From Gemmatimonadota bacterium (GTDB lineage: Bacteria > Gemmatimonadota > Gemmatimonadetes > Longimicrobiales > Gaopeijiaceae), in NCBI GenBank assembly GCA_003248075.1, contig QJYK01000281.1, positions 1 through 37,395 of the forward strand: a DNA stretch of 37,395 bases, in the 5' to 3' direction. The notes below the pieces were generated by a model. That model saw only the letters and a list, made by a program, of their open reading frames with translations. It did no database searches and had not been told where the DNA came from. Positions 1-37,395 of this stretch are shown piece by piece (position 1 is the first letter of the stretch; the number at the start of each line of letters is the position of its first letter). The translations under genes and the position numbers were made by a program.

Positions 1-996
1 CGCCACCACGTCCGAGGGGATCCTGCCTTCGAAGTCGCGGTGGATTCCCCAAGTGGCGAGCTCGGTGCTCAGTCCCCCGAGCATCCCCATCCAAGTCAGC
101 CCCACCTGCCCCTGGCGGATGTCCTCGCGCGTACGCTGCAGCACCCCGAACCGGTACGCCTGTTTGTCCCCCTGCGCCTGCAGCGCCTCGGAGAGCGATC
201 CGGCGTTCTCACCGGCCATGTCGAGGCCGTTCGCGACGACCCGGAGCTTTCCGGTGCCCAGCGACAGCTCGGCGGTGGCGTTGACGACGGTGCGTGTGGC
301 ACGTCCGTATGCGCTGCCGTCATCCGCCACGGGGTCGCGGCGGAACCCGTCGTACTCGAAGCGGGAGAAGGCGCCGCGGTACCCGAACGATCCGGAGGTG
401 CCCGAGACACTTCCGTCCACCGTGAGCAGCCCGTCGGAGCCTGCCCCGGTGTGGAGCTCCGCGGCCGCCCTCTCGAGCTCGGGCGCCCGCGATTCGAAGT
501 GGAGCACGCCTCCGGCGGCGTTCCCGTAGAGGGCCGCCCCCGGACCCCGGAGGAGCTCGACGCGCCCGAGCGACGCCAGATCCAGATGGTCGAGCGCGGT
601 CTGTCCGTCCGGCAGTGTGGCGGGAATCCCGTCCACGATCACCCGGATCCCGCGTATGCCGAACTGGGCCCGGCCCCCGAAGCCACGCACGGCCAGCCGC
701 TCTCCACTGGCCAGGTTGAAGCGGTTCTGCACCTGAACGCCTGGTAGGGCGCGAAGCGCCTCCTCGATGAAGGCGCTGGACGTACCCCGCCGCAGCTCGT
801 CCCCCGCCACCACCGAGACCGGGAACGGGGTGCGGGTGCCCACGGAGCTTCGCAAGATGCGCACGACCATGGGTTCCAGGGGGACGACCGAGTCCGGGCG
901 AGCCTGGCCCGCGGCCTGTGACGGGGCGGTCAGCGGCAGCGAAGCGAGGATCGTCACCGCGGAGCACGCCCGGCCGAGCAGAGTCCCGCGTCTCAC
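1..996 (-). CDS. TonB-dependent outer-membrane receptor, N-terminal part (cut by window edge)
   Basis: The frame is open from a GTG at 996 to the window edge, giving 332 residues. The N-terminus has a signal-peptide-like segment (positively charged start, hydrophobic stretch, end near AAGQA). A plug domain follows from about residue 45, with typical elements: an EEALRALPGVQVQ-like stretch, VRGFGGRAQFGIRG, VDGIP, LGRVELLRGPGAALYGNAAGG. The first barrel strands come next. Unlike the receptor at 31176, it has no carboxypeptidase-regulatory-like domain before the plug. The GTG overlaps the stop of the upstream DUF1028 gene (GTGA at 993-996), so translation is probably coupled. The role is TonB-driven uptake of an unknown ligand across the outer membrane. 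The C-terminal barrel lies outside the window, so whether the gene is intact cannot be judged. Confidence 0.9.
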   Translation of the reverse strand, partial: MRRGTLLGRACSAVTILASLPLTAPSQAAGQARPDSVVPLEPMVVRILRSSVGTRTPFPVSVVAGDELRRGTSSAFIEEALRALPGVQVQNRFNLASGERLAVRGFGGRAQFGIRGIRVIVDGIPATLPDGQTALDHLDLASLGRVELLRGPGAALYGNAAGGVLHFESRAPELERAAAELHTGAGSDGLLTVDGSVSGTSGSFGYRGAFSRFEYDGFRRDPVADDGSAYGRATRTVVNATAELSLGTGKLRVVANGLDMAGENAGSLSEALQAQGDKQAYRFGVLQRTREDIRQGQVGLTWMGMLGGLSTELATWGIHRDFEGRIPSDVVA

Positions 997-2045
997 CGCC
1001 TGACCCTCGTCATGTCCAGCAGCTGCCGACGGAGCTCGTCGGCCTTCCCCTCGCGTTCCAGCTCCTCCCAAAGCTGGGCTACGGTCGAGTCGTCCACCAG
1101 CCCCGATGGCGAGCCCAGATCGGGTGTGGACAGCCCATGGTCGGCGCGGAACCGGTCGACGGCGGCAGCCGCCTCGGCGGTGTACAGGAACGCGTCGGGT
1201 CCGCGCCGCAGCTCCGACTCCTCCGAGCGGAAGTAACCGAGGGCGTGGAGGATCTGCTTGAGCTGCCAGACGTCCGCGCCCGACTGCTGCTCGAGCGTCC
1301 GGAACCCGAGGGTCTGCGACACCGTGTCGTAGATGCGCCGCAGCTCGGCGACTGGGCGGTCGTTCTCGCACACGTTGATGTTCACGGTCACACCGTCAGG
1401 GCGCCTGGAGATGCCCGGCCGGGGGTCGGCCACGACGACGGCTGCGGACTGGGGCCGCCCCTTGCGCGCGTCTCCGCCCACGGCCTGGCCCGCGGCGAGG
1501 GCCTCGATGAGCCGGTCTGCGAGGTGCCGCGGAGACCCTTCGCTGGCTTCGAATGCGCGCGCCACGGCATCGAGGACCTCGGGTCCCACCAGCAGGTTTC
1601 CCTGCGTGGCATAGTTGCGCCCTGCCCGCTGCCCGGCCCATGACGAGGTCCCCGATCCCGTGTGCTGGGCCGAGCGCCCGTCCACCGAGACCACGCCCAC
1701 CTGTCGGCGAGCCGCTTGAGGGTCCGCCGCGGTCGCGCGCGCGAGTGCCTCCTCCGGCGTGACCCCTGCGGCGAGCAGGTCGAGGAGCTCGTCGCCGTAC
1801 TCGACCCGCGTCGAGGCCTGCGTGGCCACGGCACCCACGCCGGCTCTGACCCACGGGACGCCGTTGCCCACGCACGCCACCCTGGTCGTCACGGCGACGC
1901 CCGACTCCCCGGTGTCCGGATCAACGGCGGCGATGGAGAACGTGTGGAAATCGAGCTCCGGGCTCCACGACGCCGGCTCCTGCCCCGTCAGCGGGCTGGC
2001 CAACCCCACCACCCACGCGGCCGCGAGTCGATACCGTATCCTCAA
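993..2045 (-). CDS. Exported DUF1028 family protein
   Basis: The product is 350 residues. A signal peptide (about 1-22, ending near LTGQEPA) precedes a DUF1028 domain, recognised by FSIAAVDPDTGESGVAV near residue 35 and GVGAVATQAS near 70. DUF1028 proteins resemble Ntn-hydrolases, but their substrate is not established. The C-terminal ~90 residues (YDTVSQ...LKQILHALGYF...AVDRFRADHGL) look like the peptidoglycan-binding-like region that often ends this family. The gene starts 3 bp after the stop of the regulatory-like-domain gene and overlaps the following receptor gene by 4 bp, so it is the middle gene of a three-gene operon. I infer a periplasmic or surface hydrolase working with the receptor; no sequence feature proves the reaction. 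Confidence 0.85.
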   Translation of the reverse strand: MRIRYRLAAAWVVGLASPLTGQEPASWSPELDFHTFSIAAVDPDTGESGVAVTTRVACVGNGVPWVRAGVGAVATQASTRVEYGDELLDLLAAGVTPEEALARATAADPQAARRQVGVVSVDGRSAQHTGSGTSSWAGQRAGRNYATQGNLLVGPEVLDAVARAFEASEGSPRHLADRLIEALAAGQAVGGDARKGRPQSAAVVVADPRPGISRRPDGVTVNINVCENDRPVAELRRIYDTVSQTLGFRTLEQQSGADVWQLKQILHALGYFRSEESELRRGPDAFLYTAEAAAAVDRFRADHGLSTPDLGSPSGLVDDSTVAQLWEELEREGKADELRRQLLDMTRVRR

Positions 2046-2048
2046 CGC

Positions 2049-3770
2049 CTACCTCCGTGAAATGTCCACCGCGAACGTCACGACCTCGGCGTCCCGCGGA
2101 ACCGTCACCGTTCGCCGAACCACGTCCCCTTCGTCCGCCGGAACCTCGACCCGAATCTGCGACCCTCCGGGGACCCGGCAGAAGATGAAGATACTCCGGT
2201 CGTCCAACGTCGTCTCGACCCAAGAGGACCCGAGCGGCGACGGTCGCCACCGGGGACCGTCTTCGTCCCCGACTCCGCGGAGCGGAGCGGCGCGGTCGCT
2301 GGCCGCTGCATCACGACGGTCCGGCGCGAGCCAGAGAAGTCGGACAGTCACTCCAGGGGCGCGAAGCCCCGCTCGCGACACGCGCCCGAGGAGGATCGCG
2401 GCCGCGCGTTCGTCGTCGATGGGGGGGCCGCAGGCCTCTTCCAGCCTCTCCCGGGTGCCCGGGGCACGGATTCGGAGGGTCGTGGCTTCTCCCAGGACCG
2501 CCTCGGCCGTCGTTCGGAAGGGTCCGAGATCCAGCGCATCCTCCCCCGGGTAGGACACCTCGAGCGTGTGCAGGCCCCCAGGTAGGCCGGCCAGGAGGAA
2601 TGTGCCCGCGTTTCCGGTCGCGTCCTCGACGTCCGCCTCCGGCGCCCTCACCACGGCGCCGGCCAGGGGGTGGATGTCCAGCGAGTCGTAGACCGTGCCG
2701 GCGATCGTGGCGGTCGAGGCTTCGACGACGGTCTGTCCATCGCGGTCGTGGACTCGCCAGACGACGCCGCCCTCCTGGAGGTACCCGATACGGATGTAGT
2801 CCCGGGCACCTCCTCGGTTCGCGAAGGCGAGCCGGGGCATCGTGATCGACCAGTCGCGCACGATCCAGGGGCCCGTCGGAAGCTGGCCGAACACCACTTC
2901 GCCCCGAGCTCCGCCGATCTCGTGTCCGCGAGGCAGGTTGACGTACCGGAACTCGAGCCTCTGCAGCTTCGCGGTGCGGGCTTCGATCCAGAGCGTGCCG
3001 CGGATATCCGACACACGACGTCCGGAGACCGGCTCGAAGGCGAGCCCGATGGACCCGTCGTCCACGTCGCTGATCCGCATGCAGTGGGTGTCCAGGAACC
3101 GATCGGAGAGGAGTGCACCGGCGTCGGGCGCGAAGTAGGTGAAGCTACCGTCCGCATTGCGGCGCATGAACCCCAGCTCCATCAGCTCGTCGATGGGTGC
3201 GCTCACGTACGGCACACCCGCCCGCCCGCGCCGAAAGTCCCGTTGCTCGTCGAGCACCTTGCGCGCATCGGAGTCGAGCTCTCGCGCGAAGTGGAGGAGC
3301 GTGTAGCGATACAGTTGGGATTCCAGCGTGAGCGCGGCCGCCGCCAACGCCTTTCTGGCTTCCTCCCAGACCCGTGCGGTCGCGCGACCTTCCTCTGGGC
3401 GGACTTCGCAACGCCGGGAGCCTTCCACGTCCAGACCGACCAATTCCACGGGGTGGATCGGTACGTCGATCTGCTTGAACAGGCCCTGGACCGGGACGTC
3501 GAAGATCTCGGTCGTGAGGCTCTCGTAGCCGATCCGGTCGATCCGCACGGTGAACCTGCCGGGCGCCCCGGCGTCGGCGATGAAGCCGCCGTTCTCGTCG
3601 GTGAGCACGCGGTGCGCGACGGTGCCGTCGGCTCGGAGGAGGACGACCATGGCGCCCTCGACGGGCGCGCGCGTGTCCTCGTCCATGACGACGCCACGCA
3701 CGATCTGTCCCTGCACCGGAGTCGTGAGCAGCCCGAGCCAAAGGGCCGCCAGGAGCGCGCGTGGCATCAT
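2049..3770 (-). CDS. Exported protein with carboxypeptidase-regulatory-like domain(s)
   Basis: The product is 573 residues. It starts with a signal peptide (about 1-21, LLAALWLGLLTTPVQGQ). A carboxypeptidase-regulatory-like (β-sandwich) domain follows at about 22-110: GVVMDEDTRAPVEGAMVVLLRADG, then a TDENGGF element. The central region (about 130-350) contains LWIEARTAKLQRLEFRYVNLP, a pattern common in Bacteroidota/Gemmatimonadota exported proteins. A second regulatory-like repeat (GTVYDSLDIHPLAGAVV) occurs near 360-430. No catalytic motif is visible. It is the first gene of the operon that continues with DUF1028 and a TonB receptor, diverging from the aminopeptidase gene across 84 bp. A surface or periplasmic accessory function is plausible; the exact role is unknown. 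Confidence 0.8.
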   Translation of the reverse strand: MMPRALLAALWLGLLTTPVQGQIVRGVVMDEDTRAPVEGAMVVLLRADGTVAHRVLTDENGGFIADAGAPGRFTVRIDRIGYESLTTEIFDVPVQGLFKQIDVPIHPVELVGLDVEGSRRCEVRPEEGRATARVWEEARKALAAAALTLESQLYRYTLLHFARELDSDARKVLDEQRDFRRGRAGVPYVSAPIDELMELGFMRRNADGSFTYFAPDAGALLSDRFLDTHCMRISDVDDGSIGLAFEPVSGRRVSDIRGTLWIEARTAKLQRLEFRYVNLPRGHEIGGARGEVVFGQLPTGPWIVRDWSITMPRLAFANRGGARDYIRIGYLQEGGVVWRVHDRDGQTVVEASTATIAGTVYDSLDIHPLAGAVVRAPEADVEDATGNAGTFLLAGLPGGLHTLEVSYPGEDALDLGPFRTTAEAVLGEATTLRIRAPGTRERLEEACGPPIDDERAAAILLGRVSRAGLRAPGVTVRLLWLAPDRRDAAASDRAAPLRGVGDEDGPRWRPSPLGSSWVETTLDDRSIFIFCRVPGGSQIRVEVPADEGDVVRRTVTVPRDAEVVTFAVDISRR

Positions 3771-3854
3771 GGAGGAAGGATAGGCCCTTTCCCCCCTGCG
3801 CGCGCCCCCCGCTCGGGGTGCCCGCTCGGGCGTGTCGGCGCTAGGTTGTCGACC

Positions 3855-5189
3855 ATGGTCGCCAGCCTACCCGAGCCGTCCACGCCGAGCTCCGTGCTGG
3901 AGCTACGGCGCGCCGCCGTGCAGGCGCGCCTGGGCGCGGGCGTCATGGTGTTGCCCGCGGCCCCCCACGTGCGTCGCTCGCGCGACACCGAGCTCCCGTA
4001 CCGCCCGGACAGCGAGCTGTTCTGGGTCACCGGTGTGACCGAGCCTGGAGCCGTCGCGGTCCTCCGGGGCGGCGACCGGCCCGAGCTCCTCCTCTTCGTG
4101 GCGGACAGGGATCCGGAGGTGGAGCTGTGGTCGGGCCCCCGGCTCGGACCGGCGGCGGCGGCGGAGCTCTTCGGGCCCGACGCCTCGTATCCGCTGTCCG
4201 AGCTCGCCGAGCGGGTGCCTCCGCTCCTCCAGTCGAGCGATCGCATCCACGTCCGGCTCGGCAGGGATGAGCGTGTCGACTCGATGGTGTTCGAGGCGTT
4301 GCGCACCGCTCGCTTGCGCGGGCAGAGGCGCGGCACCGGTCCCAGGGGCGTCGTCGACCCGGGGGAGATCCTCGACGAGTTGCGCCTGGTGAAGGACGAT
4401 CACGAGATCGAGCGGCTACGCGCTGCCGCCGCGCTCACGATCGAGGGTCATCGCGATGGGATCGCCGTCGCTCGACCTGGCGCGGGCGAGTGGGAGGTCC
4501 AGGCGGCGGTCGAGGCCGCGTTCCGACGCGGCGGCGGAAGCGGGCCCGGCTTCGGCACGATCGTGGGCGCGGGAGCCAACGCGTGTGTGCTGCACTACGT
4601 GAAGAACGCGGGCACGATCAGTGGCGAGGCACTCGTGCTCCTGGACGCCGGAGCCGAGCTCGCGCTCTACCAGGGGGACGTGACGCGGACGTTCCCGGCC
4701 TCCGGGCGGTTCACGGCCGTTCAGCGGGAGCTCTACGACCTGGTCGAGCGGGCCCGAGAAGCGGCGGTGGCCGCGGTTCGCCCGGGCCGCACCATCGACG
4801 ACGTGCACCGAGCCGCGACCGGGATCCTGCTCGAGGGGCTGGTCGCGCTCGGAATCCTGGAGGGCGACCCGGCCGAGCTGATCGAGGGGTGCGAGCACCA
4901 TGTCTGGGTGCCGCACCAGACCTCGCATTGGTTGGGCCTGGACGTGCACGACCCCGGTGACTACGTGCGGGCCGGTGCGCCGCGTCCGCTCGAGCCGGGG
5001 ATGGTGTTCACGGTCGAGCCGGGGCTCTACATCCCTCCGGGTTCGGAGGGGGCGGCTGCACGCTTCGCGGGCATCGGCGTGCGCATCGAGGACGACGTGC
5101 TGGTCACGGAAGACGGCGTCGAGAATCTCACGGCCCAGCTCCCCACGGCGGCGGACGACGTAGCCGCGCTCGTTCGCGACCATCGGTGA
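3855..5189 (+). CDS. pepP: Xaa-Pro aminopeptidase (M24B, aminopeptidase P type)
   Basis: The product is 444 residues, the usual length for aminopeptidase P, which removes an N-terminal residue preceding proline. An N-terminal creatinase/prolidase-like domain (about 1-180: LPYRPDSELFWVTGVTEPGA) precedes the pita-bread catalytic domain. All five metal ligands are visible: Asp264 (LLDAGAE), Asp275 (YQGDVTRTFP), His358 (TSHWLGLDVHD), Glu388 (VFTVEPGLYIP) and Glu412 (GVRIEDDVLV). The ATG at 3855 fits the family N-terminus. The frame stays open far upstream, but only by running antisense through the neighbouring gene, so the longer version is rejected. The gene ends in a 4-bp GTGA overlap with the MTHFR-like gene. 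The enzyme is probably cytoplasmic, as no signal peptide is seen. Confidence 0.93.
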   Translation: MVASLPEPSTPSSVLELRRAAVQARLGAGVMVLPAAPHVRRSRDTELPYRPDSELFWVTGVTEPGAVAVLRGGDRPELLLFVADRDPEVELWSGPRLGPAAAAELFGPDASYPLSELAERVPPLLQSSDRIHVRLGRDERVDSMVFEALRTARLRGQRRGTGPRGVVDPGEILDELRLVKDDHEIERLRAAAALTIEGHRDGIAVARPGAGEWEVQAAVEAAFRRGGGSGPGFGTIVGAGANACVLHYVKNAGTISGEALVLLDAGAELALYQGDVTRTFPASGRFTAVQRELYDLVERAREAAVAAVRPGRTIDDVHRAATGILLEGLVALGILEGDPAELIEGCEHHVWVPHQTSHWLGLDVHDPGDYVRAGAPRPLEPGMVFTVEPGLYIPPGSEGAAARFAGIGVRIEDDVLVTEDGVENLTAQLPTAADDVAALVRDHR

Positions 5190-6058
5190 CACTCACACCG
5201 TCGTCCGGGCGCGCATCGGCGCGCCTGCTGCAGGCGCTGCGGGCGCCGGGTCCGCTCGTCACGGTCGAGATGCGCCTGCCGCGGAGCGACCTGGGGCAGG
5301 GCGCCGGGATGGCCGCCTGGATCGACCTGCACCACGCGCTGGGCCGCCTGGTCCGCGACGATCTCTTCGTTTTCCTGACCGACAACGCCGTGGGCTCCGC
5401 CGAGGAGGAGAGCCTGGCGCACGTCGGCGCCAACGTCGCGGGCGGCGTGGATCGACGACGGATCGTCCCGATCCTGACGTGCAAGCATGCACTCGACTAC
5501 TGTCTGATGTTCGCCGCGCGCGCCGTGTCCCAGGGCTTCGATGCGCTCACCGTGCTGGGCGGTGATCCGTCCGTCGGGCCGCCGCGTTGCGTGCCCCACG
5601 CGCGGGACCTGCGCGCGCTGATCCGTCAGCGACTTCCGGAGCTCGCGCTGGGCGGCTGGGTCAATCCCCTCAAAGACCCGGAGGAGCAGGTCGGCTACCT
5701 CACAGCCCCCGACGCGCACGTCGACTTCGCGCTGGCGCAGATCGTCTCGCACCACGCGATCGATCGGGTCGAGCGCTTCCAGGAGCTGCTCCGGGCCACC
5801 GGGTCGACCATCCCTGTGGTCTGGGGCGCCTTCCACTATCGTAGCGCGAACCCGCGCACGCTGGCCACGCTCGGAGGCTTCTTCCCGGTTCCCGCACACG
5901 AGATCACTCGGGAATTCGAGCGCGGGGACGACGCCGACGAGATCTGCGCGCGCACGATCCGAGCTCTGCGCGCGCGCGGTGCGGATAAGGTGTACGTGAG
6001 CAACCTGGGAAGTCGCGGTGCCGGAAGGCGTCTTCGCTCGATCCTGGATCGGGTCTGA
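5186..6058 (+). CDS. Stand-alone methylenetetrahydrofolate reductase-like (MTHFR superfamily) protein
   Basis: The product is 290 residues, close to the length of a single MTHFR TIM barrel. Family-like elements are an early Glu (VTVEMRLPRSD, where MTHFRs have SFEFFPP), LTCKHALDYCLMFAARA, and VLGGDPSVGPP, which corresponds to the FAD-contacting SGDPP loop. GGWVNPLKDPEEQV and SHHAIDRVERFQELL follow, then FHYRSANPRTLATL. It is clearly diverged from the classical MTHFR domain encoded at 6231-8078, so the same substrate cannot be assumed. The GTG start at 5186 overlaps the aminopeptidase stop (GTGA), indicating translational coupling. It converges with the homocysteine methyltransferase/MTHFR gene. 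A folate or other FAD-linked one-carbon role is inferred from the fold only. Confidence 0.7.
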   Translation: MTLTPSSGRASARLLQALRAPGPLVTVEMRLPRSDLGQGAGMAAWIDLHHALGRLVRDDLFVFLTDNAVGSAEEESLAHVGANVAGGVDRRRIVPILTCKHALDYCLMFAARAVSQGFDALTVLGGDPSVGPPRCVPHARDLRALIRQRLPELALGGWVNPLKDPEEQVGYLTAPDAHVDFALAQIVSHHAIDRVERFQELLRATGSTIPVVWGAFHYRSANPRTLATLGGFFPVPAHEITREFERGDDADEICARTIRALRARGADKVYVSNLGSRGAGRRLRSILDRV

Positions 6059-6076
6059 GCCAGGGACGCTCTGCAC

Positions 6077-6115
6077 GGGTACGGTACCCCGCGCGACCAC
6101 CGCTTCGCCGCGGTG
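6077..6115. terminator. Palindrome plus hairpin between convergent genes (possible terminator)
   Basis: A 13-bp palindrome (GGGTAC-G-GTACCC, 6077-6089) lies 18 bp after the MTHFR-like gene. A second hairpin, CACCGC/GCGGTG with loop TTCGCC, spans 6098-6115. Neither is followed by a run of T, so intrinsic termination is uncertain. The position between converging genes suggests a bidirectional transcription stop. Confidence 0.4.
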
Positions 6116-6139
6116 CCCGGGCTTTCGCAGGTCAGGGGA

Positions 6140-6180
6140 GGAACGACGACGAGTCGTAGCAGCGCTACGGCGAGAAGGGA
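6140..6180 (+). repeat. 41-nt structured repeat core, copy A
   Basis: These 41 bases match the minus strand of 13130-13170 at 37 positions, with only one mismatch in the first 35. The core contains a small hairpin (GTAGC-AGC-GCTAC). It lies between 7-bp inverted arms (CCCGGGC near 6116-6122 and GCCCGGG near 6196-6202) in the gap between two convergent genes. Read on the minus strand from an ATG at 6192, the repeat encodes a Leu/Val-rich stretch (LLAVALLRLVVVP). I do not call that a gene, because the frame runs on antisense into the MTHFR-like gene. Confidence 0.75.
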
Positions 6181-6230
6181 GAGACGATGCATGTCGCCCG
6201 GGTCCGTCGCTTCCATGGCCTGACTCCGTG

Positions 6231-8074
6231 TCAGGCGGTGGCCTTCACTCCGCTCTCGCGGAGCGTCCGTAGCGCGACGTCCGCGCGTCCGGCGGGCGCC
6301 GAGATGTGGAACCCCTGCACGTAGGGGCGCGCCGCGCCGATGACCTCGCACGCAATGAGGATCCCCTCCGCGAGCGCGGCCTCGGGTCCCGACGCCTCCG
6401 CCGACCTCATCCGCTCCACGACCGATCCCGGGACGATGACGCCCGGCATCTCGTTGGCGAGGAACTCTGCGTTCCGCAGGCTCAGGCAGGGCCAGATTCC
6501 CGCGAGAACCGGAATGCGCCACGCGTCCACGTCCGCGAGGAAGCGCTCGAGCGAAGCGACGTCGAATACGGGCTGCGTGACCGCGAAGTCCGCGCCCGCC
6601 TCCACCTTGTACGCGAAGCGGCGTGTCTCCCGCTCCCGGTCCACGGCTCCCTGGTTCGCAGCGACGCCGACGACGAATTCGGTCGGCGCGCCGATGGGAC
6701 TTCCTCCGGGGTCCACACCCCGGTTGAGGCCCTGCACGACGTTCGTGAGGCCGATCGAGTCGATGTCGAAGACCGCGGTGGCATCGGGGTAGGGACCCAT
6801 CGAGGGTGGGTCGCCGCTCACGATGAGCAGGTTGCGCAGACCGGCGGCGGCCGCCCCCAGCAGGTCCGAGATCATCCCGAACATGTTCTTGTTACGGCAC
6901 GTGTAGTGCACGACCGTCTCGATCCCCACCTCGCGCTCGACGATGAGCGCGGCCGGCACGGCGCCCATGCGACTGCCGCCACGTGGGCTGTCCACGATGT
7001 TCACGGCGTCGACGCCGGCCAGCTTGAGCTGGCGGGCGGTCTCGACGAGAGCCGACCGATCCCAGCCGTGGGGCGGCAGGACTTCGACGGACGCGACGGT
7101 CTCGCCTCGAGCGAGTCTCCGTCCCCACGCGGAGCGACGCTCGAGCGGCACGGGGTCCGACAGCCGATCGGCTCCTGGCAGGTCGCGGGGCACGGAAACG
7201 GTCACGTTTCTAGGTTGGCCGGAGACCACCACGTCCCGCATCGCTTTGACGTGCGCGGGCGTGGTGCCACAGCATCCGCCCACGAAGCGCACGCCGAGGT
7301 CGATCATGCGACGGGCGTATTGGGCCAGATAGTCCGGGCTCGCCAGGTAGATCTGTCGGTCGCCCACGGTGCGTGGCAGCCCGGCGTTGGGTTGCGCCGA
7401 CAGTGGCCGCGTCGTGACCTCCGCGATCTCCTCGATCGCGTCGAGCATGACCGCCGGTCCGACGGAGCAGTTGAGGCCGACGACGTCGGCGCCGGACTCT
7501 TCGAGGGCCCGACCGAGGGATCGCGCGTCGGCGCCGTACGCGGTGGTGCCGTCCGGACCGACGGTCACTTGCGCGACCACGGGCAAGTCCCCGGACGCGC
7601 GCACGGCCTGGAGCGCGCACTGCAGCTCGCTCACGTCGGAGAACGTCTCCAGCACGAAGCCGTCGACGCCGCCCGAGACCAGGCCGTCGACCTGTCGACC
7701 GAACAGCCGCACCGCCTCTTCCATCGACGTGGGCCCCCAGGGCTCGATCCGGATCCCCAGCGGTCCGATGGCCCCGGCCACGGTGGCGGCTCCCCCAGCC
7801 GCCTCCCGAGCCAGGCGGACCGCGGCCCGGTTGATCTCCTCGGTGCGTCGATCCAACCCGTACGAGGACAGCTTCACCGGGTTGGCCCCGAAGGTGTTCG
7901 TCTCCAGGATCTCGGCACCGGCGGCCACGTATTCCTCGTGGATCCTCCGCACCAGCTCCGGCCGACTCAGGTTCAGCTCGTCGTAACAGACGTTGACGAA
8001 GACACCCCGCGTGTAGAGGAGCGTGCCCATGGCCCCGTCGAACAGGTGGACACGGTTATCCTCGATGAGGCGCC

Positions 8075-8078
<4 letters not shown>
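6231..8078 (-). CDS. Bifunctional homocysteine S-methyltransferase / methylenetetrahydrofolate reductase
   Basis: The product is 615 residues, matching the two-domain YitJ-type layout. The N-terminal half (about 1-300) is a homocysteine S-methyltransferase barrel: [20 protein letters not shown], and the zinc ligands Cys204 (GLNCSVGP) and Cys269-Cys270 ([10 protein letters not shown]). The C-terminal half (about 325-600) is an MTHFR barrel: [40 protein letters not shown], and AVTQPVFD. Together they can reduce methylene-THF and methylate homocysteine; the methyl donor for the first domain is not certain. The GTG start at 8078 overlaps the metH stop (GTGA, 8075-8078), so the two are coupled. 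A longer frame to 8231 exists but would run antisense to nothing known and deep into metH, and its N-terminus looks random. Confidence 0.9.
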
Positions 8079-11812
<3,734 letters not shown>

Positions 11813-11831
11813 CGGTGCCCCCGAAAGAATT

Positions 11832-11903
11832 GCCTCATCGCGAACGAGCGGCGTGAGGCCTGGCTTTTTAGCGCGTTTGTCGTAGGTGTGATGCCTCTAC
11901 GAC
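11832..11903 (-). promoter_or_regulatory. Possible structured leader RNA upstream of metH
   Basis: On the metH strand a perfect 7-bp stem (GTCGTAG/CTACGAC, 11879-11903) encloses an 11-nt loop containing GGC. An A-rich linker, AAACGCGCTAAAAA, follows and then GCC (11862-11864), which could pair with the loop GGC as an H-type pseudoknot. Immediately downstream, GCCTCA (11854-11859) can pair with TGAGGC (11832-11837), ending 9 nt before the ribosome-binding site. The loop GAGGC could compete for the same GCCTC. This mutually exclusive layout suggests translational or transcriptional control, but no known riboswitch class fits fully. Confidence 0.35.
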
Positions 11904-12038
11904 GGGCCGCAATACGCCGCAAATCGCCCCGTTGGATTGTTCCCACAAGCTACAGAACGCATCGCCTGGGGCCAAGGCTCGCACCGTATGGTCGGCGAGG
12001 CGAGATTGACCGGGCTCCCCGGACGAGGAGGTCGACGG

Positions 12039-12926
12039 GTGGACAGTACGGTGCGGCCAGGCGGGTCGGCGGCGTTCTACAAGGCACACGGACTCGGGAA
12101 CGACTACCTGGTCTTCGAGGAAGGCGGCGACTGGCGTGTCGATATCCGGGGGGTCCGATCGGTCTGTGACCGCTGGCGGGGCCCCGGTGGCGACGGCATC
12201 GTCGTTCGGCTGCAGGATGGTCCGCCCGGTGTCGTGCGGGTCAGGATGTTCAACCCCGACGGCTCCGAGTTCGAGCGGAGCGGCAACGGCCTCCGGGTGC
12301 TCGCGTCATATCTGGCCCGACGTGGCGAAGTGCGAGACGCGCCGTTTCGGGTCGAGGTCGGAGGCGACCAGCTCGCCATGACGGTGCACGGGCGAGCCGG
12401 GGCGGCCTGGGACGTATCCGTGGCGATGGGACGGGCGCAGGTGGGAGCCCACGCCGTCGGCCTGGACCCGGCGGCGCTCGACGGCGGCCGCCGCATGCGG
12501 GGTCCGGACGGCGAGTGGCTGGACGTGGTCCCGGTGTCGACCGGCAACCCCCATCTGGTGGTCCTCCACGAGCACCCCGACCTCGCCGCGCTCGGCCGCA
12601 TCGGGCCGTTCCTCGCGACGCATCCGGCACTCGCCGGCGGGGCGAACGTCCAACTGGCCAGTCCGGAGCCCCCCGACGCGTGCCGCGCACTGATCTGGGA
12701 GCGCGGTGTGGGACCGACGTCAGCCTCCGGGACGTCCTCGTGCGCAGTGGCGGTCGCCGCCGTGTCCCGGCGACTGCTGAGCGCCGGCCGCGTGAGGGTG
12801 CGCATGCAGGGCGGCGAGCTCACGGTCGAAGTGTCCGAGAGCCTGGAGGTCGTGCTGAGGGGACCGGTGGAGGAGGTGTGCGAAGGCACGCTGACCCCCG
12901 GATTCCTGGCGGGCCTCGGGCCCTAG
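12039..12926 (+). CDS. dapF: Diaminopimelate epimerase-like protein with Ser at both catalytic Cys positions
   Basis: The product is 295 residues. The GTG at 12039 is chosen because GAGGAGG (12025-12031) lies 7 nt upstream and the family N-terminus (YKAHGLGNDYLVF) begins about 12 residues in. DapF converts LL- to meso-diaminopimelate for lysine and peptidoglycan. Family motifs are present: GGDGI, MFNPDGSEFE, STGNPHLV, and a WERGVGPT loop. However, the two catalytic cysteines (usually in CGNG and ACGTG) are Ser81 (RSGNGLR; codon AGC at 12279) and Ser230 (SASGTSSC; codon TCC at 12726). A Cys five residues after Ser230 is retained. It may be an epimerase variant, an enzyme with another substrate, or inactive. 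The TAG stop includes the TA and first base of the MITE-like element. Confidence 0.75.
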   Translation: MDSTVRPGGSAAFYKAHGLGNDYLVFEEGGDWRVDIRGVRSVCDRWRGPGGDGIVVRLQDGPPGVVRVRMFNPDGSEFERSGNGLRVLASYLARRGEVRDAPFRVEVGGDQLAMTVHGRAGAAWDVSVAMGRAQVGAHAVGLDPAALDGGRRMRGPDGEWLDVVPVSTGNPHLVVLHEHPDLAALGRIGPFLATHPALAGGANVQLASPEPPDACRALIWERGVGPTSASGTSSCAVAVAAVSRRLLSAGRVRVRMQGGELTVEVSESLEVVLRGPVEEVCEGTLTPGFLAGLGP

Positions 12927-12990
12927 GAGCCTGCAAAAAATAATGCAGCGGGCCGCGTTGGAGATGCCACGGCCCCTCAACCATGGCGGC

Positions 12991-13027
12991 GCAACGACGC
13001 GTAGCCGTAGCTACTCGGAGGAGCGCC
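12991..13027 (+). repeat. Structured repeat core, diverged copy B inside MITE left half
   Basis: This stretch (GCAACGACG, then GTAGC-CGTA-GCTAC, then TCGGAGGAGCG) resembles the copies at 6140 and 13130 (minus) in order of elements: AACGACG, a GTAGC/GCTAC hairpin, then a CGG-GAGGAGCG tail. It has gaps and several mismatches. It lies in the loop of the 12968-13048 hairpin, mirroring where copy C lies in the other half of the element. Confidence 0.45.
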
Positions 13028-13129
13028 AACGCCGGAGGAGGGGCCGTGCCACCCCGACCCCCTGAACGCGTATGTACATATCAACTGGGTGTTGGGGCAC
13101 ATGGGGGTTACGCCGCTGATCGGTCGTCG

Positions 13130-13170
13130 CTCCTCCTCGCCGTAACGCTGCTACGACTCGTCGTCGTTCC
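13130..13170 (-). repeat. 41-nt structured repeat core, copy C inside MITE right half
   Basis: On the minus strand this matches 6140-6180 at 37 of 41 positions. It lies between the arms 13098-13123 and 13175-13197, which pair nearly completely (CACATGGGG at the outer ends). On the plus strand the repeat reads as LLAVTLLRLVVVP in one frame. No start codon with a ribosome-binding site and no downstream plus-strand gene supports a real peptide here, since the next gene is on the other strand. Confidence 0.75.
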
Positions 13171-13227
13171 TACGCCGAGCAGCGTAAGCCCCATGTGCGC
13201 GGCCCACTGTATTACTCGGACAGGCTC

Positions 13228-14298
13228 CTAGGTGCGAACCCGGATCAGCAGCACCGACGCGGCCGCCGCGAAGACCACGTTGGGGGTCCACCCGGCCACG
13301 TGGGGCGAGAGCGTTCCGGCCTGCCCGAGGGCGCCGGAGATCTTGAACAGCAGCAGGTACAGGATCGTGGTCCCGAGGGAGACGCCGATCCCGTAGGCCG
13401 TGCCTCCCCGCTGGCTGCTGGTCGCGAGAGGCAGGCCGAACAGGATGACCACGAGCGTCGCGACGGGGATCGAGATCTTTTCTTCGCGGTCCGTGAGGAG
13501 CTTCTGCGCGTCCCCTCCGGTCCGTTGGATGATCCGCGCCAGCCGGGAGATCTCTGCGTAGGTCATCTCCTCCGGCTCACGGGGGAGCTCGAGGAGGTCC
13601 TCGGGCCGCTCGCTGATCCCGGCGAGCTGCAGCGCCTCGAACTGGAACGCACGCTCGGTGCTGTCGGGGTTGAGGCTCCTCAAATAGCCGCGTTGGAAGG
13701 TCCATCCCCGGTTCGCGTCCCAGAAGGCGGAGCCGGCGGTGATGTGGAATCCGGCCCGCTCGCGGGTGGGCGGACGCTCGAGGATCACGTCCGACATTCT
13801 CCCGTCCGCCGCCGTGAGCCTGGCGATCTGCCAGGTGGTTCCGCCCTCCGACTCGTACACGAAGTCGCTTCGCCAGGTGCGGCGGGGATCCTCGTTCTGG
13901 AGGATCTGCGTCGCGATGCGATTACCGATTGGGATCACCTGGGAGAGAACGAGGGCCACCCCGGTCAGCACCAGTCCCAGGAGGACAATGGGACGGATGA
14001 GGCGATGGAACGAGATTCCTCCCGCCTTGGCCGCGACCACCTCGTGGTGCGTGGTCATCGAGTGCACGGTGAAGACCGCCGCGATCAGCCCCGCGATCGG
14101 GAACGACCACTGCAGGAAGAGCGGGAGCTCGTAGAAGTAGGCCCTGGCCACGTCCGACGCCGCAAGGCCCCGGTCGATGTAGGTGTCCAGGTTCTCCGTG
14201 AGGTCGCCCAGCAGGAAGAGCCATGGTGCTGCCGCCAGGAAGATCACGAACAGCTTCAGGAACGTCCAAGCGACCATTCGGTCCAGGATGCGGATCAT
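13228..14298 (-). CDS. lptG: LPS export permease, LptG
   Basis: The product is 356 residues, typical for LptG. Three N-terminal membrane helices (about 10-30, 55-80, 100-125) and three C-terminal ones (about 275-350) flank a periplasmic β-domain. A THHEVVAAKAGGISFHRL segment is the conserved cytoplasmic coupling region seen in YjgP/YjgQ proteins. With LptF and an LptB2 ATPase encoded elsewhere, it would extract LPS from the inner membrane for transport to the surface. The ATG overlaps the lptF stop (ATGA, 14295-14298). Of the two genes, the second is assigned LptG by the order lptF-lptG and its shorter length. The last codon, TAG (13228-13230), is partly made of the flanking TA and the MITE-like repeat. 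Confidence 0.88.
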   Translation of the reverse strand: MIRILDRMVAWTFLKLFVIFLAAAPWLFLLGDLTENLDTYIDRGLAASDVARAYFYELPLFLQWSFPIAGLIAAVFTVHSMTTHHEVVAAKAGGISFHRLIRPIVLLGLVLTGVALVLSQVIPIGNRIATQILQNEDPRRTWRSDFVYESEGGTTWQIARLTAADGRMSDVILERPPTRERAGFHITAGSAFWDANRGWTFQRGYLRSLNPDSTERAFQFEALQLAGISERPEDLLELPREPEEMTYAEISRLARIIQRTGGDAQKLLTDREEKISIPVATLVVILFGLPLATSSQRGGTAYGIGVSLGTTILYLLLFKISGALGQAGTLSPHVAGWTPNVVFAAAASVLLIRVRT

Positions 14299-15755
14299 GC
14301 GCGAGCCCCAACGCCGACCCGGCGCCGAAGAGGCGTCCTCAGTCGATCACGCACGCGCAGCCACCGCTCGCTCAGGCCCCCTCCCCGTGCGGTCTCGCCC
14401 GCCCGACCCATGCGCGCGACGAGGGCGAGGCCTCCGAGGAGAAACACCACGTTGGGAATCCACATGGTCACGATCGGGTCGGCCACCCCCCGGTCCGCCA
14501 GGCTCTCACCACCGATGAGGCCCATCCAGTAGATGGCGAAGATGCCGGTGGAGGCGGCCACCACGAGGCCCACGCCTCCCCGCGGAAAGCGAAGTGCCAG
14601 CGGGGGTGCGAGGAGCGTGAATACCAGGCAGGCGAACGCGATGGCCCACTTCTTCTGCAGCTCCACTCGATAGCGGCCAGCCGTCTCCTGCATCGACTGC
14701 ACCCGGGCCACCGCGGTGCGGGTGCTGCTCACCACTCGTTGAGTCACTGCGTCGCTCGCCAGAAGCGACTGGGGATTCCCGCTCGTGACCCCTCGGCTCG
14801 CCGCGACGACGGTGCGCTGGCCGGAGAGCGTCGCCGAGTCGGCGGTGGTGGGCCGGCCTAGCGCGAGTCGGAGCGCCTGGAGCGCGTTGGCCCGGTTCTC
14901 CGCGCGCGCCGAGTCCTGGTCCGCGTCTCGCTCGAGCGCCCGGTCGCGGAGCATGGCGAAGTCCATCTCGCGGTCACCTCGCTCGGTCCCGCCGGCCCGG
15001 CGCTCCAGCAGGTCCCCGACGCCCCGGAGCGGCACGATCTGACTCTGGAAATAGACGCGCTGGAAGCCGCCTTCCCGATCGCTCTGCACCTCCAGCACCT
15101 CCCCGTCCCACAGCGTCAGGAACAGGTCGGTGCGCTCTTGGTTGAACGCCATCATCCCACGGGCCGCGTAGGTCGTTCTCTGTCGGAGAGGATTGTTGCG
15201 GTCGAAGATCGTCACGTTCTCCAGTGTGTTGGTCGACGCGTCGATGCGATCCGCCGTGAGGAAGTACTTGTCGAGCCCGTCCTGGGCCTCGATCTCGTTC
15301 ACCACCTGCTCCCTGAGCTGGAACGTCGGACTCTTGCGACCGATGTCCATCAGCAGGTTCTTTAACCGGTGATTGGCCTCCGGGAGCACCGAGTCGTTGA
15401 AGTAGAGCATCCCGAGCGTCGCCAGGAGGCCCATCCCCAGGATGGGGACCATCACCCGGAGGGGGCGGACCCCTCCGGCCGACAGCGCCGTGATCTCGTT
15501 GTGCTCGGTCATCTGGCTGAACGCGTAGAGGACCGCCACGAGCACGGACATGGGGAGCGACAGCGCGACCGTATGGGGTAGCGACAGGTAGAGGAACTCG
15601 AAGATCACCGTCCAAGGCAGGCCCTTGCCGACCAGGGAGTCGACGCGCTGCGCCACGGCGTTGAGGAAGATCAGCCCCGTGATCGCGGACACGCTGAACA
15701 GGAACGGGCCGAGATGTGCCCGTATCAGGTATCGAGTGAGCACTCCTATCCGCAT
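14295..15755 (-). CDS. lptF: LPS export permease, LptF, with enlarged periplasmic domain
   Basis: The product is 486 residues, longer than the ~360 of E. coli LptF. The ATG at 15755 is preferred over an upstream ATG at 15809, because GGGAG lies 7 nt upstream and the family start (MRIGVLTRYLIRAHLGPF) begins there. Three N-terminal helices are followed by TEHNEITALSAGGVRPLRV, the conserved cytoplasmic segment contacting LptB. The periplasmic β-domain and three C-terminal helices (about 370-465) come after. Extra length lies mainly in residues ~254-362, a charged, Ala-rich and probably helical region (RALERDADQDSARAENRANAL...) before the fourth helix. It forms the Lpt permease with the coupled lptG. 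Its promoter should lie in the 156 bp shared with the divergent sprA-like gene. Confidence 0.88.
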   Translation of the reverse strand: MRIGVLTRYLIRAHLGPFLFSVSAITGLIFLNAVAQRVDSLVGKGLPWTVIFEFLYLSLPHTVALSLPMSVLVAVLYAFSQMTEHNEITALSAGGVRPLRVMVPILGMGLLATLGMLYFNDSVLPEANHRLKNLLMDIGRKSPTFQLREQVVNEIEAQDGLDKYFLTADRIDASTNTLENVTIFDRNNPLRQRTTYAARGMMAFNQERTDLFLTLWDGEVLEVQSDREGGFQRVYFQSQIVPLRGVGDLLERRAGGTERGDREMDFAMLRDRALERDADQDSARAENRANALQALRLALGRPTTADSATLSGQRTVVAASRGVTSGNPQSLLASDAVTQRVVSSTRTAVARVQSMQETAGRYRVELQKKWAIAFACLVFTLLAPPLALRFPRGGVGLVVAASTGIFAIYWMGLIGGESLADRGVADPIVTMWIPNVVFLLGGLALVARMGRAGETARGGGLSERWLRVRDRLRTPLRRRVGVGARA

Positions 15756-15911
15756 CACGGTACTCCCGGGATCGACGACGAGAATCCTCGTGGCGCAGCA
15801 GCCGTTCATCGGCCGGTGCGTGGCTCGGGCACGGGCGCAGGGCGAACCGTCGCGCGCTCGGCGGCTTCGTACCCCCCTGAGTCGCTCCGGTTCGTGACCT
15901 GAGCTTCCCTA
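15756..15911. promoter_or_regulatory. Divergent promoter region between lptF and the SprA-like gene
   Basis: These 156 bp separate two divergently transcribed genes and must contain or abut both promoters. I could not identify convincing -35/-10 pairs, and no clear Shine-Dalgarno sequence precedes the GTG at 15912. No operator-like inverted repeat stood out. Confidence 0.35.
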
Positions 15912-18900
15912 GTGCTCTTCCGCCTCCTCCTCCTGGCCTTGTGGTTCGGGGCCGACCGCGCCCCGACCTCGCGTCCGGTCGCGGCGGAAGCGGCGGTGGA
16001 CACCATCCTGCGCGCCGACCTCACGCTCGATCCCGCATCCGTGCGCGGCGGGCTCACGGCGGCCGGGGCCGAGCCGGCGCTCAGGCTCGGGTTGCGGCGA
16101 ATACCCGTGCGCTCCGGGCTCGCGCCGCTGGAGCTGCCCGTCCTCCTGCCCGGCGAGCCCGTGGGAGATCGCTTCACGCGCCTGCTGGACGACCAGGAAG
16201 GTCCCGATGCGATGGTCCGGGGTTTGTTGCGGACGCGGGTCGCGGAATGGGGACGGGTCGGGAGGGATACCGTGCTCTTCCTGGCTCCCCTCCCGGAGCG
16301 CGTGCTTCCCCCGCAGGTGACCCCGGAGGGTGAGCGGCCCCGCTTCGTCACCGACTACGCCGACCTCGCACTCCAGGTCCGGAGTCGGATGGAGCTGGGG
16401 GGCGACTGGTCACGCTTCGAGCCGTGCGACCCGCAGTTCAAGGTCAGCTGCAACCCGACCCTCATTCCGCAGCTCAACCCCGACGTGCAGTTCGGGGTTC
16501 GTGTGGACGGCACGATCCTCGATCGCGTCAGGGTGGACGTCGATTTCGACCAGAGCCGCGAGTTCGACGCGGCGAACCGCATCAACATCTTCTACGAGGG
16601 CGGTGAGGACGACATCCTCCGTCGGCTCGAGGTCGGGGACGTCACCTTCCGCTTGCCGTCGTCCCGGTTCCTGACCCAGGGGATCCCGGCGGGGAACTTC
16701 GGCTTCCAGGCGGAAGGCCAGCTCGGGCCTCTCGACTTCCAGGCGGTGTGGGCGCAGCAGCGGGGCGATCTCAACTCGCGCGAGTTCCGGCTCACCGGCC
16801 TCGCGGACCAGCGGGCCTTCGTGCAGGAGGACACCCTGGTCCTCGACGACGCGGACTACGTGCGAGGGCAGTTCTTCTTCCTCGTCGATCCGACCACGCT
16901 GCAAGGGTACCCCCACGTGGACGCCCTCGACCTCGATGCCGGGTCCGCTCCCCCGAGTCTCGCCCCGGGCGGGGACCCCATCCAGCTCTATCGCTTCGAG
17001 GACGATCCGGTCTTCCGCCAGCAGGTGGAAGGATTCATCCAGGCCGATGCCCTCGCGGACGGCCCCGGGGGGGCCGTGGTGGAGTCCGGTTGGTTCCGTT
17101 ACCTCCAGCCCGGCATCGACTATTTCGTTCATCCGTCAGGCCTGTGGGTCGCGCTGCGGACGCCGCTGAGCCGAGACGAGATGCTGGCCGTGACCTACAT
17201 CACGGCCACCGGGGATACCATCGGCGACTACAACCCCGAACGGATCCACAACGCGGGAGGTCGGCCGGCGCTCCGGCTCCTCAAGGCGTCGGGTGCGAGT
17301 CACCAGCCCGGGCGCCCCACGTGGAACCAGGAGATGCATCAGATCTATCGTGTGTCCGGTTCGCGGGACGTGGAGCCGGCTTCCGTCCAGCTGACCGTGT
17401 CCTTGGGAGAGCTTTCCGCGGGGAGGACCTTCAAGCGCGCGCCGACAGGCGACGACCTGACCTTCCTCAGGCTCTTCGGATTGGACGAGGAGTCGCCCCT
17501 GGACGCCCTCGATCCCGCCTTCGTCTACGCTCCCGCCACGGACTTCTTCGAGGATCAGCCCCCGGTGCAGGGCACGTTCGTGGTCTTCCCGACCCTGCGG
17601 CCGTTCGCCGAGCCGCCGCCCCTGCCTTCGCTCGGCCTGACCGCGGATGCGACGCGGGACATCCTCGGGGGCGACGCCAACCGGCGAATCTACGAGGAGG
17701 AGGACCCGTTCGAGCGCGACAACGCCGGCCTCTTTCGCCTCACGCTGGCCTATCGGATCCGAAGCGAAGGGGTCATCTCCTCCTTCTCGCTGGGTGCGCT
17801 GGGGATCCGCGACGGAAGCGAGCGTATCTGGCTCGGTGACCGCCTTCTCACTGCGGGCGTCGATTACGAGATCGACTACGACGTGGGCCAGGTGCGATTG
17901 CTGGAGCCCGAGCTGCTGTTCACGGCCAGCCCGGACGCCGCCATCCGCGCCACCTGGGAGCAGCGATCCCTGTTCCAGGTCTCGCCCACTCAGGTCTTCG
18001 GCATGCGGACCCACGCACGGCTCGGTGGCTGGGGAGGCCTCGATTTCCTCACCTTGTACCAGTCCGAGCGCACCGTGGTGACCCGCCCGCAGTTGGGAAC
18101 CGAGCCCGGCGCTTCCCTGATGGGAGGGATCAGCGGCTCGGGCAGCACGACGGCGGAGTGGTTCGACCGGTTCATGGACCGGCTGCCGGGGCTGCGCTTC
18201 GACGGTCGCACCACGCTTTCCGTGGACGGGGAGCTCGCGGTGTCCGTTCCGAACCCCAACACGCGCGGCACCGCCTTCGTGGACGACTTCGACGCCGCCG
18301 CGGCGCTGCCGGTCTCGCTGCTGTCCTCGGAGTGGGTTCTCGGTGGCGCTCCGAGCGCGCTCGACGGGGCCGAAGGCGCGCTCCCGCCGGTGCTCGACGC
18401 GTCGACGGCGGCCACCCTGGTTTGGCAACATTCCTGGGTCGTCGAGTCCGGGGTGGGGGACAGCGTGGGTGTGCACGAGGGGTACTTCCCACGGCAGGAG
18501 ATCGATCGTCAGATCAAGGTCGCCGGCTCCGAGACCCGCGAACCGGGCCTCCTCCTCACGTTCGGTGGAGTGGCGGGCGTACCGAGGTGGCGATCGATGA
18601 CGACATCGCTCTCCACCACGGGACTCGATCTCACGAAGACGGACTTCCTCGAGTTCTACGTGGCCGGTGGCGAGGGGGCGTGGCTGATCCTGGACCTGGG
18701 CTCGGTCACCGAGGATGCCTTCTTCGTCGATGCCGCAGGGGCCACGTCCGGGACGGGCCCCACCTCGGGAGAGCGCTGGGGGCTGGGGCTGCTCGACCAG
18801 GAGGCCGACCCGCGGCTGGGCGAGATCTGGAACACCACGCTCGACGCCCGCGGCGTCTGGGGTGAGACGTGCACCGCGGAGCCGGGCCGTATCTACCGGG

Positions 18901-21900
18901 CCGGAGATCCCCGCGCAAATTGCACGCGAGGGAACGGGCGTCGCGACACGGAGGACCTGGACGGCGACGGCAACCTGGATGCATCCGAGCGACATCTGCG
19001 GTACGTGATCCGTCTGGATGGGTCGTCGCCGTACGTCGCGCGGACCACGCAGGAGACGGAAACGCCCTTCATCCTGTACAGGATTCCCCTCAAGGGCGCG
19101 GGGGGCCTGGAGGTCGGCGGCCCCGTCACGGAAGCGGACCTGAGGGCGGTGCGTCATCTGCGTCTCACCTTGGGGGCTTCCGCGCCCCAGAGCCTGCGGC
19201 TGGCCAGGATGCGCCTGGTCGGGTCGCGCTGGCTCAAGCGCGCCGGCGAGGGAATCCTGAGTGGACTGGGCGGCGACACGCTGGCGCTGGGCGGTCGGAT
19301 GGAAGTGGCCACCGTGTCCCGGGTGACCGAGGGCGACCAGTATCAGTCGCCCCCGTTCGTCCTCGAGGAGCTCGTGGATCCCACCACCGCCTTCGCCGGC
19401 CAGGGAATCGAGTTCAACGAGAAGTCCCTGGGCCTGAAGTTCGAGGACGTGCCGTCGGGCGCCCGCGCCGAAGCGTACCATCGCTTCCCCCAGCGGCCTC
19501 GGAACTTCCTCCGCTACCGGCAGGCTCGCGTCTGGGTCGCCTCGCGCTCGGGGGACTTCGGCCCGGATCGCGACGCCTGGTTCTTCATGAAGGTGGGGAC
19601 CGACCCGGACAACTTCTACCTGTATCGGACGCGGCTGAATCCTCCGGCCGGGGCTGCGGGGGTCACCCCGGAGGACTGGCTCCCCGAGGTGGTGGTGGAC
19701 TTCGAAGAGTGGTTCGACCTCAGGCAGCGGGCGGAGGACGCGTTGCTCCTGAGTCCGCCGGGCCCGGGCGACGCCCCCTTGGTTCTCTGGTCCGTCGACT
19801 CGACCTACGCGATCACCCTGCAGGATCGGGGGCGGGCCCCGGATCTCGCCCACGTCCGGGAGATCTCGGTGGGCGTGGCCAACCAGGGTACGGTGCCCCT
19901 GAGCGGAGAGGTGTGGATCGACGAGCTCAGGCTGGGACGACCGGTGCGCGAAACCGGGATGGCCAGCTCGCTGGACGCCGTGCTGGACGCTGCGGGCGTC
20001 CTCACGAGCCGTCTTTCGCTGACCAACCGGGGGGCACTCTTCCACCAGCTCAGGGACGAGCCCACCTACCAGGCGGACCAGACGCTGGCTCTGACCTCTA
20101 CGTTGCGACTCGATCAGTGGGCGCCCTCGGCGTGGGGCATCGAGATGCCGCTCACCCTCTCGCTGGACCGGATGAGCCAGGATCCGAAGTTCCTGGCCAA
20201 CTCGGACCTGAGGGCGGACCGCCTGAGGGGCCTCCGCCCGACCGAGTCGCGGAGCACGCGTGTAGGGGTGGGCTTCCGGAAGACGACGCCGACCGCGAAC
20301 CCCTGGGTGGGTCTGGTCCTCGACGGGCTCGACGCGAGACTTGCCTACGTGGAGACAGACGGTTCCACCGTCACCACGGAGGCCGAGTCGAGCGGGCTGT
20401 CGGCTGGGATCGGCTGGACCCGCGAGCCACACGACCGGAGCCTCGCGGTGATCCCCGACTTCGCGGAGGGATTCGTACGTGCCGTGCTGCCCGGGTTCCT
20501 GGAAAGGCGGCTGCTCGGCGCCCGGCTCCGCTTGACGCCCGAACGGGTTTCCGTGGGGACCTCCTATCTGAATCAGGACAGCAGGACGCTCCGCTTCGAG
20601 CGCATCGTCGAGCTGCCCGGGGACACCAGCACGGTCGCCACCGCCGCGCCCCGTGAGACCATGGAGACCGCGGCCGACGTGAGGCTCCGTCCCTTCGGGC
20701 CGCTCGACGCGGCGGTGACCCTCCTCACCGTTCGAGACCTCCTGCCGCCGGAAGAGGCCGTGGCCGACCCACGCGTGCAGGACCTCCTCCGGGAAGAACG
20801 CGCGCGGCTCTCCGGTCTGGACCTGGGCTGGGAGACGAACCGCACCCTGCGTACCCGGATCGGCTTTCGACCCCGACTGCTCGACTGGCTGCGGAGCGAC
20901 GTCGACTGGAGCAGCAGCTACGGATCCGACCGCAATGCGAACTTCCTTCTCCGCGAGGTGGAGGGCTCGGACACGCTTCTCGCCATCACACGGAACGCGC
21001 GTGGTCAGAGAGACTGGCGGGCGCTCCTGTCCGCGGATCCCGCAGCCCTCGCCAGCGGTTGGCTCGGGCCGGCACAACCGGACGAGGCCCCGGACATCGC
21101 GGAGCTGCGTGGCATCCTCACCGCGATCAAGCCGCTGTCCGTCACCTATCAGTCGGGGGTGGTGTCGCGTTTCCATCGCGGCGACGTCGATCCGGGCACC
21201 GGCTATCAGCTCGGGTGGGGATCCATCGAAGACTTCCGGTTCATGGACGGGGACACCGCGGCCACGCTGACGGATCAGAAGACCTGGACGCTGGGCTCGG
21301 GGCTGGGCACGCCCCGCGGTGGCTCCTTCGACGTCTCGTACCAGCGCGGCGAGGCGACGACCCTCGACACGCGCAGCGACCGACGCACGCTGCAGCGCCG
21401 CTGGCCCGATCTGCGTGCCACCGTGCCGCCCCTCACGCTTCCCTCCGTGCCGGGGCTCGAGCGCGTCACGCTCTCCTCAGGGTACCAGCGCACCGAGCGG
21501 GAGACGGTCTACGGCGGTCGCGGCGTGCAGCGACGCTTCGAGGAGGATCGTCAGGTTCCCGTGGACGTCTCCCTGACCTGGACCGGCTCCCTGGTCACCA
21601 GCTACAGGGGGGCCTTCCGCGACGGCGACGCCCGGGATCCCACCGGAGACACGCGCCGTGTCCAGCGGAGTCATCGATTCTCCGTGACGTCGCGCTTCCT
21701 TCCGCCGGGCGCCTTTGGCCGTAGGTTGGACCGGCCCGTGAGCTTCTCCCTGCAGGCCGCATACACCGGTGAGCGGGACTGCCGCTCGACCGCGGCCCGG
21801 CCGGAGTGCGTCCCCTTCGTGGATCAGATCCGGAGGAGCCTCAGCGTCTCGATTGGAACCAGCCTGAGCGGATTCGAGGTGGGCCTCCAGATGAGCTACG

Positions 21901-22013
21901 ACGACCGGCAGTCGTTTGTGGGGCAGCAGGCCGGGTCGACGCAGTTCCAGCTCGGCGTCTTCGGACAGCTGGACCTGTCGGCGGGGGCGCTTCCGCTCGG
22001 CCCGGCGCGCTGA
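15912..22013 (+). CDS. sprA: SprA-like giant outer-membrane protein (type IX secretion translocon family)
   Basis: The product is 2033 residues with an N-terminal signal peptide (RLLLLALWFGADRAPTS). Similarity to Bacteroidota SprA is recognised by eye in order. Around residues 195-225 is VRVDGTILDRVRVDVDFDQ. Around 236-290 is LRRLEVGDVTFRLPSSRF, matching SprA's IEAGNVSLPL region. Near 780-796 is VPNPNTRGTAFVDDFDAA, matching the YIDDFEGS region. Near 1017 is an acidic DGDGNLDASE segment that may bind calcium. The last ~600 residues are rich in alternating β-strand patterns typical of a very large barrel. In Bacteroidota SprA is the outer-membrane channel of type IX secretion and gliding. Whether this protein does the same cannot be told, as no other T9SS gene is in the window. 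The GTG start gives a good signal peptide but lacks a clear ribosome-binding site. Confidence 0.8.
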   Translation: MLFRLLLLALWFGADRAPTSRPVAAEAAVDTILRADLTLDPASVRGGLTAAGAEPALRLGLRRIPVRSGLAPLELPVLLPGEPVGDRFTRLLDDQEGPDAMVRGLLRTRVAEWGRVGRDTVLFLAPLPERVLPPQVTPEGERPRFVTDYADLALQVRSRMELGGDWSRFEPCDPQFKVSCNPTLIPQLNPDVQFGVRVDGTILDRVRVDVDFDQSREFDAANRINIFYEGGEDDILRRLEVGDVTFRLPSSRFLTQGIPAGNFGFQAEGQLGPLDFQAVWAQQRGDLNSREFRLTGLADQRAFVQEDTLVLDDADYVRGQFFFLVDPTTLQGYPHVDALDLDAGSAPPSLAPGGDPIQLYRFEDDPVFRQQVEGFIQADALADGPGGAVVESGWFRYLQPGIDYFVHPSGLWVALRTPLSRDEMLAVTYITATGDTIGDYNPERIHNAGGRPALRLLKASGASHQPGRPTWNQEMHQIYRVSGSRDVEPASVQLTVSLGELSAGRTFKRAPTGDDLTFLRLFGLDEESPLDALDPAFVYAPATDFFEDQPPVQGTFVVFPTLRPFAEPPPLPSLGLTADATRDILGGDANRRIYEEEDPFERDNAGLFRLTLAYRIRSEGVISSFSLGALGIRDGSERIWLGDRLLTAGVDYEIDYDVGQVRLLEPELLFTASPDAAIRATWEQRSLFQVSPTQVFGMRTHARLGGWGGLDFLTLYQSERTVVTRPQLGTEPGASLMGGISGSGSTTAEWFDRFMDRLPGLRFDGRTTLSVDGELAVSVPNPNTRGTAFVDDFDAAAALPVSLLSSEWVLGGAPSALDGAEGALPPVLDASTAATLVWQHSWVVESGVGDSVGVHEGYFPRQEIDRQIKVAGSETREPGLLLTFGGVAGVPRWRSMTTSLSTTGLDLTKTDFLEFYVAGGEGAWLILDLGSVTEDAFFVDAAGATSGTGPTSGERWGLGLLDQEADPRLGEIWNTTLDARGVWGETCTAEPGRIYRAGDPRANCTRGNGRRDTEDLDGDGNLDASERHLRYVIRLDGSSPYVARTTQETETPFILYRIPLKGAGGLEVGGPVTEADLRAVRHLRLTLGASAPQSLRLARMRLVGSRWLKRAGEGILSGLGGDTLALGGRMEVATVSRVTEGDQYQSPPFVLEELVDPTTAFAGQGIEFNEKSLGLKFEDVPSGARAEAYHRFPQRPRNFLRYRQARVWVASRSGDFGPDRDAWFFMKVGTDPDNFYLYRTRLNPPAGAAGVTPEDWLPEVVVDFEEWFDLRQRAEDALLLSPPGPGDAPLVLWSVDSTYAITLQDRGRAPDLAHVREISVGVANQGTVPLSGEVWIDELRLGRPVRETGMASSLDAVLDAAGVLTSRLSLTNRGALFHQLRDEPTYQADQTLALTSTLRLDQWAPSAWGIEMPLTLSLDRMSQDPKFLANSDLRADRLRGLRPTESRSTRVGVGFRKTTPTANPWVGLVLDGLDARLAYVETDGSTVTTEAESSGLSAGIGWTREPHDRSLAVIPDFAEGFVRAVLPGFLERRLLGARLRLTPERVSVGTSYLNQDSRTLRFERIVELPGDTSTVATAAPRETMETAADVRLRPFGPLDAAVTLLTVRDLLPPEEAVADPRVQDLLREERARLSGLDLGWETNRTLRTRIGFRPRLLDWLRSDVDWSSSYGSDRNANFLLREVEGSDTLLAITRNARGQRDWRALLSADPAALASGWLGPAQPDEAPDIAELRGILTAIKPLSVTYQSGVVSRFHRGDVDPGTGYQLGWGSIEDFRFMDGDTAATLTDQKTWTLGSGLGTPRGGSFDVSYQRGEATTLDTRSDRRTLQRRWPDLRATVPPLTLPSVPGLERVTLSSGYQRTERETVYGGRGVQRRFEEDRQVPVDVSLTWTGSLVTSYRGAFRDGDARDPTGDTRRVQRSHRFSVTSRFLPPGAFGRRLDRPVSFSLQAAYTGERDCRSTAARPECVPFVDQIRRSLSVSIGTSLSGFEVGLQMSYDDRQSFVGQQAGSTQFQLGVFGQLDLSAGALPLGPAR

Positions 22014-22073
22014 CCCGCCGGCAGCGTCCCACCGTGCCATGTCCGAGGCGAGCATGCCGGAGGATCTTGGATC

Positions 22074-22700
22074 ATGCCGGACCCCGAGAGTCGGGCCCTC
22101 GCCTGGGCCGCGTCGTTTCTTCTGCTCGCGAGCCTCGCCCGCGTCGGGTGGGTGCGTTTCTCGGGAGCAACGTCCGCGCTCGGGAAGGGTGACGTCGCGT
22201 CCTCGGTCCTCGACGAGAGTCGTCGTGAGCTGTCGGAGCGTGAGGCGCGATCACGCCCCCTTGCGCAGGGGGAGCAGATCGACCCGAACCGGGCCAGCGC
22301 CACGGAGCTGGACCGCCTTCCGGGGATCGGGCCGGCGGCAGCCGACGCGATCGTCCACTCGCGTGCCCTCGAGGGTCCGTTCCGCCACCCGCAGGATCTC
22401 GCCCGGGTCCGCGGGATCGGCCCGTCGACCGTCGCGCGGATCGCGGAGCATCTCGACTTCTCGACACCGGTTCTCGGGCGTGTCCGACAGAGCACGGAGG
22501 CGGACGTCGTCGATCTCAACCGCGCGGACGAGGACGCGCTGCAGGCGCTGCCCGGCGTCGGACCGGCGCTGGCGCGTCGGATCGTCGAGGTGCGCGCGCA
22601 GGGCCCTTTTCGGTCCGTGGAGGACCTGGAGCGCGTCCGAGGGATCGGCCCCGCGACGGTGGAGAGGCTTCGGGGGCGGGTCACGGTCGCTCCGCGGTGA
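22074..22700 (+). CDS. ComEA-like helix-hairpin-helix protein, membrane-anchored
   Basis: The product is 208 residues. One N-terminal membrane segment (about 9-30) is followed by a charged linker. Two helix-hairpin-helix DNA-binding units come next: residues ~68-125 (IDPNRASATELDRLPGIGPAAADAIV, then VRGIGPSTVARI) and ~140-200 (VDLNRADEDALQALPGVGPALARRIVE, then VRGIGPATVERL). ComEA proteins bind double-stranded DNA at the outer face of the inner membrane during natural transformation. Usual ComEA carries one such unit, so a tandem pair is slightly unusual. GGAGG at 22059-22063 lies 10 nt before the ATG. Its position 60 bp after the SprA-like gene and upstream of pilB fits a DNA-uptake role, which is inference. 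Confidence 0.78.
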   Translation: MPDPESRALAWAASFLLLASLARVGWVRFSGATSALGKGDVASSVLDESRRELSEREARSRPLAQGEQIDPNRASATELDRLPGIGPAAADAIVHSRALEGPFRHPQDLARVRGIGPSTVARIAEHLDFSTPVLGRVRQSTEADVVDLNRADEDALQALPGVGPALARRIVEVRAQGPFRSVEDLERVRGIGPATVERLRGRVTVAPR

Positions 22701-23061
22701 GGAAACCAGCCCCGGAAGCCTTCCCTTGTACCGGCGAGGCGGCACGACCTATTGTTACCAATGGCACGACGTCATCCGTTTACGACAGGTCCCCTGCCCG
22801 AGGACCGGCGACGGAGACGGTGTCCCGACCGGTGTCGGACGTCGACGATCCATTGCAGCCCAAGCACGAATTCCGGGAGGACGCCAGCTTGCTAGGATCC
22901 GGGCATGAGGGAGACCGTGCGCCCTGGGGGGGGAGCGATTTCCCCGCCCGCGGCGTCGTCCCTCCTGGCGTAGATCACGTAGCCGGAGCCCCCCCGGACG
23001 CGATCCGCCGCAACCCCGGCGGATTGCCCTCCTCTTCCATGACGCCCCTTCTCCAAGCGCG
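22701..23061. other. 361-bp gap before pilB with possible promoter and hairpin
   Basis: The stretch is less GC-rich than its neighbours at its start. A possible σ70-like promoter is TTGTAC (22726-22731), 18 bp, TATTGT (22750-22755). A perfect 8-bp hairpin (ATCCGCCG/CGGCGGAT, loop CAACCC) lies at 23003-23024, about 37 nt before the pilB ATG, and could influence its translation. One plus-strand frame is open throughout and overlaps both flanking genes (GTGA at 22697, ATGA at 23062). Its product is proline-rich, low in third-position GC and unlike any family I know, so I treat it as noncoding. Confidence 0.4.
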
Positions 23062-24783
23062 ATGACAGCGAAGGTCGCTCAAGAAGTCCGGCTCGGGGAC
23101 CTCTTCGTCCGAGAGGGCCTGGTCACCGAGAAGCAGCTGCAGGAGGCCCTGGCAGACGCGCGCTCCGGGGGCACCCGCATCGGCTACTCTCTGGTCAAGC
23201 TCGGCTTCGTCCAGGAGGAGGAGCTGACGCGGATGCTCTCGAAGCAGTATCGGGTGCCCGCCGTCGCCCTCGACAAAGTCAGCGTCGACGAGAAGATCCT
23301 CCGGCTGATCTCGGGGGACGTGGCCCTGAAGCACCTGGTGCTTCCGCTCCGGCGTGCCGGGCGGATGCTGACGGTGGCGATGACCAACCCCACGGACTTC
23401 AGCGCCATCGACGATCTGAAGTTCATCACCAAGCTGGACATCGAGCCGGTGATCGTGGGGGAGTTCACCCTCCGCCGGCACCTGGAGCGGTACTACGGGT
23501 CGCCGGACGAGGAGGCCGTCACCAGCCTGCTCGAGGAATTCGGCGAGGAGGACGTGGAGGTCCTCGAGGACCAGTCCGAGGACGTCTCCATAGCCGCGCT
23601 TCAGGCCGAGGTCGACTCGGCACCCGTGGTGAAGTTCATCAACGGGCTGCTCACGGACGCGGTCCTCCGGGGCGTGTCCGACATCCACATCGAGCCGTAC
23701 GAGAAGGAGGTCCGGATCCGTTATCGGATCGACGGCTCGCTGCAGGAGGTGATGAAGCCGCCCATGAAGATGAAGGCGGCGCTGACCTCGCGCATCAAGA
23801 TCCTCGCCGACCTGAACATCGCAGAGCGGCGCGTGCCACAGGACGGCCGCATCAAGCTGAAGCTCAAGAACCGTGTCATCGACTTCCGGGTCTCGACCCT
23901 TCCGGTGATCTTCGGCGAGAAGATCGTCCTGCGCATCCTCGACAAGGGGAACCTGACCTTCGACCTGACCAAGTTCGGGTTCGAGCCCAAGGCGGAGCGC
24001 GACCTCATGTGGGCGATCTCTCGCCCCTACGGGATGGTGTTGGTCACCGGCCCCACCGGGTCCGGCAAGACGACTACGCTCTATTCGGCGCTGTCACAGA
24101 TCAACAACGTCGACACGAACATCATGACCGCCGAGGACCCGGTCGAGTACAACATCCACGGCATCAATCAGGTCCTGGTCCGCAGCGAGATCGGCATGAC
24201 GTTCGCGGCGGCCTTGAGGGCGTTCCTGCGCCAGGACCCGAACATCATCATGGTGGGTGAGATCCGCGACCTGGAGACGGGCGGCATCGCGATCAAGGCG
24301 GCGCTCACCGGCCACCTGGTGCTGTCCACGCTCCATACGAACGACACGCCTTCCACAGTCACGCGTCTGATCGACATGGGACTGGAGCCGTTCAACGTCG
24401 CGTCCGCGCTCAATCTGGTGTCCGCGCAGCGGCTCGCCCGGAGGGTGTGCACGCGCTGCAAGGTGGAGGCGACGTACGCCGAGGAGTTTCTCGTCTCCGC
24501 GAAGATCCCCCTGGACTGGGCGGCGGCGACGACCTTCTACAAGGGTTCAGGTTGCGACCACTGCGGCGGCACCGGGTACAAGGGGCGGTGCGGCTTCTAC
24601 GAGGTCATGATCATGAGCGCCGAGCTGCGTAAGGCGATCATGCAGGAGCAGAGCACGGACGAGCTCCGCGAGCTCGCCCGCAAAGAGGGCATGCTCACGC
24701 TCCGCGAGGATGGGATGAAGAAGGTCGAGCGCGGCATCACGACGCTCGACGAGTTGGTCAAGGAAACCAGCGTCGCAGACTGA
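23062..24783 (+). CDS. pilB: Type IV pilus assembly ATPase PilB
   Basis: The product is 573 residues. The N-terminal MshEN/GspE-N domain (about 8-150: LGDLFVREGLVTEKQLQEAL) can bind c-di-GMP in related proteins. The ATPase domain carries Walker A near 328-336 (GPTGSGKTTT), an Asp-box region (MTAEDPVEYN), Walker B (IIMVGEIRDLETG) and a His box (LSTLHTNDTPSTVTRLIDMG). A zinc-binding module follows with CTRC and CDHC pairs near 460-500. It powers pilus extension at the inner-membrane base, working with PilC and PilT encoded next. No clear ribosome-binding site precedes the ATG. pilT follows after 13 bp. A GspE (type II secretion) role is the main alternative but is less likely next to pilT. Confidence 0.93.
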   Translation: MTAKVAQEVRLGDLFVREGLVTEKQLQEALADARSGGTRIGYSLVKLGFVQEEELTRMLSKQYRVPAVALDKVSVDEKILRLISGDVALKHLVLPLRRAGRMLTVAMTNPTDFSAIDDLKFITKLDIEPVIVGEFTLRRHLERYYGSPDEEAVTSLLEEFGEEDVEVLEDQSEDVSIAALQAEVDSAPVVKFINGLLTDAVLRGVSDIHIEPYEKEVRIRYRIDGSLQEVMKPPMKMKAALTSRIKILADLNIAERRVPQDGRIKLKLKNRVIDFRVSTLPVIFGEKIVLRILDKGNLTFDLTKFGFEPKAERDLMWAISRPYGMVLVTGPTGSGKTTTLYSALSQINNVDTNIMTAEDPVEYNIHGINQVLVRSEIGMTFAAALRAFLRQDPNIIMVGEIRDLETGGIAIKAALTGHLVLSTLHTNDTPSTVTRLIDMGLEPFNVASALNLVSAQRLARRVCTRCKVEATYAEEFLVSAKIPLDWAAATTFYKGSGCDHCGGTGYKGRCGFYEVMIMSAELRKAIMQEQSTDELRELARKEGMLTLREDGMKKVERGITTLDELVKETSVAD

Positions 24784-24796
24784 GAAAGGAAGCGGA

Positions 24797-25924
24797 ATGA
24801 ACCAGCCTCCCGCGTCGCCAGCGCCTCCCCAGCAGCAGGAGCTCAGCCTGAGGGTCCTCTTGCAGGAGATGATCCAGCGTGGCGCGTCCGACCTGCATCT
24901 GACGGTCGGCAATCCGGCGAAGATGCGCGTGGACGGGGACCTGCAGAACTCCAAGTTCTCACAGCCGCTGACCCCGAAGGACACCCTGGCGCTGGCCTAC
25001 TCGATCCTCACGGAGAACCAGAAGAAGCGGTTCGAGACCGAGGACGAGCTGGACTTCTCCTTCGGCGTCCAGAACCTCTCCCGCTTCCGCGGCAACGTCT
25101 ACAAGCAGCGGGGCTGCGTGGCCATGGCGATCCGGCAGATCCCGTACGAGATCATCTCGATCGAGAAGCTCGGCCTGCCGCCGATCATCAACAAGCTCGC
25201 GGATCGTCCGCGCGGACTGATCCTCGTGACCGGACCGACGGGCTCGGGCAAGTCGACGACGCTCGCAGGCATGGTCGACAAGATCAACCGCGAGCGGAAG
25301 GGCCACATCATCACGATCGAGGACCCGATCGAGTTCATCCACCGCCACCAGCACTGCATGATCAACCAGCGGGAGGTGGGGGCGGACACCAAGACATTCG
25401 CGGCGGCCCTGAAGTACGCGTTGCGGCAGGACCCGGACGTCATCCTCATCGGCGAGATGCGTGACCTGGAGACGATCGGCGCCGCGCTCACCATCGCCGA
25501 GACGGGACACCTGGTGCTCGCCACGCTGCACACCAACTCGGCGGCGGAGAGCATCAACCGCATCATCGACGCGTTCCCCGCGCACCAGCAGGCTCAGGTC
25601 CGTGCCCAGCTCGCGTTCGTGCTCGAGGGTGTGGTGACGCAGACCCTCCTGCCCCGCGCCAAGGGCAAGGGCCGGGTCGCGGCGTGCGAGATCATGGTAT
25701 GCACGCCCGCGATCCGCGCCGTGATCCGCGACGAGAAGATCCACCAGATCTACTCGCTCATGCAGGCCGGCAAGAAGCACGGCATGCAGACGATGAACGA
25801 CGCGCTCCAGATGCTTTATATGAGGGGTGAGGTCACGCTCGAGGAGGCGCTGAAGCGCTCCGGCGATCCGGCCGAGCTTCTCAGGACCGTGGGCGAGCCG
25901 GTGCCCGCAGGCACGCAGGGATGA
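24797..25924 (+). CDS. pilT: Type IV pilus retraction ATPase PilT
   Basis: The product is 375 residues, a little longer than typical PilT (~345). Diagnostic elements are LLQEMIQRGASDLHLTVGNP at the N-terminus, Walker A near 144-153 (GPTGSGKSTT), an Asp box (ITIEDPIEFIH), Walker B (DVILIGEMRDLETIGAALTIAETGHLV), a His box (LATLHTNSAAESINRIIDAF), and AIRQI at about 112. The C-terminal region contains VCTPAIRAVIRDEKIHQIYSLMQ, close to the AIRNLIRE signature of PilT. It drives pilus depolymerisation for twitching and DNA uptake. The sequence AAGGAAG precedes the ATG. It sits between pilB and pilC with gaps of 13 and 31 bp, so all three are probably one transcript. Confidence 0.95.
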   Translation: MNQPPASPAPPQQQELSLRVLLQEMIQRGASDLHLTVGNPAKMRVDGDLQNSKFSQPLTPKDTLALAYSILTENQKKRFETEDELDFSFGVQNLSRFRGNVYKQRGCVAMAIRQIPYEIISIEKLGLPPIINKLADRPRGLILVTGPTGSGKSTTLAGMVDKINRERKGHIITIEDPIEFIHRHQHCMINQREVGADTKTFAAALKYALRQDPDVILIGEMRDLETIGAALTIAETGHLVLATLHTNSAAESINRIIDAFPAHQQAQVRAQLAFVLEGVVTQTLLPRAKGKGRVAACEIMVCTPAIRAVIRDEKIHQIYSLMQAGKKHGMQTMNDALQMLYMRGEVTLEEALKRSGDPAELLRTVGEPVPAGTQG

Positions 25925-25955
25925 CGATCTTCACCGCGAGCAGCAGGTAGGAACC

Positions 25956-27158
25956 ATGCCGAATTTCGCATTCAGCGCCAGACCCGTGACGGGCGGGGAC
26001 ATCCAGTCGGGCGAGATCGAGCTTGCCTCGAAGGACGACGTCCTCGCCTACCTGCACCGGCAGAAGATGATCCCCGTGTCGGTGCGGGAGAAATCGAGGG
26101 AGTTCAACCTCACCTTCGGCACGGGTGTGTCCACGCGCGACGTCGTGATCTTCACGCGCCAGTTCGCGACGATGATCAACTCCGGGCTCCCACTGGTTCA
26201 GAGCCTCGACATCCTTGCGGAGCAGACGGAAAACGTCACGCTGCGCAAGACGATCCAGGAGGTGCTCTACGACGTCGAGTCGGGCCATACGCTCGCGGAC
26301 GCGATGGGGCGCCATCCCAAGATCTTCAGCGACCTGTTCGTCAACATGGTCGCCGCCGGCGAGGCCGGGGGTATCCTGGACACGATCCTCCTGCGCCTCG
26401 CGGTGTTCCTCGAGAAGAACGACGCCCTCAGGAGAAAGATCAAAGGCGCGATGGTGTATCCGGCGGTGATCTTCTCCGTGGCTGCTGCGGCGATCGTGAT
26501 CCTGCTGGTGTTCGTGATTCCGACATTCCAGCAGATGTTCGAGTCCGCCGGTATCCCGCTCCCGCTCCCGACGCGCATCGTGATCGGTATGAGCGCGTTC
26601 CTCCAGGCCTACTGGTGGGCCGTGGGGGCGGCGATCGTCGGCATCGCTGTCCTGATCCGCCAGTTCTATCAAACCGACGGGGGCGAGCTCTTCATCGACC
26701 GCGCGCTGCTCGCCTTCCCCATCCTTGGAGACGTGCAGCGCAAGGCTGCGGTCGCGCGCTTCACGCGTACGCTCGGCACGCTGGTGTCGTCCGGCGTCTC
26801 CATCCTCGAGGGCCTCGAGATCACCGCACGCACCGCCGGCAATCGGGTGATCCACGACGCGGTGATGGGGTCCCGGGCCTCCATCGCGGGCGGTGAGACG
26901 ATCGCGGGCCCATTGAAGGAGTCCGGGGCGTTCCCACCGATGGTCGTTCAGATGATCAACGTGGGTGAGCAGACCGGTGGCCTCGACGACATGCTCACCA
27001 AGATCGCCGACTTCTACGACGAGGAGGTCGACGCGGCCGTCGAGACCCTCCTGTCCGCCATGGAGCCGATCATGATCGTCGTGCTGGGCGTGATCGTGGG
27101 CGGCATGATCGTGGCGATGTACCTGCCGATCTTCGACATGATCAACGCGGTGAAGTAG
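25956..27158 (+). CDS. pilC: Type IV pilus inner-membrane platform protein PilC
   Basis: The product is 400 residues, typical for PilC/GspF. It has two T2SSF domains (about 65-190 and 270-390), each starting with FTRQFATMINSGLPLVQSLDIL- or FTRTLGTLVSSGVSILEGLEI-like segments. Membrane helices lie near 165-190, 215-240 and 370-395. A short N-terminal extension resembles the T2SSF_N domain (FAFSARPVTGGDIQSGEIE-like). It is the platform that PilB and PilT turn to assemble or remove pilins. AGGAACC precedes the ATG. No pilin or pilM-N-O-P-Q gene follows, as the next genes belong to an unrelated minus-strand operon. It ends about 19 bp before a large terminator-like structure. Confidence 0.94.
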   Translation: MPNFAFSARPVTGGDIQSGEIELASKDDVLAYLHRQKMIPVSVREKSREFNLTFGTGVSTRDVVIFTRQFATMINSGLPLVQSLDILAEQTENVTLRKTIQEVLYDVESGHTLADAMGRHPKIFSDLFVNMVAAGEAGGILDTILLRLAVFLEKNDALRRKIKGAMVYPAVIFSVAAAAIVILLVFVIPTFQQMFESAGIPLPLPTRIVIGMSAFLQAYWWAVGAAIVGIAVLIRQFYQTDGGELFIDRALLAFPILGDVQRKAAVARFTRTLGTLVSSGVSILEGLEITARTAGNRVIHDAVMGSRASIAGGETIAGPLKESGAFPPMVVQMINVGEQTGGLDDMLTKIADFYDEEVDAAVETLLSAMEPIMIVVLGVIVGGMIVAMYLPIFDMINAVK

Positions 27159-27176
27159 CGGCCAGGGGGTCCGCGA

Positions 27177-27260
27177 CTCGGAACGGCCCCTCGGCTTCGG
27201 CCCTCCGGAACGGGGCGCGCCCTTCGGGGCCGCTCGCGTTCCGAGGGCTTTCTCTTTCTC
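27177..27260 (+). terminator. Large terminator-like hairpin after pilC
   Basis: A perfect 9-bp outer stem, CTCGGAACG/CGTTCCGAG (27177-27185 with 27237-27245), encloses an inner GCCCC/GGGGC pairing and smaller hairpins. It is followed by GGCTTTCTCTTTCT, a T-rich stretch. The position 18 bp after the pilC stop fits termination of the pil operon. Confidence 0.6.
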
Positions 27261-27423
27261 GCGCTCGCTAAGCGGCCGGGCGCGTCTTGCTGCTCGCGGC
27301 TTCGCCTGCCCGGGTTTCGCCCGGCCGATTGCCCCGCAGAGCGCGCCCCGTTCCCGGGGGCGTGCGCACCCCGGTTGGCCCGCCCGCTTCGCGGATCGGC
27401 AGGGCGGTGGCGGGTGGTGGGGC
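27261..27423. other. GC-rich gap between pilC terminator and ADOP permease
   Basis: No gene is supported in these 163 bp. A CCGCCC/GGGCGG hairpin (27380-27385 with 27402-27407) lies 17 bp past the ADOP stop on the minus strand and may help end that transcript. It has no T-run. Confidence 0.35.
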
Positions 27424-30048
27424 CTACTCCACCCGCAGTGTCTCCAGCGGATCCACCCGTGAGGCGCGCCGCGCGGGGAGCCAGCTCGCGAATACGGCGG
27501 TGGCCAGGAGCAGGAGGGCGGCTCCGCCCAGCGCGAACGGGTCGCCCCGGTCGACCCCCCAGATCCTGCTCTCCAGGTACCGGTTGGCGACCCACGATCC
27601 CGCCACGCCCGTGACGACGCCGCACGCGCCCAGAGCCACGCCCACCCTCAGCACCTGCGCCTCGATCCGGCCCCGGGAGGCCCCCAGAGCGAGACGGATC
27701 CCGAGCTCCCGCCTCCGCTGACCGGCCAGGTACAGGAGCGTGCCGTACAGACCTCCGGCGGCCAGGAGGAGCGCGACGCCCGCGAACGCTCCGAAGATCA
27801 GCGAGTCGAAGCGGCGCGTCGCGGTGGACGCGTCGAGTGACTGCTCCATCGAGCGCACCGTCGTAACCGGAAGCGTGGGGATCGCGTCCCAGACTGCTTG
27901 CCGCAGGGCACGTGGCATCGTGGCGTTCGCCGAGGGGTCGACGTGGACGATGACCGTGCCGATCGGGATCGGGAACGGCATCTGCTCGATCGGGAGGTAC
28001 AGGGCGTTTCCCGGCTCCTGGTCCAGGCCGTAGTGCCGGTTGGCGCGCGCGACCCCCACGACCGTCGTGCGGAAGTCGTTGAGCCCCAAGCTCGTTCCGA
28101 TGGCGGCCGCCGCAGAGCCCGCGAGCTCCCGGGCGAGCATCTCGTCCACCACCACCGGAATCGGCTCTTCCAGGGATTCCGCGGCGGCCCAGGAACGACC
28201 GGCGACGAGGTCCACGCCCGCGGCCGCGAAGTAGGCCGGAGTGACGGGGTGCACGGATGTGCGCAGTGCGTCGTCCTCCTCCCGGCCGGGAAGCGCGGCC
28301 CGGGTCGACCAGCAGCAGCGGGAGCCGCCCTGGAACTGGAGCGGCGCCGTGAGCGCGTAGGCCGCGTCGCGCACGCCCGAAACCACGCGCACGCGAAGGA
28401 GCACCTCGTCCATCGCCCGGCGGAAGGCGTCGGCGCTCTCCGGGTCCGGAAGGTTGAGCGGGACCGTCCACACGTCGGCGATCCGGAAGCCGGGGTCCTG
28501 GGCGCGCACAGTCAGGAAGCTCCGCAGCAGGAGTGCGGCGCCGGCCACGAGCACGAGTGACAGCGCCACCTCGGCGGCGACGAGCGCGTTGCGCAGGAGC
28601 GTCACGCCTCGGCCCGCGGTAGCGCTACGCCCGCCGCCCCGCAGCTCGTCGGCCAACTGGCCTCCGACGGACCGGAGCGCCGGGAGCAGCCCGAAAAGGA
28701 GCGAAGTGACCGCGGACACCGCCACCGCGAACACCAGCACCGGCACGTCCAGAGCGACTGTCGCCTGGCGGGGCAGCGCGGTGGGGTTCGTCCCCACGAA
28801 GGCGCGGATCCCTGCCCAGGCCAACCCGGTGCCGACGAGGCCACCGCCGAGCCCCACGATCAGACTCTCGACCAGGAGCTGGACCGTCAGGTTCCCCGTT
28901 CCCGCGCCCATGGCGCGGCGCACGGCCATCTCGCGCGTGCGTCCGAGCCCACGTGCCAGGAACAGGTTGGCCACGTTGGCGCAGGCGACGAGCAGAAGCA
29001 GGCCCACGGCGCCCATGAGCAGTCCCAGGCCGGTCCGAACCGCGCGAACGGTCTCCGCGGCCAGCGGCACGGCGGGCACCTCCCGGGGTGCGCCTTCTCG
29101 TGTTCGGTAGTTGCGGTGGACGTCCGCCATGCGGGTCATGGTTCGGGCCAGCTCAGCCCTCACCGCCCCGAGGTCCGCGCCCGACGACATCCGCCCCGCG
29201 ATCTGCAGCACGTGGGTGTCGTGACGCGACAGCTGGGGCACGCTCCAGTCGAGGGGTCGCCACAAGTCGACGTCGGGTCCCGTCAGGAGCTCGGGGGGCG
29301 CGAACCGGTCCTCCATCACGCCGACCACGGTCACCACCTCACCGTCGATCTGGATCGATCGGCCGACCACGGAAGGGTCCGCACCCAGCACGCCGCGCCA
29401 GAAGCCCGCGTCGAGCACGACCCTGTCGGCCGACGCGAAGTCCTCCACGGCCAGAAGCCGGCCGAGTGCCGCGTGTGCGCCGAAGAGGTCGAAGAAGTCG
29501 CGTGACACCCGGGCCTGGCTGAGCCGAAGGGGCTCGCCCTCTCCGACGAGATTCACCTCCTCCTGCCAGGCGGCCCCCCACTCGGCCACCGACGAGAAGC
29601 CCTCGAGCTCGTGGAAGAAAGGGCCCTGGAAGGAGCCCCGGTCCAGGAACACGAGGCGCTCGGCCTGCGGGTACGGAAGCGGTCGGAGGAGCACGTGGTC
29701 GACCAGCGTGAAGATCGTGGTCACGGCTCCCACGCCGACCGCGACGAGGAGCATTGAGGTGACCGAAAAGGTCGGCGCATTGCGCAGCGTGCGCAGTGCG
29801 TATCGGACGTTGCGCACCATCCCCATTCCCGTCCTCCCCCGTGCAGATAGGTGGTCCAGCCACTCGACGATGAGAACGCCGATCAGGGCGGTCAGTCCGC
29901 GCTGCGCATGCCTCCACCCCCCGGGCGACTCGCTGCACAGCTGCGCGAACGTCCGCTCCATCTCGTGTCGGTCGTCGCGGGCACCGGGCGGGAGCAGCGC
30001 GGCGAGGACGTGGTAGAGGAGGAGCGGGACACGACCCGGGCGACTCAC
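27424..30048 (-). CDS. ADOP-type MacB/FtsX ABC permease
   Basis: The product is 874 residues with the layout of acidobacterial-type duplicated orphan permeases. A short N-terminal region (LLYHVLAALLPPGARDDRHEMERTFAQL) is followed by a first membrane helix and MacB-like periplasmic domain (about 85-330: VRNVRYALRTLRNAPTFSV, LVDHVLLRPLPYPQAERLV). The first FtsX block follows (about 370-480: LLLVACANVANLFLARGLGRTREMAVRRAMGAG), then a second periplasmic domain and a final FtsX block (about 760-870). It has no ATPase domain, so it needs a separate partner or acts mechanically; its substrate is unknown. The GTG start overlaps the padR stop (GTGA, 30045-30048), marking it as the PadR-controlled target. 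The last residues (RASRVDPLETLRVE) are the standard family end. Confidence 0.9.
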   Translation of the reverse strand: MSRPGRVPLLLYHVLAALLPPGARDDRHEMERTFAQLCSESPGGWRHAQRGLTALIGVLIVEWLDHLSARGRTGMGMVRNVRYALRTLRNAPTFSVTSMLLVAVGVGAVTTIFTLVDHVLLRPLPYPQAERLVFLDRGSFQGPFFHELEGFSSVAEWGAAWQEEVNLVGEGEPLRLSQARVSRDFFDLFGAHAALGRLLAVEDFASADRVVLDAGFWRGVLGADPSVVGRSIQIDGEVVTVVGVMEDRFAPPELLTGPDVDLWRPLDWSVPQLSRHDTHVLQIAGRMSSGADLGAVRAELARTMTRMADVHRNYRTREGAPREVPAVPLAAETVRAVRTGLGLLMGAVGLLLLVACANVANLFLARGLGRTREMAVRRAMGAGTGNLTVQLLVESLIVGLGGGLVGTGLAWAGIRAFVGTNPTALPRQATVALDVPVLVFAVAVSAVTSLLFGLLPALRSVGGQLADELRGGGRSATAGRGVTLLRNALVAAEVALSLVLVAGAALLLRSFLTVRAQDPGFRIADVWTVPLNLPDPESADAFRRAMDEVLLRVRVVSGVRDAAYALTAPLQFQGGSRCCWSTRAALPGREEDDALRTSVHPVTPAYFAAAGVDLVAGRSWAAAESLEEPIPVVVDEMLARELAGSAAAAIGTSLGLNDFRTTVVGVARANRHYGLDQEPGNALYLPIEQMPFPIPIGTVIVHVDPSANATMPRALRQAVWDAIPTLPVTTVRSMEQSLDASTATRRFDSLIFGAFAGVALLLAAGGLYGTLLYLAGQRRRELGIRLALGASRGRIEAQVLRVGVALGACGVVTGVAGSWVANRYLESRIWGVDRGDPFALGGAALLLLATAVFASWLPARRASRVDPLETLRVE

Positions 30049-30368
30049 AGGTCACCCGCCACCGCGGGGCGGGCGTGGGCCAGGAGTCGCTCCAGCCGGC
30101 TGACCTCCGCGGCCAGGATCGTCCTTCCGGCCCGGGTCAGTCGGTGCGTCCTCCTCCGCTCCTCGGTGTCCTCGGTCTCCTCGATCCATCCCAGAGATCG
30201 CATCCTGCGGAGGACACGGTAGAGGTTGGCCGGGTCGAGGAGGACTCCGGCGTCGGAGCGCGCCTCGACCTCCTTGATGATGCCGTAGCCGTGAAGGGGG
30301 CCTTCGGCGAGCACCGCCAGGACGAGCAGGTCCCGGGGCGCCAGCGGGAGAGAATCGTCGGTCGGCAT
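30045..30368 (-). CDS. PadR-family transcriptional regulator
   Basis: The product is 107 residues from the ATG at 30368. The winged-helix is visible as LPLAPRDLLVLAVLAEGPLHGYGIIKEVE, LLDPANLYRVLRRMRSLGWIEE, and RRRTHRLTRAGR, followed by a short C-terminal dimerisation helix. A frame extending upstream to 30440 would translate the operator and is rejected. PadR proteins are usually repressors that release DNA on binding a ligand. It is coupled to the ADOP permease and has a perfect inverted repeat starting 2 bp upstream of its own ATG, so autorepression is likely. The ligand cannot be inferred. Confidence 0.92.
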   Translation of the reverse strand: MPTDDSLPLAPRDLLVLAVLAEGPLHGYGIIKEVEARSDAGVLLDPANLYRVLRRMRSLGWIEETEDTEERRRTHRLTRAGRTILAAEVSRLERLLAHARPAVAGDL

Positions 30369-30369
30369 G

Positions 30370-30410
30370 GTTATCTGTAGAGTGACTGATAGTGTCGATC
30401 TACAGATAAC
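30370..30410 (-). promoter_or_regulatory. PadR operator: 12-bp perfect inverted repeat
   Basis: GTTATCTGTAGA (30370-30381) and TCTACAGATAAC (30399-30410) are exact inverted copies separated by 17 bp. The whole element ends 1 bp before the padR ATG, so the transcript must start within or just upstream of it. A bound PadR dimer or pair of dimers would cover the promoter. It is markedly more AT-rich than its surroundings. The half-site ATCTGTAGA/TCTACAGAT resembles sites I associate with ADOP-linked PadR regulators. Confidence 0.75.
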
Positions 30411-30524
30411 GGACAGCGCGAGGTGGGGAAAGGGTTGCACGAGCGCAGGGCCGGGAGTCGGCGACCGACGCCCGACCCTGCGATCCTGACGTTCCCGGCG
30501 GGAAGGTGAGGATTCCCGGCGCGC

Positions 30525-30842
30525 CTACACGACGAACGTCGCCGCCGCCAGCACCGCCACCAGCAGGACCCAGACGCCGGGGTGCATCCAAACGGGACGC
30601 ATCTCCTTGCGCACCTCCTGGGCCCGATGGTCGTTGATGCCGATCGTCAGGCGACCTTCGTCATCGGTCCGCCCCTGAATGAGGCGGTCCTGGAGGAGCT
30701 GGTTGACCGCTTTCTGGTAGTCCGCCGGGCGGTCGGTGAATCCCGGGATCTCGGAAGGGCGCGTCAGCGCGTCGCGCCCCTTCAGGTCGTGATGGCGGCT
30801 CAACTCTCTGAGGATCGTCTTTCTCGGCGACATCGGCGTCAT
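30525..30842 (-). CDS. Small protein with C-terminal membrane anchor
   Basis: The product is 105 residues from the ATG at 30842 (MTPMSPRKTILRELSRHH). The frame is open further upstream, but that part has no recognisable sequence. The soluble part (about 1-80) looks like a compact helical, possibly winged-helix-like domain: SEIPGFTDRPADYQKAVNQLLQDRLIQGRTDDEGRLTIGIN. The pattern of a final helix followed by a short β-wing is the basis for that guess. The C-terminus is a single membrane helix (HPGVWVLLVAVLAAATFVV) ending the protein. I do not recognise a family. It lies on the same strand upstream of padR with its own gap of 156 bp, so co-transcription is uncertain. Confidence 0.6.
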   Translation of the reverse strand: MTPMSPRKTILRELSRHHDLKGRDALTRPSEIPGFTDRPADYQKAVNQLLQDRLIQGRTDDEGRLTIGINDHRAQEVRKEMRPVWMHPGVWVLLVAVLAAATFVV

Positions 30843-31175
30843 GAGCAGTCTTGGGTTCTTCCGGTAGTCCCTCGTCCTGACCCTACGAGCGGCGACCGTG
30901 GGAAGTTGCAGCGCCGCGGAGGGCAGGGTGGTGGCGCCCGGGAAACACCTCGGGACCACTGATTTGACGGCACCACGGAGCGGTTGGTTGCATCGACGCG
31001 CTGGCGGCGGAGGCGCGTCGCGGAGCCCCGGGTTCGGGGCGCCCCCAGTGTTACGGCGAAGTAGTCAAATGTTTGCGTTGCCCTCGCGCCCAAACCGTTA
31101 AGATTCCTGGCACGAGATCGGGATAACGCGGGCTCCCCGCCCGACGGATGTACCCCATTCGCTGGAGCGTACCAT
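30843..31175. other. 333-bp gap upstream of the TonB receptor
   Basis: No gene is supported here. The part nearest the receptor (about 31050-31105) is less GC-rich than its surroundings, as expected of a promoter. A TAAGAT at 31099-31104 could be a -10 box, but no well-spaced -35 accompanies it. A GGAG lies 8 nt before the receptor ATG. I saw no riboswitch-like structure. Confidence 0.4.
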
Positions 31176-33995
31176 ATGCGATTCAGAAACGGTGTGCGAC
31201 TTCTGACCGTCACCGCGACGCTGTTGCTCGCCGGAAACCTCGCTGCTCAGTCCACCGCGACCCTTGCCGGGCGCGTGACCGACGAGAGCGGCGCTGCCGT
31301 CTCCGGGGCGCAGATCGTGGTGACCAACCAGAACTCCGGGACCCAGAACGGCGCGCTCAGCCAGACCGACGGGCGCTTCACCGTAGCAGGGCTCCGGGCC
31401 GGCGGGCCGTATCGGGTCGAGGTTCGCATGATCGGGTTCGGCCTCCAGGCCGTCGAGGACGTGATGTTGACGGCGGGACAGACCCGCACGATCGACTTCC
31501 GGCTCACACAGGAAGCGATCGCGCTCGACGCCATCGAGGTCTTCTCCACGCGGGCCGTGGAGCGCAAGACTCCCGTGGCGTACAGCGACGTTCCGAAGGT
31601 CCAGATCCAGAACCAGCTGGGCTCGCAGGATCTGCCCATGGTGCTCAACGTGACGCCCAGCGTGTACGCCACGATGCAGGGGGGCGGTGCCGGCGACGCG
31701 CGCATCAACGTCCGCGGATTCGACCAGAAGAACATGGCCGTCATGATCAACGGCGTGCCGGTCAACGACGTGGAGAACGGCTGGGTCTACTGGTCCAACT
31801 GGGACGGGCTGGGCGATGCCGCCACAAGCATCCAGCTCCAACGTGGATTGTCTGCGGTGAACCTCGCCGTGCCTTCGATCGGCGGGACCATGAACGTGAT
31901 CACGGATCCTTCCCAGATGTCTCCGGGCTTCTCCTACAAGCAGGAGTTCGGTTCCGCGAACTTCCTCAAGGAGACCCTCACCGTCTCGACCGGCGAGCGC
32001 GGCGGCTTTGCATTCACCGGGAACGTCGTAAGGAAGACGGGTGACGGGCTGTTCGGCTATGCAGGGAACGATCGCACGGCCTCAAACCTCTGGGGGCACG
32101 CCACGTACACCGACGCCTGGGCGTATTACGCCGCGGCGGCCTATCAGATCAACCCGAAGAACCGCCTTGAATTGTATGCGGTGGGTGCGCCCCAGAAGCA
32201 TGGCCAGAATCTGTACAAGCTGAACCTCGCTCAGCTCGACGCAGCGTACGCTCGAGAGCTTGGTGTGTCTCAGGCCGCGATCGACCGCTTCCCGGAGGCT
32301 GGGCGCTATTGGAGCCCCAACGTCAATCGCGTCAGAGCCTCCTACGACGGCAAGCAGTACTCGAGCACCGGACCCGGCGCGGGCACGTTCTCCCGCTTCG
32401 GTGACACGTACATCAACGAACGCGAGAACTACTTCCACAAACCGCAGGTCAACCTGAACTACTACGCCTATTTCGGCGGCGGCCTCACTTGGTCTACGGT
32501 GGGCTACTACTCGGGAGGGAACGGAGGCGGGTCCGGGACGCTCGGCTCGAGCAGCGCGGCCGCGTTCTCATACGCGGGTTACGATGGTACGGGGCGGGGC
32601 CTCGGTCAGCGGGTGCCCGATTGGAACGGGACCATCGACAAGAACCTCGCTCGGACGAACGGCTCGTCCGGATACATCCTTCGCAACTCGGTCAACAACC
32701 AGTGGACCATTGGCGCCATCTCGAAGCTGAGGAAGGATTTCGCCTCCGGCTGGACGACAGAGGCGGGCCTGGACTGGCGTACTGCGCAAGCAGAGCACTA
32801 CCGGGAGATCCGGGACCTGCTCGGTGGTCAGTTCTGGGTCGATTCCCGCAACGCCTTCACCGGAGCCCGCAACACGGTCAACGGGGACAAGATCGATTAC
32901 TTCAACACGAACGACATCAACTGGCTGGGTGCCTTCCTCCAGGCTGAGAAGTCGTCGGTGGACGGATCGATCTACGGAATGTTCGGGTGGGCACAGAACT
33001 CCTACACGTTCACGGATCACTTCAAGCAGGACCCGAACAACGCGAGTCGGGAGCTCGTGATCGAGAGCGGTAACCTCTCGGGCTTCCAGGTCAAGGGCGG
33101 CGTCAGCCGCAACCTGACGAGCGAGTGGTCGGTGTTCGGCAACGGTGGCTACGTTTCCAAGGTGCCGATCTTCGATGGTGTCATCGATGACGTGAACGGG
33201 GTCGCACTCGAGTCTCCAAAGAACGAGAAGTTCATCTCTTTCGAGGCAGGCGTGAGCTACCGGGCCATGAACCGTGGCCTGTCGGGCGATCTCAACGTCT
33301 ATCACACGACGTGGCGGGACAGAACGTTCAACATCTACATCCCGAACGACGACATCCTCGCGAGCGTGCTCGGTGTGGATGCCAGGCACGTGGGCGTCGA
33401 GCTGCAGGGCGCCTACCAGCCGACCGATCTGCTGCGTTTCGACGTGGCGGCATCGTTGGGCAACTGGAAGTATATCGACGACGCCCGGGGCCGCTTGGTC
33501 GCCGGCGACCTGACCACCGCTGAGGAGTACAACTACTACATCAAAGACCTGAAGGTATCCGACCAGCCTCAGACGCAGCTCGCGTATGCCGTGTCGCTGT
33601 ATCCGGCAGACGGAGCCTTCCTCCAGGTCCAGGGCCGGACGAACTCGCGCTATTACGCCGCGTTCAGCCCGAACGGCCGAACCGAGGGCACGGACCGCGC
33701 GCAGTCCTGGCGGGCACCGGGGTACACCGTGTTCGACTTCCACGGCGCCTACCGGATCAGCGACCTGATCCCGGTGTGGAAGGGTGGGGACGTTCGACTC
33801 TTCGCGAACGTGTTCAACCTGCTGGACGAGATCTACATCCAGGACGCCACGGACAATTCGGGGTTCAACGGCTACTACGCCTGCACGAACCCGACGCGTC
33901 CGTGCGCCGAAGACCGGGGGCACAACGCCCAGGCGGCAGAGGTCTTCCTCGGCCTGCCGCGTACGTTCAACATCGGGTTCCAGATCGTCTTCTGA
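31176..33995 (+). CDS. TonB-dependent receptor with carboxypeptidase-regulatory-like domain
   Basis: The product is 939 residues and complete. It has a signal peptide (about 1-25, ending NLAAQS), a carboxypeptidase-regulatory-like domain (about 27-115: ATLAGRVTDESGAAVSGAQIVV, RMIGFGLQAV), a plug domain (about 125-240: DLPMVLNVTPSVYATMQGGG, INVRGFDQKNMAVMINGVPVND), and a ~680-residue barrel. It ends in Phe (TFNIGFQIVF), as outer-membrane barrels recognised by BamA do. The long plug-proximal segment VENGWVYWSNWDGLG is typical of this receptor subgroup. GGAG lies 8 nt before the ATG. No SusD-like partner follows, so a polysaccharide-utilisation role is not supported. It may import metal complexes, peptides or other small ligands. 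Confidence 0.93.
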   Translation: MRFRNGVRLLTVTATLLLAGNLAAQSTATLAGRVTDESGAAVSGAQIVVTNQNSGTQNGALSQTDGRFTVAGLRAGGPYRVEVRMIGFGLQAVEDVMLTAGQTRTIDFRLTQEAIALDAIEVFSTRAVERKTPVAYSDVPKVQIQNQLGSQDLPMVLNVTPSVYATMQGGGAGDARINVRGFDQKNMAVMINGVPVNDVENGWVYWSNWDGLGDAATSIQLQRGLSAVNLAVPSIGGTMNVITDPSQMSPGFSYKQEFGSANFLKETLTVSTGERGGFAFTGNVVRKTGDGLFGYAGNDRTASNLWGHATYTDAWAYYAAAAYQINPKNRLELYAVGAPQKHGQNLYKLNLAQLDAAYARELGVSQAAIDRFPEAGRYWSPNVNRVRASYDGKQYSSTGPGAGTFSRFGDTYINERENYFHKPQVNLNYYAYFGGGLTWSTVGYYSGGNGGGSGTLGSSSAAAFSYAGYDGTGRGLGQRVPDWNGTIDKNLARTNGSSGYILRNSVNNQWTIGAISKLRKDFASGWTTEAGLDWRTAQAEHYREIRDLLGGQFWVDSRNAFTGARNTVNGDKIDYFNTNDINWLGAFLQAEKSSVDGSIYGMFGWAQNSYTFTDHFKQDPNNASRELVIESGNLSGFQVKGGVSRNLTSEWSVFGNGGYVSKVPIFDGVIDDVNGVALESPKNEKFISFEAGVSYRAMNRGLSGDLNVYHTTWRDRTFNIYIPNDDILASVLGVDARHVGVELQGAYQPTDLLRFDVAASLGNWKYIDDARGRLVAGDLTTAEEYNYYIKDLKVSDQPQTQLAYAVSLYPADGAFLQVQGRTNSRYYAAFSPNGRTEGTDRAQSWRAPGYTVFDFHGAYRISDLIPVWKGGDVRLFANVFNLLDEIYIQDATDNSGFNGYYACTNPTRPCAEDRGHNAQAAEVFLGLPRTFNIGFQIVF

Positions 33996-34029
33996 TCCGG
34001 CGGCGCGCGTCGTCGCGCCCGGTACCCTC

Positions 34030-34061
34030 GCGGCCCCGTCGCCTCCAGGCGGCGGGGCCGC
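34030..34061 (+). terminator. Strong hairpin after the TonB receptor
   Basis: A 14-bp stem with one G·T pair (GCGGCCCCGTCGCC/GGCGGCGGGGCCGC) and a TCCA loop begins 35 bp after the receptor stop. There is no T-run afterwards, but stability and position suggest termination before the TauE/SafE gene. Confidence 0.6.
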
Positions 34062-34129
34062 TGCCGTACGGGGGCCGGGCTGGACGTGCCCGGGACGGCC
34101 CACCATCGTAATCGGCCCTCCGCCCCCGG

Positions 34130-34903
34130 ATGACGGACGCGACCGTGGACCAACCGCTGCTACAGGCTCTCGTGCTGTTCTTCGCCGGCCTCCTCGCGGG
34201 CGCGCTCAATGTCGTGGCGGGGGGCGGGTCGATGTTGACGCTGCCGCTGATGATCTTCCTGGGGCTTCCCGCAACGGTGGCGAACGGAACCAACAGGGTC
34301 GCCATCCTCATCCAGAACCTGGGAGCCTCCTGGAGCTTCCACCGGCGAGGGCTCGTGTCGGGACCGTGGATCCGGCTCGCGGCACCCTCGGCCGTTCTCG
34401 GGGCCGTGGCCGGCACCTGGCTGGCCCTGCAGGTGGGCGACGTCGCCTTCCAGCGGATCCTGGCGATCCTGCTGGTGGGCATCACGGTCTGGACCCTGTG
34501 GCGGCCGGGCCAGGCCGGGGGCGGCGGCTCGGCCGCCCCGCCGTCGGGCCCGCGCCGGGCGGTCCTCGCGACGCTCTTCTTCCTGATCGGCGTTTACGGC
34601 GGCTTCGTCCAGGCCGGCGTGGGCTTCGTGATCCTTGCGGCGACGAGTGCCGGAGGACTCGACCTCGTGCGGGGGAACGCGGTCAAGGTGACGCTCGTGC
34701 TCGCCTTCACGCCGATCTCGCTGGCACTGTTCGCCATGGACGGGAAGGTCGAGTGGCTGATCGGGCTCGCGCTGGCGGCGGGTAACTTGCTCGGCGGACT
34801 GGTCGGAGTGCACCTGCAGGTGCTGAAAGGGCAGACCTGGGTACGGCGGATCGTCACCGCGGTGATCGTGGTCTTCGCGGTGCGTCTCCTGGTCGCTGGG
34901 TGA
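34130..34903 (+). CDS. TauE/SafE family membrane permease
   Basis: The product is 257 residues with about eight hydrophobic segments in two similar halves. The N-terminal half has LLAGALNVVAGGGSMLTLPLMIFLGLPATVANGTNR, with the N-rich loop conserved in this family. The C-terminal half carries the matching GVYGGFVQAGVGFVILAATSAGGLDLVRGNAVK. Members export sulfite, sulfoacetate or other organosulfur anions across the inner membrane; the substrate here is unknown. The ATG at 34130 is used, but a GTG at 34145 is a possible alternative. It stands alone behind the receptor gene, with a terminator-like hairpin between them, and converges on the next minus-strand gene across 26 bp. Confidence 0.88.
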   Translation: MTDATVDQPLLQALVLFFAGLLAGALNVVAGGGSMLTLPLMIFLGLPATVANGTNRVAILIQNLGASWSFHRRGLVSGPWIRLAAPSAVLGAVAGTWLALQVGDVAFQRILAILLVGITVWTLWRPGQAGGGGSAAPPSGPRRAVLATLFFLIGVYGGFVQAGVGFVILAATSAGGLDLVRGNAVKVTLVLAFTPISLALFAMDGKVEWLIGLALAAGNLLGGLVGVHLQVLKGQTWVRRIVTAVIVVFAVRLLVAG

Positions 34904-34929
34904 GGTCGAGGGTCGCCAGGAACCTCAGC

Positions 34930-35391
34930 TCACCTTGCCACGTCCTCCAGATACGCTTCGACGCCGGGAGCCCCCGGTCGGAGGACGTGGCGGACGTAGG
35001 CGTCCCGCTCGTGGGAAATGACCTCCAGGTCCCAGACGCAGAACGACTCCGAGCCCCCGGCAGGGCGCCAGGGGTTCCCGCCCTCCCGCACCCAGATCCG
35101 TACTGGGAGCTCGTTCTCGCGGTCCCACCACCCGAGGACCAGGTAGTCCGCGTCCCGGCCCAGGTGGAGGATCACCCATCCGACTCCCGGGCGACCTTCC
35201 GCCTCCGCAGGGTCGGGGAGCGCATCCCAAAGGAGCTCTAGGCAGCCGGGCTCGTCGCCCGCCAGGCGCGGGTGGCCCCCCCATGCGATCCCGTAGCTCT
35301 TCAGGCGCCACCCGGCGTCGATCAGCGGAGGCCCGCTCGCCAACGCTCGCGGAGCGAAGGGTTGTCGGACGCAGAAGCCTTGAGCCGGCAC
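34930..35391 (-). CDS. Uncharacterised protein, 153 residues
   Basis: I do not recognise a named family. The GTG at 35391 is chosen because GGAGG lies 5 nt upstream, while the longer frame runs through the antisense of ahcY. The protein is rich in Trp and Gly, with LKSYGIAWGG, VGWVILHLGRDADYLVLGWWDRENELPVRIWV and CVWDLEVISHERDAYVRHVLRP. The alternating pattern suggests a small mixed α/β or β-barrel domain, soluble with no signal peptide. It follows ahcY by 107 bp on the same strand, so it might share its transcript. Function is unknown. Confidence 0.55.
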   Translation of the reverse strand: MPAQGFCVRQPFAPRALASGPPLIDAGWRLKSYGIAWGGHPRLAGDEPGCLELLWDALPDPAEAEGRPGVGWVILHLGRDADYLVLGWWDRENELPVRIWVREGGNPWRPAGGSESFCVWDLEVISHERDAYVRHVLRPGAPGVEAYLEDVAR

Positions 35392-35498
35392 GTGATCCTC
35401 CAGGGAGACCTTCCCAGGACGGGAATGAAACCTCCCGGGCGCCCGTCGCGCCAGGGTCCCCCGCCGATCGCGGAGGACCCGGCGCCGCCTCCCCGGGG

Positions 35499-36986
35499 CT
35501 AGTACCGGTAGTGCTCGGGCTTGAAGGGCCCCTCCTTGGACACGCCGATGTAGCGAGCCTGGGAGTCGGTCAGCTCGGTCAGCCGTGCTCCGAGCTGCTC
35601 CAGATGAAGTCGTGCGACTTTTTCGTCGAGCCGCTTGGGGAGGACGTACACCCTCCGTTCGTAGCGCTCCGGATGCGTCGCCAACTCGAGCTGGGCGATC
35701 ACCTGGTTCGTGAACGAAGCGCTCATCACGAAGCTCGGATGGCCGGTCGCGCACCCGAGGTTCATCAGGCGCCCTTCAGCGAGGATGAGGACGGAATGCC
35801 CGTCCGGGAAGACGAATTCGTCATACTGTGGCTTGATGTGGATCCGGGTAAGGCCCGGGATCCGGCGCAGGCCGGACATGTCCACCTCGTTGTCGAAGTG
35901 GCCGATGTTGGCGACGATGGCCTTGTCCTTCATGCGTGCCATATCCGCGGCGGTGATGATGTCACGATTGCCGGTCGCGGTGATGAAGATGTCGCCCCTC
36001 TCGACCACGTCCTCCAACGTCAGCACCTGATAGCCTTCCATGGCGGCCTGGAGGGCGCAGATCGGGTCGACCTCCGTGACGACGACGCGCGCCCCCTGTC
36101 CCTTCAGCGCCTGAGCGCACCCCTTTCCCACGTCCCCGTATCCGCACACCACGGCCAGCTTCCCGGACAGCATGACGTCGGTCGCTCGGTTGAGCCCGTC
36201 GACCACGGAATGACGGCACCCGTACAGGTTGTCGAACTTGGACTTCGTGACCGAGTCGTTCACGTTGATCGCGGGGAAGAGCAGGGTGCCCGCCTTCTCC
36301 ATCTCGTACAGACGCTTCACGCCCGTCGTGGTCTCCTCGGACACGCCGCGGATCCCTGCCGCGATGCGTCGCCACCGGCCGGGGTCGGTGCCCTGGATCC
36401 GCCGAAGCAGCTCGAGGATCACACCCCATTCCTCCGGGTCAGCGTCGGGGTCGAACGCCGGGATGCTGCCGGCTTCCTCGAACTCGACGCCCTTGTGGAT
36501 GAGGAGCGTGGCGTCGCCCCCGTCGTCGACGATCAGGTCGGGCCCGGATCCGTCCGGCCACATGAGCGCCTGCTCGGTGCACCACCAGTACTCCTCGAGG
36601 GTCTCACCCTTCCAGGCGAACACCGCCGCCCCGCGCGGGGTCTCGGGCGTGCCTTCCCGACCCACGACGGCGGCGGCCGCCGCGTGGTCCTGCGTGGAGA
36701 AGATGTTGCACGACACCCAACGAACGTCGGCCCCGAGCTCGGTCAGCGTCTCTATGAGCACGGCGGTCTGCACGGTCATGTGGAGCGAGCCCATGATCTT
36801 CAGGCCGGCGAGGGGCCGGTCGGGGGCGTACTCCCTGCGCGCGGCCATCAGGCCGGGCATCTCGTGCTCGGCCAGGCGGACCTCTTTACGGCCCCACTCG
36901 GCGAGGCCGAGGTCCTTCACCTTGAAGGCCGGACGGGTCTCCCGATCGGCGGCCGTCATCTCCTGAAGCACCACGGTGTCGCTCAT
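35499..36986 (-). CDS. ahcY: S-adenosylhomocysteine hydrolase
   Basis: The product is 495 residues, of the long type with the ~40-residue insertion ([31 protein letters not shown]). NAD-binding [10 protein letters not shown], the active-site stretches [12 protein letters not shown] and [14 protein letters not shown], the [10 protein letters not shown] region and the canonical C-terminus KPEHYRY are all present. It splits SAH into adenosine and homocysteine, relieving product inhibition of methyltransferases and feeding homocysteine to MetH. The ATG at 36986 follows a GGAGG 10 nt upstream; the longer frame reads antisense and out of frame through the methyltransferase gene. It starts 34 bp after that gene on the same strand, so the two are probably one operon. 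Confidence 0.96.
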
Positions 36987-37020
36987 CGTCTCGTTTCCTC
37001 CCTCGAGGATATGACGTGGA

Positions 37021-37395
37021 TCATCTGCTCGGCGCACGGGCCCGAGCTTTCGAGCCGGTGGCGAGGAAGAGGGACGGACCCGAGGCTTCCAGGTCCGGTG
37101 GCACGGGACGCACGTTGGCGTCCTCGAAGCCGGCGTCGGCCATCCAGGCGGCCATGGTGTCGGGATCGAAGCCCGCCCAGACATGACCCATCGACTCGGC
37201 GTACTCCGCCCCCCGCTCATGGCTGCGGGGCTCGACGACAAGCACCCGGCCGGTCGGTCTCAGCACCCTGCTGGCCTCCGCCAGAGCGGTGGCGGGATCC
37301 GCGACGAAGTGCAGCACGAGGCTGAGGATGACCAGGTCCAGCGTCCCGTCCCGGAGCGGGAGGGCCTCGAGGTCGCCGATGCGGACCTCCACGTT
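37021..37395 (-). CDS. SAM-dependent methyltransferase, C-terminal part (cut by window edge)
   Basis: About 124 residues of a class I methyltransferase are visible, and the start lies outside the window. Elements include an acidic loop with [25 protein letters not shown] (motif II-III region), then [17 protein letters not shown] and an [20 protein letters not shown] stretch before the end. It is directly upstream of ahcY. In several bacteria an ArsR-type DNA-binding domain is fused to such a methyltransferase domain and controls SAM-cycle genes (SahR type). The N-terminal half is not visible, so this cannot be decided here; an ordinary methyltransferase is equally possible. Confidence 0.75.

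What the first reader, a model, noticed from the sequence alone, without database searches (positions are those of the whole stretch)
12924..13230. MITE-like element supplies the stop codons of both flanking convergent genes
A ~303 bp element with ~31-bp terminal inverted repeats is flanked by TA on both sides, and has no transposase. Its two halves each hold a large hairpin. Because the TA is followed by G at either end, it creates TAG for dapF (12924-12926) and for lptG (13228-13230). An insertion at a TA between the genes could have reset both C-termini, or the element may be selected to insert at stop codons.
Basis: partly seen in the sequence, partly recalled or inferred. Interest (0 to 1): 0.6.

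Follow-up and report, generated by a model that had tools for sequence, protein, structure and literature searches.

The report
Mobile DNA that spares stop codons
A 303-base mobile DNA element without genes has jumped into a four-letter site (CTAG) where two facing genes end; because the two middle letters are copied and the element begins with G, both genes still end where they did, and related elements in this bacterial phylum often sit in stop signals in the same way.

Summary
In detail: window 12926-13228 is a 303-bp element with terminal inverted repeats (TIRs), no ORF, flanked by TA inside CTAG, at the ends of dapF and lptG. It is a MITE: G000 has 17 further strong matches and 22 of 58 relatives match. 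The reading is only partly right. The stops were not created: LptG ends at the same C-terminal motif in 28 relatives without the element, and empty sites of two sister copies show a single CTAG, one already shared by two convergent stops. TA is duplicated and the TIR starts with G, so TAG re-forms on both strands. Of 44 genes running into an element, 34 end exactly there (1/3 expected, p=3e-9). IS630 is not supported: this TIR type is found beside IS1182-family transposase fragments, and a sister TIR bounds an IS5-family IS. The surprise is modularity: one double-hairpin core, seen only in Gemmatimonadota, carries at least six TIR types; in one genome two cores are 96% identical while their ends are 54-58% identical. 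Hairpin arms covary strongly with few G-U pairs, which points to a DNA-level process. Verdict: real; a new MITE family with seemingly interchangeable ends that persists in stop codons.

The parts
12926..13228 (.). MITE, TIR type A, 303 bp
   Evidence: TIRs, TA flanks, multi-copy
12923..12926 (+). left CTAG: outer C, duplicated TA (12924-12925), G12926 = first base of the element; TAG 12924-12926 is the stop of dapF
13228..13231 (-). right CTAG: C13228 = last base of the element, duplicated TA (13229-13230), outer G; TAG on the minus strand (13230-13228) is the stop of lptG
12926..12958 (+). left TIR, partly decayed
13196..13228 (-). right TIR, GGAGCCTGTCCGAGTAAT type
12965..13051 (.). hairpin 1 of the core
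   Evidence: arms; covarying in 28 elements
13097..13198 (.). hairpin 2 of the core; its loop holds the most widely shared motif (about 13123-13184)
   Evidence: arms; shared part; covarying
11937..12926 (+). dapF (ORF as listed; the true start may lie further in)
   Evidence: ORF; homologous to the DapF matches beside lptG in relatives
13228..14298 (-). lptG
   Evidence: ORF; orthologues beside dapF in relatives

Best explanation
A non-autonomous DNA transposon (MITE) of a Gemmatimonadota family was inserted by a transposase acting in trans, most likely of the IS1182 family, at the TA of CTAG, a palindrome that carries TAG on both strands. The site held the touching stops of the convergent genes dapF and lptG. 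Duplication of TA, with element ends that begin with G, rebuilt TAG on both sides, so neither protein changed. Insertion there is nearly neutral, so copies persist at stop codons while insertions inside genes are lost. Shown: the element, its copies, the TA/CTAG flanks, empty sites of related copies, enrichment at stops, the unchanged end of LptG in relatives. Inferred: the empty site of the window copy itself, the transposase, and survival rather than recognition as the cause of the enrichment.
For: Multi-copy with shared TIRs. In 44 pairs with TA intact on both sides: 27 CTAG/CTAG, 17 discordant, no identical non-CTAG 4-mer pair, and innermost base G/C in 87 of 88 ends, hence TA duplication in preferred CTAG. 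Empty sites with one CTAG for L202 (shared stop of two convergent genes) and L053 in a congeneric genome; L211 sits in a stop codon that is TAA in a congeneric genome. 34 of 44 genes running into an element end in the TA|G stop, p=3e-9; 29 of 77 elements against 33 of 224 other CTAG sites touch a stop, p=6e-5. LptG end conserved in 28 relatives without the element. Type-A-like TIRs beside IS1182 transposase fragments in G343 and G019.
Against: No empty site for the window copy itself; the gap between the dapF and lptG stops in relatives is mostly 6-98 bp, with a few overlaps of 23-29 bp, so a 2-bp overlap is inferred. No complete type-A IS was found, and none in the own (incomplete) genome. 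The literature gives 4-bp duplications for IS5 and for one IS1182-family IS (PMC5493358, PMC3281130). Gene calls were heuristic and the copies are related, so p-values are approximate.
Confidence: 0.8

Rival explanations
1. IS630/Tc1-mariner MITE, as the first reader proposed (TA duplication; from my own knowledge IS630 prefers CTAG).
For: TA duplication within CTAG fits.
Against: No DDE_3 transposase in the own genome; TIR types A and B match IS1182- and IS5-family ISs. DDE_3 was not searched in relatives.
Confidence: 0.06
2. The element is kept because its hairpins serve the host, for example as a two-way transcription terminator or mRNA end between the convergent genes.
For: Position at gene ends, strong hairpins, conserved and covarying core.
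Against: No intrinsic-terminator-like site, no Rfam match, few G-U pairs in the covarying arms, and relatives do without it at this place.
Confidence: 0.15
3. Replacement insertion: as reported for IS1272 of the IS1182 family (PMC5678879), the element replaced a pre-existing inverted repeat or intergenic stretch between dapF and lptG instead of entering a single CTAG.
For: IS1182-type ends; relatives mostly have 6-98 bp between the two stops whereas here nothing remains outside the element.
Against: TA/CTAG on both sides in most copies and two clean single-CTAG empty sites of sister elements, though these are of another TIR type; the type-A copy L211 fits TA duplication.
Confidence: 0.1

Closest known systems
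MITEPsy1 of Pseudomonas syringae, IS5-type MITE (PMC3189936)
   Same: Non-coding, TIR-bounded, inserts at CTAG or YTAA, thought to be moved in trans by an IS5-type transposase
   Different: 100 bp; 4-nt duplication reported; one TIR type; no double-hairpin core; preservation of stops not described in the passages read
IS1182 family (IS1272, PMC5678879; ISPse1, PMC3281130)
   Same: Type-A-like TIRs lie beside IS1182-family transposase fragments; some members target palindromes
   Different: No transposase here; IS1272 replaces inverted repeats without duplication and ISPse1 has 4 bp, whereas this family shows TA
IS5 (PMC5493358)
   Same: Target mostly CTAG; sister TIR type B bounds an IS5-family IS
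   Different: Reported 4-bp YTAR duplication; the window element has another TIR
TA-flanked bacterial MITEs: Correia/NEMIS, RUP (PMC2229807)
   Same: Non-coding repeats with TIRs and terminal TA
   Different: Described there as under 200 bp and mostly A+T-rich, RUP linked to IS630; here about 300 bp, with several TIR types on one core

Membership tests
MITE | Short, non-coding, TIRs at both ends | tested here: met
   303 bp, TIRs, no transposase ORF
MITE | Multiple dispersed copies with target duplication | tested here: met
   empty sites for sister copies
MITE | TIRs shared with an autonomous IS | tested here: inconclusive
   Type-A-like ends beside IS1182 fragments only, no complete IS; type B has IS5-family ISs with transposase between the TIRs
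IS1182-derived | TIR identity to an IS1182 member plus mobilisation by it | tested here: inconclusive
   One end each in G343 and G019; mobilisation not testable
IS5-derived | IS5-type TIR on this element | tested here: not met
   The window element has TIR A; TIR B is the one of the IS5-family ISs
IS630/Tc1-mariner MITE | TA target duplication | tested here: met
IS630/Tc1-mariner MITE | DDE_3 transposase with the same TIRs | tested here: not met
   No PF13358 in G000; not searched in relatives

The most novel reading that the evidence does not exclude
A modular mobile element: one structured double-hairpin core repeatedly exchanges its outer 20-25 bp at both ends, so that transposases of different IS families (IS1182, IS5 and others) with the common target CTAG can move it, and it persists in stop codons because insertion rebuilds TAG on both strands. 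Template switching between hairpin arms could copy a new end from one side to the other.
Probability: 0.45. Interest if true: 0.68.

Novelty: new variant of a known kind. Interest (0 to 1): 0.5.

Why it matters
It shows a simple route by which a transposon can enter dense bacterial gene ends without harm: a target that is itself a stop codon on both strands, plus ends that restore it. Exchange of ends on a conserved core, if confirmed, would explain how a MITE outlives its parent IS and makes the question of how MITEs change transposase testable within one phylum.

Tried and rejected
IS630 origin: no DDE_3 in the own genome. Known RNA: no Rfam match. Intrinsic terminator or sigma-70 promoter: none found. 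A 4-bp CTAG duplication: no identical non-CTAG 4-mer pair occurs. Parent IS of TIR type C: 20 single type-C ends read; none matched the IS5-B or G019 IS1182 transposase by tblastn, and their ORFs were only looked over. Complete type-A IS: joining G019 contigs C43 and C89 over an identical 141-bp overlap gave no left TIR. Empty site of the window copy itself: no genome close enough. Papers on MITEs in Gemmatimonadota or on insertion within stop codons: none found in an open-access library.

Full report
Observation. CTAG occurs at 12923-12926 and 13228-13231, and the 303 bp between TA and TA (12926-13228) start GGAGCCTG and end CAGGCTCC. It holds two hairpins and folds far better than shuffled sequence. 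dapF (+) and lptG (-) end in the left and right TAG. The left TIR of this copy is partly decayed, so the copy is probably old (inference).

Copies. The own genome (G000, 5.6 Mb in 344 contigs) has the 18-bp TIR at ten places with at most one mismatch and 17 further places that match the element with E below 1e-15, many with the same core but another TIR. Of 58 relatives 22 match. An exact scan for a degenerate loop motif in 84,980 species gave 34 stretches, all from records named Gemmatimonadetes, Gemmatimonadota, Longimicrobiales or Gemmatimonas; records near the window's own genome may be left out of that list, and the pattern is strict.

Target. TIRs of eight types were paired in the loci fetched (76 pairs; 77 with the window copy). 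In the 44 pairs with TA intact on both sides, 27 are CTAG/CTAG. The other 17 differ between the sides: TTAG/CTAG 4, GTAG/CTAG 4, CTAG/CTAC 3, CTAG/CTAA 3, and TTAG/CTAA, ATAG/CTAG, CTAG/TTAG once each. None is an identical non-CTAG pair, and the innermost base is G (left) or C (right) in 87 of 88 ends. Duplication of a 4-mer would give pairs such as TTAG/TTAG. So the duplication is TA, the preferred target is CTAG, and G is the first base of the TIR.

Empty sites. L202 (genome G007, type C) lies between two convergent genes; the same place in the congeneric G288 reads TTCATCTAGAGCCC, with one CTAG that is the stop of both genes. L053 in G007 likewise has a single CTAG in G288, in the stop of one gene. 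L211 (type A, G155) sits in a stop codon that is TAA in the congeneric G163, with a few changed bases beside it; its flanks GTAG and CTAG are what TA duplication predicts. For the window copy this remains an inference. In 28 of the 29 other relatives read (the 29th is cut by a contig end) LptG stops right after the same C-terminal motif, with no element after it; G014 reads accTAGggc.

Stops. With open frame and GC3 bias as gene evidence, 34 of 44 genes running into an element end in the TA|G stop, 7 and 3 in the other frames (one third expected, p=3e-9); with TA intact 32 of 36. Of 224 other CTAG sites in the same DNA, 33 touch a gene's stop and 1 is shared by two. Of 77 elements, 29 touch a stop (p=6e-5) and 4 clean copies (window, L004, L151, L202) are shared by two convergent genes (p=0.016). 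Elements thus sit at stops more often than their target does. I read this as loss of harmful insertions; active recognition of stops is not excluded. Gene calls are heuristic, copies share ancestry and loci were chosen by element matches, so the p-values are approximate.

Transposase. In G000 neither PF13358 nor PF01609 matched; the assembly is incomplete. TIR type B (GGGAAGCTCTGCACA) bounds ISs of about 1.2 kb in G008 and G051 whose protein is an IS5-family transposase (NF033581, E 8e-97 and 4e-98). Type-A-like ends lie just upstream of an IS1182 N-terminal fragment in G343 and just downstream of a C-terminal part in G019 (NF033551, E 9e-23 and 2e-54, both below the family cut-off). Parents of the other types were not found.

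Modularity. All 63 elements of 255-390 bp with TIR types A-F match the core. On a tree of 51 cores the TIR type changes at least 13 times, where five would do if each type were one clade; no shuffled control was run. In G004 a type-D and a type-C element have cores 96% identical while the outer 24 bp are 54-58% identical at both ends, with a sharp boundary. Small elements with other TIRs (types G, H) carry one related hairpin.

Structure. On 28 aligned elements 95.5% of cells pair, 57 of 83 pairs have changes on both sides, and every measure exceeds all 500 shuffles and all slid versions. The structure was derived from this alignment, which favours it, but the gap is large. Two-sided changes (340 cells) far outnumber one-sided ones, and G-U makes up about 3% of paired cells by my count from that table. 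This fits pairing or copying at the DNA level better than RNA selection (inference).

Mechanism. Shown for sister copies: insertion at TA in CTAG with TAG rebuilt on both strands. Inferred: an IS1182-type transposase in trans, survival at stops, and change of transposase by exchange of ends, perhaps by template switching between hairpin arms.

Known kinds. It is a MITE. CTAG-targeting MITEs are known (MITEPsy1, PMC3189936), IS5 targets mostly CTAG (PMC5493358), TA-flanked bacterial MITEs are common (PMC2229807), and IS1272 of the IS1182 family targets inverted repeats (PMC5678879). I did not find described the preservation of both convergent stops or the exchange of ends on one core; only an open-access library was searched.

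Noticed in passing
window 6064 to about 6190: A truncated type-B relative of the same element (TIR CCAGGGACGCTCTGCACGGGTACGGTACCCCG plus part of the core), in the gap between two convergent ORFs that end at 6058 and 6231.
   Followed up: partly
L063/L102, L103 (G037) and L065 (G022): About 160-bp elements with other TIRs (CTAGTGTACCGTAACAG..., CTAGTGTAGTGTCG...) flanked by CTAG and carrying a single hairpin related to the core.
   Followed up: partly
G002 and G017, e.g. L097-L101: The core loop motif recurs in near-identical form, often at contig ends, which suggests a very abundant recent repeat that breaks the assemblies.
   Followed up: no
L115, L116, L118, L119: Transposase genes of other kinds (IS4 family by NCBIfam for L116) also have candidate terminal repeats that begin at CTAG, so several IS types in this group may share the target.
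   Followed up: no
window, whole: CTAG is rare: 9 sites against 44.8 expected from shuffles.
   Followed up: no
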